NCBI RefSeq assembly: GCF_014840935.1
Contig: NZ_CP062005.1
Coordinates: 1,550,001-1,614,000, forward strand
DNA length: 64,000 nt
Direction of reading: 5' to 3'
From: Halomonas sp. YLGW01
GTDB taxonomy: Bacteria > Pseudomonadota > Gammaproteobacteria > Pseudomonadales > Halomonadaceae
Program-made: the position numbers and the translations under genes
Notes under the pieces: generated by a model
What the model saw: the letters and a program-made list of their open reading frames with translations, nothing else
Told to the model about the DNA's origin: nothing
Database searches by the model: none
Part shown: piece by piece, positions 1 through 64,000 of the stretch
Position numbering within the stretch: position 1 is the first letter of the stretch
Layout of the letters: every line of letters starts with the position of its first letter

Positions 1-1128
1 CACCATCGGCACGTGCTTGTAGGCGGCGGCATGATAGAGCGTCTGCACACCAAAGCTGCGCATGGTAAGCGTGAGGCGTGGCCGGTGCTGGACGGATACC
101 AGCAGTGCCTTGATGGAAATATCGAGATGATGGCGTTCAGCGAGTGCCTTGATTTCTTGCTCCACCCGGTAAAGGGCATACTCACAGACGTCCAGCAGTA
201 GAAGCTGGCGTGGCTGCTGTAGAAGAATCTGCCGGCTCAGCTCGGAACCTATCGAGCCGCCTGCTCCAGTCACCATTACAACCTTGCCCAAGATATTGGC
301 CTGCATCAGTAACGGCTGCGGTGGCACGGGATCGCGTCCCAGGAGATCTTCGACGGTTACGTTGCGAATGTCGTTGATTCTCGCGCGTCCGGCGACAATG
401 TCGGCCGTACCCGGCACGGTTTGCACGGGGATCATCAGTGGCTCTAGAGCACTCAAGACGGCCCGTCTCCTCGCCCTAGTCGCGCTGGGAATCGCCAATA
501 GAATCCGCTCTACGCCGTAGTCATTGATAAGTTGGCCTACCTTTGCCGGGGAGTACACTTCCAGTCCCTCGACATGAGTGCCATGCATACCTCGCCAGTC
601 ATCCACAAAGGCCACCGGCACATGTTGATCGCTATGTTTCAGTGAATTTACCAAGTGGGCTCCGGCGGCCCCAGCGCCGTATATCACGACACGTGTTCGG
701 TTCTTGATGCTTTCCCTTCTGTAGGCTGCGCGGAGCAGGTAACGGATACCGCCAATACTCACGAATGCCAGCAGGAAAAAGACGACGGAAATGGAGATGG
801 GAGATGGCGTTCCCAGCGCGAAGCTAACGGTGATAAGTGTTACCGTCGTGGCGACCAGTCCTTGCAAAATGGTTTTTAGAGCGCGTTGGTTGATATATCG
901 AATAACCGCGCGATAAAATCCCAGTCTGATAAAGAAGTAGATACTTACTGGAAGTGTGGTAAGAAATGCCAGCCAGATTTCCTTATCCAGTATCTTATCC
1001 CAATGTTCGAATTTAATCAGCATCGCTATCAAGAAGCTAAGCGTCAAGGAGGTAGAATCAACCATTATCTGGATGAGTCGCTTGTAAATACGAGGCAACC
1101 TGAAAATGTAATCAATTGATTTGTACAC
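1..1128 (-). CDS. CapD/WbpM-type nucleotide-sugar dehydratase/epimerase (partial)
   Basis: Reading the minus strand from a GTG at 1128 gives 376 open codons running off the window edge, so the C-terminus is missing. The N-terminus has hydrophobic segments (about residues 25-115), as in membrane-anchored CapD/WbpM proteins. A Rossmann-like segment with VIYGAGAAGAHL follows, and then the second nucleotide-binding motif VTGAGGSIGSEL near residue 290. The last visible residues, HAAAYKHVPMV, are a hallmark of the polysaccharide biosynthesis protein CapD family. These enzymes act on UDP-N-acetyl sugars (4,6-dehydratase or epimerase) for O-antigen or capsule. The GTG is chosen because GAGGG lies 7 bases upstream and a TATAAT box lies about 60 bases upstream. 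The exact substrate cannot be told from sequence. Confidence 0.88.
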   Translation of the reverse strand, partial: MYKSIDYIFRLPRIYKRLIQIMVDSTSLTLSFLIAMLIKFEHWDKILDKEIWLAFLTTLPVSIYFFIRLGFYRAVIRYINQRALKTILQGLVATTVTLITVSFALGTPSPISISVVFFLLAFVSIGGIRYLLRAAYRRESIKNRTRVVIYGAGAAGAHLVNSLKHSDQHVPVAFVDDWRGMHGTHVEGLEVYSPAKVGQLINDYGVERILLAIPSATRARRRAVLSALEPLMIPVQTVPGTADIVAGRARINDIRNVTVEDLLGRDPVPPQPLLMQANILGKVVMVTGAGGSIGSELSRQILLQQPRQLLLLDVCEYALYRVEQEIKALAERHHLDISIKALLVSVQHRPRLTLTMRSFGVQTLYHAAAYKHVPMV

Positions 1129-1633
1129 TGTTGCACCCTCATCCCTGTATTTTGTGCGACTATTGTTTCTTATTAAAGCGCATCGATTATAGTTATTGTA
1201 TGAAATGTTTCTTTGCATTCAGCTTATAAAATACCGTCAGGCTTTATGTTGATGCATGGTGCTTACGCTTATTGTTACTTTCTGTTTCATTGTGATTTTG
1301 TGTTTCTTTATGATAATGGTCGTAAGGGGGCTTACCAAGATGATTTTTCTAGTCTGTTGATGACTGAAGGGATATGCATAAGCATTAGTTCTTTAATTTT
1401 TTTTGAGTAATGTTTTCTGTCATTCCTTTGCTTTCTATTAGTTCCTTGTTGCTATATTAGAGGTTTAATGCTCACTTATCTTTGCCGGCTTTCCGTTTTT
1501 TTAATACATTTGATGTGGGTGGTTAGGCGAGCGAATGATTGGCGGAGGTCATCTTGAGCGTTTCTAATTGGACTCAACCACGCTTATCATGAATTATCAG
1601 GACGCCCTTCAGGCTCCTCATCAGGGAATTGAT
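1129..1633. other. AT-rich divergent intergenic region
   Basis: About 500 bases separate the minus-strand CapD-type gene from the plus-strand epimerase. The stretch is visibly AT-rich with long T runs, while flanking genes are GC-rich. The only open frame (1213-1410) begins with TTG, has no ribosome site and resembles no family, so I do not call it. The region probably carries divergent promoters. I looked for a JUMPstart/ops element of the kind found before polysaccharide operons and did not find one. Confidence 0.6.
1186..1191 (-). promoter_or_regulatory. Probable -10 box of the CapD-type gene
   Basis: The minus strand reads TATAAT here, 57 bases upstream of the GTG at 1128, inside AT-rich DNA. 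No good -35 hexamer is visible at 16-18 bases. It is a candidate promoter by consensus match only. Confidence 0.4.
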
Positions 1634-2641
1634 ATGAAGTTCTTGATTACGGGTATGGCAGGTTTCATCGGCTATTCAGTAGCTAAGCGGCTGGCCGGGA
1701 AAGGGCATCTGATTGTCGGGGTCGATAACCTCAATGATTACTATGATGTGTCGCTCAAGCAGGCACGGCTGGATGTCCTGTCGGAGTATGAGGATATCCT
1801 CTTCGTCAGACTGGATCTCTGTGATAGGGAGGGCATGACGCGACTGTTTTCAGAGCATAGCTTTGACAGGGTCATTCATCTCGCCGCTCAGGCGGGGGTG
1901 CGCTATTCACTGGATAATCCCTATGCCTATATCGATGCCAACCTGATGGGGTATCTCAATGTGCTTGAGTGCTCCCGGCATCATGGGGTGGGGCACCTCA
2001 TTTATGCGTCATCCAGCTCAGTCTATGGCATGAACGAAACGGTCCCTTTTTCTACCCGGGACAATGTTGACCATCCGGTCAGCCTCTATGCGGCAACCAA
2101 AAAGGCCAACGAGCTGATGGCCCATACCTACTCTCACCTATATGACTTGCCTACCACGGGCTTACGGTTCTTCACGGTCTATGGGCCATGGGGACGACCA
2201 GACATGGCGATGTTCATGTTCACCAAAGCGATCCTGGAAGGGCGGTCCATTGATGTCTACAACCATGGTGATATGTCACGCGACTTCACCTACATCGATG
2301 ATATCGTCGAGAGCATCATGCGCATTGTCAAGGTTGTGCCCCAGCGCGATAGTGCCTGGCATCCTACTCAAGCCAGTCCGGAGAGCAGCAGTGCTCCATA
2401 TGCCCTTTATAACATCGGGCATGGAAACCCCGTCAGGCTGATGGACTTCATCCATGCGCTAGAAGAGGCGATCGGCAAGCGAGCCGCATGCAATTATCTT
2501 CCCATGCAGCCTGGTGATGTGCCGCATACCTATGCCGACACCGAGGCGCTCAACAAGGTGATCGATTATCAACCACGAGTAGGGGTCTGCGAGGGAGTCA
2601 AGCGATTTGTCGCTTGGTATCGCGAATATCATCGAGTGTGA
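1634..2641 (+). CDS. UDP-glucuronate 4-epimerase-like NAD-dependent epimerase
   Basis: A 335-residue extended short-chain dehydrogenase. It has the NAD-binding motif GMAGFIG at residues 7-13, a Ser-rich active-site segment ASSSSVYG near 125-132, the catalytic YxxxK pair at Tyr152/Lys156 and the segment FTVYGPWGRPDMAMF. This set is typical of the CapI/UDP-glucuronate epimerases that make UDP-galacturonate for LPS or capsule. The ATG at 1634 is preferred over the upstream in-frame codon at 1568 because AGGGA precedes it and the family starts right before the Rossmann strand (MKFLITG). UDP-glucose dehydrogenase at 4193 would supply its substrate, which supports the assignment. UDP-glucose or UDP-GlcNAc as substrate cannot be fully excluded. 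Confidence 0.88.
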   Translation: MKFLITGMAGFIGYSVAKRLAGKGHLIVGVDNLNDYYDVSLKQARLDVLSEYEDILFVRLDLCDREGMTRLFSEHSFDRVIHLAAQAGVRYSLDNPYAYIDANLMGYLNVLECSRHHGVGHLIYASSSSVYGMNETVPFSTRDNVDHPVSLYAATKKANELMAHTYSHLYDLPTTGLRFFTVYGPWGRPDMAMFMFTKAILEGRSIDVYNHGDMSRDFTYIDDIVESIMRIVKVVPQRDSAWHPTQASPESSSAPYALYNIGHGNPVRLMDFIHALEEAIGKRAACNYLPMQPGDVPHTYADTEALNKVIDYQPRVGVCEGVKRFVAWYREYHRV

Positions 2642-2678
2642 GTTGTGTAATGGCTTATCCTGTTTGTAGGCTAAGTCG

Positions 2679-4031
2679 ATGACTGCGTGGGTGTGGCAAG
2701 GGGTTAATAGCTGGCTGTTGTTTGCTTTCCTGGCGCTGTTGATCGTGGTGCCCATGGGATACGCGCTTGTGCCACTACTGTGTCTGGGCGTGTGTCTCGT
2801 AGCTGTGTCAGATGGCGCTTTGGGAGCAGGCTGGCGAATCTCACGGCTGGACTGGGAAGACGGTTTATGGTGCTTGGCACTGCTGGTTTTTGCTGCCAGC
2901 TGGCTTGGCGATGTCGCCCGGACACTGAAATGGCCGGAATCCGCCACGGGGAATGGCATAGGCATGCCGCTGTGGCCCATTTTGGGCGCTGTTTTGCTGA
3001 TATGGTTACGCTGTCACGGCCCGACCGCGCGGCATTGGTGGCTGGGTCTTTCGAGCGGCGCTTTGGCAGCAGGCTTCATTGCGCTTTTTGAAAGACTGGT
3101 TCTTGCATACTCACGCGCCAGCAATAACATGAATGCTATCCCGTTTGGCAATTTGGCCTTGCTGCTTGGCTTTCTGTCCTGGCTGGCAGCGCTTTGGTGG
3201 ATATATCGGCTACCCCAACCTCGTCGCTCCGATCACCGTTACTACCTTTTGCTATCTGTGGCTGGCGGCATGGCTGGCCTGTTGGCATCGTTGCTATCCG
3301 GTACACGCGGCGGCTGGTTGGCGATGCCATTACTCGCTTTGATGCTCTATGTGGCCTGGCACCAGATGCCCAGAAGAGAACGACCACGGTCGATAGCGCG
3401 ATATGTAGGATGTGGAGCTCTGCTTTTGGCCGTCATGCTAGTGGCTGTTCCTCAAACGGGGGTCAGTCACCGTCTGGTCGCAGCTGTCGCCGACGCGCAA
3501 GAATACTGGCAAGGCGAAGATCGCGATGGATCTGTCGGCCTTCGCTTGGAGATGTGGTTCGGTGGTTTTCAGCTCTTTGCAGAGCGTCCATGGACAGGAT
3601 GGGGAGAGGGTCGTCTGGAAGCCGCTCGAGATGCCTTGGTGGTGCGACATATCCTGCATCCCGGCGTCAGTTACTATGATCAACTGCACAGCGACATTAT
3701 CGATACGGCGGCCCGCAGGGGAGTGCTGGGGCTCTTCAGTTTGGCGATGCTCTATGGAGTGCCTCTGTTCCTTTTCTCCCAACGGCTCAGAGTCTGCTTG
3801 CCTGGTGTGAGGATATTGGCCATAGCGGGCATAATGACGCCTTTGGCGTTCATGGTTTTCGGGCTTACGCAATCCATGCTCCGCGATGTGCACGGCCTGA
3901 GCGGCTACCTCGGCCTCAGCATCGGTTGCTGGGTGATACTGAGGCGCGAAGAGCAGCGTGGTTTGTACCAAGAAGGTGGCCGTTCCTGCCGGTGCTACAT
4001 TGCCGGCGCCCCTGGCGGCGAGCCGCGATGA
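2679..4031 (+). CDS. O-antigen ligase/polymerase-family membrane protein
   Basis: A 450-residue polytopic membrane protein with roughly ten hydrophobic segments. The motifs GNLALLLGFLSW and SGTRGGWLA fit the Wzy_C/WaaL (RfaL) O-antigen ligase family. A large periplasmic loop (about residues 265-345) lies between late membrane segments and contains GWGEGR and HSDIIDTAARRGVLG. That fits the conserved loop with a functional His in WaaL-type ligases. The protein probably transfers or polymerises lipid-linked polysaccharide at the periplasmic face of the inner membrane. It sits between the epimerase and ugd, all co-directional. Ligase and polymerase cannot be separated by sequence alone. The start codon has no strong ribosome site. 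Confidence 0.75.
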   Translation: MTAWVWQGVNSWLLFAFLALLIVVPMGYALVPLLCLGVCLVAVSDGALGAGWRISRLDWEDGLWCLALLVFAASWLGDVARTLKWPESATGNGIGMPLWPILGAVLLIWLRCHGPTARHWWLGLSSGALAAGFIALFERLVLAYSRASNNMNAIPFGNLALLLGFLSWLAALWWIYRLPQPRRSDHRYYLLLSVAGGMAGLLASLLSGTRGGWLAMPLLALMLYVAWHQMPRRERPRSIARYVGCGALLLAVMLVAVPQTGVSHRLVAAVADAQEYWQGEDRDGSVGLRLEMWFGGFQLFAERPWTGWGEGRLEAARDALVVRHILHPGVSYYDQLHSDIIDTAARRGVLGLFSLAMLYGVPLFLFSQRLRVCLPGVRILAIAGIMTPLAFMVFGLTQSMLRDVHGLSGYLGLSIGCWVILRREEQRGLYQEGGRSCRCYIAGAPGGEPR

Positions 4032-4192
4032 GCACGCTCATCACTGCTTTCGGCATGCTAGCGGGCATTCTCCATACCCATTCTGGCCTTGCATGTGTAC
4101 CATTCCTGCCCGAAACGGCATGTGACTGGGCGTAAGCGTTTGAGCGCGGGTCACCAGAGACTTACAGGTTATTTATTGGTAGGAGTAACGAC

Positions 4193-5539
4193 ATGAAGAT
4201 CACCATTTTCGGCACGGGGTACGTGGGGCTGGTCACCGGGACCTGCCTGGCCGATGTGGGGCATGATGTCGTCTGCATGGATGTGGATGCCGACAAGATC
4301 GCCCGCCTGCATGAGGGCGAGATTCCGATTTTCGAGCCGGGGCTGGAAAGCATGGTGACCGCCAATGTGGCGGCGGGGCGGCTGCGCTTCACCACAGACT
4401 CGGCCGAGGCGGTAGCCCATGGGCGGCTGCAATTCATCGCCGTGGGTACGCCACCCGACGAGGACGGCAGCGCCGATCTCAAGTACGTGCTGGCGGTGGC
4501 CAAGACCATCGGCGAGCACATGGACGAGCATAAGGTCATCGTTGACAAGTCCACCGTGCCGGTGGGCACTGCCGATCGCGTGCGTGCCGCCGTCGCCAGC
4601 ACCCTTGCCGAGCGTGGCGTGGAAATCGACTTCGATGTCTGCTCCAACCCGGAATTCCTCAAGGAAGGGGCGGCCATCGAGGACTTCAGTGGCGGCGCCC
4701 GCATCGTGGTCGGCACCGACTCCGAGCGCGTCAAGGCGCTGATGCGCGAGTGCTACAGCCCCTATAACCGCAACCATGAAAAGATGATGTTCATGGACGT
4801 GCGCGCTGCCGAGCTGACCAAGTATGCGGCCAATGCCATGCTAGCGACCAAGATCAGTTTCATGAACGAGATCGCCAATCTGGCCGAGCGCCTGGGCGCC
4901 GACGTCGAACAGGTGCGCCAGGGCATTGGCAGTGATCCGCGCATTGGTTATCACTTCATCTACCCAGGCTGCGGCTACGGCGGCTCATGCTTTCCCAAGG
5001 ACGTCCAGGCGCTGGCACGCACCGCCGGCGAGGTCGACTATCCGGCCGACTTGCTCAATGCCGTCGAGAGTGTCAATCGCCGCCAGAAGAGCACCCTGTT
5101 TGCCAAGCTCAACCAGGCCTTCGATGGTGACCTGTCCGGCAAGACCATCGCCCTGTGGGGGCTGGCCTTCAAGCCCAACACCGATGACATGCGCGATGCG
5201 CCGAGCCGTGATGTCATGGAGGCCCTATGGGCCGCCGGTGCGAGGGTGCAGGCCTATGATCCGGAGGCCATGAAGGAATGTCGCCGGATCTATGGCGAAC
5301 GCGATGACCTGGTACTGGTCGCCGATCGCATCCAGGCGGTGAAGGGTGCCGATGCGCTGGTGATCTGCACCGAGTGGAAGGAATTCCGCATTCTCGACTT
5401 CGATTGGCTGAAGGCGCAACTCGCCATGCCGGTGGTGGTGGATGGGCGCAACCTGTTCTCGCCGAAGGCGGTCAAGGATGCCGGGCTGATGTATTACGCC
5501 GTGGGGCGCGGTGATTCCCTAGCGTCCGCTTCAGCATGA
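4193..5539 (+). CDS. ugd: UDP-glucose 6-dehydrogenase
   Basis: A 448-residue enzyme that oxidises UDP-glucose twice with NAD+ to UDP-glucuronate, the precursor for acidic surface sugars. The N-terminal NAD motif is FGTGYVG (residues 6-12). The catalytic Cys is residue 266 in [14 protein letters not shown]. The C-terminal UDP-binding domain carries [16 protein letters not shown]. Length and motifs match the Ugd/TuaD/RkpK family throughout. A TAGGAG ribosome site precedes the ATG. The next gene overlaps its stop by four bases (ATGA), so the two are translationally coupled. The product would feed the epimerase at 1634. Confidence 0.95.
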
Positions 5540-6696
5540 GGGCAGAGGTCATCAGAAGACGCAAGGCGGCGATTGCGATTCGACAGGTGGAAAAGTCCAC
5601 TGGTGCCAGTCGTGTCGCCTTGGCACAAGCGAAGCTCCTGAATGAGCTGGGGTTTGAGGTATCGCTACTGGTCGAGCGGGGCAATGCCGAGGTTATTGCG
5701 GATCATGGTGCCTCGATCGTTAAGATGTGGCGTTGGCCCTTCAAGGGCGCCTTTCGGAGATTCTGGTTCAATCGGCGGGTTCAGGCCTGGCGTCGCCGGC
5801 ATCGTCCGGATGTCTTGCTAAGCCATGGCGACTGTGAAACCTCGGATACCGTCTATGTGCATAACTGCGTTCATTTGGCTGAACACTATATTCGTGGGCG
5901 TAAGCTCCCTGGGGGGCATGAGGTTGCATCGATCCATGATCATGTGCTCGGCGGCGGCAAATTCCGTCAGGTGGTTGTCAACTCTCGTTTGATGGGCAAT
6001 GAGCTGTCGCATCGTTATGGGATTGATCCTGCCAAAATCGAGGTCAGCTATCCGGGGTACGATCCGCACCAGTTCAACGTTCAGCACGCCCGCGCTGAAC
6101 GAGCCCTCAAGCGCCAAGAACTGGGCGTGACCGAGGGTGAAAAGTTAATCGGTCTCGTTACGTCGGGGAACTTCGCCAAGCGCAACGTCGCCGGCTTCAT
6201 CGAGATGGCAGCCGAACTACAGCGCCGGTATCCGGGACGTTACCGCTTCTTGGTGGTTGGAAAAGACAAGTCGACCAAATATCAGCAGCAGGCACTCGAT
6301 TCGGGGGTCGCCGACCGTTTCGTCTGGCGCTCGATGGTGCCTGACGTAGAGACTGTCTTTGGCTCACTAGATCTGTTCGTCCTGCCCGCCCACATTGAAG
6401 AGTTTGGTTTGGTAGTGGCGGAGGCTATGGCTTGCGGGACCCGCGTACTGGTTTCTGATCGTGTCGGAGCTTCTGAGTTGCTGAAAGATAACCATCCCGA
6501 TCTAGTGATGCAGCATGAAGCGGACTGTGATGATTGGGCAACGAGGATTGCGTCCTTGGTCGACAGTGAAGACCTATCCAATGGGGATGTACTTGCCAGC
6601 TATGTTCAACAATTCTCCTATCTAGCACAACGAGAAAAACTAAGGGCCAGCCTGCAACGCTTGGCTACCGAGGGAAACAACAATACCGATTACTAA
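5536..6696 (+). CDS. Family-4-type glycosyltransferase (GT-B fold), likely LPS/polysaccharide
   Basis: A 386-residue glycosyltransferase overlapping the ugd stop codon. The C-terminal half has the typical donor-binding domain: [11 protein letters not shown], a VVGKDK strand, and the E-x7-E segment [18 protein letters not shown] that contacts the nucleotide-sugar diphosphate. The N-terminal half carries an acceptor-side Rossmann domain ([20 protein letters not shown]). The layout resembles cytoplasmic LPS core enzymes of the WaaG type. Donor and acceptor sugars cannot be read from sequence. Coupling with ugd makes a uronate or hexose transfer in surface polysaccharide assembly likely. It appears to be the last gene of this polysaccharide run. 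Confidence 0.85.
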
Positions 6697-6734
6697 GCCC
6701 TGGCTGGGGAGGTTCTGCTGGCTGGGCTTTTGCA
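6692..6734 (+). terminator. Possible terminator after the glycosyltransferase
   Basis: Just after the stop codon, AAGCCC pairs with GGGCTT across a 23-base loop, followed by TTTTGC. The stem is only 6 bp and the loop is long, so this is a weak terminator candidate. Confidence 0.35.
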
Positions 6735-6785
6735 AGTAAAAGAAAATGCTGGCGAATTGATCCCTTTTCGCCGCCTTGTGCGGAA

Positions 6786-6827
6786 GCTTTCAGTGCATGA
6801 TGGTATAAACCTCATTGCACTGAAAGC
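6786..6827. repeat. 12-bp perfect inverted repeat before the small membrane gene
   Basis: GCTTTCAGTGCA (6786-6797) is repeated inverted at 6816-6827 with an 18-base gap containing TATAAAC. It lies 12 bases before the ATG at 6840. It could be an operator, an attenuator hairpin or the leader of the downstream gene. The stem is not followed by a T run. Confidence 0.6.
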
Positions 6828-6839
6828 CTCCCAACTGCC

Positions 6840-7204
6840 ATGTCCGAGATGCGTTCAACCGCTTTACCTGCGGCCAGATCCCCCAAGCTGTTAAGACGCC
6901 AGATGATCGTCAGCAACCGTTTCCTAGGGCTCCATCAGCTAGTGCTGGGAGCGATCCTATCTCCTCTATCGTGTGGGGAACGCAGGCGCTCCAGAATCAG
7001 TCCTGGCAATGGTGGTGGATACCGCTGGCCATTGCAGCCGGTTGGGGGCTGGTTGAGCTGCTCTTCTTGCCGAGACGGCTAGCGATCCATCGCCTGGCCG
7101 TGAAGGAAAGCCGTGACGAAGTCACCTATCTGGCCCTGAAGCATGGCGTGGCACTTCAGGAGATCAGGCTCACCGACAAGGAAGTCGAGGGTAAGCCTGA
7201 TTAG
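6840..7204 (+). pseudogene. Small membrane protein gene, probably frameshifted
   Basis: Two overlapping frames look like halves of one gene. From the ATG at 6840 the first frame reads a basic N-terminus and then SNRFLGLHQLVLGAILS, a plausible membrane entry, but soon becomes low-complexity (GERRRSR). The second frame, open from about 6965, continues as SIVWGTQALQNQSW, a hydrophobic segment (WWWIPLAIAAGWGLVELLF) and a charged tail ending at 7204. Joining them near 6955-6970 by restoring one base gives a protein of about 120 residues with two hydrophobic stretches. Alternatively a 77-residue protein could start at the GTG at 6971, but no ribosome site precedes it. I do not recognise the family. 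Confidence 0.45.
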
Positions 7205-7206
7205 GG

Positions 7207-7620
7207 CTATTCGACCACATTCACCGTGATGGTGGAGGACCAGTCGGGGCCATAGGAGCGGTGCTCGCCATCGGCGAACTGAAGCGTCAGCGTGTGTTCG
7301 CCCGGTGACAGGCTGAGCTCGTGACTGGTCTGACCGCCGCCGAAGTGGATATGGGCATCGTCGGCGGGAATCACCTCTCCCTTGGCCACCGGCCCTGCGT
7401 CAATGATCAGGTGATGGTGGCCGGTACTCTCCTCGATGGTGCCCGCGGGCTGCACATGCATGCCCATCACCTCCATTTCCACCTGTATCGGGTTTGATAC
7501 TTCAGCACCGTCCTCAGGGCTTGCAAACCCGACGCCCTCCATGGCGATTGCCGGTACGGCCAGCATCGTCAGTGCCAGTGCAGCCAGCCAGCGGCCGCAT
7601 CTTTGGTTCAGTGTCTTCAT
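7207..7620 (-). CDS. DUF4399 secreted protein
   Basis: A 137-residue protein with a clear signal peptide (basic start, then LAALALTMLAVPAIA, cleavage before about residue 26). The mature part shows DUF4399 features: FASPEDGAEVSNP, a GxHHHLIID segment with a His cluster, an ADDAHIHFGGGQT segment and SPGEHTLTLQFADG. The fold is probably a small periplasmic beta-sandwich. The His-rich motifs suggest metal contact but no function is known to me. The ATG at 7620 is chosen over the longer open frame because the signal peptide starts there and GGGGG lies about 8 bases upstream. It ends two bases after the small membrane gene on the opposite strand, so the two are convergent. Confidence 0.85.
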   Translation of the reverse strand: MKTLNQRCGRWLAALALTMLAVPAIAMEGVGFASPEDGAEVSNPIQVEMEVMGMHVQPAGTIEESTGHHHLIIDAGPVAKGEVIPADDAHIHFGGGQTSHELSLSPGEHTLTLQFADGEHRSYGPDWSSTITVNVVE

Positions 7621-7661
7621 CTCGGCATCCCCCAGCGTGTCATGGTCCAGCACAGCATGAT

Positions 7662-7694
7662 GGCATCTTGCTGGTTGAGACACAGCAAGATGCC
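7662..7694. repeat. 12-bp perfect inverted repeat upstream of the DUF4399 gene
   Basis: GGCATCTTGCTG at 7662-7673 is repeated inverted at 7683-7694 with a 9-base loop, 42 bases upstream of the ATG at 7620. No T run follows on the minus strand. It is either a leader hairpin or an operator. Confidence 0.6.
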
Positions 7695-7774
7695 TGCCTG
7701 CACTCAGCGTAGCCGTTTTATGCTGCACCGTTCAGTCCTCGTTCAGCCCCAGAAGGCAGGGAGAGGCCGCTGGC

Positions 7775-7788
7775 TTATTCATGAATAA
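7775..7788. repeat. 14-bp perfect palindrome TTATTCATGAATAA
   Basis: A perfect palindrome between the thiE stop (7804) and the DUF4399 upstream region. It could be an operator for the DUF4399 gene. There is no other support. Confidence 0.4.
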
Positions 7789-7803
7789 CCCTTGTCGGGC
7801 GCC

Positions 7804-8445
7804 TCAGCGATCGGCTTGGCCGAATGCAGTGGCGGCGGCTTGCGGATCTGCTTGACCGCAGATCGCAGAGATGACCGCCAGTCCATCGGCGCCTGCTTGC
7901 CTGACGGCCTTCACGTGATCTGCGTTCAAGCCGCCGATGGCCACCGTGGGCAACACACTGGCCGTCGCCAGGGCGGCGAGCCCCTCCATTCCGAGTGGCG
8001 GTGCATGATCCTGCTTGGTCGAGGTGGCGAATACCGGGCCCAGGCCAAGGTAATCGAGCGGCTCGGGATCCAGAGTTGCAAGCTGAGTGCAGTTTTCGAC
8101 CGACAGCCCCAGAATGGCTCGAGGGCCCAGGCACCGACGCGCCTCGGCCACGTCACCGTCTCCCTGGCCGATATGTAGGCCATCTGCCTTGGCGGCGAGG
8201 GCAACTTCCAGGCGGTCGTTGATGATCAAGGGGACACCAGTACCCTGAAGCGCTGTCATCAGTGTGCGGGCCTGGGCGGTGAGCTCGGTATCGGTGGCGG
8301 TCTTGTCACGCAGCTGAATCATCGTGACCCCGCCACGTACGGCGCCAAGCACGGTGTCGATGAGCCCTGCCTGGGCGCATAGCTCGGCATCGGTGACCAG
8401 GTAAAGGGACAAGTCGAATGCCTTCGATGGATGATGATTAGACAT
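7804..8445 (-). CDS. thiE: Thiamine-phosphate synthase
   Basis: A 213-residue TIM-barrel enzyme that joins HMP-pyrophosphate and thiazole phosphate to thiamine phosphate. Visible family motifs are YLVTDAE at the start, VTMIQLRDK (substrate phosphate/metal region), LIINDRLEVALAAKADGLHIGQGD, GLSVEN, DYLGLGPVFATSTK and VAIGGLNADHV. The open frame extends upstream to 8616, but the ATG at 8445 is preferred. It has GGAGAT upstream and starts just before the first beta strand, as in the family. It overlaps the end of thiM by 8 bases, so the two are one transcript under the TPP riboswitch. Confidence 0.95.
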   Translation of the reverse strand: MSNHHPSKAFDLSLYLVTDAELCAQAGLIDTVLGAVRGGVTMIQLRDKTATDTELTAQARTLMTALQGTGVPLIINDRLEVALAAKADGLHIGQGDGDVAEARRCLGPRAILGLSVENCTQLATLDPEPLDYLGLGPVFATSTKQDHAPPLGMEGLAALATASVLPTVAIGGLNADHVKAVRQAGADGLAVISAICGQADPQAAATAFGQADR

Positions 8446-9238
8446 GTTCGATCTCCAGGTGACGCCCTGACAGTGCGCCGGCGTCGAGGCCATGCAAGGC
8501 GTCGAGAAAGGCCACCGAGAAACTGCCGGGTCCCTTGGCGTCCTTGCCGGCCCGTTCGCCGGCGGCGGCATAGCCGTCAAGGGCCGCGACGGTGGCGGCA
8601 AAGATGTCCTCGGCATCGGCGATGAAGGCTGCGACGACGCCGGTTAGCGAGCACCCCAGGGTCGTGACCTTGGGCATGAGTGGATGGCCTCCCTCGATCC
8701 TTGCCAGGCGCTGGCCGTCGGTCACGATATCCTGTTCCCCGGTGACGGCGACAACGGCGCCGGTCTGCCGCGCCAGCTGAAGGGCGGCGTCGAGCGCGCT
8801 ATCGGCAGCGTCGGTGCTGTCGACGCCTCGTCCGCCCGAGCTCTGATTCACCAGCGCCATGATTTCCGAGGCATTGCCGCGGATCACTGTGGGGGACAGA
8901 GCGACCAGCTGACGGGCCGTCTGGCGGCGGTAAGTGGTGGCGCCGACCGCGACCGGGTCCAGCACCCAGGGCGTGCCGGTAGTCTGGGCGGCGCTGGCGG
9001 CCTCGATCATGGCATCGACCCAGTGCGGTGACAGGGTGCCGATGTTGATGGTCAAGGCCTGGGCGAGGCCGGCGAATTCACCGGCTTCCTCGCGCGCATG
9101 CACCATGGCTGGAGAGGCGCCGATCGCCAACAGGACGTTGGCCATGGAATTCATGGCGACGAAGTTGGTGATGTTGTGGATCAGCGGCGACGTTTCGCGC
9201 ACGCGTGCTAGGTGAAGAGCAGGATTCACTGTGGTCAT
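8438..9238 (-). CDS. thiM: Hydroxyethylthiazole kinase
   Basis: A 266-residue ribokinase-like enzyme that phosphorylates 4-methyl-5-hydroxyethylthiazole in thiamine salvage. Motifs are PLIHNITNFVAMNSMANVLL, LTINIGTLS, GTPWVLDPVAVGATTYR, VIRGNASEIMAL and the anion-hole segment TTLGCSLTGVVAAF with the catalytic Cys. Two ATGs stand side by side at 9241 and 9238. The second has the better spacing to GGAGG (6 bases). It is the first gene after the TPP riboswitch and overlaps thiE. No de novo thiamine genes are next to it, so this looks like a salvage unit. Confidence 0.94.
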   Translation of the reverse strand: MTTVNPALHLARVRETSPLIHNITNFVAMNSMANVLLAIGASPAMVHAREEAGEFAGLAQALTINIGTLSPHWVDAMIEAASAAQTTGTPWVLDPVAVGATTYRRQTARQLVALSPTVIRGNASEIMALVNQSSGGRGVDSTDAADSALDAALQLARQTGAVVAVTGEQDIVTDGQRLARIEGGHPLMPKVTTLGCSLTGVVAAFIADAEDIFAATVAALDGYAAAGERAGKDAKGPGSFSVAFLDALHGLDAGALSGRHLEIEHV

Positions 9239-9284
9239 CATGGGCCTCCATCGCGGAGGCGACCGTGGGCAGAGGCTGGATGAG

Positions 9285-9372
9285 CCTGCCACACGACTCC
9301 CTCCGCCGGCATTATCCGGGTCAGGTTCGAAGGGTGCCTCTCAGCCGGCGAGCACCGGCGCCCCTGTCATCA
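9285..9372 (-). promoter_or_regulatory. TPP riboswitch (THI element) upstream of thiM-thiE
   Basis: On the minus strand the sequence carries the conserved THI-box core CTGAGAGG, then ACCCTTCGAACCTGA, then GGATAATGCCGGCG and a closing GGAGGGA. These are the two aptamer arms that bind the pyrimidine and pyrophosphate of thiamine pyrophosphate. The element lies about 50 bases before the thiM start and faces the right way. Thiamine pyrophosphate binding normally turns such genes off, at translation or transcription. No U-rich terminator is obvious before thiM, so control of translation initiation seems more likely. Confidence 0.93.
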
Positions 9373-9422
9373 AGAAAAGGTACTATCCCCGCCGACTGCC
9401 TGGCTGTAAAGCCCGCAGCGAT

Positions 9423-11042
9423 TCAGCCGGAGGACGGCGCCAGGCCGGCGGCCTCGACCAGTGCCCGGGTGTAAGGGGTCTGAGGATCACCCAGCACCTG
9501 CTCGCTTAAGCCTTCCTCGAGCACCTCGCCGTCCTTCATCACCATCACCCGGTGAGCCATGGTGCGCACCACGGCCAGATCATGACTGATGAACAGGTAG
9601 CTCAGTCCGCGTCGTGCCTGCAGGTCACGCAGCAGTTCGACCAACTGCTTCTGTACGGTGCGATCCAGCGCCGAGGTGGGTTCGTCGAGCACCACCAGTT
9701 CCGGCTCGAGGATGATCGCCCGGGCCACGGCGATGCGCTGGCGCTGACCGCCGGAGAACTCATGCGGGTAGCGGGAGGCACAGTCGGCGGGCAGCCCGAC
9801 CTCGAGCAGCGTCGCCTGAACGCGCCGCTCGACTTCGGCATCCTCGAGCTCGGGGTGATGAAAGCGCAGCCCCTCGCTGATGATCCTGGCCACCGGCAGG
9901 CGCGGTGAAAGCGAGCCATAGGGATCCTGGAAGACAATCTGAAAGCGTCGGCGTTGCTTGCGCAGGGCCGTGCCGCTGAGCGTGTCCAGGCGCGCTCCTG
10001 AGAAGTCGATCTCGCCATCGCTTGCGATCAGGCGCAGCAGCGCCATGGCGAGGGTGGTCTTGCCGGAACCGGACTCACCGACGATGCCGAGGGTCTCGCC
10101 GCGGCGCAGGGTCAGATCAAGTGGCTCCACGGCCACGAAGGGCGCCGGGGTCTTGGCGAAGAGGCGCTTGGAGCGCGAGAAGGCCACGCGCAAGCCCCGT
10201 GCGGCGAGCAGCACGGGCGGTGTGTCGAGTGGCAGTGGGCGGCCGCGAGGCTCGGCATCCAGCAGGGTGCGGGTATAACGACTCTGGGGATCACGGAAGA
10301 CCCGCTCCACCGGACCGGTTTCCTGTTCGCGCCCCTGATAGAGCACGCAGACCCGATCGGCATGACGGCGTACCAGGTTCAGGTCATGGGTGATCAGCAG
10401 CATGCCCATGCCATGGCGCTCGCGAAGCTCCCTGAGCAGGGCGAGGATATCCTGCTGCACGGTGACATCCAGCGCCGTGGTGGGCTCATCGGCGATCAGG
10501 AGATCCGGTTCATTGGCGATCGCCATGGCAATCATGACGCGCTGGCGCTGGCCGCCGGACAGCTGATGGGGCCAGGCATCGAGCAGCTCATCGGGGCGCG
10601 GCAGCTTGACCTGGATAAGAAGATCGCGGGCTCGTGCGCGGGCGGCCTTGCCGCTGAGGCCCTGATGCAGGCGCAGGCTCTCGCCAATCTGTTTCTCGAC
10701 GGTGTGCAGTGGGTTCAGCGAGGTCATGGGCTCCTGAAAGACGAAGCCGACCCGACTGCCCAGCAAGCCCTGCCAGTCTCGCCGCTTCAGCGTCGCCAGG
10801 TCCGTGTCACCGAGTCGGCGAGAACCGTTGACGCTTGCGTTGTCGGGCAGCAGGTTCATGGCCCCCAGGGCGCTGACTGACTTGCCGGAGCCGGATTCAC
10901 CGACCAGGGCCACGGCCTCACCCGCGTGGACGGTGAGTGACAGCGCGTCGACGACCGTCTGGCCGTCGAAGCCGATGCTCAGGTCATCCAGGCGCAGCAG
11001 GGGGCGGGCGTGATGGGGGGGGATAGACATCGTCTCAGGCAT
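9423..11042 (-). CDS. yejF: Peptide ABC transporter, duplicated ATP-binding subunit YejF
   Basis: A 539-residue protein with two full ABC ATPase domains in tandem, each about 250 residues. Both have Walker A (GESGSGKS) and signature motifs ([24 protein letters not shown]), plus the oligopeptide/dipeptide C-terminal extension after each domain. This tandem arrangement is typical of YejF, which powers uptake of peptides and microcin C-like compounds. Of several in-frame starts, the ATG at 11042 is best: AGGAG precedes it by 8 bases and it overlaps the yejE stop by 8 bases, as expected in a coupled operon. It is the last gene of yejABEF. Confidence 0.93.
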
Positions 11043-12147
11043 CGTCCGTGCTCCTGATGGCGGCCGGGGTGGTCGCGGGCGTGGCGGTCGCCTTGGGGCT
11101 CGCCTGGATGTGGCGCGGGTCGAAGGCATCGCGAAGGCCTTCGCCGATGAATACCAGCAGCGAGAGCATCAGCGACAGGCTGACGAAGGCGGTGATGCCG
11201 AGCCAAGGTGCCTGCAGGTTGTTCTTGCCCTGCGCCACCAGCTCGCCCAGCGACGGCGATCCAGGCGGCAGACCGAAGCCAAGGAAGTCCAGTGCGGTCA
11301 GTGTGGTAATGGCGCCGGTGAACAGAAACGGAATGAACGTCAGGGTGGCGACCATGGCATTGGGCAGTACATGGCGCCACATGATCAGGTAGGAGGGCAG
11401 GCCCATGGCCTTGGCGGCGCGCACGTATTCGAGATTGCGGGCGCGCAGGAACTCGGCGCGCACCACATCGACGAGCCCCAGCCAGGAGAACAGTAGCATG
11501 ATGCCGAGCAGCCACCACAAATTGGGCTCCACCAGGCTTGCCAGGATGATCAGCAGGAACAGCACCGGCAACCCTGACCAGATCTCGATCAGGCGTTGGC
11601 CTATCAGGTCGACCTTACCGCCGAAGTAGCCCTGCACGCCGCCGATGACCACCCCCATCGCCAGCGAGCCGATGGTCAGCACCAGCGCGAAGACCACCGA
11701 TAGCCGGAAGCCATAGATCACCCGGGCCAGTACATCGCGCCCCTGGTCGTCGGTGCCCAGCCAGTGACGCCCATCCGGCGAGGAGGGAGCCGGCCGGCTC
11801 AGCTCCATGTCCAGGGTCTGGTAGGAATAGGGGATCGGCGGCCATAGCATCCAGCCGTCTGCCTCGATGGCCTCGCGCACATAGGGGTCCCGGTAGTCGG
11901 TGGCGGTGGGCAGAAAACCGCCGAATTCGGTTTCCGGGTAGTCGACCAGCAGCGGGACGTACCAGTCGCCCTGATAGCGCATGACCAGTGGCTTGTCGTT
12001 GGCGATCAACTCGGCACCGAGGCTCAGGATGAACATGCAAAGGAACAACCAAAGCGACAGCCGAGCGCGGCGGTTGCCGCTGAAGACGGCCAGGCGGCGG
12101 CGCGTGATCGGCGACAGTGACTGATGAAAGCGGGTGAAGAGCGTCAT
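11035..12147 (-). CDS. yejE: Peptide ABC transporter permease YejE
   Basis: A 370-residue inner-membrane permease of the DppC/OppC family. It has an N-terminal membrane segment (RLSLWLFLCMFILSLGAELI), then a long periplasmic insert with WLGTDDQGRDVLARVIYG, then the binding-protein-dependent transport domain. The ATPase-coupling loop includes EYVRAAKAMGLPSYLIMWRHVLPN. The long soluble insert distinguishes YejE from ordinary DppC. The ATG at 12147 overlaps the yejB stop by one base (TGATG) and has GGAGG 5 bases upstream. It pairs with YejB to form the channel. Confidence 0.93.
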   Translation of the reverse strand: MTLFTRFHQSLSPITRRRLAVFSGNRRARLSLWLFLCMFILSLGAELIANDKPLVMRYQGDWYVPLLVDYPETEFGGFLPTATDYRDPYVREAIEADGWMLWPPIPYSYQTLDMELSRPAPSSPDGRHWLGTDDQGRDVLARVIYGFRLSVVFALVLTIGSLAMGVVIGGVQGYFGGKVDLIGQRLIEIWSGLPVLFLLIILASLVEPNLWWLLGIMLLFSWLGLVDVVRAEFLRARNLEYVRAAKAMGLPSYLIMWRHVLPNAMVATLTFIPFLFTGAITTLTALDFLGFGLPPGSPSLGELVAQGKNNLQAPWLGITAFVSLSLMLSLLVFIGEGLRDAFDPRHIQASPKATATPATTPAAIRSTDDA

Positions 12148-13217
12148 CAGGCCTCCCTGGTCGCGAAATCGATGCGCGGGTCGACCCACACGTAGGTCAG
12201 GTCGGAGATCAGTTTAAGGATCAGTCCGATCAGGGTGTACAGGTAGAGGGTGCCGAAGATCACCGGGTAGTCGCGTTGCATCACGGCCTCGAAGCCCAGC
12301 AGACCGAGGCCGTTCAGGGAGAAGATGACCTCGATCAACAGCGAGCCGGTGAAGAAGATGCCGATCAGCGCCGAGGGCAGCCCGGCGATGATGATCAGCA
12401 TGGCGTTGCGAAAGACGTGGCCGTAGAGCACCTGGCGGTCGCTGGCGCCCTTGGCCCGCGCGGTAAGCACGTACTGCTTGTGAATCTCATCGAGAAAGCT
12501 GTTCTTGGTTAGCATGGTCAGGGTGGCGAAGCTGCCGATGGCGGAGGCCAGCACCGGCAATGAGATATGCCAGAAGTAGTCCTTGATCTTGCCCCAGGTC
12601 GAAAGCGTATCGAAGTCCGGTGAGGTCAGGCCACGCAGCGGAAAGACATCGAAGTAGCTGCCGCCGGCGAACAGCACGATCAGGAGGATCGCGAACAGGA
12701 AACCGGGAATCGCATAGCCGACGATCACCAGGCCCGAGGTCCAGACATCGAAGGGCGAGCCGTGGCGCAGGGCCTTGCGTACCCCCAGCGGAATCGAGAT
12801 CAAGTAGACCAGCAGGGTCGTCCAGAGCCCCAATGAGATCGAGACCGGCAATCGTTCGATCATCAACTCGATGACCGGGCGGTCGCGGAAGAAACTCTCG
12901 CCGAAGTCGAAGGTGGCGTAATCGCCCAGCATGTCGAGGAAACGCTCATGCGCGGGCTTGTCGAAGCCGAACTGCTCCTCGAGCTGGGCGATGAAGCGCT
13001 CCTCGACGCCCCGCGAGCCGCGGGACTCACCTTGGATGCGATCGCCCCCTCCGCCCTCCAGGCGGGTGCTGGCCGAACTGTCCAGGCCCTGGAAGCGGGC
13101 CAGCATCTGGTCGATGGGGCCGCCGGGCGCGGCCTGAACGATCACGAAGTTGAGCAGCAGGATCCCCAGCAGGGTGGGAATCATCAGCAGCAGGCGGCGC
13201 AGGACGTAGGCGGCCAC
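12147..13217 (-). CDS. yejB: Peptide ABC transporter permease YejB
   Basis: A 356-residue permease of the DppB/OppB family starting at GTG 13217 (AAGGA 6 bases upstream). The first membrane helix is followed by [15 protein letters not shown], characteristic of this family. A polar insert (about residues 47-75, rich in Gly, Ser and Arg) then leads to the transmembrane domain. The coupling loop near residue 255 reads [21 protein letters not shown]. It forms the translocation pore with YejE. Its gene lies 114 bases downstream of yejA, leaving room for a leader or attenuating structure, though I see no strong hairpin there. Confidence 0.93.
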
Positions 13218-13331
13218 GGTGAGTCCTTATGAATGTGTCGGTAGTGCGTGGTACTTGCGTGGTTCAGGCGGCCCGGGCGCGTCGCAGGGGCCGCCATGGG
13301 CCATGGCTCTTCAGTTCTTCAGATATGTGGG

Positions 13332-15197
13332 TCAGCGGCTGCGTTGGCGCTTTCGAATCTCGATTGCCCGGTCCGGATCTACCCACCAGGCGGCCAGGTC
13401 CAGATTGTATTCCGGAAACGGCTGAGGATAGGCGAACATGTCCCACAGTGCGATCCGCGTCTTGTCGAGGTGCCACTGGGGCACCACATAGTGTCCATGG
13501 CGAAGGACCCTGTCCAGGGCTCGGGCGGCGGTATTCAGCGCCTCGCGGCTGTCGGCGCGAATCAGGGTCTCGACCAGGGAATCGATCACCGGGTTTTCCA
13601 GGCCGATGAGGTTGCGGCTCTGAGGCTTGTGGGCATAGGCGCTGGTCCAGAACTCGCGTTGCTCGTTACCGGGATTGTTCGATTGCGGGAAGCTGCCGAC
13701 GATCATGTCGTAATCGAAGCTGCGCAGCCGGTTCAGGTACTGGTTGACGTCGACGATACGGATGTCGCCATCAACGCCGAGCCGGGCCAGGTTGCGCAGT
13801 AGCGGCTGGACGACCCGTTCGAACTGGGTGTCGTAGAGCAGGACCTCGAGGCGCAGCGGCTCGCCGGTCTCCACCTGCGTCATTACCCCGTCGCGCACCA
13901 CATAGCCGGCCTCATTCAAGAGCTCCAGGGCCTTGGCCAGGCGCGGGCGGAGCTTCTCGGGTTCTTCGAGCGGCAGCGGGGTCTCGAAGACGGCCGCGGG
14001 CAGCTGGTCCCGGTGGGGCTCGAGGAGTGCCAGCTCGTCCACTGAGGGCAGGGCCGTGGCCGCCATCGGTGAATTCTCGAAGAAGCTTTCGGTGCGCTCG
14101 TAGGCGCCATAGAAGAGGTTGTCATTGAGCCAGGGAAAGTCGAAGGCCAGGTTGATGGCCTCGCGCACCTGTGGGTCCTGGAAGGTCTCGCGGCGCAGGT
14201 TCATCACATAGGCCTGCATACCGGAGGGCTGGCCGTCGGGAATGTTCAATTGCTTGACCAGGCCGTTTTCGGCGGCCGGGAAGTCATAGGCGGTGGCCCA
14301 TTGGCGGGCGCTGGATTCGATCCGCATGTCCAGATTGCCGGCCTTGAAGGCTTCCAGGGCCACGGTCTGATCCCGATAGTAGTCATAGACCAGCTCGTCG
14401 ATATTGTGGCGGCCCTGATTGACCGGCAGGTCCTTGCCCCAATAGTCCTCGACCCGCGCATAGACGATGCGTCGGCCTGGCTGCACCTCGCTGATGCGAT
14501 AGGGCCCGGAGCCCAGCAGAGGGTCCAGCGTCGTGGCGGTGAAGTCGCGCTCTGCCCAGTAGTGCTCGGGCAGGATCGGCAGCTGACCGATGATCAGCGG
14601 CAGCTCCCGGGAGTTGTTCGGGGCGAACTCGAAGCGGACGGTGTCGTCATCCAGCGCCCGGACCTCGGTGACGTCCGCGTAGTAGGCCGCATAGAAGGGC
14701 TGTCCCTGTTCGGTCAGGGTCTCGAAGCTGAACACCACGTCGCTGGCCTCGACCGGCTCACCGTCGTGGAAGCGGGCCTCGGGGCGCAGGTCGAACTCGA
14801 TCCAGCGTCGCTCCGGGTCCAGTCGCATGCCCTCTGCCAAGAGGCCATAACTCGAAAAGGTCTCGTCGGGGTTGCCCTGGAGCAGGGTGTCGTAGATCTG
14901 GCTCAGGTCGGCGGCGGCGGTGCCACGCACGATGAAGGGGTTGGTGGAATCGAAACTGCCGCCGATCGCCGCCCGCAGCAGGCTTCCGCCCTTGGGGGCG
15001 GCGGGATTGACGTAGGGGAAGTGGCTAAAGTCTTCCGGCAGAGCAGGCTCACCATAGAGCGCCAGGCCATGCACTGTGGCGACCGGAGAGGACGCCTGGG
15101 CAAAAGCGGGCAAGAGCAGGGCGACGGCGGCGAGCCATGGGCCCATCGAGCGACCGCTGCTCGAGTGGGCGCGGAGAGGCAGAGAGGCAGTGATCAT
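13332..15197 (-). CDS. yejA: Periplasmic peptide-binding protein YejA
   Basis: A 621-residue class-C solute-binding protein (SBP_bac_5). A signal peptide (about residues 17-36, AAVALLLPAFAQA) is followed by HGLALYGEPALPEDFSHFPYVNPAAPKGG, of which the KGG turn is typical of YejA-like proteins. Later come YDTLLQGNPDE and the FHDGEPVEASDVVFSFETL region shared by oligopeptide-binding proteins. It should deliver peptides to YejBE. The start ATG has AAGGA 8 bases upstream. It is the first gene of the operon. The 140 bases before it, up to mltD, contain no clear terminator. Confidence 0.92.
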   Translation of the reverse strand: MITASLPLRAHSSSGRSMGPWLAAVALLLPAFAQASSPVATVHGLALYGEPALPEDFSHFPYVNPAAPKGGSLLRAAIGGSFDSTNPFIVRGTAAADLSQIYDTLLQGNPDETFSSYGLLAEGMRLDPERRWIEFDLRPEARFHDGEPVEASDVVFSFETLTEQGQPFYAAYYADVTEVRALDDDTVRFEFAPNNSRELPLIIGQLPILPEHYWAERDFTATTLDPLLGSGPYRISEVQPGRRIVYARVEDYWGKDLPVNQGRHNIDELVYDYYRDQTVALEAFKAGNLDMRIESSARQWATAYDFPAAENGLVKQLNIPDGQPSGMQAYVMNLRRETFQDPQVREAINLAFDFPWLNDNLFYGAYERTESFFENSPMAATALPSVDELALLEPHRDQLPAAVFETPLPLEEPEKLRPRLAKALELLNEAGYVVRDGVMTQVETGEPLRLEVLLYDTQFERVVQPLLRNLARLGVDGDIRIVDVNQYLNRLRSFDYDMIVGSFPQSNNPGNEQREFWTSAYAHKPQSRNLIGLENPVIDSLVETLIRADSREALNTAARALDRVLRHGHYVVPQWHLDKTRIALWDMFAYPQPFPEYNLDLAAWWVDPDRAIEIRKRQRSR

Positions 15198-15337
15198 CGG
15201 TGACGTCCTTGAATCCGGTCAGGCGGCTACGGGTCTGGTGACCCGAGCCCAGCGGATAAGGTGTCAGCCCATGCGTGACTTGTAAACTCTGCCGACCGCT
15301 GACGCCGGGGAAAGGTCGTAAATTCGCCTCGGGCGCC

Positions 15338-16525
15338 CTAGCCGTTGGAGGCGAGGATGGTCTGGTCGGGGATGTAGAGCGTCTGACCGGCGCGAATCAT
15401 GTCGCCGCTGAGGCCATTTCGCTGGCGAAGGGATGCCAGGCTGACGTTGTGCTGGTCGGCGATGACCGAGAGGTTGTCGCCACTGCGCACCACGTAGCGC
15501 ACGGCTCCGGTAGAGACATTATCCAGGTTGGCCAGCAGGGTGTCCTTGGCATCGGCCGGCACCACCAGTTCCGGGGTGTAGGCCGGGTCCGCGAAGCCAT
15601 CCAGGTGGCCGGGATTGAGTGCCGCGAGTCGACGCGGGCTGACGTCCGCCATCTCGGCCAGGCGCTCGAGGCTCAGGGGGACATCGACCTCCACTGCGGC
15701 GACGGCAGGGGTGTTGTCGATGGTCGGTAGCGACAGCGCATAGCGCTCGGGATCATTGATGATCGCCGAGATCGCCAGCAGCTTGGGGACATAGTCCATG
15801 GTCTCGCCCGGCAGGCGCAGGTGCCAGTAATCGGTGGGTTCGCCGCGGCTCGCGGCGGCGCGGCGTGCCCTGTTGACGGTGCCGGCACCGGCGTTATAGG
15901 CCGCCAGCGACAGCTCCATGTCGCCCTCGTACCACTGATCGGCCTGTCCCTCGAGGTAGTCGAGCGCCGCCTCGGTGGCGGCGACCACGTCGAGGCGGCC
16001 GTCATAACCCCGAGTGCGAGTCAGCCCCAGGGCATCACCGGTGCGCGGCATGAACTGCCATAGCCCGGAGGCGCCGCGATGGCTGCGCGCCCGGGTATCG
16101 AAGGCGCTTTCGATGAAGGGCAGCAGGGCGATCTCGCCGGGCAGGCCTCGTGCTTCGACACGACTGGTAATCCAGTGCATCCAGGGGCGTGAGCGCTCGA
16201 TGATATCGGCAATGCTCTCGGGGTGCGCCTGATAATGGTCGATCCACTCCTGAACGCGGGGATGATCGATCTCGTCCTGCCAGGCGAAGCGCTGGCGCAG
16301 GATGTCCCAGAATCCTTGAGGCTCCAGGACCAGCGCATCCCAGAAGTGCATTGCCGGCTGCTCATTGGCCTTGAGGGTTGTCGGGCGGTCGTCGTCGGTG
16401 CGCGGGCTCTGGCCAGGATGATAGGTGCTGGCCTTGGCGGCTACGGCGGCCAGGGTCAGGCTGCTAATGATAAGGGTGCCGGCCAGGCCAATGGCCCGGC
16501 GACGTGCGGTGATGTAGGTTGACAT
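15338..16525 (-). CDS. mltD: Membrane-bound lytic murein transglycosylase D
   Basis: A 395-residue exported protein. An N-terminal hydrophobic signal is followed by an SLT lysozyme-like domain: LPFIESAFDTRA with the catalytic Glu, SHRGASGLWQFMPRTG and AAYNAGAGTVNRA. One LysM peptidoglycan-binding repeat lies at the C-terminus (YVVRSGDNLSVIADQHNVSL to LYIP). A second region around 255-300 (VDVPLSLERLAEMADVSPRRLAALNP) resembles a degenerate LysM-like element. E. coli MltD is longer with two clear LysM repeats. No lipobox is evident, so membrane anchoring may differ. Adjacency to gloB is the usual order. Confidence 0.9.
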   Translation of the reverse strand: MSTYITARRRAIGLAGTLIISSLTLAAVAAKASTYHPGQSPRTDDDRPTTLKANEQPAMHFWDALVLEPQGFWDILRQRFAWQDEIDHPRVQEWIDHYQAHPESIADIIERSRPWMHWITSRVEARGLPGEIALLPFIESAFDTRARSHRGASGLWQFMPRTGDALGLTRTRGYDGRLDVVAATEAALDYLEGQADQWYEGDMELSLAAYNAGAGTVNRARRAAASRGEPTDYWHLRLPGETMDYVPKLLAISAIINDPERYALSLPTIDNTPAVAAVEVDVPLSLERLAEMADVSPRRLAALNPGHLDGFADPAYTPELVVPADAKDTLLANLDNVSTGAVRYVVRSGDNLSVIADQHNVSLASLRQRNGLSGDMIRAGQTLYIPDQTILASNG

Positions 16526-16593
16526 AGAGCTAGGCGTCCTCGTGGGCGCAGTGGTGAAGCGTCCAGGGGCTGATGGGTCGGGGCCGGGATGCG

Positions 16594-17361
16594 TCAGAAC
16601 GCATCCTTCCAGGCGCGAAGGGTGGCGAAGGTGGCGAGCGGCGTGTCGGCATCGCCCTGGGTGGCAGCGGCCCGCTGAACGCCGGGCTGGTCGCTGCGCA
16701 GGAACGGGTTGATCTGCAGCTCGCGGGCCATGTTGCTGGGCAGCGTCGGGCGCTCCAGCTCTCGCGCCCGCTGGCAGTCACGCTGGTAGGCATCCAGCAG
16801 GGCATTGTCGGGATCGGCTGCCTTGGCGAAACGCAGGTTGGCTAGGGTGTATTCGTGAGCGGCGAACACCAGCGTGTCGCCGGGCAAGGCGGACAGGCGC
16901 GACAGCGAGGCATGCATCTGCTCGGCGGTGCCCTCGAACATGCGACCGCAGCCGCCGGAGAATAGGGTGTCGCCGCACAACAGCAGGGGAGGGACGCCGG
17001 CGGCAAAGAAGGCGATGTGATCCAAGGTGTGGCCGGGAACCGCCATCACCTCGAAGCGACGCCCCATCACCAGGCATTCGTCCCCATCACTAAGCCGCTC
17101 GTCGATGCCGTCGATGCGCGGGTTATCCGGGCCGATGACGCGAGGACGGTAGCGCTGGATCAGCTCGGGCAGGCCGCCGGTATGGTCCGGATGATGATGG
17201 GTGATCAGGATGGTGGCGAGGGTCAGGCCCTCGCGCTCCAGGGTTTCGATTACCGGCGCCGCATCGCCCGGGTCGACAACGGCTACCTTGTCGCTGGTGT
17301 CCTGGCGAAGGAGCCAAATGTAGTTGTCGTTGAAGGCCGGGATCGGTGTCACGCTCAGCAT
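16594..17361 (-). CDS. gloB: Hydroxyacylglutathione hydrolase (glyoxalase II)
   Basis: A 255-residue metallo-beta-lactamase-fold enzyme that hydrolyses S-lactoylglutathione to lactate and glutathione, the second step of methylglyoxal detoxification. It starts with the family signature VTPIPAFNDNYIWLL and holds the metal motif THHHPDHTGG. Further ligands lie in VPGHTLDHIAFF and CGDTLFSGGCGRMFEG, and the C-terminal glutathione region contains AAHEYTLANLRFA. The ATG at 17361 is chosen because the family begins at this point. It is likely transcribed with mltD, 68 bases downstream, and is divergent from the methyltransferase-rnhA-dnaQ run. Confidence 0.94.
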   Translation of the reverse strand: MLSVTPIPAFNDNYIWLLRQDTSDKVAVVDPGDAAPVIETLEREGLTLATILITHHHPDHTGGLPELIQRYRPRVIGPDNPRIDGIDERLSDGDECLVMGRRFEVMAVPGHTLDHIAFFAAGVPPLLLCGDTLFSGGCGRMFEGTAEQMHASLSRLSALPGDTLVFAAHEYTLANLRFAKAADPDNALLDAYQRDCQRARELERPTLPSNMARELQINPFLRSDQPGVQRAAATQGDADTPLATFATLRAWKDAF

Positions 17362-17743
17362 GGAATAGGTCCTCGAATATGGCTGCATCAATTCAGGCGG
17401 CTCGTGCTGCTATGTTGTGCTCAGCAGTTGCGAACAGGGAGCCTGACGCGCATGGTGAGGGCGAGGGTCGCCATCTTGCATGAGCCGGCCAGGGATCAGC
17501 GCTGTTCGTCATCATCCTGATTGCGCCATGACGGTACCGTCATGGCGTATCTGCCATAATTCCTGACAAGACTACTCGAGAGCGATGCCTGTTAACGGTG
17601 TCAACGAAGCTTCAGATCGGTCAGGGTCACGGGCAAAATCGCGATGATCCGATGGATCTGGCGCCTTTTTGACAGGCCATCCGAGACTTGAGCGGGATGG
17701 CGGTCGCCACAAATGGGCAACACTTTGGAGGCTTCGACATAGC
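17362..17743. other. Divergent intergenic region gloB / methyltransferase
   Basis: Apart from the 24-bp palindrome at 17524 I see no gene here. TTGACA occurs at 17669 but no matching -10 box follows at 16-18 bases. Confidence 0.5.
17524..17547. promoter_or_regulatory. 24-bp perfect palindrome in the gloB/methyltransferase divergent region
   Basis: CGCCATGACGGT at 17524-17535 is followed directly by its exact inverted copy, with no gap. It lies in the roughly 380-base divergent region between gloB and the methyltransferase. Perfect dyads of this length are typical operators of dimeric regulators. The flanks lack a T run, so a terminator is less likely. No regulator is identified. Confidence 0.55.
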
Positions 17744-18517
17744 GTGTCAAATTCATCCGACCCGATAGCCTTGGCTACTCTGGTCCGAGAGGCCCGCCGC
17801 TACTGGTCCAGCGCGGATGGCCGAGCCCATTGGGCCGCCGAGCGTGCCTGCCTGGGGCCGGTGTGCGAGCGCCTGTTCGGTACTCACAGCCTGGAGCTGG
17901 GCATGGCCCCAAGGCTCACGGACATGTGCCCGATCACCCATGCCATGCAGTGGTCACCGACGCGAGAGCTGGCCGATCAGCCGGCGACGCTGGTGTGCGC
18001 GCCGGATCAGTTGCCGCTTCCGGACGAGGCGCTGTCGCTGGTGCTGGTCCATCATCTGCTGGAAGTGGTGGACGATCCTCATCATGTCCTTCAGGAAGCG
18101 GCCCGGGTCACGGCGGATGATGGGCGTCTCCTGATCTTCGGTTGGGCGCCACAGGGCGTGTCAGGCTGGAACCGAGTGTTGCCGAACAGGCGACGGCAGT
18201 TGCCCTGGCGCGGGCAGTGGCGCACGCCGGGGAGGCTCAAGGACTGGCTGGCATTTGTCGACTTCGAGATCGAGCGGGTAGACTACTGCGGTTTTCACTG
18301 GCCGGGCAGCGCACCTCGCAATACCGGCCTCGAGGCCCTGGGCCGCCGCTATAACCTGCCGCTCGGGGATACGTTCATGATACGTGCCCGCCGCCGTTCT
18401 CGGCTGGCGAATGTCCAGCGACCGCGACTGACGCTGGGCTCCTCGCTCGGCGCCGCAACCGTGGGTCGGGCGACCGGGCTGGCGCGACAACCCGACAGGA
18501 TGACCGAGGGTGACTGA
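17744..18517 (+). CDS. Class I SAM-dependent methyltransferase (YafS-like)
   Basis: About 257 residues. The core shows a degenerate methyltransferase fold: LELGMAP in place of the usual Gly-rich loop, [20 protein letters not shown] as the acidic-loop region, and [24 protein letters not shown] and GRLLIFGW further on, as in the Methyltransf_11 family. Its place between gloB and rnhA matches YafS of enterics. The substrate is unknown. The open frame begins at a TTG (17669), but the GTG at 17744 looks more natural, with GGAGG 13 bases upstream. The end overlaps rnhA by 8 bases. Confidence 0.82.
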
Positions 18518-18971
18518 CACCGCATTGCCGAGCGTGACGATCTATACCGATGGAGCCTGCCGCGGAAACCCCGGCCCCGGGGGGTGGGGGGCGCTGTTGC
18601 AGAGCGGTGATCACGAGAAACGGCTCAAGGGATTCGAGGCCAGAACCACCAACAACCGCATGGAGCTGATGGCGGCGATCATGGCTTTGCGTGAGCTTAA
18701 GCGCGAGTGTGAGGTGGCGCTCTGGACCGACTCCCAGTACCTCCGCAAGGGCATCACCGAGTGGATCCATGGTTGGCAGAAGCGCGGCTGGAAGACGGCG
18801 TCGCGTCAGCCGGTGAAGAACGCCGAGCTCTGGCAGGAATTGCTGGAAGAGACGCATCGACACCGTATCGCCTGGCACTGGGTCAAGGGCCACAGCGGCC
18901 ATCCCGGCAACGAGGCCGCGGATGCCCTGGCCAACGAGGCCATCGACGAGCACCAGGCCGCCCGCGCCTGA
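18510..18971 (+). CDS. rnhA: Ribonuclease HI
   Basis: A 153-residue enzyme degrading RNA in RNA:DNA hybrids. It starts with GTG overlapping the methyltransferase stop. Catalytic carboxylates are Asp14 in [16 protein letters not shown], Glu52 in NNRMELMAA and Asp74 in WTDSQYL. The fourth Asp and the His loop are in [18 protein letters not shown]. The basic handle region ([13 protein letters not shown]) is present, as in E. coli RNase HI. Size and motifs are normal. It sits before dnaQ in the same direction, as in many gammaproteobacteria. Confidence 0.96.
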
Positions 18972-19086
18972 CGACGATCACCAGCGTTTCGGCCTTATTC
19001 ATCACAGACTCCGTGCGACCTCTTTTTCTATCCTGTCAGCCCTCTGCCGCTGGCCTTCAAGTTCGCCCCTACATTAGAGAGATATC

Positions 19087-19857
19087 ATGCGTCAGATCAT
19101 TCTGGATACCGAGACGACCGGCATCGATCCGCGGGATGGCCACCGCCTGATCGAGATCGGGGGCGTGGAGATGATCAATCGGCGCCTGACCGGGCGGACC
19201 TATCATCAGTTCATCAATCCGGAGCGGGCGATCGAGGAAGAGGCGATCGGCATTCACGGCATCACCAACGAGCGTGTCGCCGACGAGCCGGTGTTTGCTG
19301 CCATCGCAGATGAGTTCTGGGCCTTCATCGAGGGCGCCGAACTGGTGATTCACAACGCACCCTTCGATGTGGGCTTCATCGATCACGAGCTGTCGCTGCT
19401 CAACGCCAAGCGTGGCTCCTCGCTGGGGCCAGTGGCCGAGCATTGCCGAATCCTCGATACGCTGGTCATGGCGCGCAAGATGCACCCCGGGCAGCGCAAT
19501 AGCCTGGATGCCCTGTGCAAGCGATACCAGATCGACAATGGCCACCGCGTGCTGCACGGGGCGCTGCTGGATGCCGAGATCCTGGCCGATGTCTATCTGC
19601 ACATGACCGGCGGCCAGACGGCCCTGACCCTGGAGGCCCGGTCTGGCAATGAGCAGGAAAGCGCCCAGCACAGCAGCGGCATCCGGCGCCTAGACGACCA
19701 GCGGCCTCGCCTGGCGGTCATCGCCCCCGACGACGCTGAGCTGTCGGCGCATCATGCCAAGCTGGACGCCATTCGTGAGGCGGCGGGCGAGTGTGCCTGG
19801 GATGGCCTGCCGGGCTGGTCGCGGGTGCCTGCGTCTGGTGAGGGTGAGGCAGGCTGA
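19087..19857 (+). CDS. dnaQ: DNA polymerase III epsilon subunit (3'-5' proofreading exonuclease)
   Basis: A 256-residue DEDDh exonuclease. ExoI is DTETTG (Asp7, Glu9), ExoII is VIHNAPFDVGFID, and ExoIII ends in HGALLDAEILADVY with the catalytic His/Asp. The C-terminal tail (about residues 190-256) is Pro/Ala/Glu-rich and would carry the segment that binds the alpha polymerase subunit. It excises mismatches during replication. A 115-base gap separates it from rnhA, and nudC overlaps its stop by one base (TGATG). Confidence 0.95.
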   Translation: MRQIILDTETTGIDPRDGHRLIEIGGVEMINRRLTGRTYHQFINPERAIEEEAIGIHGITNERVADEPVFAAIADEFWAFIEGAELVIHNAPFDVGFIDHELSLLNAKRGSSLGPVAEHCRILDTLVMARKMHPGQRNSLDALCKRYQIDNGHRVLHGALLDAEILADVYLHMTGGQTALTLEARSGNEQESAQHSSGIRRLDDQRPRLAVIAPDDAELSAHHAKLDAIREAAGECAWDGLPGWSRVPASGEGEAG

Positions 19858-20642
19858 TGTTCCAACGCATTCTTCCCAAGGGAGCCACCAGGGGCTGGCT
19901 TTTACACCTGCATCGCGGGCGCATCGCTCCCGGTGAGGATGATGTGCCTCTGCGTGGGCCGACGCCCTGGCCGGCCGAGGCGCTGCCTCTCGGCTACTGG
20001 CAGGATGAGCCGGTCGCCCTGGTCTTCGACGATGACGATCCTTTGGCGGCGGAGCAATGGCCAGATGGGCGCGCCTGGCTGTCGCACTTGCCGGAGGCCT
20101 ATTTTCCCCTGCTATCGACGGCCTTGCAGGTCGCCAACTGGTGGCAGGATCATCGCTTCTGTGGTCGTTGCGGGAGCCGAACGCGGCATGTGGCCTGGGA
20201 GTTTGCGATGCATTGCGACGCCTGCGGGCACCGCAACTATCCTCGGATATCGCCCTGCATCATCACCCTGGTGACTCATGGTGACGCCATGTTGCTGGGG
20301 CGCAGTCCGCGTTTTCCGGCGGGGCGCTACTCGACGCTGGCAGGGTTCATCGAGCCCGGGGAGTCGGCAGAGGAAGCCGTGCGTCGCGAGGTCGGTGAGG
20401 AAGTCGGGGTCTCGGTGGGACGCATCAGCTACTTCCGTAGCCAGGCCTGGCCATTTCCGCATTCGCTGATGCTGGGGTTCTTCGCCGAGGCGGCGAGCCG
20501 TAAGATTCGCATCGATGATCACGAGATCGCCGATGCCGACTGGTTCCTGCCCCAGGCGCTTCCTGAGCTGCCGCCACCCTTCTCGATTTCGCGCCAGCTG
20601 ATCGAGACCCATCTAAAATCTGTCGCCGCTCGTGGTCACTGA
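19857..20642 (+). CDS. nudC: NADH pyrophosphatase / NAD-RNA decapping hydrolase
   Basis: A 261-residue Nudix hydrolase. A four-Cys zinc ribbon (CGRCG ... CDACG, about residues 102-125) precedes the Nudix domain. The Nudix box begins at GFIEPGESAEEA and ends REVGEEVG with its glutamates intact. The downstream motif SQAWPFPHSLMLGF corresponds to the NudC-specific SQPWPFPxS, with Ala replacing Pro. It cleaves NADH to NMNH and AMP and, in known homologues, removes NAD caps from RNA. It is translationally coupled to dnaQ, an unusual but compact pairing. Confidence 0.93.
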   Translation: MFQRILPKGATRGWLLHLHRGRIAPGEDDVPLRGPTPWPAEALPLGYWQDEPVALVFDDDDPLAAEQWPDGRAWLSHLPEAYFPLLSTALQVANWWQDHRFCGRCGSRTRHVAWEFAMHCDACGHRNYPRISPCIITLVTHGDAMLLGRSPRFPAGRYSTLAGFIEPGESAEEAVRREVGEEVGVSVGRISYFRSQAWPFPHSLMLGFFAEAASRKIRIDDHEIADADWFLPQALPELPPPFSISRQLIETHLKSVAARGH

Positions 20643-20671
20643 GGGGGCAAACACGGCCGCTTAGGCAGAGC

Positions 20672-20707
20672 CGCGGCGCCACCCGTGCAAGGGGGTATGG
20701 CGCCGCG
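20672..20707. terminator. Hairpin between convergent nudC and the SCP2 gene
   Basis: CGCGGCGCCA (20672-20681) pairs with its inverted copy at 20698-20707 across a 16-base loop. There is no T run on either side, so it may be a Rho-assisted or mRNA-stabilising hairpin. Confidence 0.4.
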
Positions 20708-20717
20708 ACGACACGGC

Positions 20718-21026
20718 TCAGCGGGGAAAAAGGCTGCTGAGGCGTGTGGCCAGCATGACGTTACCGGTCGCCTTGAGCTGGCCACTCATAAAGGCGCTCA
20801 TGCCGCTGATATCGCCACTCATCACGCCCCTGAGGGTGTCGCTGGACATCGACAGCGTCACCGACGGGTCGTCGTGTTCACCTGCCTGGACATCCAAGTT
20901 GCCGTTCTTGACCACCAGATAATAGCTGCCCTTGTCGCTGAAATTGAACTGGAAGACATCGTCCATGCCTACGGCGGCTTGTGGGTCGAAGCGTGTCTGG
21001 AGCTTATCGAGTACATTGTCGGTCAT
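20718..21026 (-). CDS. SCP2 sterol-carrier-like domain protein
   Basis: A 102-residue single-domain protein of the SCP2 lipid-binding fold. Segments supporting this are DDVFQFNFSDKGSYYLVVKNGNL, DDPSVTLSMSSDTLRGVMSGDISGMSAFMSGQLKATGN and a hydrophobic C-terminal helix. The phrase from DPSVTL to GQLKATG is characteristic of bacterial SCP2 proteins, which bind fatty acyl or sterol-like ligands. AAGGA lies 7 bases before the ATG. It is a lone gene between convergent nudC and divergent sohB. The ligand is not predictable. Confidence 0.85.
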   Translation of the reverse strand: MTDNVLDKLQTRFDPQAAVGMDDVFQFNFSDKGSYYLVVKNGNLDVQAGEHDDPSVTLSMSSDTLRGVMSGDISGMSAFMSGQLKATGNVMLATRLSSLFPR

Positions 21027-21213
21027 GACGAATCCTTGAATGACGGTGGCGGCAAGGAGGGGCTGAAAGCGATAGCCTTTGATAGGGTGAGGCTATTTAA
21101 AGGGGATGTTTTAATCAAGTCTTTATCATGAGGGGCTGACAGACGCTTTTCCCTGCGTCCGGCAAGATGAGGCACACAGCCCAATGATCAGCCCCACGCC
21201 GAAGGAGAGTGGA

Positions 21214-22248
21214 GTGAACGACTGGCTACAGGATTATGCGTTATTTTTTGCTCAGGCCCTGACCCTGCTGGCCATGCTGGCGGTCGTCATGGTGCTGATC
21301 AACCGAGGTCGTGGTGAGGGGGAGGAGCGCGCTCAGCTGCGTATCGAGGAGCTGAACCAGCGCCAACGCAAGCGGGTACGGCGCCTGAAGGTGGCGGCCG
21401 CCGAGCCTCAGGGGCGTAAGCGGCTGCTGAAAGGCTTTCGCCGCGATGACAAGCGCAAACACAAGCAACAGCGTGATGATGCTTCGCAGGCTAATGTCTG
21501 GGTGCTCGATTTCCATGGAGACCTGAAGGCGTCCGGGACGTCGCGTCTGGCCGAGGAAGTTTCCGCGTTACTGGAGGTGGTGGAAGAGGGCGACGAAGTA
21601 GTGGTGCGTCTCGAGTCCGCCGGCGGGCTGGTCCACGCCTATGGGCTGGCCGCCGCCCAGCTGGATCGCCTGCGCGAGGCGGGCGTGACCACCCGCATCT
21701 GCGTCGACAAGGTGGCGGCGAGCGGCGGTTACATGATGGCCTGCTGTGCCGACAGGGTGCAGGTGGCGCCCTTTGCGGTGCTGGGCTCGATCGGCGTGGT
21801 GGCTCAGGTGCCGAATGTCCATCGTCTGTTGAAGCGTCACGATGTCGATGTCGAGGTACTGACCGCGGGACGCTACAAGCGCACGCTGACGGTGCTGGGG
21901 GAAAATACCGAGGAGGGGCGCGACAAGTTTCTCGCGGATCTGGAGCATACCCACGAACTCTTCAAGCGTCATATCGCCGAGCGACGCCCGTCGATGGATA
22001 CCGAACAGCTGGCCACCGGCGAGATATGGTACGGCCGCGAGGCCGTCGAGAAGGGGCTGGCCGACGAGGTCATGACCAGTGATGCGTACCTGCTCTCGCG
22101 CATGCAGGAGGCGCGGGTCTTCTCCGTGCGCTTGGAAGCCCAGAAGCGTCTGCCCGAGCGGCTGGGGCTATCGCTGTCGGCCGGTGTCGAGCGTGGCGTG
22201 ACTCGGCTGCTGGAAGCGGTGGATGCAAGCCGCTGGCTCAAGCGTTGA
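21214..22248 (+). CDS. sohB: Inner-membrane peptidase SohB (S49 family)
   Basis: A 344-residue signal-peptide-peptidase-like serine protease. An N-terminal membrane helix (about residues 9-30) leads to a basic linker and then the S49 domain. The nucleophile Ser is in DKVAASGGYMMACCAD and the general base Lys is in GRYKRTLTVLG. The GTG at 21214 is preferred to the upstream ATG at 21184 because AAGGAG lies exactly 6 bases before it and the first residues (VNDWLQDYA) then lead straight into the membrane helix. Known homologues sit in the inner membrane facing the periplasm. The gene stands alone. Confidence 0.92.
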   Translation: MNDWLQDYALFFAQALTLLAMLAVVMVLINRGRGEGEERAQLRIEELNQRQRKRVRRLKVAAAEPQGRKRLLKGFRRDDKRKHKQQRDDASQANVWVLDFHGDLKASGTSRLAEEVSALLEVVEEGDEVVVRLESAGGLVHAYGLAAAQLDRLREAGVTTRICVDKVAASGGYMMACCADRVQVAPFAVLGSIGVVAQVPNVHRLLKRHDVDVEVLTAGRYKRTLTVLGENTEEGRDKFLADLEHTHELFKRHIAERRPSMDTEQLATGEIWYGREAVEKGLADEVMTSDAYLLSRMQEARVFSVRLEAQKRLPERLGLSLSAGVERGVTRLLEAVDASRWLKR

Positions 22249-22367
22249 CCGTCGGAGCTAACCCGGTGTCATGGTATCCCCTCGTCGGGCGACGGGGCGT
22301 GAGCGTGTCCAGGCGCTTCACATAAGCCCCGTCTCAAGTCCATCTGGTCAACGCCGAGTAGCTGGAG

Positions 22368-22407
22368 GCACGGGCCGTCACCATCGCCCGATGGTGACGG
22401 CCCGTGC
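22368..22407. terminator. 19-bp perfect hairpin between sohB and the ArsR gene
   Basis: GCACGGGCCGTCACCATCG (22368-22386) and its exact inverted copy (22389-22407) flank a two-base gap. It lies between the convergent 3' ends of sohB and the ArsR gene. The stem is very strong. The classic T run is missing on both sides, so termination efficiency is uncertain. Confidence 0.55.
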
Positions 22408-22444
22408 GCGTCTTGTGCTGTCGGCTACTTGGGTTTCACCACAA

Positions 22445-22771
22445 TCAGGAGGCCTGGTTCAGGAAGAGCCGGCTCAGGGCATCGATGACGATCCGCGCCT
22501 GATCACCCTGCAGAGAATAGTAGATGGTCTGCGACGCTCGCCGGGTGGTGACCATGCCTTCCCGGCGGAGAATGGCCAGATGTTGAGAGAGGGCGGATTG
22601 ACTGAGGCTCAGGCGCGCATTCAGCTCGGAAACAGAGAGCTCGGCCTCTTCGAGAAGGCAGAGAATGCGGAGCCGGTTTTCGTTCGCCATGGCCTTGAGT
22701 AGCGAAGTGGCCGAGCTCAACACGGGATCTCCGGCTTCAAGCAGTTGGATGGCGGGTTGCCGCGGGCTCAT
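22445..22771 (-). CDS. ArsR/SmtB-family regulator, BigR/SqrR-like
   Basis: A 108-residue winged-helix repressor: LLKAMANENRLRILCLLEEAELSVSELN, then the recognition helix SQSALSQHLAILRREGMVTTRR and the wing QTIYYSL. The metal-binding ELCVCD motif of ArsR is absent. The Cys in RILCLL sits where BigR/SqrR/YgaV persulfide sensors have their first redox Cys, but the usual second Cys near the C-terminus is missing (the tail reads RLFLNQAS). GGAG lies 8 bases before the ATG. It faces away from prpE across a 487-base region, and its target is not evident. Confidence 0.85.
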   Translation of the reverse strand: MSPRQPAIQLLEAGDPVLSSATSLLKAMANENRLRILCLLEEAELSVSELNARLSLSQSALSQHLAILRREGMVTTRRASQTIYYSLQGDQARIVIDALSRLFLNQAS

Positions 22772-23258
22772 GAAGTGGTCTCCTGGCGGTGCGGTCGTGC
22801 AATCGTGGTATCACCAGCGAGGCATGCAGGACACGCAGGATGGGAAATGCCGATTGATCACCTTCCCTGGCAGGTTGCCGGCACCGTTGTCGTATGTCGC
22901 CCTTCGAGAAACGGAGCGGCCAATAATGAGGCTTTCTACGAAGTCATCGGATGGATGTTTCTCGCCTCATTAAGCGATTCTTTTATATTGGTTTAGTAAA
23001 ATTTTATTAACACTGCAAGCATGAATCACTTAAGTCTAACGTAGTATCAACGCTTGGCTGGCGGGGGTAGGCGGCAAGGTGTGCCCTGATGAGCGATGTT
23101 TTTGTCAACAATATTACCGTAAAGATCAATAATTAGCCCATTGTCGCAGAGAAAATCCTGAAGAAAACTCTAGAGTGTCAACAATCATCTCGCACGGGTC
23201 GACTTGCCGTTGCGCCGGCACTGTCGTCGAGGACGCTCATTTCAAGAAGGGTGCTGCC
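22772..23258. other. Divergent intergenic region ArsR / prpE
   Basis: No convincing gene. The middle (about 22975-23160) is AT-rich and likely holds the prpE promoter. It contains the first copy of a 10-bp direct repeat; the second lies at 23176. Confidence 0.55.
23103..23185. promoter_or_regulatory. Direct repeat TGTCAACAAT upstream of prpE
   Basis: TGTCAACAAT occurs at 23103-23112 and again at 23176-23185, start to start 73 bases (about seven DNA turns). In the first copy the extended form TTGTCAACAA has half-symmetry TTGT/ACAA. It may mark binding sites for a regulator controlling prpE. Confidence 0.4.
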
Positions 23259-25172
23259 ATGAGCCGCTATCAGGATGCCTACCGTCATGCCATCGATTCC
23301 CCCGAGTCTTTCTGGGCCGAAGAGTCTCGTCGTATCCCCTGGATGACACCGCCCAAGACCATCCTCGAGCATGACGAGCAGGGGCATGCTCGCTGGTACG
23401 TGGATGGTGAAATGAACACCTGCCATGCCGCGCTGGACTACCACGTCGATCAGGGTCGCGGAAATCAGGCCGCCGTGCTGTGGGACTCGCCGGTGACCGG
23501 GCAGCGCCGGCGACTGAGCTACCGGGAATTGCGCGATGAGGTGGCGGTCTTTGCCGGAGCGCTTGAAAAGCTGGGCGTCGCCAAGGGCGATCGCGTGGTG
23601 ATCTATATGCCCATGGTGCCTGAGGCACTGGTGGCCATGTACGCCTGCGCGCGACTGGGCGCCATTCATTCGGTGGTGTTTGGCGGCTTTGCCCCCCATG
23701 AACTCGCCATGCGCATCGACGATGCCGAGCCAAAGGTGGTGGTGGCGGCCTCCTGCGGGATCGAGATCGATCGGGTCATTCCCTACAAGCCGATGCTTGA
23801 TGAGGCACTGACGCAGAGCCGACATCAGCCTGAGGGCTGCGTCATTCTGCAGCGCGACCAGGCGCGGACCGAACTCGGTCCACGGGACCATGACTGGGTG
23901 TCGCTGGTCGGTGAAGCCGAGCCGGTGGCCTGTGTGCCGGTCAAGGCCACCGATCCGTTGTATATTCTTTACACCTCAGGCACCACCGGGAAACCCAAGG
24001 GCGTGGTGCGCGACAATGGCGGTCATGCCGTGGCGCTGCATTATTCCATGGATGTCATCTACGACATGGCTCCCGGAGAGGTGTTCTTCTCGGCCTCTGA
24101 CGTGGGCTGGGTGGTGGGGCATTCCTATATCGTCTATGCCCCGTTGCTGCGCGGCTGCACCACCCTGGTCTATGAGGGCAAGCCGGTGCGCACGCCGGAT
24201 GCTGGCGCCTTCTGGCGGTTGATCGCCGAGTATGGTGTGAAGACGTTCTTCACCGCCCCGACGGCCTTTCGCGCCATCAAGAAGGAGGACCCGGACGGCA
24301 AGTGGCTCGAGAAGTACGACATCTCCTGCCTCAAGTCCTTGTTCCTGGCCGGTGAGCGACTCGACCCGCCGACCTACCACTGGCTCAATGACCTGCTGAA
24401 GGTGCCCGTGATTGACCACTGGTGGCAGACCGAGACCGGCTGGCCGATTGCCGCCAATCTACAGGGACTCGCGCCCGTGCCCAGCAAGGCAGGCTCGGCG
24501 ACCTTCCCCGTGCCCGGCTTCAATGTTCAGGTGCTGGGTCGCGATGGCGAACCGGTGACGGTGGGAGAAGAGGGCAGCGTGGTGATTCGCGAGCCGATGC
24601 CTCCGGGTTGCCTGGCGGGCATCTGGGGGGATCCCTTGCGCTTCCAGCAGGCCTACATGTCGGCGTTCCCGGGCTGTTACCTGACTGGCGATGGTGGTCA
24701 CTTCGATGAAGACGGGTATCTCTTCATCATGGGGCGTACCGATGATGTCATCAATGTCGCCGGGCATCGCCTCTCCACAGGGGAAATGGAGGAGGTGCTT
24801 GGCGGCCATCCCGCCGTCGCCGAGTGTGCGGTGATTGGCATTCACGATGCGCTGAAGGGGCAGGTGCCGGTAGGGCTGGTCATTCCCAAGGATGGCTTCG
24901 ACGGCGACGAGCCTGCCCTCGAGGAGGCACTGATGGCCCTGGTGCGCGAGCGGATTGGCGCCATCGCCAGTCTCAAGCAGGTGCTGGTGGTAAACCGCTT
25001 GCCCAAGACCCGGTCGGGCAAGATCCTGCGCAAGTTGCTGCGCACCATCGCTGATGGCAAGGAGTTCGCGATTCCCTCTACCATCGATGATCCGACCAGC
25101 CTGCAGGAGGTGCATGATTTGATGTGCGAACGCGACCTGGGCCTGGCGAGTCAGGCCCAGTCCCGGGACTGA
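23259..25172 (+). CDS. prpE: Propionyl-CoA synthetase (acyl-CoA synthetase, AMP-forming)
   Basis: A 637-residue ANL-family enzyme. It has the P-loop YTSGTTGKPKGVV, DHWWQTETGWPI (acyl pocket and adenylate contact), YLTGDGGHFDEDGY, GRTDDVINVAGHRLSTGEMEE and the C-terminal catalytic and acetylation-prone Lys in KTRSGKILRK. The start (YRHAIDSPESFWAEE) and length match PrpE more than acetyl-CoA synthetase, which is slightly longer. It converts propionate, and in some bacteria acrylate, with CoA and ATP to the acyl-CoA. The ATG at 23259 is chosen over the open frame at 23175 because the family starts here and AAGAAGGG precedes it. The Pat acetyltransferase at 59820 is of the type that can inactivate such synthetases. 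Confidence 0.9.
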   Translation: MSRYQDAYRHAIDSPESFWAEESRRIPWMTPPKTILEHDEQGHARWYVDGEMNTCHAALDYHVDQGRGNQAAVLWDSPVTGQRRRLSYRELRDEVAVFAGALEKLGVAKGDRVVIYMPMVPEALVAMYACARLGAIHSVVFGGFAPHELAMRIDDAEPKVVVAASCGIEIDRVIPYKPMLDEALTQSRHQPEGCVILQRDQARTELGPRDHDWVSLVGEAEPVACVPVKATDPLYILYTSGTTGKPKGVVRDNGGHAVALHYSMDVIYDMAPGEVFFSASDVGWVVGHSYIVYAPLLRGCTTLVYEGKPVRTPDAGAFWRLIAEYGVKTFFTAPTAFRAIKKEDPDGKWLEKYDISCLKSLFLAGERLDPPTYHWLNDLLKVPVIDHWWQTETGWPIAANLQGLAPVPSKAGSATFPVPGFNVQVLGRDGEPVTVGEEGSVVIREPMPPGCLAGIWGDPLRFQQAYMSAFPGCYLTGDGGHFDEDGYLFIMGRTDDVINVAGHRLSTGEMEEVLGGHPAVAECAVIGIHDALKGQVPVGLVIPKDGFDGDEPALEEALMALVRERIGAIASLKQVLVVNRLPKTRSGKILRKLLRTIADGKEFAIPSTIDDPTSLQEVHDLMCERDLGLASQAQSRD

Positions 25173-25262
25173 TCCTGCGGGGGGATGACGACCTGTTGTA
25201 CATGATGGCTGTCGCGACACTGCCAGTCAGCGCCGGTTGATCAGAGCTAGCTCCCCACCGGC

Positions 25263-25297
25263 AAGAGGCCACTCTCATCGAGGGTGGCCTCTTCTTT
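25263..25297 (+). terminator. Intrinsic terminator after prpE
   Basis: AAGAGGCCACTCT pairs with AGGGTGGCCTCTT (one G:T pair) across a 5-base loop, followed by CTTT. It lies 90 bases after the prpE stop. The T run is short but the stem is 13 bp. Confidence 0.75.
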
Positions 25298-25340
25298 GTG
25301 CAGCCTGTCATGCGAGTGGGGTGGAGCCCAAGCGGCTGCG

Positions 25341-26933
25341 TCAGGCGATCGCGGCACGCTGTTGACGATGGTGCTGCCAGGCCACGGCAAGGGCCAGGGT
25401 CGTCAGCGTGACGATCAGGCCCAGCAGGCTGGTGCCGCCGAGGCCCAGCGTCAGGTAGCCGGCGAGAGTGGACATCGCCCCCAGGCCTGCATAGGGCAGC
25501 TGGGTGAGCACGTGGTCGATGTGATGGCAGGCGGCGCCGGTGGAGGAGAGGATGGTGGTGTCGGAAATCGGCGAGCAGTGATCGCCGAAGACGGCCCCGG
25601 CCAATACCGCACCCATCATCGGCAGCAGCATGGCCAGTTCGGTGGCCGCCGCCATGTCGCCGGCGATGGGCAGCATGATGCCGAAGGTACCCCAGCTGGT
25701 ACCGGTGGCGAACGCCATGAGGCCGGCCAGCACGAACAGCAGCATCGGTAGCCACTGGGCAGCCAGCACGCCCTCGACCAGGCTGGCCAGGTAGGCGCCG
25801 GTGCCCAGATCCGAGATGATGCCGGTCAATAGCCAGGCCAGTACCAGGATATACACCGCCGGCAGCATGCTATGGATGCCGCGCAGCAGGGCGAGGCCGG
25901 CGCGGCGGCGCACCGATGACCGCGGCCACAGCAGCGCAAGGGTAGCCACCAGGGCCACGGCGCCGCCGACGAGCAGTGATCGCGCGACGTCGGTCTGCTC
26001 GAAGGCGCCCAGCAGGCTGAAGGCGACGCCCTCGGTACGCAGTGCCGTCGCCCCGGTATAGACAATCATCGCCACGGTAGCGGCCACCAGGATCAGGATC
26101 GGCATCAGCAGATCGCGGGTGCGCCCGCCCGGCGCCTCTTCGATGGTCAGGTTGCCGGGCGGCTCGCCGCGGGAGGCATCGAAGACCTGTCCCTGGCGGG
26201 CCATGGCGGCATGCCGGCGCATGGCGCCGAGATCCAGATCCAGCCAGGCGCTGGCCAGCACCAGCACCAGGGCACTGATGGCATAGAAGTTCAGCGCCGA
26301 GATTTCCAGGAAGGCCTTGAGAGCAGTGATGTCGGTGACGGCGTGAGTGACCAGTACTCCGCCGATCAGGCTGATGATGTAGGCCCCCCAGCTGGAGATC
26401 GGGGTGATCACGCAGATCGGGGCGGCGGTGGAGTCGATCAGATAGGCGAGCTTGGCGCGGGAGATGCCCTGTCGGTCGGTCAGCGGTCGACTGATGTTGC
26501 CGACGGCGAGGCTGTTGAAGTAGTCATCGATGAAGATGACCGCGCCCAGCAATACCGTGGTGACCTGCGCGCCGCGGCGGGTCCTGACGTGTTCCCGGGC
26601 CCATTCACCGAAGGCTCGCGTGCCGCCGGACAGCGTGACCAGCGCGACCATGGCGCCTAGCAGCAGCAGGAAGGCAAGGATCGACAGGTTCCAGCCGTTG
26701 GCTTCACCGAGGCCTGTGGCACCCGGCTCGGGTAGCGTCCAGAACACGCCGATCAGCCGACCGGCCAGGCCCTGGAGGGTGGGCAGGGGCTGGAAGTCAT
26801 AAAGCAGCAGCGCGCCCACCAGGCTGCCCATGGCAAGCGATAGCAGGACGCGTCGGGTGATCACGGCAAGGCCAATGGCCACCAGCGGGGCCAGCAGTGA
26901 CAGATAGGAGGTGGCGTGTGACGTCAGTTCCAT
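25341..26933 (-). CDS. NhaC-family Na+/H+ antiporter
   Basis: A 530-residue polytopic membrane protein. Family-typical segments are VIFIDDYFNSLAVGNISRPLTDRQGISRAKLAYLIDSTAAP, with the acidic IDDYFN motif, and ITPISSWGAYI. A later repeat reads FATGTSWGTFGIMLPIAGDM and GAVFGDHCSPISDTTILSSTGA. Internal duplication of the SPISD/PISSWG type is characteristic of the NhaC superfamily. It probably exchanges Na+ for H+ or carries a related organic-anion antiport. The frame is open far upstream, but the family begins at the ATG at 26933, even though no strong ribosome site is seen. It is divergent from the AlsT-type symporter at 27182. Confidence 0.85.
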   Translation of the reverse strand: MELTSHATSYLSLLAPLVAIGLAVITRRVLLSLAMGSLVGALLLYDFQPLPTLQGLAGRLIGVFWTLPEPGATGLGEANGWNLSILAFLLLLGAMVALVTLSGGTRAFGEWAREHVRTRRGAQVTTVLLGAVIFIDDYFNSLAVGNISRPLTDRQGISRAKLAYLIDSTAAPICVITPISSWGAYIISLIGGVLVTHAVTDITALKAFLEISALNFYAISALVLVLASAWLDLDLGAMRRHAAMARQGQVFDASRGEPPGNLTIEEAPGGRTRDLLMPILILVAATVAMIVYTGATALRTEGVAFSLLGAFEQTDVARSLLVGGAVALVATLALLWPRSSVRRRAGLALLRGIHSMLPAVYILVLAWLLTGIISDLGTGAYLASLVEGVLAAQWLPMLLFVLAGLMAFATGTSWGTFGIMLPIAGDMAAATELAMLLPMMGAVLAGAVFGDHCSPISDTTILSSTGAACHHIDHVLTQLPYAGLGAMSTLAGYLTLGLGGTSLLGLIVTLTTLALAVAWQHHRQQRAAIA

Positions 26934-27181
26934 GAGGATCGGTATCGTGTTGGGCGCAGGGCGCGCAGCGTATGGTCGAGGGCTTCCGGGGCGCGGATTA
27001 TGCCCGAGTGCCGGGGGCGGAGAAAGGCGCGATGGGCTTGTGCAGCAAAAAATCTCGTGGTTAGGCAAAACCCTGGTGGATGTGTGACAAAAGAGCCCCG
27101 TTTTGAGGAGATGCTTGCGCATCCGCGCATTCTATGAAGAATGGCGGGCACCAACGACGACAAAGGGTGCCCAGCGTTACC
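26934..27181. other. Divergent intergenic region between two Na+-coupled transporters
   Basis: About 250 bases. I see no conserved gene or clear palindrome. It should hold divergent promoters. Confidence 0.5.
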
Positions 27182-28678
27182 ATGGATGCTTCATTCTCTG
27201 ACCTTTTTACCGACCTGGTCGGCGCCGGCAACGGCCTGATCTGGGGCAGCGTGCTGATCTACCTGCTGATCGGTGCCGGCCTGCTGTTCACCATCATGAC
27301 GGGCGGTGTGCAGTTTCGCTATTTCGGCCACATGTTCAAGCTGCTCAAGCGTTCCCGCGAGGGCGGGGCGGGCATTTCGTCATTCCAGGCCCTGTCGACC
27401 AGCCTGGCGGCCCGCGTAGGGACCGGCAACCTGGCCGGCGTAGCGGTGGCCATCTACTTCGGTGGCCCCGGTGCCGTCTTCTGGATGTGGATGACCGCCC
27501 TGGTGGGCATGTCGACCAGTTTCGTCGAGTCGACTCTGGCACAGGCCTACAAGGTCAACCACGGTGATCAGACCTTCCGCGGGGGGCCGGCCTATTACAT
27601 CGAGCGCGGCCTCGGCTCGCGCTGGCTGGCCACGGCCTTCTCTGTCTGCCTCATCATTGCCTTCGGCCTCGCCTTCAACAGCGTGCAGGCCAACTCCATT
27701 GCCCTGGCCATGGAACAGGCCTTCGAGATCCCGACCTGGATCGTCGGTGCGGCCCTGGTGGTGGTGGTGACGCCGATCATCTTCGGTGGCCTGAAGTCCA
27801 TCGCCCGGGTCGCCGAACTGATCGTGCCGCTGATGGCGGTGCTGTATCTCGCGCTGGCGTTGATCGTGGTGGCGATGAATGCCTCCGAGCTGCCCGGTGC
27901 GATCATGACCATCCTGCGCAGCGCCTTCGGCCTCGAGCAGGCGGCCGGTGGCGCCGTGGGCTATGCCGTGGCGCAGGCGATGATGCAGGGCATCAAGCGG
28001 GGCCTCTTCTCCAACGAGGCCGGCATGGGCTCGGCGCCCAACGCCGCCGCCACCGCCAGCACCTCGCCGAACCATCCGGCGGCGCAGGGCTTCATCCAGA
28101 TGCTGGGGGTCTTTCTCGATACCCTGGTGATCTGTACCGCCACGGCGGCGATCATCATCATCTCCGGTCCGATGATGACCAGCGGCGATGCCCCGAACGG
28201 TATCCAGCTCACGCAGATGGCGCTGTCCTCCCACGTCGGTGACTGGGGCGGCATGTTCATCGCCGTGGCGATCCTGCTGTTCGCCTTCACCTCGGTGATC
28301 GCCAACTACTCCTATGGCGAGAGCAACATCGAGTACCTGGCCGGTCCGCGTCGTGCACGCACCGCGGTGTTCATCTATCGCCTGGCGGTGCTGGCGATGG
28401 TGATGATCGGCTCGGTGAGCAGCCTGAAGGCCATCTGGGGCTTCGCCGACCTGTCGATGGGCATGATGGCGCTGATCAACCTGGTGGCGATCCTGCTGCT
28501 GTCGCCCCTGGCCGTTGCCCTGTTCAAGGACTACGACCGTCAGGTTCGTGCCGGCGTTGATCCGGTGTTCGACCCGCGGCGCTTCCCCAAGCTCGTCGGC
28601 AAGGTCGATCCCCAGGCCTGGCCGGAGCGTGATGCGCCGGTGACCTCGGAGAGCGGCAAGCCCGCCGAGGCCCGCTAG
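27182..28678 (+). CDS. Sodium:alanine/glycine symporter (AGCS family)
   Basis: A 498-residue membrane transporter of the alanine/glycine:cation symporter family (AlsT/DagA type). Signature stretches are MTGGVQFRYFGHMFKLL, QALSTSLAARVGTGNLAGVAVAI, GGPGAVFWMWMTALVGMSTSFVESTLAQ and GIKRGLFSNEAGMGSAPNAAA. The residues around VGTGN and FSNEAGMGSAP form the conserved substrate- and Na+-binding core. It imports alanine or glycine with Na+. The ATG at 27182 matches the family start; the frame is open to 27134. Ends in a polar C-tail. Followed by an intrinsic terminator at 28726. Confidence 0.92.
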   Translation: MDASFSDLFTDLVGAGNGLIWGSVLIYLLIGAGLLFTIMTGGVQFRYFGHMFKLLKRSREGGAGISSFQALSTSLAARVGTGNLAGVAVAIYFGGPGAVFWMWMTALVGMSTSFVESTLAQAYKVNHGDQTFRGGPAYYIERGLGSRWLATAFSVCLIIAFGLAFNSVQANSIALAMEQAFEIPTWIVGAALVVVVTPIIFGGLKSIARVAELIVPLMAVLYLALALIVVAMNASELPGAIMTILRSAFGLEQAAGGAVGYAVAQAMMQGIKRGLFSNEAGMGSAPNAAATASTSPNHPAAQGFIQMLGVFLDTLVICTATAAIIIISGPMMTSGDAPNGIQLTQMALSSHVGDWGGMFIAVAILLFAFTSVIANYSYGESNIEYLAGPRRARTAVFIYRLAVLAMVMIGSVSSLKAIWGFADLSMGMMALINLVAILLLSPLAVALFKDYDRQVRAGVDPVFDPRRFPKLVGKVDPQAWPERDAPVTSESGKPAEAR

Positions 28679-28708
28679 GCGCTGTTTCCCCCTCTCTGAG
28701 GGAGCGGG

Positions 28709-28714
28709 TATACT
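28709..28714 (+). promoter_or_regulatory. Possible -10 box for yhhQ
   Basis: TATACT stands about 90 bases before the yhhQ start and upstream of the 28726 hairpin. No convincing -35 is seen. If used, the hairpin and riboswitch candidate would both be in the yhhQ leader. Confidence 0.3.
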
Positions 28715-28725
28715 GCGTAAGTGAT

Positions 28726-28760
28726 AGGCGCCACGGCTCATGCCGTGGCGCCTTGTGTTT
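28726..28760 (+). terminator. Intrinsic terminator between the AGCS symporter and yhhQ
   Basis: AGGCGCCACGGC pairs with GCCGTGGCGCCT around the loop TCAT (12-bp stem), followed by TGTGTTT. It stands 48 bases after the symporter stop. Confidence 0.75.
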
Positions 28761-28761
28761 C

Positions 28762-28798
28762 GAGGGTTCCCTCACCCCTCCGTCATTCAAAAAGGTGG
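28762..28798 (+). promoter_or_regulatory. Candidate preQ1-I riboswitch before yhhQ
   Basis: GAGG (28762-28765) can pair with CCTC (28777-28780). The loop starts GTTCC and ends CACC (28773-28776), which can pair with GGTG (28794-28797) as a pseudoknot. The linker is A-rich (CATTCAAAAA). The downstream partner overlaps the ribosome site AAGGTGG, 6 bases before the yhhQ ATG. This architecture (short P1, GTTC loop, A-rich tail, pseudoknot to the Shine-Dalgarno) matches the preQ1-I class. The gene it precedes is a known queuosine-precursor transporter family. A competing simple hairpin GAGGG/CCCTC exists, and the consensus match is from memory. Confidence 0.5.
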
Positions 28799-28801
28799 CA
28801 C

Positions 28802-29476
28802 ATGTTTACTCTGACATCCGCCCAGGCCAGCCGTTGCCTGGGCATCCTGGTGGCGTTTCACATTGGCGTGATCGCCGCCAGCAACTACCTCGTTCAGCTG
28901 CCGTTCACGCTGTTTGGCTTCCATACCACCTGGGGCGCGTTCAGCTTCCCGTTCATCTTCCTGGCCACTGACCTGACCGTACGACTCTTCGGCAAGGGGC
29001 CGGCGCGTATGATCATCGCCCGGGTGATGCTGCCGGCCTTGCTGGTGTCCTATGCCATCTCGGTGATCTTTCCCCAGGGCAGCTTCGCCGGACTCGGCGC
29101 GCTTGCCGAATGGAACCTGTTCGTCGGTCGCATTGCCCTGGCGAGCTTCATGGCCTATGTACTGGGCCAGCTGATGGACATTCAGGTCTTCGACCGGCTG
29201 CGTCGCCTGCGCGCCTGGTGGGTGGCGCCGGCGATCTCGACCCTGTTTGGCAACCTGGCGGATACCTTCGCCTTCTTCTCGATTGCCTTTTACAACAGCC
29301 CGGATGCCTTCATGGCCGCGCATTGGCCGGAAATTGCCTGGGTGGACTATGTCATCAAGCTGGGGATCAGCCTGCTGCTCTTCCTGCCCCTGTACGGTCT
29401 ATTGCTGGGCTGGCTCAGCCGGCGCCTGATGGCCTGGACGGGGCAGGACGACCGTGATCCGGTACTCGCCCAGTGA
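28802..29476 (+). CDS. yhhQ: Queuosine precursor transporter YhhQ (VUT family)
   Basis: A 224-residue membrane protein with about six helices. Family segments are AASNYLVQLPFTLFGFHTTWG, FSFPFIFLATDLTVRLFGK and ARMIIARVMLPALLVSYA. YVLGQLMDIQVFDRLRR and APAISTLFGNLADTFAFFSIAF follow. This is the COG1738/VUT family (YhhQ), which imports preQ0/preQ1 for tRNA queuosine. The ATG at 28802 follows AAGGTGG; the frame is open back to 28721 only through non-coding hairpin sequence. It precedes the esterase gene by 60 bases. Regulation by the element at 28762 is plausible. Confidence 0.9.
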   Translation: MFTLTSAQASRCLGILVAFHIGVIAASNYLVQLPFTLFGFHTTWGAFSFPFIFLATDLTVRLFGKGPARMIIARVMLPALLVSYAISVIFPQGSFAGLGALAEWNLFVGRIALASFMAYVLGQLMDIQVFDRLRRLRAWWVAPAISTLFGNLADTFAFFSIAFYNSPDAFMAAHWPEIAWVDYVIKLGISLLLFLPLYGLLLGWLSRRLMAWTGQDDRDPVLAQ

Positions 29477-29535
29477 CGCCGGGCCCGCTCGCCGACTCTC
29501 ATTCATGTTCATCGGCTCTCATTTCAGGAGACCTC

Positions 29536-30327
29536 ATGACAGCTGAACTGCATACCCTCGACAGCGGCGGCGAAGGCACGCCGCTGGTGGTGATCCATGG
29601 CCTGCTGGGCAGCGCCGACAACTGGCGCTCTCATCTCAAGCAGTGGGAGCGCCGCCATCGGGTGGTGGCGCTGGATCTGCGTAATCACGGTCGCTCGCCT
29701 CACCTGGAAGGCATGTCCTATCGGGCCATGGCCGAGGACGTGATGGCGGCGCTGGATCGCCTGGAGATCGCGCGCTGCCACCTGTTAGGCCACTCGATGG
29801 GCGGCAAGGTGGCCATGAGCCTGGCGCGGCTGTCTCCCGAGCGGGTGGATTCCTTGATCGTGGCCGATATCGCCCCGGTCACCTACGACCACGGCCACGA
29901 CGCCATCTTCAAGGCCCTGCGTCACGCCGAGGCCAACGCGCCGGCTAATCGCCGTGAGGTGGATGCCCTGATGGCCGAGCACGTCGATGAAAAGGCGATT
30001 CGCCTGTTTCTGGCGACAAATCTGGAGCGTGACGAGGAGGGCGGCATGCGCTGGCGGGTCGGGCTCGATCATATCGAGGCCGGCTACGACGATATCCGCG
30101 GCGAGCCGGCCGGGGAGGGTGCCTTCGAGGGGCCGAGCCTGGTGCTGCGCGGCGGGCGCTCGAACTACGTGACCGATGCGCTGGTACCGTCGGTGAAAGA
30201 GGTGCTGCCGTCGGCTCAGATCGCGACCCTCGATGCCGGTCACTGGCTGCATGCCGAGCAGCCCACGGCCTTTCAGCGGGCGGTGACCGAGTTCATCGAG
30301 ACGCTGGATCAGTCCTCTCGGGGCTGA
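29536..30327 (+). CDS. Alpha/beta hydrolase, YbfF-type esterase
   Basis: A 263-residue alpha/beta hydrolase. The oxyanion loop is HGLLGSADNWRSHLK, the strand VVALDLRNHGRSPH follows, and the nucleophile elbow is GHSMGGK with the catalytic Ser. The acid and His are in the C-terminal part, the His in DAGHWLHAEQP. The pattern from GLLGSxDNW to RNHGRSP matches YbfF and related short-acyl esterases. The physiological substrate is unknown. GGAG precedes the ATG at 29536. Its last 19 bases overlap the convergent exonuclease gene on the other strand. Confidence 0.87.
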   Translation: MTAELHTLDSGGEGTPLVVIHGLLGSADNWRSHLKQWERRHRVVALDLRNHGRSPHLEGMSYRAMAEDVMAALDRLEIARCHLLGHSMGGKVAMSLARLSPERVDSLIVADIAPVTYDHGHDAIFKALRHAEANAPANRREVDALMAEHVDEKAIRLFLATNLERDEEGGMRWRVGLDHIEAGYDDIRGEPAGEGAFEGPSLVLRGGRSNYVTDALVPSVKEVLPSAQIATLDAGHWLHAEQPTAFQRAVTEFIETLDQSSRG

Positions 30328-31739
30328 GGCGTCTCGTCGGTGTCCAGTAGCTGAATCGTGCGCGTCGCCGTGCCCTGGTCGTGAGCCTGATCCCGATCCA
30401 GGGCGCGGCGCAGGATCTTGTAGGTATCGATATCGAAGCTCACCGGCTGGCCGTCGAGCGTGGCCAGCGAGGCCTGGTCCAGGCGCTCGATGCTTCCCAG
30501 ATAGCACCACTGATCGACCACATGCCAGGCGAGCACGCTGTCGCCCTCCATGCCCTCGCCGATGGCGACTCGCCCGGGCCAGGGCCACTGCTGCACGCGA
30601 AGGCGCGCCAGGGCTTCCCGGGCCCGTGCATCGTGGGCGTCCCTCGATTCCTGGCCGTGGCAGGCGCCGCGACAGCGACCCAGCTGGCTGGAGAAGCAGC
30701 GCCCGCGTCCCTTTTCCAGCCCCAATAGCCGGGGGCAGAGCCCGTGGTGCTCGGCAATCTGCTTGAGGGCCTGACGCGCCTCCTTGCCGGCATGAAAGAG
30801 GCCGTACAGCGGCTCATCCTTGCGACCCGCGATCTCCTCCGCACGCACCAGCCGGGGCGCCGTCTCACCCGCCGGCCATTGCCAACCCATCAGCCCGCCC
30901 TGGCGGCGCAGCCGGCGGTTCATGATCGGTAGCCGGCTCTTGATCAGTCGTGCCTCGAGCAGCTGGGCCCCCAGGTCTCCCGCCGTCTCATGCCACTCGA
31001 GATCCTGGATCTGCTGGGTCAGGCGCATCTTGCGATCTTGGCTCAGGTCGTCGTGAAAATGCGTCAGCACCCGGGCTCGCAGGTTGATGCTCTTGCCGAT
31101 ATAGAGCGGCAAGCGATTGTGGCCATAGAAGAGATAGACCCCGGGACGCTCGGGGATCTCCTGCATCAGGCCGGGGTCCAGCTGGCTGGGCAGGCTCGGC
31201 ATGCGACGCTGCTCGGCCAGCAGGGTGGCGAAGTGATCCTCGTCCACCTGGGTCTGCCAGTGTTGCCAGAGGGCGAGCAGTGCCTCTGCATCGCCCTCGG
31301 CCCGGTGACGCGCCTGACGGGGCAGGTCATAGCGCTCGATGAGGGCGTCGAGATTGTGGTGAGGGTGTTCAGGGGCCAGGCGCCGGGACAGCTTCAAGGT
31401 GCAGAGGGTGCGGGCACGAAACTGGATATCGGCGCGGGCGAATTCGTTACGCAGGAAACCATAGTCGAAGCGCATGTTATGGGCGACAAGCTCGGCATCG
31501 CCGAGAAAGGCGTAGAAAGCGTCGGCCAGATCGGCGAAGCGCGGGGCATCTTCGACCATGGCCTCCGTGATGCCGGTGAGGCGCTGGATCTGGGCAGGAA
31601 TGGGCTGCCCCGGATTGACCAGCTGCACGAACCGCTCGACGACTTCGCCATCGAACACCTTGAGGGCGGCGATTTCGGTGATACGGTCCCGGGTAGTGCG
31701 GGTGCCGGTCGTTTCCAGGTCGAGAAACACCTTGATCAT
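30309..31739 (-). CDS. DnaQ-like exonuclease fused to a GIY-YIG (Cho/UvrC-type) nuclease
   Basis: A 476-residue two-nuclease protein. Residues 1-165 form a DEDDh exonuclease: FLDLETTG, VAHNMRFDYGFLRNE, and HRAEGDAEALLALW. Residues about 200-290 form a GIY-YIG domain: ERPGVYLFYGHNRLPLYIGKSINLRARV, with the catalytic Arg and a downstream Glu in LLEARLIK. The C-terminal 180 residues contain the Cys-rich CFSSQLGRCRGACHG typical of Cho-like/PolIII-epsilon-like proteins. It probably acts in DNA repair, cutting 3' of lesions as UvrC/Cho does and trimming ends. It is distinct from the proofreading DnaQ at 19087. The ATG directly precedes the exonuclease strand. Confidence 0.87.
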   Translation of the reverse strand: MIKVFLDLETTGTRTTRDRITEIAALKVFDGEVVERFVQLVNPGQPIPAQIQRLTGITEAMVEDAPRFADLADAFYAFLGDAELVAHNMRFDYGFLRNEFARADIQFRARTLCTLKLSRRLAPEHPHHNLDALIERYDLPRQARHRAEGDAEALLALWQHWQTQVDEDHFATLLAEQRRMPSLPSQLDPGLMQEIPERPGVYLFYGHNRLPLYIGKSINLRARVLTHFHDDLSQDRKMRLTQQIQDLEWHETAGDLGAQLLEARLIKSRLPIMNRRLRRQGGLMGWQWPAGETAPRLVRAEEIAGRKDEPLYGLFHAGKEARQALKQIAEHHGLCPRLLGLEKGRGRCFSSQLGRCRGACHGQESRDAHDARAREALARLRVQQWPWPGRVAIGEGMEGDSVLAWHVVDQWCYLGSIERLDQASLATLDGQPVSFDIDTYKILRRALDRDQAHDQGTATRTIQLLDTDETPQPRED

Positions 31740-31784
31740 GATCGCTGGCCCGATGCTGGACGCGAGTGCGGGTGCCTCTTTGGG

Positions 31785-32978
31785 TCAGGTTGAATTGGGG
31801 TTCATCGCCAGCTGGGCCACGGGGATATCCTCGTCGATGAAGGCCCGCTCCTGAAGGAAGGCATCGAAGGTGGCATAGCGGTCGGTATTGAGCATGCCGG
31901 GGCTCGGCGCCATCCGCCTCAAGGTGGCAGCCCAGGCTCGCCGGTTGGCCTCGCTGTCGATGCCGGGCTCTTCCTCGATCAGCAGCGACCAGGCCGCCTC
32001 CGGGTGATTGATCATCCAGTTGGTGGCCTCCTCTAGCGCGGCAAGCAGGTGTCGGATGTCGTCGCGCTTGCTCTCGAGACGCTCGCGGTTGGCGATCAGT
32101 ACCAGGCCATCATGGCGCGGCAGGCCATGCTCCTCGGCGAGGAAGTGCCGGCTGGTAATGCCTTCCTGCGCGAGCAGCGCCGGCATGACGTTGCGGGGCG
32201 CACCTATCACCGCATCGACGCGTTTCTCGACCAGTGCACGCACCATGGCAAAGTCGATCTTTTCGAGTGTGACGTCATTCAGCGTCATGCCGTGATGATT
32301 CAGCATGGTGGCGAGGACAGGATTGATGCTGTCCTGGAAGGCGTAGCCGACGGTCTTTCCTGCCAGCTCCGTGAGCTTGGTGATATCACTGTCCTCGCGC
32401 ACGATCAGTGACGAGAGCGGGGTGTCGATCAGGGTGGCGATGCGCACCAGTGGTAGCCCTTGGGCGATCAGCATGTGAAGCTGCGGTTCACGCCCCAGAG
32501 CCAGGTCGGCACGATCCGCCGCTACCAGTTTCGCCGGCACGCTGGGGTCTGCCGGCGTGGTAATGGTCAGAGTTACCCCTTGGCGCTCGAGCTCGCCATG
32601 GGCCTGAGCGACGAACAGCGCGGCATGCTGAGGAGAAGGGTACCAGTCGAGCACCAGGTGAAGTTCCCGTGTCGGTGGTGGCTCGATCGGCTCGGGTGAC
32701 CCTTGGACAATCGAGGGAACCTCGACGGCAGGCTCGGCAGCGCGGCCGGAAGCCTCGTTCTCGGCTGCTGCCGCCTGGGGAGTGTCCTGCCCGGTTGCGT
32801 CCGTCCCACTCTCGACCGCCTCGGCAGGTGGCGTGTCTTTCTGGGCCTGCGATGCTGCCTCGGGGGCTTGCGCCCAGGCCGGCAGGCTCGCCACTGCTGC
32901 GGCCACCAACAGGCCCGCCATCAACAGTGGTGATCGCCAGACGTAGCGCCTCGACGGCCGCATCGAACGAATAGACAT
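31785..32978 (-). CDS. NMT1/THI5-like ABC transporter substrate-binding protein
   Basis: A 397-residue exported protein. A signal peptide (LLMAGLLVAAAVASLPAWA) is followed by an Ala/Glu/Pro-rich linker to about residue 110. The NMT1/ThiY-type binding domain then begins at LHLVLDWYPSPQHAALFVAQAHGE. Further landmarks are ADRADLALGREPQLHMLIAQGLPLV, LAGKTVGYAFQDS and RALVEKRVDAVIGAP. Homologues bind pyrimidine (HMP-type) or sulfonate-like ligands. No permease or ATPase is adjacent, so it is an orphan component here. The ATG at 32978 is used; the base triplet before it in frame is TTG. The long acidic linker is unusual. Confidence 0.8.
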   Translation of the reverse strand: MSIRSMRPSRRYVWRSPLLMAGLLVAAAVASLPAWAQAPEAASQAQKDTPPAEAVESGTDATGQDTPQAAAAENEASGRAAEPAVEVPSIVQGSPEPIEPPPTRELHLVLDWYPSPQHAALFVAQAHGELERQGVTLTITTPADPSVPAKLVAADRADLALGREPQLHMLIAQGLPLVRIATLIDTPLSSLIVREDSDITKLTELAGKTVGYAFQDSINPVLATMLNHHGMTLNDVTLEKIDFAMVRALVEKRVDAVIGAPRNVMPALLAQEGITSRHFLAEEHGLPRHDGLVLIANRERLESKRDDIRHLLAALEEATNWMINHPEAAWSLLIEEEPGIDSEANRRAWAATLRRMAPSPGMLNTDRYATFDAFLQERAFIDEDIPVAQLAMNPNST

Positions 32979-33143
32979 CAACAGAAGACTCCCGAGGCAT
33001 AGGGGTGTGTGGATTCATCGGTCAATCCGGACCAGTTTATCCCTCCTGAGCATGAATGAGCCAGCCGCGGCCCGCCGGGTTCGTCGCCGCCTTGGAGTGG
33101 CTATGCCATAATGGCGCCCTGTTTGGCTCGATCACGGATGACC

Positions 33144-34853
33144 ATGGACAGCATCAATACTCTCTTTCTGCTCAGTGGTTTCCTGATCACTTTGAGCATT
33201 CTGGCAAGCCGGCTTTCCACCCTGTTTGGCCTTCCTCTGTTGGTCATTTTTCTTGGCCTTGGCATGCTCGCCGGTGAGGAAGGGGTGCTGGGCATCCAGT
33301 TCGATGATTACTCCCTTGCCTTCCTGATCGGCCACCTGGCCCTGGCGATGATCCTGCTTGACGGTGGCCTGCGCACGCGCCTGAAAACCTTTCGGGTGGG
33401 CTTCAAGCCCGCGCTGTCGCTGGCGACCTTCGGTGTCTTCATCACCAGCGGGGTGGTGGGGCTGCTCGCCATGTGGGTCTTCGACCTGACCCTGATCCAG
33501 GGGTTGCTGGTCGGCGCCATCGTTGGCTCCACCGATGCCGCGGCGGTGTTCTCGATGCTCGGCGGTCAGGGCATCAACCTCAATGAGCGGGTCGGGGCGA
33601 CCCTCGAGATCGAATCCGGCACCAACGACCCGATGGCGATCTTCCTGACACTGACGCTGGTCGAGCTGCTGGTCGGTGATCTGGGCGGGATGGCCGGCAC
33701 CCTGATTTTCCTCTTCACCCAGTTTGGCCTGGGGCTGGCGATCGGCCTGGGCGCCGGTTGGTGCATCGCGCGGCTCTTGCGTTGGCTGGATCTGGCGCCG
33801 GGGCTCTATTCATTGCTGGCGCTGGCACTCGGCTTTTTCGTGTTCGGTGCCACCAGCTGGCTGGGCGGAAGCGGTTTCCTGGCCATCTATCTGACGGGCT
33901 TGATGATCGGCAACCAGCCGGGGCGACATCTCGACTTCATCCTGCCGGTGCACGATGGCCTCGCCTGGCTCAGCCAGATCGGACTCTTCCTGGTGCTCGG
34001 CCTGCTGGTTAACCCAAGCGAAGTGCTCGAGTTTGCGCTGCCGTCGCTGTTGGTGGCGCTGGCGCTGATCTTCGTGGCCCGCCCGTTGGCGGTGTTGATC
34101 GCGATCAAGCCTTTCTTCAAGTTTCGCTGGCGAGAGGTCGGCTTCATTGCCTGGGTGGGGCTGCGCGGAGCGGTGCCGATCGTGCTGGCGATTTTCCCGG
34201 TGATCGGCGGGGTGGAGAATGCCTCGCTGTACTTCAATGTCGCCTTCGCGGTGGTGCTGCTGTCGCTGCTGATCCAGGGCGGCAGCCTGCCGCTGATGGC
34301 GCGCTGGATGAAGGTCGAAGTGCCTGCCACGGTGACGCCCAACAAGCGCGGGCCGCTGGGCGTCTTGCCGGAGAACGACTACGAGATGTTCGTGTATCAG
34401 GTCGAGGATCAAGCCCTGGAAGGTGTGCCCATTCGCCTGCTGCGCTTTCCCTCGGGGGCCCTGATTTCTGCCATGTTCCGTCAGCATGTGATGCTGCATC
34501 CCAAGGGCAGTACCGAATTGCGGTTCGGTGATGTGGTCTGCGTGATCGGCCGCAGCGATGACCTGCCGGCGTTGAACCGTCTCTTCAATGGTGATGCCCG
34601 CCTGGAGCGGGCGCGCGCCTTCTTTGGCACCTTCACCCTGGAAGGCGATGCCCTTATGTCGGATGTGGCCGAGGCCTATGGTCTGACCCTCAGCCCCGGG
34701 GAGAAGGAGATGACGCTGGGGGAATATGTGTCGCTCAGGGTAGGAGGGCACCCGGTGGTAGGCGATGACGTGGATTGGCATGGCTTCCACTGGGTAGTCA
34801 GCGAAATGCGCGGCAATCAGATCACCAAGGTGGGCCTGCGCCTCTACTATTAA
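33144..34853 (+). CDS. K+/H+ (or Na+/H+) antiporter, CvrA/NhaP2 type (CPA1)
   Basis: A 569-residue cation:proton antiporter. The membrane domain (residues 1 to about 390) has about 12 helices. It includes LVIFLGLGMLAGEEG, LLDGGLRTR, VGSTDAAAVFSML and EIESGTNDPMAIFLT, with the conserved acidic pair, and GLRGAVPIVLAIFP. A cytoplasmic TrkA-C-like domain follows (about 400-490), and then a CorC/HlyC-like C-terminal domain. This three-part layout matches CvrA/NhaP2, which exports K+ and aids pH and turgor adaptation. The ATG at 33144 (MDSINTLFLLSG) fits homologue starts. No strong ribosome site is visible. Confidence 0.9.
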   Translation: MDSINTLFLLSGFLITLSILASRLSTLFGLPLLVIFLGLGMLAGEEGVLGIQFDDYSLAFLIGHLALAMILLDGGLRTRLKTFRVGFKPALSLATFGVFITSGVVGLLAMWVFDLTLIQGLLVGAIVGSTDAAAVFSMLGGQGINLNERVGATLEIESGTNDPMAIFLTLTLVELLVGDLGGMAGTLIFLFTQFGLGLAIGLGAGWCIARLLRWLDLAPGLYSLLALALGFFVFGATSWLGGSGFLAIYLTGLMIGNQPGRHLDFILPVHDGLAWLSQIGLFLVLGLLVNPSEVLEFALPSLLVALALIFVARPLAVLIAIKPFFKFRWREVGFIAWVGLRGAVPIVLAIFPVIGGVENASLYFNVAFAVVLLSLLIQGGSLPLMARWMKVEVPATVTPNKRGPLGVLPENDYEMFVYQVEDQALEGVPIRLLRFPSGALISAMFRQHVMLHPKGSTELRFGDVVCVIGRSDDLPALNRLFNGDARLERARAFFGTFTLEGDALMSDVAEAYGLTLSPGEKEMTLGEYVSLRVGGHPVVGDDVDWHGFHWVVSEMRGNQITKVGLRLYY

Positions 34854-34908
34854 TTAATGCCATGAAATACCGGAGCAGCGTCGTAACGCATTGATCGCAA
34901 ACTGCCTC

Positions 34909-34936
34909 TTGACGAATCGAGCGAAGCTGGTAGTAT
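34909..34936 (+). promoter_or_regulatory. Promoter of tRNA-Ser
   Basis: TTGACG (34909-34914) and TAGTAT (34931-34936) with a 16-base spacer lie just before the tRNA. Initiation would fall close to the mature 5' end at 34952. Confidence 0.65.
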
Positions 34937-34951
34937 ATGCATCCGTAAGCC

Positions 34952-35041
34952 GGAGGGATGGCAGAGCGGTTTAATGCACCGGTCTTGAAAACCGGCGTAG
35001 GCTAATACCTACCCAGGGTTCGAATCCCTGTCCCTCCGCCA
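34952..35041 (+). tRNA. tRNA-Ser (anticodon UGA)
   Basis: A 90-base class II tRNA. The acceptor stem GGAGGGA pairs with TCCCTCC, followed by discriminator G and encoded CCA (35039-35041). The anticodon arm CCGGT-CTTGAAA-ACCGG carries TGA, reading UCN serine codons. A long variable arm (GTAGGC ... CCTAC) and a standard T arm (AGGGTTCGAATCCCT) are present. It is followed by a strong terminator. Confidence 0.97.
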
Positions 35042-35048
35042 TAATTTG

Positions 35049-35081
35049 AAAAGGGACCAGCAATTGCTGGTCCCTTTTTTT
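35049..35081 (+). terminator. Intrinsic terminator after tRNA-Ser
   Basis: GGGACCAGCAA pairs with TTGCTGGTCCC as a continuous palindrome flanked by AAAA and a run of seven T. It is a textbook Rho-independent terminator 11 bases from the tRNA end. Confidence 0.93.
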
Positions 35082-35263
35082 GTTTGGTCGGCGACGAATC
35101 CCCTCGTCAGCACGTGGGCCGTAACCTGGTGATGGCGCCATTCTCTCATCAGTGCACCTGCCCAACCCGCCAAAGACATTCGGTGTGCCTCTTTGTCCCA
35201 GCGCGGTGACCCGCATTAGGTTGTATCATCACTTGATGATTTACCTGTTGTGACGGGGGTGCT

Positions 35264-36562
35264 GTGCTCAAGCGATTCATTCCCTTGCTGATCCTGGCCG
35301 TGGGTGGGGCGGCGTTTGTCTATCTCAAGATGACGGCGCCGGCACCGGTCGAGGTCACGGCCCAGGAGCGAAGCTGGCGCGTGACGTCCATGCCCGTCGA
35401 GCTTTCGTCTCACCGCCCGGTTTTGCCGCTGTATGGCAGCGTGGTGGCGCCGGATCTGATCACCGTGACCGCGCCTCTGGCGGCGCGGGTGGCGATGCGG
35501 CCGGTACAGGACGGGCAGCGGGTGGCCGAGGGCGAGCTGCTGGTGGCGCTTGACGACGCCGACGTGCAGCCGCCGCTGACGCAGGCGCGTGCCGAGGTCG
35601 CCGATCTGGAGGCACAGGTCGAGAGCGAGCAGATTGGCTATGCCAATGATCAGCAGGCGCTGAAGCGGGAGCAGGCGATTCTCGATAATGCGCAGCGCCG
35701 TCTCGAGCGGGCCCGCTCACTGGCATCCCGTAATCTCCTGTCCCAATCCGAGCTGGATGATGCCCGTGACGGTGAAGGTCAGGCGCGCCTGACCGTGACC
35801 AACCGTCAGCGCCTTCTCGACGAGCATCCGACCCGTCTCAAGCGCCTCGAGGCCCAGCTCGCGCGTGCGCGTGCGAGTCTTGAGGCAGTCATGCGGGATG
35901 CCGCGCGCAGCCGCGTGATGGCGCCCTTCGATGGCGTGGTCACGCGCATCGAGGCGGCTCCCGGGGATCGAGTCGCCAGCGGTGCGGCGTTGTTGAGCAT
36001 CTATCCCGTGACGGGGCTGGAGCTGCGCGCGCGAGTGCCGAACCGCTACCAGGACGAGATTCTCACGGCGTTGCGCGAGGGCCGACCCCTTCGAGCCAGG
36101 GAGCCCGAGCGAGACCTTGTCCTGCGCCTGGAGCGGCTGGCCGGGGAAAGCGATCCTGCCGGCACCGAGGCCATCTTGTCGATCGCAACGGAAAGCGGTC
36201 TGGTGCGCCCTGGCAGCATACTGGCCGTGTTGCTCGAGCTGCCTCCGGCGGCCGATACGCTGGCCGTGCCTTATAGCACCCTCTATGGCAACGATACCCT
36301 CTACTTGATCAATGACGACGACCGGCTCGAACGGCTGAGCGTGACCGTACTGGGCGAGACTGTGCCGGGTGAGACAGTGATGGGTGAGACAGTGATGGGC
36401 GGGACACTGATGCCTGCAGGAGAACGCTGGCTGCTGGTGAGAAGCCCAGCCCTGGCGACGGGGCAGCGAGTCGTGACGACCCATCTGCCCAATGCGGTGG
36501 ATGGTCTCAGGGTCGATGACGGCTCGGTGGCCACGGTCAGCGGCGAGGAGCCGAGGTCTTGA
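35264..36562 (+). CDS. RND efflux periplasmic adaptor (membrane fusion protein)
   Basis: A 432-residue adaptor. An N-terminal signal/anchor helix (FIPLLILAVGGAAFVYL) precedes a lipoyl-like half-motif (APLAARVAMRPVQDGQRVAEGELLVALDD). A coiled-coil hairpin (about 105-200, AEVADLEAQVESEQ ... LKRLEAQLARARASLEAV) follows. The second lipoyl half is MAPFDGVVTRIEAAPGDRVASGAALLSIYP, then the beta-barrel domain. It links the inner-membrane pump at 36559 to an outer-membrane channel not present here. It starts at GTG. Near residues 364-383 it contains four 5-residue repeats (GETVP, GETVM, GETVM, GGTLM) encoded by a 15-bp tandem repeat. It overlaps the pump gene. Confidence 0.87.
   Translation: MLKRFIPLLILAVGGAAFVYLKMTAPAPVEVTAQERSWRVTSMPVELSSHRPVLPLYGSVVAPDLITVTAPLAARVAMRPVQDGQRVAEGELLVALDDADVQPPLTQARAEVADLEAQVESEQIGYANDQQALKREQAILDNAQRRLERARSLASRNLLSQSELDDARDGEGQARLTVTNRQRLLDEHPTRLKRLEAQLARARASLEAVMRDAARSRVMAPFDGVVTRIEAAPGDRVASGAALLSIYPVTGLELRARVPNRYQDEILTALREGRPLRAREPERDLVLRLERLAGESDPAGTEAILSIATESGLVRPGSILAVLLELPPAADTLAVPYSTLYGNDTLYLINDDDRLERLSVTVLGETVPGETVMGETVMGGTLMPAGERWLLVRSPALATGQRVVTTHLPNAVDGLRVDDGSVATVSGEEPRS
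36353..36412 (+). repeat. Four 15-bp tandem repeats inside the RND adaptor gene
   Basis: Four consecutive 15-base units. The middle two are identical (GGTGAGACAGTGATG) and the outer two are diverged. They keep the frame and encode GETV(M/P)-type pentapeptides. Such arrays can change copy number by slippage without breaking the frame. Confidence 0.85.
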
Positions 36563-39500
36563 GTCGGCGCCGCGGCATTATCGGCTTCTTCGTCCACCAC
36601 AAGGTGGCGGCCAACCTGATCATGTTGATGATGCTGCTGGGCGGATCACTGGCATTGCTGCGCATGAACATCCAGTTCTTCCCGACCTTCGCACTGGATG
36701 TGGTCAGCGTGCGGGTGGCCTGGAGCGGGGCCTCGGCGGAGGACGTCGAAGAGGGCATCACCGTGCCGCTGGAGCAGCGCCTGAAGAGCGTGGATGGTCT
36801 CAAGCGCATGAGTTCCACCTCGGGCCAGGGCGTGTCGAGTCTGACACTTGAGTTTAACGAGGGTACCGACCCCGTCATTGCACTGGATGATGTCCGCCAG
36901 CAGGTCGATGAATTCACCAATCTGCCCGCCGAGGCCGAGGAGCCCCAGGTGATTCGGGTCGCCCGCTACGACCCGATCGCGAGGCTCTTGGTGCATGGCG
37001 ACCTTGCCCCCGCGGAGCTGCGCCGGCTGGCGCATCGCTTCGAGAATGAACTCCTGCAGGCCGGTATCGACCGGGTCGAGGTCAGTGGCCTGCCGGCGCA
37101 GCAGATCAGCATCGAGGTGCCCGCCGAACGGCTGATGGCTCTCGAGCTAAGCCTCGATCAGATCGCCGAGCGGGTGCAGGGCATGTCCCGCGACCTGCCG
37201 GCGGGACTGATCGGGCAGCAGGACAGTACCCGGGAGCTGCGGGCGGTGGAGCAACGGCGCGATCCCCAAGCCTTCGCCGAGCTTCCCGTCATCGCCGATC
37301 AACGGGCCCAGCTGCGCCTCGGGGATATCGCTACCCTGCGCCAGGAACCCCAGGACGGTCAGGCCAGCCTGTCGCGGGACGGAGCGCCGGCGGTCGAGCT
37401 GTTGCTGCAGCGTGCCGAGAACGGCAACTCCCTCGAGGCCGCCCGGGTATTCGAGCAGTGGCTGGCCGAAACCCGCCCGACGCTGCCGCCGTCGGTGACG
37501 CTGGAGGCCTATGACGAGAGCTGGCAGCTGATCGACGATCGCATCTCCCTGCTGGTCGGCAACGGACTGGGCGGGCTGGTGCTGGTCATGCTGCTGCTGT
37601 ATCTCTTCCTGCCCGGGAGAGTGGCCTTCTGGGTGGCGGTGGGCATTCCCACCGCCTTCCTGGCGGCGCTGGCGGTGCTGTGGGGCATCGGTGGGTCGAT
37701 CAACATGATTTCGCTGTTCGCGCTGATCATGGCGCTGGGGGTCATCGTCGATGATGCCATCGTGGTCGGTGAGGATGCCGATGCCCACTATCGGCTGGGC
37801 GAGGCCTCGCATCTCGCCTCGGAGGGGGCGGCCCGGCGCATGGTCTGGCCGGTGCTGGCCTCGTCCCTGACCACCGTGGCCGCCTTCATGCCGCTGCTGG
37901 TCGTCGGCGGGGTGATCGGCAACATTCTCGTCGATATTCCCCTGGTGATGATCTGCGTGCTGGCGGCGTCATTGCTTGAGTGCTTCATCGTGCTGCCGGC
38001 GCATCTGCGCCATGCCTTCCAGCCGGCGTCGCCGGGCCGACGCTCGCATCCTGTCACGCGGCTGCGCGAGCGCTTCGATGGGGCCTTTGAGCGCTTCCGT
38101 GAGGGGCCTTTTCGTGCCTTCTCCGTTTTCACGTTGCGCCATCGTGCCGGCACCATCGCCTCGGGGCTGGCGGTGATGCTCGTCACCGTAGGGCTCTTGG
38201 CCGGCGGGCGAATCAGCTTCGAGTTCTTCCCGACGCCGGAATCCAGCATCCTCTATGCCAATGCCAGCTTCGTCTCCGGCACCGACCGTGAACGGGTGGA
38301 TCGTTTTCTTGACCATCTGGAGGACACCCTGGCCGAGACCGAGCAGGCCTTCGGGACGCCGCTGGTCGAGCACGCCGTGACCCTTCACAGCAGCAGCCTC
38401 GAGGATGGCGGCGGCAGTCGCAGCGGCGATCAGGTCGGCGCCATTCGGCTGGAGCTGGTCTCCCCGGATGCCCGTGATGTGCGCAATGCCGACTTCATCG
38501 CCGCCTGGCGGGAGCGCATCCGCCTGCCTGCCGGGCTCGAGAACCTGAGCATCAGCGAGCGCCGCGCAGGTCCGCCGGGGGAGGACGTCAACATCCGCCT
38601 GACCGGCCCCGACGCGATGGACCTGAAGCAGGCGGCCACGTCGCTTGCCGCCTCGCTCTCCAACCTGCCCGGTGTGCTGGATACCAGCGACGACATGCCC
38701 TGGGGTCGCGAGCAGCTGGTATATTCGCTCAGCCCCCGAGGCGAGGCGCTCGGGTTGACTACCGCAACGCTCGGGGCCCAGCTGCGCTCGGCCTTCGACG
38801 GCCGCCTGGTGCAGATCTATCAGGACGGTGCCGATGAGATCGAGGTGAGGGTCTCGCTGCCCCGAGCGCAGCGGGAGCGGTTGAGTACCCTCGCGCGCCT
38901 GCCGGTGCGCCTGGATGACGGGCGCTTCGTGCCCCTCGATCAGGTGTTGGATATCTCCTACCGTCAGGGCTTCGAGGCGCTGCGGCACGCCGATGGTCAG
39001 CTCGCCGTCGAAGTCACCGCGGTGCTCAACCAGGCCGTCACCTCCAGCGACCAGGTGCTGGCCAGCCTGGAGGCCCGAGTGCTGCCACAGTTGGCGCAGG
39101 AACATCGCCTGCGTTACAGCTTCGAGGGTCGCTCGGCGGATCAGCGCGACACCCTCGGCGACATGCGTACCGGGTTGATCATGGGGCTCGCGCTGATGTT
39201 CGTGGTGTTGGCATGGGTATTCGCCTCCTGGAGCCTGCCGTTGATCGTGATGGCGATCATTCCCTTCGCCCTGGTGGGCGCGCTGCTGGGGCATTGGGCG
39301 CTTGGCATCAATCTCACGATTCTCTCGCTGTTCGGGCTGTTTGGCCTTTCCGGCATCGTGGTCAATAACGCCATCATTCTGGTGACCTTCTACCGCCAGC
39401 AGCGCGACAAGGGCCTCTCTATCGATGCCGCGCTGGTGGAGGCCGCGGTACAGCGAGTAAGGGCGGTGTTGCTCACCTCATTGACCACCATCGGCGGCCT

Positions 39501-39690
39501 GTTGCCGCTGCTCTTCGAGACCTCCCTGCAGGCGCAGTTCCTGATTCCCATGGCGGTGTCCATCGCCTTCGGTCTGGGCTTCTCGACGCTGCTGGTGCTG
39601 GCGGTGGTGCCGGCACTGCTGTCGTATCTGGAGCAGTGGCGGGCCGCAAGCGCGCCCGCCAGGACGCATGAGGCGCCTCTCGGGCCGTGA
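36559..39690 (+). CDS. RND efflux pump, inner-membrane transporter (AcrB/MMPL-HAE type)
   Basis: A 1043-residue RND pump with twelve expected membrane helices in two halves. Helix 1 is followed by a large periplasmic domain (SGASAEDVEEGITVPLEQRLKSVDG). The TM4 proton-relay region is GVIVDDAIVVGEDADAHYR; only this Asp pair region is seen. The second half shows LFGLSGIVVNNAIILVTFYRQQRDKG and LTSLTTIGGLLPLLFE. It starts with TTG overlapping the adaptor stop (TTGA), so the two proteins are made in fixed ratio. Substrates are unknown. The neighbouring acuR repressor is not likely its regulator. Confidence 0.9.
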   Translation: MSRRRGIIGFFVHHKVAANLIMLMMLLGGSLALLRMNIQFFPTFALDVVSVRVAWSGASAEDVEEGITVPLEQRLKSVDGLKRMSSTSGQGVSSLTLEFNEGTDPVIALDDVRQQVDEFTNLPAEAEEPQVIRVARYDPIARLLVHGDLAPAELRRLAHRFENELLQAGIDRVEVSGLPAQQISIEVPAERLMALELSLDQIAERVQGMSRDLPAGLIGQQDSTRELRAVEQRRDPQAFAELPVIADQRAQLRLGDIATLRQEPQDGQASLSRDGAPAVELLLQRAENGNSLEAARVFEQWLAETRPTLPPSVTLEAYDESWQLIDDRISLLVGNGLGGLVLVMLLLYLFLPGRVAFWVAVGIPTAFLAALAVLWGIGGSINMISLFALIMALGVIVDDAIVVGEDADAHYRLGEASHLASEGAARRMVWPVLASSLTTVAAFMPLLVVGGVIGNILVDIPLVMICVLAASLLECFIVLPAHLRHAFQPASPGRRSHPVTRLRERFDGAFERFREGPFRAFSVFTLRHRAGTIASGLAVMLVTVGLLAGGRISFEFFPTPESSILYANASFVSGTDRERVDRFLDHLEDTLAETEQAFGTPLVEHAVTLHSSSLEDGGGSRSGDQVGAIRLELVSPDARDVRNADFIAAWRERIRLPAGLENLSISERRAGPPGEDVNIRLTGPDAMDLKQAATSLAASLSNLPGVLDTSDDMPWGREQLVYSLSPRGEALGLTTATLGAQLRSAFDGRLVQIYQDGADEIEVRVSLPRAQRERLSTLARLPVRLDDGRFVPLDQVLDISYRQGFEALRHADGQLAVEVTAVLNQAVTSSDQVLASLEARVLPQLAQEHRLRYSFEGRSADQRDTLGDMRTGLIMGLALMFVVLAWVFASWSLPLIVMAIIPFALVGALLGHWALGINLTILSLFGLFGLSGIVVNNAIILVTFYRQQRDKGLSIDAALVEAAVQRVRAVLLTSLTTIGGLLPLLFETSLQAQFLIPMAVSIAFGLGFSTLLVLAVVPALLSYLEQWRAASAPARTHEAPLGP

Positions 39691-39749
39691 GGTGCGAAAG
39701 CCCATGGTCACGCTGCCTCCGACCTTGGTCGGGGGCTGCTTGAGATGAC

Positions 39750-39764
39750 TAGACGACTGGTCTA
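39750..39764. promoter_or_regulatory. AcuR-type operator before acuR
   Basis: TAGACGACTGGTCTA: arms TAGAC/GTCTA around 5 bases, 11 bases before the acuR ATG. It matches the palindrome before acuI at 40463, so AcuR probably represses itself as well. Confidence 0.75.
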
Positions 39765-39775
39765 AATTGTTTTCC

Positions 39776-40417
39776 ATGACTGAATCCACGCCCCCCCGTC
39801 GTCGCGGCAGGCCACCCAAGGTGCCGCGAGAACACCCGGATACCCGGGAGGCCCTGATCCGCAGTGGATTGGAGGTGCTCACCGAGCAAGGCTTCATGGC
39901 AGCCGGCATCGACGGCATTCTCAAGCGGGTCGGGGTGCCCAAGGGCTCCTTCTACCATTACTTCGCGAGCAAGGAAGCGTTCGGGCGGGCCGTGCTGGAG
40001 CAGTATGCCGAGTACTTTGCGCGCAAGCTCGACCGTTACTTGTGCGATGACGCTCTGTCGCCACTCTCGCGCATCGAGGCATTTGCCGAGGATGCCAAGG
40101 CGGGCATGGCCAGACATGCCTTCCAGCGGGGTTGCCTGGTGGGCAACCTCGGCCAGGAAGTCGGCCTGCTGCCCGATAGCTATCGCGCCGCGCTCGAGAG
40201 GGTGCTTGGCGATTGGCAGCAGCGCCTGGCTAAGTGTCTCTTCGAGGCCCGTAAGAGCGGGGAACTGTCGGCTGATGCGGATTGCGACGCCCTGGCGGAC
40301 TACTTCTGGATTGGTTGGGAAGGGGCCGTGATGCGCGCCAAGTTGAGCGAATCGCCCGGCCCGCTGGAGACCTTTGTGACCGCCTACCTGGCGGGATTAC
40401 CTCGCCGGCGCGGCTGA
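39776..40417 (+). CDS. acuR: TetR-family regulator AcuR (acrylate-responsive repressor)
   Basis: A 213-residue TetR protein. The N-terminal HTH has TREALIRSGLEVLTEQGF and GVPKGSFYHYFASKEAFG. The ligand domain contains MARHAFQRGCLVGNLGQE, LSADADCDALADYFWIG and WEGAVMRAKL. These stretches closely resemble AcuR of Rhodobacter, which controls acuI and DMSP lyase genes in response to acrylate. The ATG at 39776 is used; no clear ribosome site precedes it and the operator is 11 bases away, so the message may be nearly leaderless. acuI follows 69 bases downstream in the same direction behind its own operator. Confidence 0.88.
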   Translation: MTESTPPRRRGRPPKVPREHPDTREALIRSGLEVLTEQGFMAAGIDGILKRVGVPKGSFYHYFASKEAFGRAVLEQYAEYFARKLDRYLCDDALSPLSRIEAFAEDAKAGMARHAFQRGCLVGNLGQEVGLLPDSYRAALERVLGDWQQRLAKCLFEARKSGELSADADCDALADYFWIGWEGAVMRAKLSESPGPLETFVTAYLAGLPRRRG

Positions 40418-40425
40418 CGTCGGTG

Positions 40426-40451
40426 CTCGATCAACGGGTCGAGATTTTTTT
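40426..40451 (+). terminator. Possible terminator after acuR
   Basis: CTCGA pairs with TCGAG across 8 bases, followed by A and seven T. The stem is short. It sits between acuR and the acuI operator, which suggests acuI has its own promoter. Confidence 0.5.
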
Positions 40452-40462
40452 ATACCCAAAAC

Positions 40463-40477
40463 TAGACGACCAGTCTA
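40463..40477. promoter_or_regulatory. AcuR-type operator before acuI
   Basis: TAGACGACCAGTCTA: the same TAGAC-N5-GTCTA arms as at 39750, placed 12 bases before the acuI start and just upstream of its AAGGAGG ribosome site. Confidence 0.78.
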
Positions 40478-40489
40478 AAAGGAGGAGTG

Positions 40490-41473
40490 ATGTTCAAGGC
40501 CATCCTGATCGAGAAGGACGAGGCCGGCTATCGCGCCGGATTGACGGAACTGGACGAGGCGCAGCTGCCCGAAGGCGAGGTCACCGTCCGGGTGGAGTAC
40601 AGCACGCTCAACTACAAGGACGCCCTGGCGATTACCGGCAAGGGCCCGGTGGTGCGCCGCTTCCCCATGGTGCCGGGGATCGACCTGGCAGGGACCGTCG
40701 AGACAAGCGACTCCCCCCGCTTTGCGGCCGGTGACCGGGTGTTGCTCAATGGCTGGGGCGTTGGCGAGGGCCACTGGGGCGGCCTTGCGCAGAAGGCGCG
40801 TCTCAAGTCGGACTGGCTGATCCCGCTGCCCGAGGCGTTCTCGTCCAAGCAGGCCATGGCCATCGGCACGGCGGGCTATACCGCCATGCTCTCGGTGATG
40901 GCTCTAGAGCGCCACGGTCTGACGCCAGCCTCGGGGCCAGTGCTGGTCACCGGCGCTAACGGAGGGGTCGGCAGCTTCTCGATCGCCCTGCTGGCGGCGC
41001 TGGGGTATGAGGTCATGGCCTCGACCGGGCGGCCGGAAGAAGCCGACTACCTCAAGCGCCTGGGGGCCTCCGAGATCCTCGATCGGGCCGAGCTCACCGA
41101 GAAGGGCAAGCCACTGGCCAAGGAGCGTTGGGCCGGCGCCATCGATTCGGCGGGTAGCTACACCCTGGCCAATGTCTGCGCCGGCACCCGCTACGGTGGC
41201 GTAGTCGCCGCCTGTGGCCTGGCCCAGGGCATGGACTTTCCCTCGACCGTTGCGCCCTTCATCCTGCGTGGCGTGACCCTTGCCGGCATCGACAGCGTCA
41301 TGCGCCCCCGGGAGGATCGCCTGGCGGCCTGGAAGCGACTGGCCGAGACCCTGGATACCGCCATGCTGGAGGAGATCGCCCACGAGATCGGCCTCGAGGA
41401 AGCCATCGACACCGCGGGCCAGCTGATCGAAGGCAAGGTGCGCGGGCGCACTGTGGTGGATGTGAATCGCTGA
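40490..41473 (+). CDS. acuI: Acryloyl-CoA reductase AcuI (YhdH/AcuI family, NADPH)
   Basis: A medium-chain reductase of about 327 residues from the ATG at 40490. Motifs are [58 protein letters not shown], the NADPH loop [21 protein letters not shown] and [16 protein letters not shown]. These are hallmarks of the YhdH/AcuI branch, which reduces acryloyl-CoA to propionyl-CoA and so removes toxic acrylate or acryloyl-CoA. GGAGGAG lies upstream of the start. The gene is controlled by the palindrome at 40463 and adjacent to acuR. An initiation codon in frame exists at 40487 (GTG), next to the ATG. Confidence 0.88.
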
Positions 41474-41581
41474 GAAATTTTTGCGAATCTATCTCGCGAA
41501 TCATGTCTCATGAGCCCTTCGCATGAATGCTTTGCGTGGACTCTTAAACCAACTCTTGAAGCAATCTCGTCAAAAACACAG

Positions 41582-41605
41582 CGCGCGGCAGATGCCGCGC
41601 GTTTT
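41582..41605 (+). terminator. Terminator between acuI and the 58-residue gene
   Basis: CGCGCGGC pairs with GCCGCGCG around AGAT, followed by TTTT. The other strand continues TGTGTTTTTG, so it may serve both converging genes. Confidence 0.8.
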
Positions 41606-41673
41606 GACGTGCCTTCCTAAAAGGAAAAGCTCACAGGCCTCGCTCAACGGGTAGGCATAAGAGGCGTGCTCGC

Positions 41674-41850
41674 TCACTCCGAATTGAGCCTGATTGCCTG
41701 GTGTTCGGCTTCTTTCTCGGTCTCGAAGCGATCCACCACCAGGCGAGCGGCACGCTGGCTAGGGGCGCGGTTGTCGACGACCCACCATTCAGCCGGCGTA
41801 TCGGGAGGATCGGATACGCTGATGGCCTTGAAGACCTTGTAGTTCGGCAT
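41674..41850 (-). CDS. Small conserved-looking protein, 58 residues
   Basis: The minus strand encodes a 58-residue protein from ATG at 41850 to TGA at 41674, with AGGAGA 8 bases upstream. It starts MPNYKVFKAISVSDPPD, has an aromatic and basic middle (AEWWVVDNRAPSQRAARLVV) and ends in an acidic helix-like stretch (DRFETEKEAEHQAIRLNSE). No membrane segment or Cys is present. I do not recognise the family, though the composition and good ribosome site speak for a real gene. It may be an acidic cytoplasmic protein. Two longer open frames on this stretch are shadows. Confidence 0.7.
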   Translation of the reverse strand: MPNYKVFKAISVSDPPDTPAEWWVVDNRAPSQRAARLVVDRFETEKEAEHQAIRLNSE

Positions 41851-42004
41851 CTCGGTATCTCCTGCATGATCGATAGGATTTGCTGCCTAGCGTCTGACGT
41901 TTAGGGCTGAGTGGCCGGGTCGTGACCGGCGTCCGAGTGCTCTGGGTCAAGGTTTGTGCAGGTAGCGCAGCGGGTCCGGAGGGAAGCGATATATGCTCGG
42001 AGGG

Positions 42005-42538
42005 CTATCGCTTCAGCGTCACCGAGATCGTCTGACCGCGGCGCACGCTGACCTGGTGAATGATCGGCGGGCCGCCCAGGGCGCCGACACGCCCAGCCAC
42101 GTAGTAATCACCCGCCGGCAGGCCGCTGGCCACGAAATAGCCGTTGGCATCGGTGCGGGCATAATGCGTGTATTCCCGGGCGCGCGGATCGGCCGGGGCG
42201 ATGGAACGACCTGACAGCACGACCTCCGCGGCTTCCGCCGAGTAGGTGGTGACTGGAGCGATGGATATCGTCTCGCCGGCCCCGGACACCACCTGGCCGG
42301 CGGCATCGCGCTGGTAGAGTCTGCCGCGAATGCTGGCATTGCCGGTTTTCTCGAGCACTGCATATTCCCGCTCGGGGAAACTCACCTGGCGCGGCACTCG
42401 GCCATCCTGGCGAGGTTGATCGGGGCCCGGAAGATCCTCGACGGTGGGCCCGCCCGGGGGAGTGGTCGGCCATTGCGGGGCAATCTGGCAGCCCGTGAGT
42501 GCAAGGGCCAGCATTGCCACCATGCTCCATCGCATCAT
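42005..42538 (-). CDS. Putative lipoprotein with carboxypeptidase-regulatory-like (transthyretin-like) domain
   Basis: A 177-residue protein with a lipoprotein signal: MRWSMVAMLALALTGCQ, where LTGC is the lipobox, so Cys17 or thereabouts would be lipidated. A Pro-rich linker follows (QWPTTPPGGPTVEDLPGPDQP). The rest has repeating beta-sandwich features: NASIRGRLYQRDAAGQVVSGAGETI and YTHYARTDANGYFVASGLPAGDYYVAGRV. The last stretch is typical of the CarboxypepD_reg/peptidase-associated domain. AGGAGG precedes the start by 7 bases. Role unknown; envelope location is likely. Confidence 0.8.
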   Translation of the reverse strand: MMRWSMVAMLALALTGCQIAPQWPTTPPGGPTVEDLPGPDQPRQDGRVPRQVSFPEREYAVLEKTGNASIRGRLYQRDAAGQVVSGAGETISIAPVTTYSAEAAEVVLSGRSIAPADPRAREYTHYARTDANGYFVASGLPAGDYYVAGRVGALGGPPIIHQVSVRRGQTISVTLKR

Positions 42539-42814
42539 GTCCCTTCCTCCTGAGTGCCTGGACAGGCAGTATATCCGTCGCCGATGGATGTCACGAGGTG
42601 TCGTCGAATGGCGTCAGTGTCGAACTCCGAGGTGTGAGGGCGCCCCTGAACTGAGGTCACGTGAAGTCTAAAGGCGCTTGAAAAATAAACGCTTGGCTAT
42701 CACAACCTAGCGTTGAAACAAGGTATGTTGCCTGACCATAGGTTCTTGCGTCCTGAACGCCGACGCGGCATCCTTGGTCGAAGGTATGATTATCAACAAA
42801 GGGAGCATCGACAG

Positions 42815-43483
42815 ATGGCCTATCAAGACACGCAGGTAACACAACGCCAGGAGAGTGCCGTCAGCGCCAACAAGGTGCTGCGTAACACTTACGCGCTGTT
42901 GGCCATGACGCTGCTGTTCTCTGCACTGAGCGCCGGCGCCGCCGTGGCCATGGGCATCCAGCAGATGAATATCCTGGTCTTCTTCATCGGCGCCTATGGG
43001 CTGATGTTTCTGGTGCACAAGACCGCCAATTCCGCCATGGGTCTGCTTTCGACCTTCGCCTTTACTGGCTTCATGGGCTTCACGCTGGGGCCGATCCTCA
43101 GTGCTTACCTGACGCTGCCTAATGGCGCGGCGCTGATCATGAACGCCCTGGCCATGACCGGGGCGACCTTCATCGGCCTGTCCGCGGTGGCGTTGGTTAC
43201 CAAGAAGGACTTCGGCTTCCTGGCCAACTTCCTGACGGCCGGTGCCATTGTGCTGATTCTGGCCATGGTGGCGGGGATCTTCTTCGAGATTCCGGCCCTG
43301 TCGCTGGCTGTTTCCGCCGGTTTCGTGCTGTTCTCCTCGGCGGCGATCCTCTTCCAGACCAGCGAGATCGTGCATCGTAGTGGCGAGACCAACTACATTC
43401 TCGCGACCATTACCCTGTACGTCTCGATCTACAATCTGTTCATCAGCCTGTTGTCGATCCTTGGGATCATGAGCAACGACTGA
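42815..43483 (+). CDS. yccA: Bax inhibitor-1/YccA family membrane protein
   Basis: A 222-residue protein with seven predicted membrane segments. Landmarks are NKVLRNTYALLAMTLLFSALSAGAAVAM, FAFTGFMGFTLGPILSAYL, FIGLSAVALVTKKDFGFLANFL and the terminal YVSIYNLFISLLSILGIMSND. The last motif is typical of the BAX inhibitor (UPF0005) family. E. coli YccA associates with the FtsH protease and protects translocation; whether this holds here is inference. The ATG at 42815 is the family start. It precedes the tus genes, as yccA does in E. coli (yccA-tusE). Confidence 0.88.
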   Translation: MAYQDTQVTQRQESAVSANKVLRNTYALLAMTLLFSALSAGAAVAMGIQQMNILVFFIGAYGLMFLVHKTANSAMGLLSTFAFTGFMGFTLGPILSAYLTLPNGAALIMNALAMTGATFIGLSAVALVTKKDFGFLANFLTAGAIVLILAMVAGIFFEIPALSLAVSAGFVLFSSAAILFQTSEIVHRSGETNYILATITLYVSIYNLFISLLSILGIMSND

Positions 43484-43502
43484 GCCCAGCAGGCGAGTTG
43501 TT

Positions 43503-43537
43503 CTTGGCCCCGCCTACCCGGTGGGGCCAAGTCGTTT
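43503..43537 (+). terminator. Terminator-like hairpin after yccA
   Basis: CTTGGCCCC and CC pair with GG and GGGGCCAAG, with one mismatch and a small loop, followed by TCGTTT. It lies 20 bases after the yccA stop. Confidence 0.55.
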
Positions 43538-43613
43538 CTGGTGTAGTGGTCACGTTTGTCGTCTGACTACCTGCCAACAACTTTCTACACCCGCCCCTTG
43601 CTGCGAGGAAACC

Positions 43614-44006
43614 ATGCGCTATGCATTGCTGGTCCAGGGGGGACCCTACAGCTCACAGGCGGCCCATTCGGCGCTTCGCTTTGCCAGAGCAGTGATCGCC
43701 CGGGGGCATCGCCTGGACACGGTGTTCTTCTATCACGACGGTGTCTACAATGCGGCCCGCCTGTCGGCGCCACCTCAGGATGAACCCCATCTGGGCGATG
43801 CCTGGCGTTCCCTGCATGACGAGCATGGCACCGAACTGCTGGTGTGCATTGCGGCCGGGCTACGTCGTGGCCTGCTCGACGCGCGAGAGGCGGCTCGCCA
43901 TGGCAAGGAGGGGCACAGCCTTGAAGCCCCCTTCGAGCTGACCGGGCTTGGCCAATTGGTCGAAGCCGGGCTTAGCCATGACCGCCTGGTGACCTTTTCC
44001 CCATGA
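43614..44006 (+). CDS. tusD: Sulfurtransferase TusD
   Basis: A 130-residue DsrE-like subunit of the TusBCD complex, which relays persulfide sulfur from TusA to TusE for 2-thiouridine in tRNA wobble position 34. The start YALLVQGGPYSSQAAHSALRFA is diagnostic. The catalytic Cys lies in TELLVCIAAGLRRG, near residue 78 in E. coli numbering. GAGGAA precedes the ATG at 43614. tusC, tusB and tusE follow in the same direction. Confidence 0.95.
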   Translation: MRYALLVQGGPYSSQAAHSALRFARAVIARGHRLDTVFFYHDGVYNAARLSAPPQDEPHLGDAWRSLHDEHGTELLVCIAAGLRRGLLDAREAARHGKEGHSLEAPFELTGLGQLVEAGLSHDRLVTFSP

Positions 44007-44019
44007 ATGAGGCCTTGTG

Positions 44020-44415
44020 ATGAGCGAGCCCGAGACTGCCTTCGATAAGACCGTGGCCGAGGGTGACCTGCTAGTCATCCTGCGTCATGCGCCACACGGT
44101 TCCAGCTGGTTGCGTGAAGGCCTCGACACCGCCCTGGTCGCTGCCGCCTTCGGGCAACGGGTATCGCTGCTGTTTGCAGGCGACGGCGTGCTGGCACTGC
44201 TGACTGGCCAGCAGGCGGGGCCGCTGGGGCAGAAGGGCACCCATGGCGTGATCGACATGCTGGCCATGTATGATATCGAGACGCTGTTGGTCGATGAACG
44301 TGCCCTGAGCAGCCGAGGCCTAAGCGTGGAGGATCTGATGCTGCCGGTGTCATCGGTGGAGGGCGATTCCTTGGCGGCACTGCTCGACGGCCATCGACTG
44401 GTCTTGAATTTCTGA
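44020..44415 (+). CDS. tusC: Sulfur relay subunit TusC
   Basis: A 131-residue DsrF-like subunit. Visible motifs are LVILRHAPHGSSWLREGLDTALVAAAFGQRVSLLF, AGDGVLALL and the C-terminal VLNF. These fit TusC (YheM). The ATG at 44020 is used, with GAGG 7 bases upstream; the preceding GTG in frame is less well placed. It sits 13 bases after tusD and has no active-site Cys, as expected for the structural subunit of the complex. Confidence 0.9.
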   Translation: MSEPETAFDKTVAEGDLLVILRHAPHGSSWLREGLDTALVAAAFGQRVSLLFAGDGVLALLTGQQAGPLGQKGTHGVIDMLAMYDIETLLVDERALSSRGLSVEDLMLPVSSVEGDSLAALLDGHRLVLNF

Positions 44416-44470
44416 GGCTCTCGCCAGTTCTACAGGGTGATATCTTCCGGCTACAAGGAGAGCCTTACGC

Positions 44471-44761
44471 ATGATTCTTCATCTTCTCAACCGCTCGCCC
44501 GCCACCAGCCGGGTCGTCGAGGACACCCTGGCGGCGATGGGGCCCGATGATCGGCTGCTGCTCATCGAGGACGGGGTGATGGGGGGGCTGCCCGTTCACG
44601 CGAAGGTCTTCACGGCCCTCGCTGGACGGGTCTTTGCCCTGCGGGAGGACCTGGACGCTCGCGGCCTGCTTGAGCGTTGCGGGGCGCACGTGAATATCGT
44701 GGATGTTGAGGGCTTCGTGACCCTGACCGAGGAAACCTACAAGACAGTGAGCTGGTACTGA
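44471..44761 (+). CDS. tusB: Sulfur relay subunit TusB
   Basis: A 96-residue DsrH-like protein starting MILHLLNRSPATSRVVEDTLAAMG. LLLIEDGVMGGL and FALREDLDARGLLERCG follow, with the C-terminal VSWY common in TusB. It forms the TusBCD hexamer with TusC and TusD. AAGGAG lies before the ATG. The stop overlaps the tusE start by one base. Confidence 0.92.
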   Translation: MILHLLNRSPATSRVVEDTLAAMGPDDRLLLIEDGVMGGLPVHAKVFTALAGRVFALREDLDARGLLERCGAHVNIVDVEGFVTLTEETYKTVSWY

Positions 44762-45114
44762 TGGCCTCTACCGAAATATACCGTTATCTCTCTGTGCAAG
44801 AGAAGCATGTCGGCCTGGACCCGGAGGGGTTTCTGGTCAACATGGCGGACTGGTCACCGGCGGTGGCCGAGGCGCTGGCAGCGGAAGAATCGCGCACGCT
44901 CACCGCGGAGCACTGGGAGGTCATCGAGGTGTTGCGGGACTTCTATGCCCGTTACGAGATGGCGCCGGCCATGCGTCCGCTGGTCAAGGCCGTCGGGCTG
45001 GCGCTGGGTGCCGAGAAGGGCAAGTCTCTGCACCTGATGCGCCTCTTCCCGGATAGCCCGGCCAAGGTCGGAGCAAGGCTTGCCGGGCTGCCCAAGCCCG
45101 CGAACTGCCTGTGA
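44761..45114 (+). CDS. tusE: Sulfurtransferase TusE
   Basis: A 117-residue DsrC-family protein: GFLVNMADWSPAVAEALAAEE, TAEHWEVIEVLRDFYARYEMAPAMRPLVKAV and the C-terminal PKPANCL. The penultimate Cys is the sulfur-carrying residue that passes persulfide to MnmA for 2-thiouridine. Overlaps tusB (TGATG). In enterics tusE lies elsewhere (yccK); here the relay is one unit. Confidence 0.94.
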   Translation: MASTEIYRYLSVQEKHVGLDPEGFLVNMADWSPAVAEALAAEESRTLTAEHWEVIEVLRDFYARYEMAPAMRPLVKAVGLALGAEKGKSLHLMRLFPDSPAKVGARLAGLPKPANCL

Positions 45115-45177
45115 GCCCTCCCTTGCCATGCTCGTGGCGATCAGGCCTGAGAGCGCCCGCATGAAGGAGCCGGGGTC

Positions 45178-45756
45178 ATGAATTTTCTCGCCCATGCCTG
45201 GCTGGCTCATCACGGTAGTGATGATTTCCTGTACGGAAACCTGATTGCCGATGGTGTCAAGGGCAGTGATCTGAGCGCCTGGCCGTTATCGGTGGCGGCA
45301 GGCATCCGCCATCATCGCCGCGTCGATGCCTTGGTCGATCATCATCCGCGCACGTTGGCCGCAAGGGGCAGGGCGCCCGAGGGCCTTGGCCGCTATGCGC
45401 CGATTGCCCTAGATCTTGTCTGGGATCACTTCCTGTCCCGCCTGCTGGCCGATGACACTGCCCAGCAGGCGTTGATCGTTCGCTGCTACCGATTGCTCGA
45501 TGCACAGCCGGCACCGGCGCGCCTGGCCGCAATGGTGCCGGTGCTCGTCGAGCAGGACTGGCTGAATCGCTACGCGGACTTCGGTTTTACCTGCCGAGCC
45601 ATCGCCGGCATTGGTCAACGCCTCAGCGGCCCCAATCGCCTGGCCGAACTGTTGCCCTGGCTTGATGCCGACTACTCATCGCTGGAGGCCGACTTCCGCC
45701 TGCTCTGGCCCGACATGGAGCAGTCGCTGGGCGCGCCCGGCGTCAGGCTTCCGTGA
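45178..45756 (+). CDS. acpH: Acyl-carrier-protein phosphodiesterase AcpH
   Basis: A 192-residue HD-like metal-dependent hydrolase that removes 4'-phosphopantetheine from acyl carrier protein. It begins MNFLAHAWLAH and has GNLIADGVKGSDLSAWPLSV, AAGIRHHRRVDALVDHHP and WDHFLSRLLAD, as in AcpH. The metal-ligand His and Asp residues of the HRRVD and DHH clusters are seen. It runs into the convergent moeA gene with a 14-base overlap. Confidence 0.9.
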   Translation: MNFLAHAWLAHHGSDDFLYGNLIADGVKGSDLSAWPLSVAAGIRHHRRVDALVDHHPRTLAARGRAPEGLGRYAPIALDLVWDHFLSRLLADDTAQQALIVRCYRLLDAQPAPARLAAMVPVLVEQDWLNRYADFGFTCRAIAGIGQRLSGPNRLAELLPWLDADYSSLEADFRLLWPDMEQSLGAPGVRLP

Positions 45757-46960
45757 GCCATAGGCAATCGATGGCATCACCGGGGGCGATGCTGGTATTA
45801 GCCGGCACCACGGCCAGGGCGTTGGCCGTCACGCAGGAGGACAGCACCCCCGAATTCTGGTCGGCAAAGGCGCTGGCCACCGGTCCTTCCGGAAGAAAAC
45901 GCAGCTCGACGCGCATATAGTGCCGACGTTCCCTGGTATGGGTGGTGAAGTCGGCACGGGCGCGCAGCCGAGGCAGTTCAGCAAGGGCAGGGCTGCCCAG
46001 CAGCGCGCCAAGCAGCGGACGCAGGTAGATCCAGGCCCCCACATAGCTTGATACAGGATTGCCGGGCAGGCCGACTAGCCGGGCCTCGCCATTGGTGGTC
46101 GGCAGGCGTCCCAGTGCCAGCGGCTTGCCCGGTCGCATGGCCAGTCGCCACAGGTCGAGCTGCCCCAGCTGTTCCAGAGCCGCTTTGACGTGATCCTCTT
46201 CGCCGACGCTGACACCACCGGTGGTGATAACCACGTCGGCCTGTGCGGCGGCCTCGCCAAGCAAGTGACAGGTGGTGGCGAAATCATCGGCGACGCGCCG
46301 GGCCATCACCACTTCGCCGCCGAAGCGCTCGATCAGGCGTCTCAGCATGGGGCGGTTGGAGTTATAGATCTGCCCGGGGCCCAAAGGCTCGCCGGGATCG
46401 ACGATCTCGTCGCCGGTCGACAGCAGGGCAATCCGCGGTCGACGACGCACGGTGACCTCGGTGATGCCCTGACCCGCCAGCTGGCCCAGGGCCGCGGCCT
46501 CGAGCCGTGTACCGGTGGCCAACAGGCGAGTACCGACGCTGACGTCTCGCCCACGTCGGCGGACGTTATCACCGGCCGGGATATCGGCGGGTATCCATGC
46601 CTGGTTGCCGTCGCGCTCGACACGCTCCTGCATGACCACACAATCGGCGCCAGGCGGCAGTTCGCTGCCGGTGAACAGGCGTACGCAAGTGCCGGGCGCG
46701 AGTGGTTTGGCCGGCGCGCCAGCGGGAATCCGCTGGCTGACCGGTAGCCATTGGCCGGCGTCTTCGGCCCGCAGGGCATAGCCGTCCATTGCACTGTTAT
46801 CGAAGGTCGGCACGTCCAGACGCGCCGCGACGTCCTCGGCCAGCACCCGTCCGGCTGCGGCCTCGCAGGTGATCGATTCGCTCGCGACTGGCCTGACGCC
46901 TTCGAGCAATGCCGCCAGGGCATCTTCGACGCTCTGTAGCTCGCTCGACGGGTCAGCCAT
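45743..46960 (-). CDS. moeA: Molybdopterin molybdenumtransferase MoeA
   Basis: A 405-residue enzyme that inserts molybdate into adenylylated molybdopterin to give the molybdenum cofactor. Motifs are DVPTFDNSAMDGYALRAED, GADCVVMQE, VRRRGRDVSVG, LLSTGDEIV, GQIYNSNRPML, VVITTGGVSVGEEDHVK and LVGLPGNPVSSYVG. Length is typical. The ATG (46960) lies inside a copy of the moaB 3' end. MoeA is required for the formate dehydrogenase encoded upstream, which explains its position. Confidence 0.95.
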   Translation of the reverse strand: MADPSSELQSVEDALAALLEGVRPVASESITCEAAAGRVLAEDVAARLDVPTFDNSAMDGYALRAEDAGQWLPVSQRIPAGAPAKPLAPGTCVRLFTGSELPPGADCVVMQERVERDGNQAWIPADIPAGDNVRRRGRDVSVGTRLLATGTRLEAAALGQLAGQGITEVTVRRRPRIALLSTGDEIVDPGEPLGPGQIYNSNRPMLRRLIERFGGEVVMARRVADDFATTCHLLGEAAAQADVVITTGGVSVGEEDHVKAALEQLGQLDLWRLAMRPGKPLALGRLPTTNGEARLVGLPGNPVSSYVGAWIYLRPLLGALLGSPALAELPRLRARADFTTHTRERRHYMRVELRFLPEGPVASAFADQNSGVLSSCVTANALAVVPANTSIAPGDAIDCLWLTEA

Positions 46961-47067
46961 GGGTGCCGCGCTCCGGAATCACGAGGCTGGCCTGGGGTGA
47001 TAGAACGGTGCAGGGCTCGGGCAGGGCGTGCGTTTTATCCATGGGTGCCACGCTCCGGGATCACGAG
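46957..47067. repeat. Duplicated moaB 3' end at the moaB/moeA junction
   Basis: A 29-base segment at 47039-47067 (the end of moaB) recurs at 46957-46985 with two differences, offset 82 bases. The downstream copy still encodes SLVIPERGTHG and a stop, and contains the moeA start codon. It looks like a duplication that separated two genes once overlapping. Confidence 0.8.
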
Positions 47068-47565
47068 ATTCGCATAATTGCAGGGCTTGTGACCGCCATC
47101 CAGCTGCTCGCTGAGAATGCCATCCCAGGCGGTGCGACAGGCGCCGGTGGAGCCGGGCAGGCAGAACACCACGGTGGCGTTGGCGAGCCCGCCGAGGCAG
47201 CGGCTCTGGATGGTCGAGCTGCCGATTTCCTGCCACGACAGGTGGCGGAAGAGTTCGCCGAAGCCTTCGATGCGCTTATCGAGTAACACCTCGACCGCTT
47301 CCGGTGTGGAGTCACGGCCGGTAAAGCCGGTCCCACCGGTGGTCAGTATCACCTGGACATCGGGCGCGGCGATCCAGGTGGCGACCTGGGCGCGGATCAC
47401 GTAGACATCGTCGGGCAGAATGCGCTTCTCGGCCAGCACGTGGCCGGCCGCCGTTAGTCGCTCGACCAGGGCTTGACCACTGCGGTCGGTATCTTCGCTG
47501 CGAGTATCGGAAACGGTGAGTACCGCGATACGCAGGGGCTCGAAGCCGGGACGCGTCTCGCTCAT
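47035..47565 (-). CDS. moaB: Molybdenum cofactor biosynthesis protein B
   Basis: A 176-residue MoaB/Mog-family protein that adenylylates molybdopterin or acts in the insertion step. Motifs are IAVLTVSDTRSEDTDRSG, VQVILTTGGTGFTGRD, EGFGELFRHLSWQEIGSSTIQSR and VVFCLPGSTGACRTAWDGI. The end carries a conserved C-terminal stretch NLVIPERGTHG. It overlaps the DUF1244 gene by four bases (ATGA) and is followed by moeA. Confidence 0.94.
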   Translation of the reverse strand: MSETRPGFEPLRIAVLTVSDTRSEDTDRSGQALVERLTAAGHVLAEKRILPDDVYVIRAQVATWIAAPDVQVILTTGGTGFTGRDSTPEAVEVLLDKRIEGFGELFRHLSWQEIGSSTIQSRCLGGLANATVVFCLPGSTGACRTAWDGILSEQLDGGHKPCNYANLVIPERGTHG

Positions 47566-47879
47566 GCCTTATCCTTCTTGCCCTGGTTGCGGGCCTCCAG
47601 GGCTGCCAGCTGCTCGGGGGTGGCCGGTGTCTGATGGTGCTTCTTCCACTCGCTGTAAGGCATGCCGTAGACATACTCACGAGCTGCTTCGTAATCGAGC
47701 TCGGCGCCTCGCTCATCGGCGGCGGTCGCCAGCCATTTCGACAGGCAGTTGCGACAGAAGTCGGCAAGAATCATCAGGTCGATGTTCTGCACGTCCTTGT
47801 TGTCATCAAGATGCTTGAGCAGGCGGCGAAAGGCGGCCGCTTCGAGGTCGGTGCGGGTCGCGTCGTCGAGATGCTGCAT
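47562..47879 (-). CDS. DUF1244 family protein
   Basis: A 105-residue protein with the DUF1244 signature: DVQNIDLMILADFCRNCLSKWL (CxxC pair), ERGAELDYEAAREYVYGMPYSEWKKHHQ. The CxxC and histidines suggest a small metal-binding domain. Function unknown to me. AGGAG precedes the ATG. It is coupled to moaB, so it may be transcribed with the cofactor genes, though a terminator at 47955 separates it from the formate dehydrogenase operon. Confidence 0.88.
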   Translation of the reverse strand: MQHLDDATRTDLEAAAFRRLLKHLDDNKDVQNIDLMILADFCRNCLSKWLATAADERGAELDYEAAREYVYGMPYSEWKKHHQTPATPEQLAALEARNQGKKDKA

Positions 47880-47946
47880 GGTCGTGGCTCCTGCTGGTGG
47901 GGCCCCAGAGGAAGAGAGAGGGCCGCTGGTTCAGATATTCATCAAG

Positions 47947-47980
47947 CATAACAAAAGACACCGCCGGTGGGCGGTGTCTT
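47947..47980 (-). terminator. Intrinsic terminator of the formate dehydrogenase operon
   Basis: AAGACACCGCC pairs perfectly with GGCGGTGTCTT around a 4-base loop (47955-47980). On the minus strand it runs into TTTTGTT. It lies 25 bases after the fdh gamma-subunit stop and before the DUF1244-moaB-moeA run. Confidence 0.88.
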
Positions 47981-48004
47981 GGCGGTTGACGAGTTCGGGT
48001 GAGT

Positions 48005-49057
48005 CTAGCCGGGGGTGCCGGGCGGCTGGCTGGCCTGATGGGGCTCGTCAGTTGATGCCGAAGGCTCCGGGGTGACGGCCTGATCCTTGACCTCCTCATA
48101 CCACAGGCTGTGGTGTTCCTTGGCCCAGGTCTCATCGACGTAGCCGGTAGCCATGCCCTCCAGGGCGCCTTCGGTACCAATAGTGCCGATGTAGATATGG
48201 CCAAGGGCCACGGCGGTCAGTGCCAGGGCACCCAGTGAGTGGATGACGTTGGCCCACTGCATGGTATCTCGGCCTTGGCCATAGTTCGGGAAGTCCATCA
48301 CCAGGCCGCTGGCGATCACCAGTAGGCCGGCGGTGGCCAGCAACCAGTACCAGGCCTTCTCGCCGCCGTTGGCGAAGTGGGCATCGACGTGCTCCTTGCC
48401 GACCAGCCCGCCGCCCTTCTTGAACCACTCCCAGTCCCGCTTGTTCGGTATGTTCAGCTTCAGGAACTTGGCCAGAATGACGATCAGCAGGATGCCGAAC
48501 AGCGGTCCCAGGTAGTTATGCAGTACCTTGGTGCCCGACATCATGGCCGCCCAGACACCGTCGCCGAAAAGAGGGCGGAACACGAACTTGCCATAGAGCA
48601 GGTTGAGCCCAGTCAGCGCCAGGACGATGAACAGGCTCGCCACCGACCAGTGCAAGGCACGCGACAGTGTGGACCAGCGCAGCAACTTGCGCCCGGTGCG
48701 TGGCTCCTCAAGGTCTTTGCGGCCAACGATGAGGTAGAACACCAGGATCAGCGCTGCCATGCCGCCGACGGCGATCAGCCCGAAGGGCGAGACCCAACGG
48801 CTGCGGATCTGCCGCCAGGTCTCACCGCTCGGGTTGACCAGGTTGTAGGTGGACTCGAAACGGGTGTCGATGAAGTTCTCGCCGCTCTTCACCTGCCGCC
48901 AGATCTCGGCGTCGATCGGCGGCACAGCGGTGGCCAGTTCGCCCTTGGGGTCGGCGCCCTGCGCCAGCGCCTGACCGGCGAGAAGCAGGCTCGTCAGCAG
49001 CAACAGGAGCAGGGTCAGCCGTCGGCCAAGGGCCAGGCATGCGTTGTGGGTGTGCAT
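48005..49057 (-). CDS. Formate dehydrogenase cytochrome b subunit (gamma)
   Basis: A 350-residue membrane subunit. A signal-like hydrophobic start leads to a periplasmic stretch (ETWRQIRSRWVSPFGLIAVGG) and about four helices of the diheme cytochrome b556 family. LSRALHWSVASLFIVLALTGLNLLYG, HNYLGPLFGILLIVILAKF and HIYIGTIGTEGALEGMATGYVDETWAKEHHSLWYEE contain the likely heme-ligand His residues. It passes electrons from the Fe-S subunit to quinone. AAGGAGG lies before the ATG and it is 9 bases after the Fe-S gene. The Ala/Pro-rich tail is non-conserved. Confidence 0.9.
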   Translation of the reverse strand: MHTHNACLALGRRLTLLLLLLTSLLLAGQALAQGADPKGELATAVPPIDAEIWRQVKSGENFIDTRFESTYNLVNPSGETWRQIRSRWVSPFGLIAVGGMAALILVFYLIVGRKDLEEPRTGRKLLRWSTLSRALHWSVASLFIVLALTGLNLLYGKFVFRPLFGDGVWAAMMSGTKVLHNYLGPLFGILLIVILAKFLKLNIPNKRDWEWFKKGGGLVGKEHVDAHFANGGEKAWYWLLATAGLLVIASGLVMDFPNYGQGRDTMQWANVIHSLGALALTAVALGHIYIGTIGTEGALEGMATGYVDETWAKEHHSLWYEEVKDQAVTPEPSASTDEPHQASQPPGTPG

Positions 49058-49066
49058 AGGGCCTCC

Positions 49067-49693
49067 TTACTCCTGACGGGTCGCGTCGTAGGCGAGGTTA
49101 TCCATCGAGGTCTGCGGGCCCGCTCGCTGGACCGATGACCAGGCGGCATCCTTGTGACCGCGCTGGACTACGCGCTGACGGAAGATGTCGGCCACGGTCT
49201 GAGCGTCACCTGCAATCAGCGCCTTGGTGGAGCACATCTCGGCGCACAGCGGCAGCTTGCCTTCATCGATGCGGTTGGCACCGTACTTCGCATATTCCTC
49301 CTCCTTGCTCTCGGCCGGTCCGCCGGCACAGTAGGTGCACTTGTCCATCTTGCCGCGCTCGCCAAAAGCCTCGGTGCCAGGAAACTGCGGTGCACCGAAG
49401 GGGCAGGCATAGAGGCAATAGCCGCAGCCGATGCACAGATCCTTGTCATGCAGCACGATGCCATCGTCGCGCTGGAAGAGGGTCTCGGTCGGGCACACCG
49501 CGATGCAGGGGGCATCATCGCAGTGCATGCAAGCCACCGAGATCGATACCTCGGTGGGCTCGCCGTCGTTCAGTGTCACCACGCGCCGGCGCTGGATGCC
49601 CCACTCCACTTCGTTGGCGTTCTTGCAGGCGGTCACGCAGCCGTTGCACTCGATGCAGCGCTCCGCGTCACACATGAATTTCATCGTCGCCAT
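49067..49693 (-). CDS. Formate dehydrogenase Fe-S subunit (beta)
   Basis: A 208-residue polyferredoxin subunit with four Cys clusters: CIECNGCVTACK, CMHCDDAPCIAVCP, CIGCGYCLYACP and CTYCAGGP with CAEMC. These would hold four [4Fe-4S] centres, as in FdhB/FdnH. It accepts electrons from the catalytic subunit and passes them to cytochrome b. Unlike FdnH, no C-terminal membrane helix is seen. The ATG at 49693 is selected because GAGGAG lies 7 bases upstream. The polypeptide ends with a charged tail. Confidence 0.92.
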   Translation of the reverse strand: MATMKFMCDAERCIECNGCVTACKNANEVEWGIQRRRVVTLNDGEPTEVSISVACMHCDDAPCIAVCPTETLFQRDDGIVLHDKDLCIGCGYCLYACPFGAPQFPGTEAFGERGKMDKCTYCAGGPAESKEEEYAKYGANRIDEGKLPLCAEMCSTKALIAGDAQTVADIFRQRVVQRGHKDAAWSSVQRAGPQTSMDNLAYDATRQE

Positions 49694-49753
49694 GGTCGTC
49701 TCCTCACCCCCGGGACCGGTCATGCCCGGGGGGATTGCTTAGGGGGTCGGGGC

Positions 49754-52612
49754 TCAGCTGGCCCGCTCGATCCGGCACAGGGTGCATTTGGTTTCCTGCA
49801 TCTGTGTCACGGTGTCGTAGCCATAGGTGGTTGCGGTGTTGGCGGCCTCGCCCAGCACATAGGGCGCCGAGCCTTCCGGATAGCGGTCATGCAGGCTCTC
49901 GCCCTGGAACATGCCGCCAAAGTGGAAGGGCATGAAGACCACCTCCCGGGCGACGCGCGGGGTGACCATGGCCTTGACCCTGACGCGTCCTCCTTCGGCG
50001 CCTTCGACCCACACCATCTCGCCGTCCTTGATCGACAGGTCATTGGCCAGCGCCGGGTTGATCTCGACGAACATTTCCTGCTGCAGCTCGGCCAGCCAGG
50101 ACATGGAGCGGGTCTCCTCGCCGCCCCCTTCGTATTCCACCAGGCGTCCCGAGGTGAGGATGATCGGGTAGCGGTCGGTGACATCCTTCTGCTGGATGCT
50201 CTTGTAGAGGGTCGGCAGGCGGTAGTGGGAGGCGACGTCATCCCAGGTCGGATAGTCGGCGACCAGGTCGCGACGGCTGGTATAGAGGGGTTCGCGATGC
50301 TTGGGGATGGGGTCCGGGAAGGTCCAGACGTTGCAGCGGGCCTTGGCGTTGCCGAATGGCGCGCATTCGTGGGCGATGGCGACGCGCTGGATGCCGCCGG
50401 ACAGGTCGGTCTTCCAATTGTTGCCCTCGGCGGCTTGCTGTTCGGCGGGCGTCAGGTCATCCCACCATCCCAGGTCCTTGAGCATATCGGCGGTGAACTC
50501 CGGGTAGCCGTCATCGAGCTCGGAACCCTGACTGAAGGAGTTGTCGGCCAGCAGCGAGATCCCGTCGCGCTCGATGCCGAAGCGGGCGCGGAACGTAAGC
50601 CCGCCCTTTGAGACCGGCTTGGAGGTGTCGTAGAGGATCGGCGTACCGGGGTGGCGCATCTCGGCGGTTCCCCAACAGGGCCAGGGCAGGCCGTAATAGT
50701 CGCCGTCAGCGGGGCCGCCCTCGGCCTTCAGGTCGCTGAAACTGAAGGTGTGCCAGTTCTGCTGGTGCTGCTTGAGGCGTTCCGGGCTTTGGCCGGTGTA
50801 ACCCACCGTCCACATGCCGCGGTTGAACTCGCGCGTGATGTCTTCGATCAGCGGTTCGGTGCCGTTGACGGTGATGTTCTTGAACAGTTCATCGGCAAAG
50901 CCCAGCTTGCGGGCCAGTAGGTACATGATCTCGTGGTCGGGCTTGGACTCGAAAGCGGGCTCAATGACCTTGTCCCGCCACTGGATGGAGCGGTTGGTGG
51001 CGGTCACGCTGCCGTAGGTCTCGAACTGCGTGCAGGCCGGCAGCAGGTAGACGCCGTCGCTGCGCCCGTGCATGACCGCCGCGACGGTCGGGTAGGGATC
51101 GACGATGACCATCATCTCGAGCTGCTGCATGGCCTTCTGCATTTCCGGCCCGCGAGTCTGCGAGTTGACCGCATGGCCCCAGTAGAACATCGCCTTCAGC
51201 TTGGAGCGTTGGGAGATCTGGTCCTCCTGCTCAAGCACCCCATCGATCCAGCGCGACACGGTGATGCCACTGGAGTACATCGGCTTGCCATCGGTGTAGT
51301 CGGATTGGTCGAAGCGACTCTTCAGCCACTCGTAGTCCAGATCCCATACCCCTGCCCAGTGCTTCCAGGCACCTTCGGCGAGGCCGTAGTAGCCGGGCAG
51401 GGAGTGCGACATCAGGCCCAGGTCGGTGGCGCCCTGAACGTTGTCGTGGCCTCGGAAGATATTGGCCCCGCCGCCGGACTTGCCGATGTTGCCGAGCGCC
51501 AGTTCGAGGATGCAGTAGGCGCGTGTGTTGTTGTTGCCGGTGGTGTGCTGGGTACCGCCCATGCACCAGACGACGCAGCCGGGACGGTTGTCGGCCAGCG
51601 TCTTGGCGGTGTCGTACATCACTGCCTCGGGAATGCCGGTGATGTTCTCCACCACGTCAGGCGAGTAGGACGCGACTTCGGCGCGCACCTCCTCCATGGC
51701 GTAGACCCGCTGCTCAATGTACTCGCTATCTTCCCAGCCGTTCTCGAAGATGTGCCACAGAAGGCCCCAGATGAAGGCAACGTCCGAGCCGGGGCGCAGG
51801 CGCACATACTTGTTTGCCTTGGCGGCGGTGCGGGTGAAACGAGGATCGACGACGATGATCTGCGCCTGGCTGCGTTCCTTGGCCAGCAGGATGTGCTGCA
51901 TCGCGACCGGGTGGGCTTCGCTGGGGTTCGAGCCAATGAAGATGATCGACTTGCTGTTCTGAAGGTCATTGAGCGAGTTGGTCATCGCACCGTAACCCCA
52001 GGTGTTGGCCACCCCCGCGACGGTGGTCGAATGGCAGATGCGGGCCTGATGGTCGGTGTTGTTGGTGCCTGCCAGGGCCGCGAACTTGCGCATCAGGTAG
52101 GACTGTTCGTTGTTGAACTTGGCCGAGCCCAGCCAGTAGATACTGTCGGGGCTGTAGGTCTCGCTGAGCTCGAGCACCTTGTTGCCGATCTCTTCGATGG
52201 CGTCTTCCCAGGAGAGCCGCTGCCACTCACCGCCGACCAGCTTCATCGGGTACTTGAGACGCCGGCTGGAGTGGCCGTGCTCGCGCAGGGAGGCACCCTT
52301 GGCGCAGTGGGCGCCGCGGTTGATCGGATGGTCGAAGGCCGGTTCCTGGTGGGTCCAGATGCCTTCCTGAACCTCGGCATAGACGCCGCAGCCTACCGAG
52401 CAATGCGAGCAGATGGTCCGCTTGGTTTCCACCGGCGAATCGAGGACTGGTGTCTTGTCGGCGGCATCCGCCGATCGCACCATCGAGTGGCCCATGAAAC
52501 CGGCGCTGGCGATGCCCCCCGTGGCGAGGGCGCCACGCTGCATGAATTGTCGGCGGGAAATGCCCAGGCCGTTACTCGCCTTGGCGGTGTCGGAAGTACG
52601 CGTCAATCGCAT
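49754..52612 (-). CDS. Formate dehydrogenase catalytic subunit (molybdopterin, Tat-exported)
   Basis: A 952-residue molybdo-bis(MGD) enzyme oxidising formate to CO2 in the periplasm. The Tat signal SRRQFMQRGALA lies at residues 19-30. An N-terminal [4Fe-4S] site uses Cys68, Cys71, Cys75 and Cys103 (CSHCSVGC ... HCAKGAS). The metal-ligating residue is Cys193 in RICHSTTVAG, in place of selenocysteine. His194 follows, as in the family. Later regions are CMGGTQHTTGNNNTRAYCILELALGNIGKSGGGANIFRGHDNVQGATD and the dinucleotide-binding C-terminus. GAGG precedes the start by 8 bases. It is exported with the Fe-S subunit; the chaperone is TorD-like (52928). Confidence 0.94.
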   Translation of the reverse strand: MRLTRTSDTAKASNGLGISRRQFMQRGALATGGIASAGFMGHSMVRSADAADKTPVLDSPVETKRTICSHCSVGCGVYAEVQEGIWTHQEPAFDHPINRGAHCAKGASLREHGHSSRRLKYPMKLVGGEWQRLSWEDAIEEIGNKVLELSETYSPDSIYWLGSAKFNNEQSYLMRKFAALAGTNNTDHQARICHSTTVAGVANTWGYGAMTNSLNDLQNSKSIIFIGSNPSEAHPVAMQHILLAKERSQAQIIVVDPRFTRTAAKANKYVRLRPGSDVAFIWGLLWHIFENGWEDSEYIEQRVYAMEEVRAEVASYSPDVVENITGIPEAVMYDTAKTLADNRPGCVVWCMGGTQHTTGNNNTRAYCILELALGNIGKSGGGANIFRGHDNVQGATDLGLMSHSLPGYYGLAEGAWKHWAGVWDLDYEWLKSRFDQSDYTDGKPMYSSGITVSRWIDGVLEQEDQISQRSKLKAMFYWGHAVNSQTRGPEMQKAMQQLEMMVIVDPYPTVAAVMHGRSDGVYLLPACTQFETYGSVTATNRSIQWRDKVIEPAFESKPDHEIMYLLARKLGFADELFKNITVNGTEPLIEDITREFNRGMWTVGYTGQSPERLKQHQQNWHTFSFSDLKAEGGPADGDYYGLPWPCWGTAEMRHPGTPILYDTSKPVSKGGLTFRARFGIERDGISLLADNSFSQGSELDDGYPEFTADMLKDLGWWDDLTPAEQQAAEGNNWKTDLSGGIQRVAIAHECAPFGNAKARCNVWTFPDPIPKHREPLYTSRRDLVADYPTWDDVASHYRLPTLYKSIQQKDVTDRYPIILTSGRLVEYEGGGEETRSMSWLAELQQEMFVEINPALANDLSIKDGEMVWVEGAEGGRVRVKAMVTPRVAREVVFMPFHFGGMFQGESLHDRYPEGSAPYVLGEAANTATTYGYDTVTQMQETKCTLCRIERAS

Positions 52613-52647
52613 GGTGTCGATCCTCTTGGCCGAAAGGGCGATCCGGG

Positions 52648-52848
52648 TCAGTCACGCAGGGTGGCGTAGTAACGGCGGATGTGGTCGGTCTCGCGATAGC
52701 CGCGAGGCGTGTCAGGCGTCGCCGCCGGCGAGGTCTCTGCCTGCACCAGGGGCGCCTGGCCGATGGCCACGATGGCGCCCGCCGCCGCGGTGCCGGTGCC
52801 AAGAGTTTTCAGGAAGTGGCGTCGTTGTGGGTTGTGTTGTTGTGCCAT
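52648..52848 (-). CDS. Small Tat-targeted formate dehydrogenase-region protein
   Basis: A 66-residue protein with a twin-arginine signal (PQRRHFLKTLGTGTAAAGAIVAI) and a short mature part ending RGYRETDHIRRYYATLRD. This small family (formate dehydrogenase region Tat target) is found before fdh catalytic genes. Its job is unknown; a role as a stabilising or assembly subunit is inferred from position. GAGGAG precedes the ATG. Confidence 0.85.
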   Translation of the reverse strand: MAQQHNPQRRHFLKTLGTGTAAAGAIVAIGQAPLVQAETSPAATPDTPRGYRETDHIRRYYATLRD

Positions 52849-52913
52849 GGTTCACTCCTCTGCGACCCGGATCCGGTTTCCCGGGATCGTTTTTATCGGT
52901 ACTGGCTGCCTTG

Positions 52914-52944
52914 GTTATCGGTCATGTTCAGTTATCGGTCATGT
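52914..52944. repeat. Tandem duplication of the torD-like gene 3' end
   Basis: GTTATCGGTCATGT occurs at 52914-52927 and again at 52931-52944 with period 17. The gene's stop lies within the array: on the minus strand, ACATGACCGATAAC, TGA and then the same 14 bases. Confidence 0.85.
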
Positions 52945-53614
52945 CTGGCGTCGGTCTAATGGTGTCTGCGTCGGGGGAAAGAATGCGTACCGGTTGGTGC
53001 GCCGCCTCGGCCGCCTGATGGCGATGTTCTTCGGCCATGAAGGCGCTACCGAGTGCGCCCACATGAGCATAGAAGGGGGTGTCGACGGACGCGAGATCAT
53101 CGAAGCAGCGCTTTGCCCAGGGCGAGAGATGTGCCATGAAGAAGGCGGCGGCCTCATCGCGATGATCGTCGTCCAGCAGCATCGCCATGACCTCGCAGAT
53201 GGCAGCGAGATGATCTTCCGGGTCGCGGCAGTCTTCGGCGCGGGCAATGCCGAGACGACGCAAGTCGCGACGCAGGGCCAGCAGTGGCTCATCCATCAGG
53301 TTGCCTTGCCGATACCAGGAGGCATAAGGCGTGATCTCTCCCTCGATGACCCCTACCAGGTGACGGAAATGTGCCCGGGACAGCTGGGCTGCGTGCTCAT
53401 CCGGAACGGTTTCCCCTGCCGACTGGATCAGCGAGGTCCAGCAGGTTGCCAGTACACTGCCATCCGTCTCTGCGTCGAGCTCTGCAAGCCAGGCCAGAAG
53501 ATCTGGTGTGGGAGGTTCGCGCACCAGTCTGGCCAACAGCCGGTAGATGTCGGCGCGCAGGGCGTCGGTGTCATGCTGTGAGCCGGGCTGATTGGTCGGT
53601 GAGGCTTCGGTCAT
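52928..53614 (-). CDS. TorD/DmsD-family chaperone for formate dehydrogenase
   Basis: A 228-residue helical cytoplasmic protein. Features of the TorD family are LRADIYRLLARLVREPPTPDLLAWL, then LRRDLRRLGI, DPEDHLAAICEVMAMLLDD and EAAAFFMAHLSPWAKRCFDDLA. The PEDHLAxxxEVMA motif is diagnostic. Such proteins bind Tat signal peptides and help load the molybdenum cofactor before export. The nearby Tat-exported catalytic subunit is the probable client. It lies between the polyferredoxin and the small Tat target. Confidence 0.9.
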   Translation of the reverse strand: MTEASPTNQPGSQHDTDALRADIYRLLARLVREPPTPDLLAWLAELDAETDGSVLATCWTSLIQSAGETVPDEHAAQLSRAHFRHLVGVIEGEITPYASWYRQGNLMDEPLLALRRDLRRLGIARAEDCRDPEDHLAAICEVMAMLLDDDHRDEAAAFFMAHLSPWAKRCFDDLASVDTPFYAHVGALGSAFMAEEHRHQAAEAAHQPVRILSPDADTIRPTPDMTDN

Positions 53615-53667
53615 GGCGGTTACCTGGTCGTCAACATCGTCATTGAGGCCGTCATTCAGCGCTTGTT

Positions 53668-55437
53668 TTAGATCTTCAACTGGGACTCGGGGTCCTTTAC
53701 CAGGTCCTGCCAGACATCCTTGACGCGGCAGACCTCACACATTTCCAGGCGAGCCAGGGCATCACCGGCAAAATATGGGTGATCCGCGAGCTTGGTCTTG
53801 ATGCTGGCGATGGCACTCATACTGGCAAAGGGCTTGCCGCAGCGGATGCAGGGAAAAGCGGCTTCCTGCTTGCGTACCTGGCGTGTGTCGCGCTCCGGTG
53901 CTGCCAGGAAGCCAGGCACCAGGCGGATGGCATCCTCAGGGCAGGTCGCCACACAGAGGCCACACTGCACGCAGTCGGTCTCCCGGAAGCTGAGCTCGGG
54001 GGATGTTCGACCGCCGGCCAGTGCCGGTGTCGGGCACACCGCCACACAGCCCATGCAGAGCGTGCAGGCGGTGTTGTCGATGGCTACATCGCCGAAGGGC
54101 GCACCAGTCGGCATGTCATGACGCCGGTGGCTGGGGTGGCCAGTCGTGGCGAGATGGGCGAGGGTGGCATTGAGCCGTTCACGCTTGCCGGCATCCCTTG
54201 ATAGGTCGGACGCATCCTGCACGGGAAGCGAGGCCAGTGTGGGCAAGGCATCCCGGCTCGCAGTGTCGCCAGGCGTGAGGATGGTCAGCCGGCGGCAGTC
54301 ATGCCCGAGGGCCTCGAGCAGGCTGGAGGCCTGGCGATACTGGTCATCGATGAGTGTCTTGAGGCTGGGCGGGAGGGTCGCGGTCAGTTGAACGCGCACC
54401 TCGGCAGCACCGGCGGTCAGTGCTGACAGCCAGTGATCCATTCCCGCAGCGCCGAGCTCTTCCAGAGGAACGTCCAGGACATGGCCTGGCACACCAGGTG
54501 ATTGTGTATCGAGTGATTCTGTCTCGAGGAGCTCAGTCTCGAGAAATTTAGCCTCGACGAACCGCACCACCGGGGCTTGCCCACCTGCAAGGCGGTAAGC
54601 TTTCAGCAGGCGCTCTACGTAGGTCTGCTGGTCGACGGGCGGCGGCAATCGGTACTGGATGGCTCCTGTCGGGCAGGCGCTGGTACAGCTGCCGGCGCCA
54701 TGACAGCGCATGGGGTCGATCTCGATCCAGGATTCGATGCGTCCCGACTGGCGCTTCAGCGCGTCGGCCGGACAGACATCGAGGCAGCGGGTACAGCCGG
54801 TCTTGCCACGGCCATCATGGGCGCAGATGTCGTGGTCGATGTGAAAATAGCGGGGCTTGGCGAACTCTCCGACCTGTTGAGGGAGGTCGTTGATGGCGTT
54901 CTGGGAATCGTCGGTGCCCCAGGTGGTGGCGGTATAGCCCGGTGGCAGCAGCTCGAGAGTGAGTGTCGGCGGTGTGCCGAGATCCAGCACCAGGTCGAAG
55001 TGCGCGCGACCGAGGCTCGCCTTGGCGAGGTCGATGTCACCGTCCTGGTGGGGCAGGGTCAGCGTGAACTTCCCGAGGTAGCCGGCGAGGTGCCAGTCAC
55101 GTGCCTGATGAACCGACAGCGTGGCGGTGTCGGCCATCAATGATGCCAGCCGCGTCTCATCGTCTGTGGCGTTTTCTTTGCCTACTTCGCCCGTGCCTGC
55201 CTCAGTCGCGGCCGAGGTGACCAGCAGGGTCATCGAGGCGAGGCCTTGATCCTTGAGCTCTCGTGCGGCCAGGCGCCCCTCAAGCTCATTGGCGATGATC
55301 AACAGGTGCCCATCGCTAGTGTAGGCGACACTCTCAGGCGTGAGGTTGACGGGCCAGGAGACTCGGGATTGCGCGGCGTTTCGGGCGGCCAGATTCGGGC
55401 CGGCATCCAGCGAGGTTAGGTCGATACGCTGATTCAT
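53668..55437 (-). CDS. Polyferredoxin of the formate dehydrogenase cluster
   Basis: A 589-residue iron-sulfur protein. Four ferredoxin-type Cys runs are seen: CTRCLDVCP and CHGAGSCTSACP in the middle, then CTLCMGCVAVCP and CVQCGLCVATCP near the C-terminus. CIRCGKPF and CEVCRVKDVW follow near the end. The N-terminal 190 residues resemble no family I know, though the SDGHLLIIANELEGRLAARELK segment is typical of this fdh-associated ferredoxin group. It may supply electrons to, or help assemble, the enzyme. A 15-bp repeat (54502-54546) adds the pentapeptides FLETE, LLETE and SLDTQ in a spacer. Confidence 0.85.
   Translation of the reverse strand: MNQRIDLTSLDAGPNLAARNAAQSRVSWPVNLTPESVAYTSDGHLLIIANELEGRLAARELKDQGLASMTLLVTSAATEAGTGEVGKENATDDETRLASLMADTATLSVHQARDWHLAGYLGKFTLTLPHQDGDIDLAKASLGRAHFDLVLDLGTPPTLTLELLPPGYTATTWGTDDSQNAINDLPQQVGEFAKPRYFHIDHDICAHDGRGKTGCTRCLDVCPADALKRQSGRIESWIEIDPMRCHGAGSCTSACPTGAIQYRLPPPVDQQTYVERLLKAYRLAGGQAPVVRFVEAKFLETELLETESLDTQSPGVPGHVLDVPLEELGAAGMDHWLSALTAGAAEVRVQLTATLPPSLKTLIDDQYRQASSLLEALGHDCRRLTILTPGDTASRDALPTLASLPVQDASDLSRDAGKRERLNATLAHLATTGHPSHRRHDMPTGAPFGDVAIDNTACTLCMGCVAVCPTPALAGGRTSPELSFRETDCVQCGLCVATCPEDAIRLVPGFLAAPERDTRQVRKQEAAFPCIRCGKPFASMSAIASIKTKLADHPYFAGDALARLEMCEVCRVKDVWQDLVKDPESQLKI
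54502..54546 (-). repeat. Three degenerate 15-bp repeats in the polyferredoxin gene
   Basis: Three 15-base units, coding FLETE, LLETE and SLDTQ on the minus strand, lie in a spacer between the two Cys-cluster pairs. The array keeps the frame and is probably a locally expanded linker. Confidence 0.7.
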
Positions 55438-55658
55438 GTCACCTCAACAGTCAGGGGCCAGAATATTTTTCAATTCAGTCTTGTCGCTTAAGGCTGACGA
55501 CGCCAATCCTCATTAGTCTATGATCATCACTAATGTAACTATCGTTTTGATAGCCTTCCCCTATTTCCCGAAAGCGGCAGTTCTCTGGTTTTTCTGATGA
55601 GCCCTGCCGATGATTCCTGACGACGAGTCCAGCCGATGGGGCCGGCCACCCAGTGGGA
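55438..55658. promoter_or_regulatory. Intergenic region before the polyferredoxin gene, with dyads
   Basis: CATTAG (55511) and CTAATG (55530) flank TGATCA, forming a 25-base near-palindrome at 55511-55535. A second dyad CTATC-N5-GATAG lies at 55539-55553. Both sit 75-115 bases before the polyferredoxin start and probably belong to the fdh promoter. A regulator is not identified. Confidence 0.5.
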
Positions 55659-56240
55659 CTAGACCTTGTCCGAACCGCCTAGGTCGTCTGGTCCCAGCCT
55701 GTCCGACGAGCGTTCAGCCACAGGCTCGCTCTTGAGAGCATCATCTGATCCGGGAGCGTCTTCGGGATCGCCGCTCGATGGGGTGGCCGGGGCGTCGGTG
55801 TCTGCGTGACTAACCGCGTGACGGTCGTCTTCTTCATCGAGCTGACGCGTCCATTGACGAAGGCGATCGGCGACCTCCTGAGGGAGGTTCTTGAGCTGAC
55901 GATAATCCTGGTCGTAATCGTTGAGTCCATCTCGCTGATGGTAGTGGTCTGCCGAAAAGAGACGCTTCAGTGCCCGGCGACGCAGTTCGCGGCTGACGCC
56001 ACTGGCCAGGTAGGCAGTGAGGTCGCTGCCCGGTGGCAGGGTGTCCGGGTCGGGCAAGTCGTCCGCAGGGGCCTGTGGAGGCGCCTCTTCGCCGGGCGTT
56101 GGCGGCAAGGGAGTACTGTCAGCAGTGTTGTGATCGGGCTCCGTGCCGGCCTCGCTCAATGAGCTGGGGTCGTCTGGCGCTTTCTCTTTGACCGGTTCCA
56201 GGCCACGCTTGCGCTGCGACCAGCGAGTAAGGCGGGTCAT
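55659..56240 (-). CDS. DUF3306 family protein
   Basis: A 193-residue acidic protein. It begins MTRLTRWSQRKRG and has a Pro/Asp/Glu-rich linker. The DUF3306 core is PPGSDLTAYLASGVSRELRRRALKRLFSADHYHQRDGLNDYDQDYRQL. The tail is again disordered and acidic. DUF3306 genes accompany formate dehydrogenase clusters with DUF3305; the role is unknown. The ATG at 56240 overlaps the DUF3305 stop by four bases and has GGAGG upstream. The polyferredoxin gene follows after a 220-base gap. Confidence 0.87.
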   Translation of the reverse strand: MTRLTRWSQRKRGLEPVKEKAPDDPSSLSEAGTEPDHNTADSTPLPPTPGEEAPPQAPADDLPDPDTLPPGSDLTAYLASGVSRELRRRALKRLFSADHYHQRDGLNDYDQDYRQLKNLPQEVADRLRQWTRQLDEEDDRHAVSHADTDAPATPSSGDPEDAPGSDDALKSEPVAERSSDRLGPDDLGGSDKV

Positions 56241-56683
56241 GCCTGATCCTCCCGAGCGCGTCCTGCGCCCTTGCGTTTCTTCTTGCGCCCTTCGACGGGA
56301 GCCTCGCCATGATGTGCCAGGTAGGCTTCCAGCCACAGCTGGATAGCCGGTGGCATGGCCACGTCGAGGACCTGTTGTTCGCCATCCATCCAGCTGGCCG
56401 CCACTTCCTGGCTGGCGGTCAGGGCGGTGGGTTCAGGCGCTTGTCCCGAGAATCCCGCACGCAGGAACAGGCGTGGGGTGGGCGATCCCAGATTGAATCG
56501 ATAGGCGGCGCGTTCTGTCAGGTAGAGCTGCAACGCGAGGACCTGGGGGCCGGTGTCGCCGGGCATCAGATCATGAATACGCCACTGGGTTGCGGTGAAC
56601 CCTTTGATGCGCTTGTGTTCGGGCACGAGGGTGAAGCTGAGTTGCTTACGACTGACGGGGGCGATCATGTCAGGGGTTCTCAT
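56237..56683 (-). CDS. DUF3305 family protein
   Basis: A 148-residue protein: TATQWRIHDLMPG, QVLALQLYLTERAAYRFNLGSPTPRLFL and VAMPPAIQLWLEAYLAHHGE, with a basic tail EGRKKKRKGAGR. This matches the DUF3305 pattern found next to DUF3306 in formate dehydrogenase regions. Function unknown. The ATG at 56683 is used; a GTG at 56698 is an alternative. It is the first gene of the minus-strand run and is divergent from fdhD. Confidence 0.87.
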   Translation of the reverse strand: MRTPDMIAPVSRKQLSFTLVPEHKRIKGFTATQWRIHDLMPGDTGPQVLALQLYLTERAAYRFNLGSPTPRLFLRAGFSGQAPEPTALTASQEVAASWMDGEQQVLDVAMPPAIQLWLEAYLAHHGEAPVEGRKKKRKGAGRAREDQA

Positions 56684-56918
56684 GGCGGGGCTTCTCACTT
56701 CTGAGCTTCTTTCACAGAGACGTCGCGTGATAAGGCGGTTTGGCTAGTTGCAGTGGTGCGGTATATCGCGAGGTGCCATTGGCGATGAGGAGGTAAAGAC
56801 AGTAAGCGCTGCGAATGCAATGATGGTCAATATGGGGCACTTGAAGTTTGCCTAATGTCTATTCGCGCGGCGGGGCACCGTGATCGCAAGCGCCGCGCTT
56901 GCCGCCAAGGAGCGATGC
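56684..56918. other. Divergent intergenic region DUF3305 / fdhD
   Basis: About 235 bases with no convincing open frame; it should carry promoters for the formate dehydrogenase island in both directions. I see no clear palindrome. Confidence 0.5.
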
Positions 56919-57773
56919 ATGTGTGCGTTACGTCTTAGTCATGCCCGTTTGCCGGCCACCCTTGAGATCGATGTCCGTGACGAGTTTGGTGAAACGCGTC
57001 GGCAGGCCATCGCCGCTGAACGTGCGCTGACCGTCTATCTCAACAAGCGGGAAATCGTTACGTTGATGACCCTGGGCGCCGATCCCGAGGCGCTGGTGGT
57101 GGGATATCTTCGCAATCAGGGGCTGGTGCCGACGCGAGACGACCTGGCAGCCGTCCATGTCGACTGGGACGTGGAAGCGGCGGCGGTCGTCAGCCGTCGA
57201 GCGCCTGATGACCTGGAAGCGCGCCTGGGGCAGCGCACCGTGACGACCGGTTGCGGGCAGGGCACTGTCTTCGGGCGGCTACTCGATACCGTGGGGCTGG
57301 CCCCGTTGCCGCGGACCGTGCTGGCGCAATCCACGCTCTATGCCTTGCTCGAGAACCTGGGTGCTTACAACGAAACTTACAAGAGTGCTGGTGCGGTACA
57401 TGGCTGTGCTTTGTGCCATCAGGGCGAGGTGCTGGATTTCGTCGAGGATGTAGGGCGACACAATGCCGTGGATACCCTGGCCGGGCGCCTCTGGCTCAAC
57501 GAGGATGACGTCGCGACGTCTGCCGATATTTTTTACACCACTGGCCGGCTGACGTCCGAAATGGTCCTGAAGGTCGCCCAGATGGGGATCGGTATTCTGG
57601 TATCGCGTTCGGGAGTGACGCAGAAGGGCGTCGAGTTGGCCGAGCGATTTGGCGTCATGCTGATCGCCCGCGCCAAGGGGCGGCATTTTCAGGCCATTCA
57701 TGCCACCGAGCGCCTAGTCTACGACGCTAGGCCAACACCGCGCGCGGGGGACCGCAAGACATCTAGCATGTAA
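56919..57773 (+). CDS. fdhD: Formate dehydrogenase accessory sulfurtransferase FdhD
   Basis: A 284-residue protein that moves sulfur from IscS to the molybdenum cofactor to activate formate dehydrogenase. Motifs are EIVTLMTLGADPEALVVGYLRNQGL, TTGCGQGTVF, the sulfur-shuttling CxxC in AGAVHGCALCHQGEVLDFVEDVGRHNAVD and TTGRLTSEMVLKVAQMGIGILVSRSG. The ATG at 56919 has AAGGAG about 6 bases upstream; the frame is open to 56880. It is divergent from the fdh gene run and ends before a terminator at 57909. Confidence 0.94.
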   Translation: MCALRLSHARLPATLEIDVRDEFGETRRQAIAAERALTVYLNKREIVTLMTLGADPEALVVGYLRNQGLVPTRDDLAAVHVDWDVEAAAVVSRRAPDDLEARLGQRTVTTGCGQGTVFGRLLDTVGLAPLPRTVLAQSTLYALLENLGAYNETYKSAGAVHGCALCHQGEVLDFVEDVGRHNAVDTLAGRLWLNEDDVATSADIFYTTGRLTSEMVLKVAQMGIGILVSRSGVTQKGVELAERFGVMLIARAKGRHFQAIHATERLVYDARPTPRAGDRKTSSM

Positions 57774-57908
57774 TAAATTATCGATGCCAGAGTGTTAGCT
57801 TTTCACCCGCGGAGCACAATCCCCTCGAGTGGGTGATCACCGCCGGGAGGATGCTGATCGGACTGGCGCTTTACGCCTGCAGACGTCTCGCTTTTCTCAT
57901 GGTGAAAG

Positions 57909-57941
57909 AAAGCCCCGGCGCATGCTGCGCCAGGGCTTTTT
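57909..57941 (+). terminator. Intrinsic terminator after fdhD
   Basis: AAAGCCC, one mismatch and GGCGCA pair with TGCGCC and GGGCTTT around a 3-base loop, followed by TT. The minus strand also ends in a T-rich tract, so it may also end the XRE gene transcript. Confidence 0.85.
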
Positions 57942-58003
57942 ATTGTCGCGTTATCGGTTGCGACCGGATGAGCGCCTGGTTGGCGACATCATATGAGGCA
58001 GGT

Positions 58004-58636
58004 TCAGCTGGGTTTACCGCGGGTACAGACGGACAGGACCACCGCATCGTCGTCGCTGACCGAGACCAGCGCATGCCCCATGTCGCTGTCGAAATAGATG
58101 CTGTCGCCGTGCTCGAGGCGCAATGGCTCGTAGAACTCGGTGTAGAGCAGAATCGCGCCCTCGAGCACAATCAGGAATTCCTCGCCGTCGTGGCGTACCC
58201 ATTCACTGAACTCACTGAAGGCGCGGGCCCGCACGATGGTCTTGAAGGGAATCATGTGCTTCTGGGCCAGCTGACAGGAGAGCAGCTCATGCTCGTAGGT
58301 CGGGGTCGGGTGTTGCTGGCCCTCTCCAGTACGGGTCAGGTCGCGTCGTCCGAGGGTACGGCTCTGGGGCTTGGGCTGGCTCAGCAGCTGCGGCAGGTCG
58401 ATATCGAGCCCGTTGATCAGCTTCTGTACCGCGGTGAAGGTAGGGGAGATGTGATCATTTTCGATCTTGGACAGCGTGGAGCGAGCCAGTCCAGTGCGCT
58501 TGCTGACGTCTTCCAGGGTCCAGTGGTTGGAAAGCCTGATTTCCTTGAGGCGTTCCCCGAGCTGCAGGGGCTCGACGAAGGCCTTGCGGCCGGAGGCAAT
58601 TTGCAGGGCGGCGGTTTGATCGTTGTTCGCGCTCAT
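58004..58636 (-). CDS. XRE-family regulator with C-terminal cupin domain
   Basis: A 210-residue protein. An HTH domain lies at about residues 27-85 (LGERLKEIRLSNHWTLEDVSKRTGLARSTLSKIEN, then SPTFTAVQKLINGL). A cupin domain lies at about 120-205 (EWVRHDGEEFLIVLEGAILLYTE, LEHGDSIYFDSDMGHALVSV). This HTH-cupin architecture is found in PuuR-like regulators of polyamine, amino acid or sulfur metabolism. A perfect palindrome at 58651 directly before the gene supports self-control. Its target and ligand are unknown. Confidence 0.88.
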   Translation of the reverse strand: MSANNDQTAALQIASGRKAFVEPLQLGERLKEIRLSNHWTLEDVSKRTGLARSTLSKIENDHISPTFTAVQKLINGLDIDLPQLLSQPKPQSRTLGRRDLTRTGEGQQHPTPTYEHELLSCQLAQKHMIPFKTIVRARAFSEFSEWVRHDGEEFLIVLEGAILLYTEFYEPLRLEHGDSIYFDSDMGHALVSVSDDDAVVLSVCTRGKPS

Positions 58637-58650
58637 CGGTTTTTCACTAT

Positions 58651-58667
58651 CGGAAACTTAGTTTCCG
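58651..58667. promoter_or_regulatory. Palindromic operator before the XRE-cupin gene
   Basis: CGGAAACTTAGTTTCCG has 8-bp perfect arms around one base. It lies 14 bases upstream of the ATG at 58636 and is likely the binding site of the regulator itself. Confidence 0.75.
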
Positions 58668-58683
58668 CAAGGCTATCACATCA

Positions 58684-58708
58684 CGCCCTGCACGGAGGGC
58701 GCTTTTTT
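58684..58708 (+). terminator. Short hairpin with a T run, no plus-strand gene upstream
   Basis: CGCCCT pairs with AGGGCG across a 6-base loop, followed by C and six T. It has the form of a plus-strand terminator, yet no plus-strand gene is seen nearby. It may be coincidental, or end a short antisense or leader transcript. Confidence 0.4.
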
Positions 58709-58834
58709 GCGCCTTGATGCTGCCCATTGGCGACCATTCCTCGTCGCAGTGCAAGGTGCGCGGTGGGTACCACGGGACGACTTTTCCCTGGGGCTTGAAA
58801 CATGTACACGAGCCTGTCGGGCTTGGGCGGTCGT

Positions 58835-59770
58835 TCAGTCCTCGAAGGGCAAGCCGAGCAGGGCACTGACGTGAGCCTCGGCACAGCGCCCGAGCGCCTC
58901 CATGTCGTAGCCGCCTTCGAGCACCGAGACCAGCCGGTTGTCGGCATACAGGGCGGCGATGTCCAGGGCCAGTTGCGTCACCCAATGGAAATCGTCGGCC
59001 TCGAGGCAGAGATCGGCCATGGGATCGCAGCGGTGGGCATCGAAGCCGGCAGAGACCAGCACCAGGTCGGGCTTGAAGGCATGCAGGGCGGGCAGCCAGT
59101 CGTCTTCCACGGCACGCCTGAACGCCGGGCCGTCGGTGCCGGCGGGAAGCGGAGTGTCGATGATGTTATGCCACTGACTGCGCAGATAGCGCCAGGGATA
59201 GAAGGGATACTGAAAGCTGGAGCATACCAGCACGTTGGGATGGTCCTTGAAAATGTCCACGGTGCCATTGCACTGGTGTACGTCGAAGTCGAGGATCGCG
59301 ACCCGCTCGGCGCCATGCTGGGCGATGGCGTGGGCGGCACCCACGGCGATGTTGTTGAGAAAACAGAAGCCCATGGCATCGCTGGCCTCGGCGTGATGAC
59401 CGGGAGGTCGCACGGCACAGAAGACATTGTCGGCCTGTCCGCGATACACCTGGTCCACCCCGCGTACCACGGCACCCGCAGCCACTCGGGCGGCCTCCAT
59501 GCTGGCGGGGTTCATCAGGGTATCGCCATCGAGCATCGTGAGCCCTTCCTCGGGCACGCAGCGGTCGAGAGACGCCAAGTGTCGCGCAGGATGAACGCGC
59601 TCGATCTGTTCCGCGGTGGCAGGCTTGGCCTCCGATTGCATGGTCTGCTGCAGCACCCCGCTCAGTGAAAGTCGGGCGCGAATGGCGTCCAGGCGCTGCG
59701 GGCTCTCGGGATGCTCAGGCCCCATGAAGTGATCATGGCATCGAGGGTGAGTGATATACGAGGTGATCAT
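58835..59770 (-). CDS. Histone-deacetylase-family protein (class II-like)
   Basis: A 311-residue arginase/deacetylase-fold enzyme. Landmarks are HPESPQRLDAIRARL, RPPGHHAEA with the paired catalytic His, FCFLNNIAVGA, the metal strand ILDFDVHQCNGT and SAGFDAHRCDPMADL with its metal Asp. LEGGYDMEALGRC closes the pocket. The usual second His and Gly of DVHHGNGT are Gln and Cys here, a variant worth noting. It probably removes acetyl groups from acetylated lysine or a small amide. The ATG at 59770 has GGAG 6 bases upstream; it is divergent from a lysine acetyltransferase. Confidence 0.9.
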   Translation of the reverse strand: MITSYITHPRCHDHFMGPEHPESPQRLDAIRARLSLSGVLQQTMQSEAKPATAEQIERVHPARHLASLDRCVPEEGLTMLDGDTLMNPASMEAARVAAGAVVRGVDQVYRGQADNVFCAVRPPGHHAEASDAMGFCFLNNIAVGAAHAIAQHGAERVAILDFDVHQCNGTVDIFKDHPNVLVCSSFQYPFYPWRYLRSQWHNIIDTPLPAGTDGPAFRRAVEDDWLPALHAFKPDLVLVSAGFDAHRCDPMADLCLEADDFHWVTQLALDIAALYADNRLVSVLEGGYDMEALGRCAEAHVSALLGLPFED

Positions 59771-59819
59771 CGACGGCTCCGCGGTTAATGATGCGACCTT
59801 AATCGGCCAGCTTCCTTGC

Positions 59820-62642
59820 ATGACAGTGTCAATAAGTCGTACACAAGGAGACTACACCCACGCGGGAGAAACGGTCTTGGGTACGCGATTTCTGCGCCAC
59901 TTCTTCGAGCCGCAAAGCCTGGTCGTCATCGGCGCCTCGGAAAAGCCCTACTCCATGGGCGGTCTGGTGATCCAGAACCTCAAGGAGAGCGGCTTTCCGG
60001 GCCGGCTCTGGTCGGTCAATACCAAGGGGTACGAGAGTGTCTATGGGGTGCCCTGTGTGACACAGGTCAGCGACCTGCCGGAGCTGCCTGAGCTGGCGGT
60101 GATCTGTTCACCGGTGGAGGCGGTGCCGGCCTTGATCGGTGAGCTGGGCGATGCCGGTGTCAGGGCTGCCATGGTCCTGTCCGGAGGCGCCTACCTGGAC
60201 GATCGGAGCCGTGATGGCGGATCCATCCGCGAGCAGATGCTGCGCGCCGCTCGTCCCTCCGGCATTCGCGTGCTGGGGCCGGAATGCATGGGCGTACTGG
60301 TGCCGGGCCGCCGCCTCAATGCGTCCTATGCCGGTCAGCCGGTGAAGGCCGGGCGGGTCGCTTACCTGGGCCAGTCAGGCATGCTGGGCAATGCCATCAT
60401 CGATTGGGCGGCGGGGCGTGGCATCGGTCTCTCGCACCTGGTGACCCTGGGGGACAGCATCGACGTGCTGTTGCCCGACCTGATGGACTACATCAATCAA
60501 CATACGGCGGCGCAGGCCATTCTGTTGCACCTGGAGCGGACCCAGGATGCGCAGCACTTGATGACTGCCCTGCGTGAGGCTTCCCGACATCGCCTGGTAC
60601 TGGCGATCAAGAGTGGCCGAACACCGGCTTCGGCCCTGTCCAGGGTGCCTCCGACCCCGGGGATCGCCAATCGCGACACCGTCTTCGATGCGGCGCTGGC
60701 GCGGGCTGGCGTCGTGCGGGTCGATCACTCCGACGAGCTCTTCGATGCCCTGGAGACGCTCTCGCGCATGCGGCCGCTGCGCGGCGAGCGGTTGGCCATC
60801 GTTTCCAATGGCCTGGGCCCGGCCATGCTGGCCATCGATCGTCTGATTGGTCAGGGCGGGCGCCTGGCCGACTTCACCGACACCACCCGCGAGGCGCTGG
60901 CGCGGGATGATGTGGATATGACTCTGCCGGGTCGCAACCCGGTGGATCTGGGTGGCGGGGCCACCCCCGATCAGATCGTCGAGGCGTTGACGATCGTGGC
61001 CGCCGACCCCCAGGTGGATGCTGTCCTGCTGGTGCATGCGCCGACGCGCCTTGCCCCCTCGAAGGCCACCGCGGAGGCGGTGGTCGCCAATCGTCGCCGC
61101 TTCAAGCGTAATCTGCTGACCAGTTGGATGGGCCTGGAACAGGCGCTTTCCGCTCGGCACGAGAGCCATCTGGCCGGTATTCCCACCTACATGTCACCGG
61201 AAAAGGCGGTCGGCGCCTTCATGCACATGGTCAATTATCGCCGTGTGCAGGCGCTGCTTCAGGAAACGCCGCCTTCGTTACCCTTTGCCACCAGCGCCGC
61301 CATCCGCGGGCACTGTCATGAACTGATCGATCAGGCCTTCGAGCAGCAGCGGCGCAGCCTGACCCATGCCGAGACCGCCCAGGTGCTGGGCGCGTACGGC
61401 ATCGCCACCCCCAAGAGTCGCTATGTTGGCTCACCGGAGGAGGGCGCCGCGGCCGCCCGCGACCTGCTAGGCGCACAGGGTGAGCAAGGGGGCGCTCTGG
61501 CACTCAAGGTGGTACATGATCACAACATCGTGCCCTTTCGTTACCGCAGCCACCCCCACAAGCTTTCGGCGGGCCTGTTACAGGACTTGATCACTCCCGG
61601 TCAGGTGGGCGAGGGAGTGAACCGGCTTGCGAACAAGGTGCACGAGAAGTTTCCCGACTCGGCCATCCATGAGTATTGCCTGCAGCCGATGCAACGCGGC
61701 AAGCATTCCCTGCAACTTTGTGCGGGCATCACCCGAGACGCGGAGTTCGGGCCGGTGGTGGTCTTCGGCGTGGGGGGCTACAAGGTCAACGTGCTGGCCG
61801 ATCGCCAGGTGGCCTTGCCGCCACTGAACATGACGTTGGCGGCCGATCTGGTGAGTCGCACCCACGCAGCGAAGCTGATCGAGGAACACTCCCGACAGCC
61901 CCAGCAGGATGTCGAGACCATCTGTGAACTGCTGGTCAAGCTCTCCCAGATGGCGTCGGACCTGCCACGCCTGAGGGGAATGGAGATCAATCCTCTGCTG
62001 CTCAACCGCGATGGCCTGCTGGCCGTGGATTTTGCGTTGGATCTGGGGGCTCCCGCTCGCCACGCCATCATGCCTTATCCTGAGGAGCTTCGTGAGCGAG
62101 TCGAGCTGGACGGGATGGACGTCGAGGTGCGTCCGATACGGGCCGAGGATGCGCCTCTGATCACCGGCTTTCACAAGCACCTGTCTGAAGAGAGCATTCG
62201 CTTTCGCTACTTCCATCATAAGGCCGACCTCACCAAGCGTGACCTGGCGACCCTTGCCGATATCAATTATGACCGTCAGATGGCATTTATCGCCGTGCGG
62301 CTGGATCAGGGGGGGGAGTCGGAGATGCTCGGTGTCGTGAGGGTATGGAACGACCCTGACAATATCCGCACGGAATTCTCGGTGATCATTCGCGATGACC
62401 TGCATGGCCAGGGGCTTGGGCGTCTCCTGATGACCAAGATGATCCGCTATTGCCGAGGGGTAGGCACCCTCGAGATGTTCGGCAAGATCATGATCGATAA
62501 TCAGCCGATGCGCTCGCTGATGAAGCAGCTGGGCTTCCGTCTTCGCTACAACATGGAAGAGCAGGTGGTCGATGCGCTTCTCAGGCTCAACGAACCCGAG
62601 ACCGACTGGCAGCGCCACCGTCTGGAGTCGCCCCCGGATTGA
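59820..62642 (+). CDS. Pat/YfiQ-type protein lysine acetyltransferase (NDP-forming acyl-CoA synthetase-GNAT fusion)
   Basis: A protein of about 940 residues. An acyl-CoA-synthetase-like part begins FEPQSLVVIGASEKPYSMGG (CoA-binding fold), and contains GPECMGVLVPGRRLN and LGQSGMLGNAIIDWAAGRG. An ATP-grasp-like region follows (about 520-740), including MEINPLLLNRDGLLAVDFAL. A C-terminal GNAT domain starts near VEVRPIRAEDAPLI and has the acetyl-CoA loop GQGLGRLLMTKMIRYCRG. This layout is that of Pat/YfiQ, which acetylates proteins such as acyl-CoA synthetases. Start uncertain: the ATG at 59820 lacks a ribosome site, while a TTG at 59877 has GGGAG 8 bases upstream. Confidence 0.9.
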   Translation: MTVSISRTQGDYTHAGETVLGTRFLRHFFEPQSLVVIGASEKPYSMGGLVIQNLKESGFPGRLWSVNTKGYESVYGVPCVTQVSDLPELPELAVICSPVEAVPALIGELGDAGVRAAMVLSGGAYLDDRSRDGGSIREQMLRAARPSGIRVLGPECMGVLVPGRRLNASYAGQPVKAGRVAYLGQSGMLGNAIIDWAAGRGIGLSHLVTLGDSIDVLLPDLMDYINQHTAAQAILLHLERTQDAQHLMTALREASRHRLVLAIKSGRTPASALSRVPPTPGIANRDTVFDAALARAGVVRVDHSDELFDALETLSRMRPLRGERLAIVSNGLGPAMLAIDRLIGQGGRLADFTDTTREALARDDVDMTLPGRNPVDLGGGATPDQIVEALTIVAADPQVDAVLLVHAPTRLAPSKATAEAVVANRRRFKRNLLTSWMGLEQALSARHESHLAGIPTYMSPEKAVGAFMHMVNYRRVQALLQETPPSLPFATSAAIRGHCHELIDQAFEQQRRSLTHAETAQVLGAYGIATPKSRYVGSPEEGAAAARDLLGAQGEQGGALALKVVHDHNIVPFRYRSHPHKLSAGLLQDLITPGQVGEGVNRLANKVHEKFPDSAIHEYCLQPMQRGKHSLQLCAGITRDAEFGPVVVFGVGGYKVNVLADRQVALPPLNMTLAADLVSRTHAAKLIEEHSRQPQQDVETICELLVKLSQMASDLPRLRGMEINPLLLNRDGLLAVDFALDLGAPARHAIMPYPEELRERVELDGMDVEVRPIRAEDAPLITGFHKHLSEESIRFRYFHHKADLTKRDLATLADINYDRQMAFIAVRLDQGGESEMLGVVRVWNDPDNIRTEFSVIIRDDLHGQGLGRLLMTKMIRYCRGVGTLEMFGKIMIDNQPMRSLMKQLGFRLRYNMEEQVVDALLRLNEPETDWQRHRLESPPD

Positions 62643-62731
62643 CCCTTGGCCGTGGTGGACGCTTGCTGGCAAATGCCCCTGACCTGATCGTTTGGCGACC
62701 GACTTTTATTGAACCGTTGGTTAATCATCAA

Positions 62732-62760
62732 TTGTTCTGATTTGAGGGGCTATCTATAAG
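62732..62760 (+). promoter_or_regulatory. Probable sigma-70 promoter of proV
   Basis: TTGTTC (62732) and TATAAG (62755) with a 17-base spacer lie in an AT-rich stretch 115 bases upstream of the proV start. The -10 box matches 5 of 6 positions, the -35 box 3 of 6. Weak -35 boxes suit osmotically induced promoters. Confidence 0.5.
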
Positions 62761-62874
62761 TATGTATGATCCGCCGAGTTCAATCACGACAGTCATCCGC
62801 CGTGCATAGCCGGAAAGGCCGTTTTGAGCGGCCAGCCAGGGCATGTCGGCATGACATAACAACAGGCAGAGCCG

Positions 62875-64000
62875 ATGAGCGAAACACGACCCGTAAAGAT
62901 TGAGGTGCGCGGCCTCAGCAAGGTCTTTGGCAATCAGCCGAAGAAGGCGCTCGAGCTGCGTGACCAGGGACTCAAGCGTCCGGAGATCCTCGAGAAGACA
63001 GGCCAGACCCTGGGCTTGTCCAATATCGACTTCGATGTCTATGAAGGCGAGTTGCTGGTGATCATGGGGCTTTCCGGGTCAGGCAAGTCGACCCTGATTC
63101 GCTGCCTCAATCGCCTGATTGATACCACCGAAGGCAAGATCGTCATCGACGGCGAGAATATTCCGACGCTCAGCACCAAGGAGCTCCTGGAGTGCCGTCG
63201 TCGCCACTTCTCAATGGTTTTTCAGAACTTTGCCCTGTTCCCGCATCGCACGGTGCAGCAGAACGCCGAGTATGGCCTGGAAATCCGTGGCATCGACAAG
63301 GCCGAGCGTACCGAGACGGCACGCAATGCGCTCAAGCAGGTTGGCCTGGATGGCTGGGAAGATGCCCTGCCCAACCAGCTGTCTGGCGGCATGCAGCAGC
63401 GTGTCGGTCTGGCGCGCGCACTAGCCAACGACTCCAGTGTTCTGCTGATGGATGAGGCGTTCTCGGCTCTCGATCCGCTGATCCGCAAGGACATGCAGCA
63501 GGAACTGCTCGAGCTGCAGCATCGCATGAAGAAGACCACGGTCTTCATTACCCACGACCTCGATGAAGCCCTCAACATCGGCGATCGCATCATCCTGCTC
63601 AAGGACGGTGAGATCGTGCAGATCGGCACGCCAGAAGAGATCCTGACGTCGCCGGCCGACGAATACGTCGAGCGCTTCATCGAGGGCGTGGACATGTCAC
63701 GCGTCCTCACAGCCCGCAACGCCATGCGACCCGTTCGCGCCACCGCCCGCGAAGACGATGGTCCTCGCACGGTATTGCGCAAGATGAGCGAGAACGGCTT
63801 GGACTCGATCTACGTCACCAGCCGCGATCGCAAGCTGATCGGCCTCATCGAAGCCGAGACTGCCGATCAGGCCGTCAAGGACGGCAAGCAGACCATTGAA
63901 AGCCTGGTCCACCAGGACTTCCCCAGCGCCTCGCCCGACGAGCCGCTGCATAACCTCTTTGCCATGTTCACTGAACGAAGCTTCCCCATCGCGGTGATCG
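62875..64000 (+). CDS. proV: Glycine betaine/proline ABC transporter ATP-binding protein (partial)
   Basis: Visible are 375 codons, cut by the window end. An ATPase domain has Walker A (MGLSGSGKS), LSGGMQQRVGLARAL and Walker B (VLLMDEAFSALDP). The helix LELRDQGLKRPEILEKTGQTLG near the N-terminus is typical of the ProV family. Two CBS domains begin around residue 280 (MRPVRATAREDDG onward) and are still in progress at the cut. ProV powers uptake of compatible solutes with ProW and ProX, presumably just beyond the window. The ATG at 62875 begins the conserved sequence. Confidence 0.93.
   Translation, partial: MSETRPVKIEVRGLSKVFGNQPKKALELRDQGLKRPEILEKTGQTLGLSNIDFDVYEGELLVIMGLSGSGKSTLIRCLNRLIDTTEGKIVIDGENIPTLSTKELLECRRRHFSMVFQNFALFPHRTVQQNAEYGLEIRGIDKAERTETARNALKQVGLDGWEDALPNQLSGGMQQRVGLARALANDSSVLLMDEAFSALDPLIRKDMQQELLELQHRMKKTTVFITHDLDEALNIGDRIILLKDGEIVQIGTPEEILTSPADEYVERFIEGVDMSRVLTARNAMRPVRATAREDDGPRTVLRKMSENGLDSIYVTSRDRKLIGLIEAETADQAVKDGKQTIESLVHQDFPSASPDEPLHNLFAMFTERSFPIAVI

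Follow-up and report, generated by a model that had tools for sequence, protein, structure and literature searches.

In the 64,000-nt stretch of Halomonas sp. YLGW01 DNA analysed here (the window), a yhhQ gene is located between a sodium:alanine symporter gene, which ends at position 28678, and an alpha/beta hydrolase gene, and it is preceded by a short leader whose features are collected in Table 1. The yhhQ product scored 346 bits against the NCBIfam model PRK11212.1 (7-cyano-7-deazaguanine/7-aminomethyl-7-deazaguanine transporter; cut-off, 252 bits) and was also above the cut-off of TIGR00697 (queuosine precursor transporter), with Vut_1 as its Pfam match. These results agree with the assignment to the queuosine-precursor transporters (COG1738) made in an earlier reading of the DNA letters, referred to below as the sequence-only reading. 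Furthermore, homologues of QueC, QueF, and Tgt are present in the host genome, and the cell therefore probably makes and uses preQ1.

Upstream of the leader element, a strict sigma-70 scan found no promoter for yhhQ; a TATAMT-like box, of which the candidate -10 box of the window is an instance, recurs in most relatives about 20 to 65 nt upstream of the aptamer. Between this candidate box and the aptamer lies a strong hairpin, beside which we noted upstream hairpins in several relatives (leaders L001-L007, L011, L012, L014, L016, L017, L024, L026-L030, and L034). These occupy the same place with a different sequence and mostly without a T-run, and other relatives have none. The hairpin of the window looks like a 5'-leader hairpin more than a plain terminator. 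The terminator scan found no terminator 3' of the riboswitch.

Table 1. Features of the yhhQ leader and gene (window coordinates)
Feature	Position	Strand	Basis
Candidate -10 box TATACT, putative yhhQ promoter	28709..28714	+	TATAMT-like box in most relatives
Strong 12-bp hairpin, outside the riboswitch	28726..28753	+	-27.8 kcal/mol, z -6.1; scored terminator-like
Type III preQ1-I riboswitch (almost certain), 34 nt: aptamer and overlapping Shine-Dalgarno	28762..28795	+	Identity with E. coli core, outgroup covariance model, relatives
P1 5' strand GAGGG	28762..28766	+	Partner 28776-28780; outer pairs covary; also in minimum-energy fold
Pyrimidine-rich loop UUCCCUCAC, 9 nt	28767..28775	+	Identical to E. 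coli loop; roles via co-crystal structure (PMC10622847)
P2 5' strand CCU (anti-Shine-Dalgarno)	28770..28772	+	Corresponds to E. coli C9, C10, U11; invariant in 121/121 distinct leaders
P1 3' strand CCCUC	28776..28780	+	Outer pairs covary in relatives
Variable linker CGUCAUUC, 8 nt	28781..28788	+	Length and sequence both free to vary among relatives
A-run of loop L3 and start of Shine-Dalgarno	28789..28793	+	Kept in relatives; contacts from E. coli structure
Shine-Dalgarno AAGG; 28793-28795 as P2 3' strand	28792..28795	+	Sequence; 6-nt spacing to ATG
yhhQ, 224 aa, preQ0/preQ1 transporter, putatively regulated gene	28802..29476	+	NCBIfam PRK11212.1, TIGR00697, Pfam Vut_1

The leader element reads GAGGGUUCCCUCACCCCUC-CGUCAUUC-AAAAAGG, and it is almost certainly a type III copy of the preQ1-I riboswitch, in a fold with P1 formed by 28762-66/28776-80 and P2 by 28770-72/28793-95. 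In particular, the three loop-side G-C pairs of P1 (GGG/CCC at 28764-66/28776-78) are constant in the leaders compared, and so is C28775, directly 5' of the P1 3' strand. The loop has UU after the P1 5' strand and AC (28774-75) before the 3' strand, with A28774 as its only purine. Two further features are those of type III, namely, the A-run (4-5 A in this subtype) reached from P1 over an 8-nt linker and the pairing of the AGG of AAGG with the loop CCU (C28770-G28795, C28771-G28794, and U28772-A28793). From the end of the riboswitch at 28795 to the yhhQ ATG there are 6 nt, the commonest spacing among relatives.

Comparison with known preQ1 riboswitches

The yhhQ riboswitch of E. coli, a type III preQ1-I element of 36 nt with the linker GGUUAAUC, has been solved in a 2.3-Å co-crystal structure; it binds preQ1 1:1 with a KD of 58 nM and a strong preference over preQ0, and reporter repression and switching have been observed in live cells (PMC10622847). 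In the E. coli genome, the yhhQ leader reads AUUGGGUUCCCUCACCCCAAUGGUUAAUCAAAAAGG (36 nt) and carries the published linker. The 15-nt core GGGUUCCCUCACCCC and AAAAAGG are exactly the same in E. coli and in the window, and among the matching bases are those described as touching preQ1 or pairing with the Shine-Dalgarno; both elements also have an 8-nt linker, yhhQ downstream, P2 over AAGG, and 6 nt to the ATG. However, the outer P1 pairs differ (G-C and A-U in the window, U-A and U-A, plus A-U, in E. coli), as do the letters of the linker, and the window has the strong hairpin upstream of the aptamer. The core identity with an element that binds preQ1 and represses expression (PMC10622847) upholds the class and likely ligand proposed in the sequence-only reading, preQ1-I; its account of place and logic, with a pseudoknot overlapping the yhhQ ribosome site, was also right, although it did not name the type III subtype.

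Within the stem-loop, window positions are obtained by adding 28761 to the E. coli crystal number, so that C9-C10-U11 map to 28770-72, A13 to 28774, and C14 to 28775, while the E. coli Shine-Dalgarno A27-A28-G29-G30 maps to 28792-95 (A28792 and A28793 being A27 and A28). As the counterpart of C14, C28775 would be the base that confers specificity for preQ1.

As regards the other subtypes, the loop consensus of type III is pyrimidine rich, with UU after the P1 5' strand and AC before the 3' strand (PMC11625349). Type I riboswitches share with the window the UU beside the P1 5' strand, but membership in type I needs UC before the P1 3' strand (PMC11625349), where the window has AC. Type II riboswitches, such as those of T. 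tengcongensis and B. subtilis (PMC11625349), have in common with it the AC before the P1 3' strand, an A-rich L3, and an H-type pseudoknot. However, different from the pyrimidine-rich loop and the taken-up AAGG of the window, type II loops contain purines (e.g., G8, A10, and G11 in T. tengcongensis) and the ribosome site is partly paired; the longer loop with pocket-capping purines (PMC10622847) is absent here, and we rejected type II membership for an element with a single loop purine. The leader element is an uncatalogued example of an already known riboswitch subtype, ordinary in kind. None of the papers searched reports it in Halomonas; an earlier listing, in the survey that defined type III, is possible.

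Since both preQ0 and preQ1 are substrates of the YhhQ importer (PMC10622847), and a change of ligand is compatible with the sequence, the same scaffold could also be imagined to sense preQ0 or another 7-deazapurine, or to have lost ligand control. We consider this quite improbable: the loop, the A-run, and the Shine-Dalgarno bases are all those of the E. coli element, with its strong preference for preQ1 over preQ0 (PMC10622847), and the strong conservation speaks against a loss of control.

Base pairing in related leaders and proposed control

Counted over 121 distinct leaders, which are related by descent, so that shuffle counts are not probabilities, the first outer pair of P1 is standard in all 121 (U-A in 56, A-U in 52, and C-G in 13; shuffle mean about 56, maximum 75) and the second in 102 (G-C in 51, U-A in 22, A-U in 21, C-G in 7, and G-U in 1; shuffle mean about 54, maximum 69). 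It is hard to explain otherwise that one pair should stay standard throughout the leaders and yet be made by three kinds of base pair. Moreover, in 24 gap-free yhhQ leaders, all from outside the host's family (the outgroup), 96.9% of the cells of the type III structure are paired, and the covariation score of this structure is above that of every shuffle and slide. P2 is invariant in all 121 distinct leaders; covariation is silent here because nothing in P2 varies, and the support for this helix consists of conservation and the homologous crystal structure. In the loop, 28773 is the sole commonly varying position, and 28774 is sometimes G. Folding of the single sequence formed P1 with an energy z of -1.0, which has no significance and is expected of so short a pseudoknot.

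A different fold had been drawn in the sequence-only reading, with a P1 stem closing a GTTC loop (28762-65/28770-73) and a pseudoknot between CACC and GGTG. Both pairings can be drawn on the window sequence alone, and the bases to which it pointed are all in place (GAGGG/CCCTC, CACC at 28773-76, the A-run at 28789-93, GGTG at 28794-97, and ATG at 28802-04). A preQ1-I riboswitch in that fold is nevertheless scarcely credible. In the 24 outgroup leaders, the GTTC-loop stem has 52% of its cells paired and no covariation, and the whole structure has 70.2% paired with no covariation excess. Across the 121 leaders, the pseudoknot pair 28773-28797 is found in 24 and the pair 28774-28796 in 67, GGTG being variable (C, T, A, or G at 28797; T, A, or C at 28796); besides, C28773 would be used by both helices at once. 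The drawn pairing is accordingly replaced by the type III fold, and the boundary of the element is corrected to 28762-28795. The comparison of related leaders suggested in the same reading did bring out covariation in P1, in the type III register, but not the CACC/GGTG pairing.

A plain conserved ribosome-binding leader, or a protein-binding site, with no small-molecule sensing would agree with the fact that the conserved A-run and AAGG contain the ribosome site. It would leave unexplained, however, the compensatory changes in P1, the invariance of a loop distant from the start codon, and the identity to a preQ1 aptamer whose crystal structure is known, and we give it hardly any weight.

Taken together, these comparisons lead us to interpret the leader element before yhhQ, with a probability of about 95%, as a class I type III preQ1 riboswitch exerting translational control by negative feedback. 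In the proposed mechanism, the AAGG ribosome site would pair with the loop to give an H-type pseudoknot, in which preQ1 would pair with C28775 and, by analogy with the E. coli structure, be contacted by the Shine-Dalgarno base A28792. Of the AAGG bases, all but A28792 would be absorbed into P2, and A28792 is the one predicted to touch the ligand. When preQ1 is plentiful, P2 would be stabilised and the ribosome site hidden, so that less YhhQ would be made; when preQ1 is scarce, P2 would open and the importer would be produced. Translational feedback appears to be the best reading in that the element abuts the start codon with no terminator after it, repression being presumed from E. coli. In addition, a weak alternative hairpin is predicted over the ribosome site (28782-87/28794-99, GUCAUU/GGUGGC), which could mask this site while P2 is open; on visual inspection, some leaders of the same genus retain it in part, and those beyond the genus do not.

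Model searches, distribution, and variation

At gathering thresholds, the Rfam search of the whole window returned a TPP riboswitch and tRNA only, with no preQ1 family, and no preQ1 family emerged from permissive scans of 28600-28950 and 28755-28810. The TPP riboswitch (9281-9375, minus strand), which is above its gathering score and ordinary, sits upstream of thiM-like (8438-9292) and thiE-like (7804-8616) genes. Weak matches to ar7, Scr6925, ncS54, and BjrC68 were discarded, as they come from the upstream hairpin (28726-53) and are far under the gathering scores. Across the whole genome, RF00522 (PreQ1, class I) gave three matches of about 15 bits, all away from the yhhQ leader. This family resembles the window element in P1, the short loop, the A-rich tail, and the pseudoknot to the ribosome site, but it matched neither the window nor the E. 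coli type III copy at any threshold. In particular, the E. coli yhhQ leader (L074:440-600), used as a positive control, gave no match even at E up to 10 (Rfam 15). Taken by itself, the missing Rfam match would speak against the riboswitch; since the crystallised E. coli copy goes unmatched, however, RF00522 in the version used is blind to type III elements, and the missing match refutes nothing. The sequence-only reading had stated that it would fall if no model matched and CACC/GGTG pairing was not conserved. Taken literally, this is what we found; yet the argument does not bite, because the proven E. coli copy escapes Rfam as well and other strands make up the true P2.

Different from RF00522, a covariance model that we built on the 24 outgroup leaders ranked the window site best in the 3.45-Mb genome (29.2 bits, E 5.2e-4; next match, E 0.37), and it also recovered the E. 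coli site. An exact search of the same genome finds the 15-nt core GGGTTCCCTNACCCC at this one place, whereas with up to 2 mismatches there are 17 matches versus 22 for the reversed control pattern, that is, no excess. By exact core search and outgroup model, the host genome has a single convincing type III site, whose occurrence is far past chance. Genome annotation probably under-reports type III riboswitches, since they escape a standard Rfam scan, as even the crystallised E. coli example does. A dedicated model such as ours recovers them at once. The window also adds a well-supported example from Halomonadaceae to the smallest known riboswitch type.

Type III riboswitches have been described mostly in gammaproteobacterial yhhQ leaders (PMC10622847, PMC11625349), a distribution that predicts their presence in the host lineage. 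When genomes of the host's family were searched by the YhhQ protein and not by the motif, a match was found in 98 of 101; 70 leaders were read, of which 66 fit the motif. One more (L072) has it with a loop one base longer, and in the other three (L067, L069, and L070) the motif was not found in the stretch examined. A motif scan of named genomes, which demanded the core pattern and hence cannot reveal core variation, gave at least 117 loci, belonging to Enterobacterales, Vibrio, Shewanella, Pseudomonas, Aeromonas, relatives of Halomonas, some Betaproteobacteria, and two Desulfobulbales bins. Among the matches listed, 114 have the frame of a YhhQ homologue right after AAGG, 2 are truncated at the end of the locus, and 1 is a stray; this last (L102), with no plausible start just 3' and a dehydrogenase-like gene next, was taken as a chance match. 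In a class-wide sample of 369 genomes, the motif occurred in 7, each time before yhhQ, and the reversed control in none.

Two metagenome bins labelled Desulfofustis (L125) and Desulfobulbaceae (L183), of the phylum Thermodesulfobacteriota, also carry the motif before yhhQ; they fall outside the phylum to which type III has been described as almost confined, and mis-binning is possible.

In some Halomonadaceae, the linker bears predicted hairpins, with 20 to over 50 nt between the core and the A-run. The host-family leaders L015, L036, L039, L056, L062, and L111 have an enlarged linker from P1 to the A-run with one or more predicted hairpins, consisting in L039 of repeated CGCC-TTCGGCAAAA-like units, and they keep the core and AAAAAGG intact. 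One might suppose that type III has diversified in Halomonadaceae into an extended subtype, whose linker or upstream hairpins would alter affinity or add an input, the element of the window being the compact form, in which a weak additional hairpin covers the ribosome site; we regard this as unlikely. Natural linkers that hold whole hairpins offer, in any case, a ready test of the effect of linker length on the pseudoknot.

Finally, in about 30 leaders from Vibrio and others (e.g., L103, L108, L110, L115, and L129) one more C precedes the outer P1 pairs (CCCCC), often alongside an A-to-G change at the position of E. coli A13 (GGGTTCCCTCGCCCCC), and the two changes may represent a coupled variant of the binding pocket.
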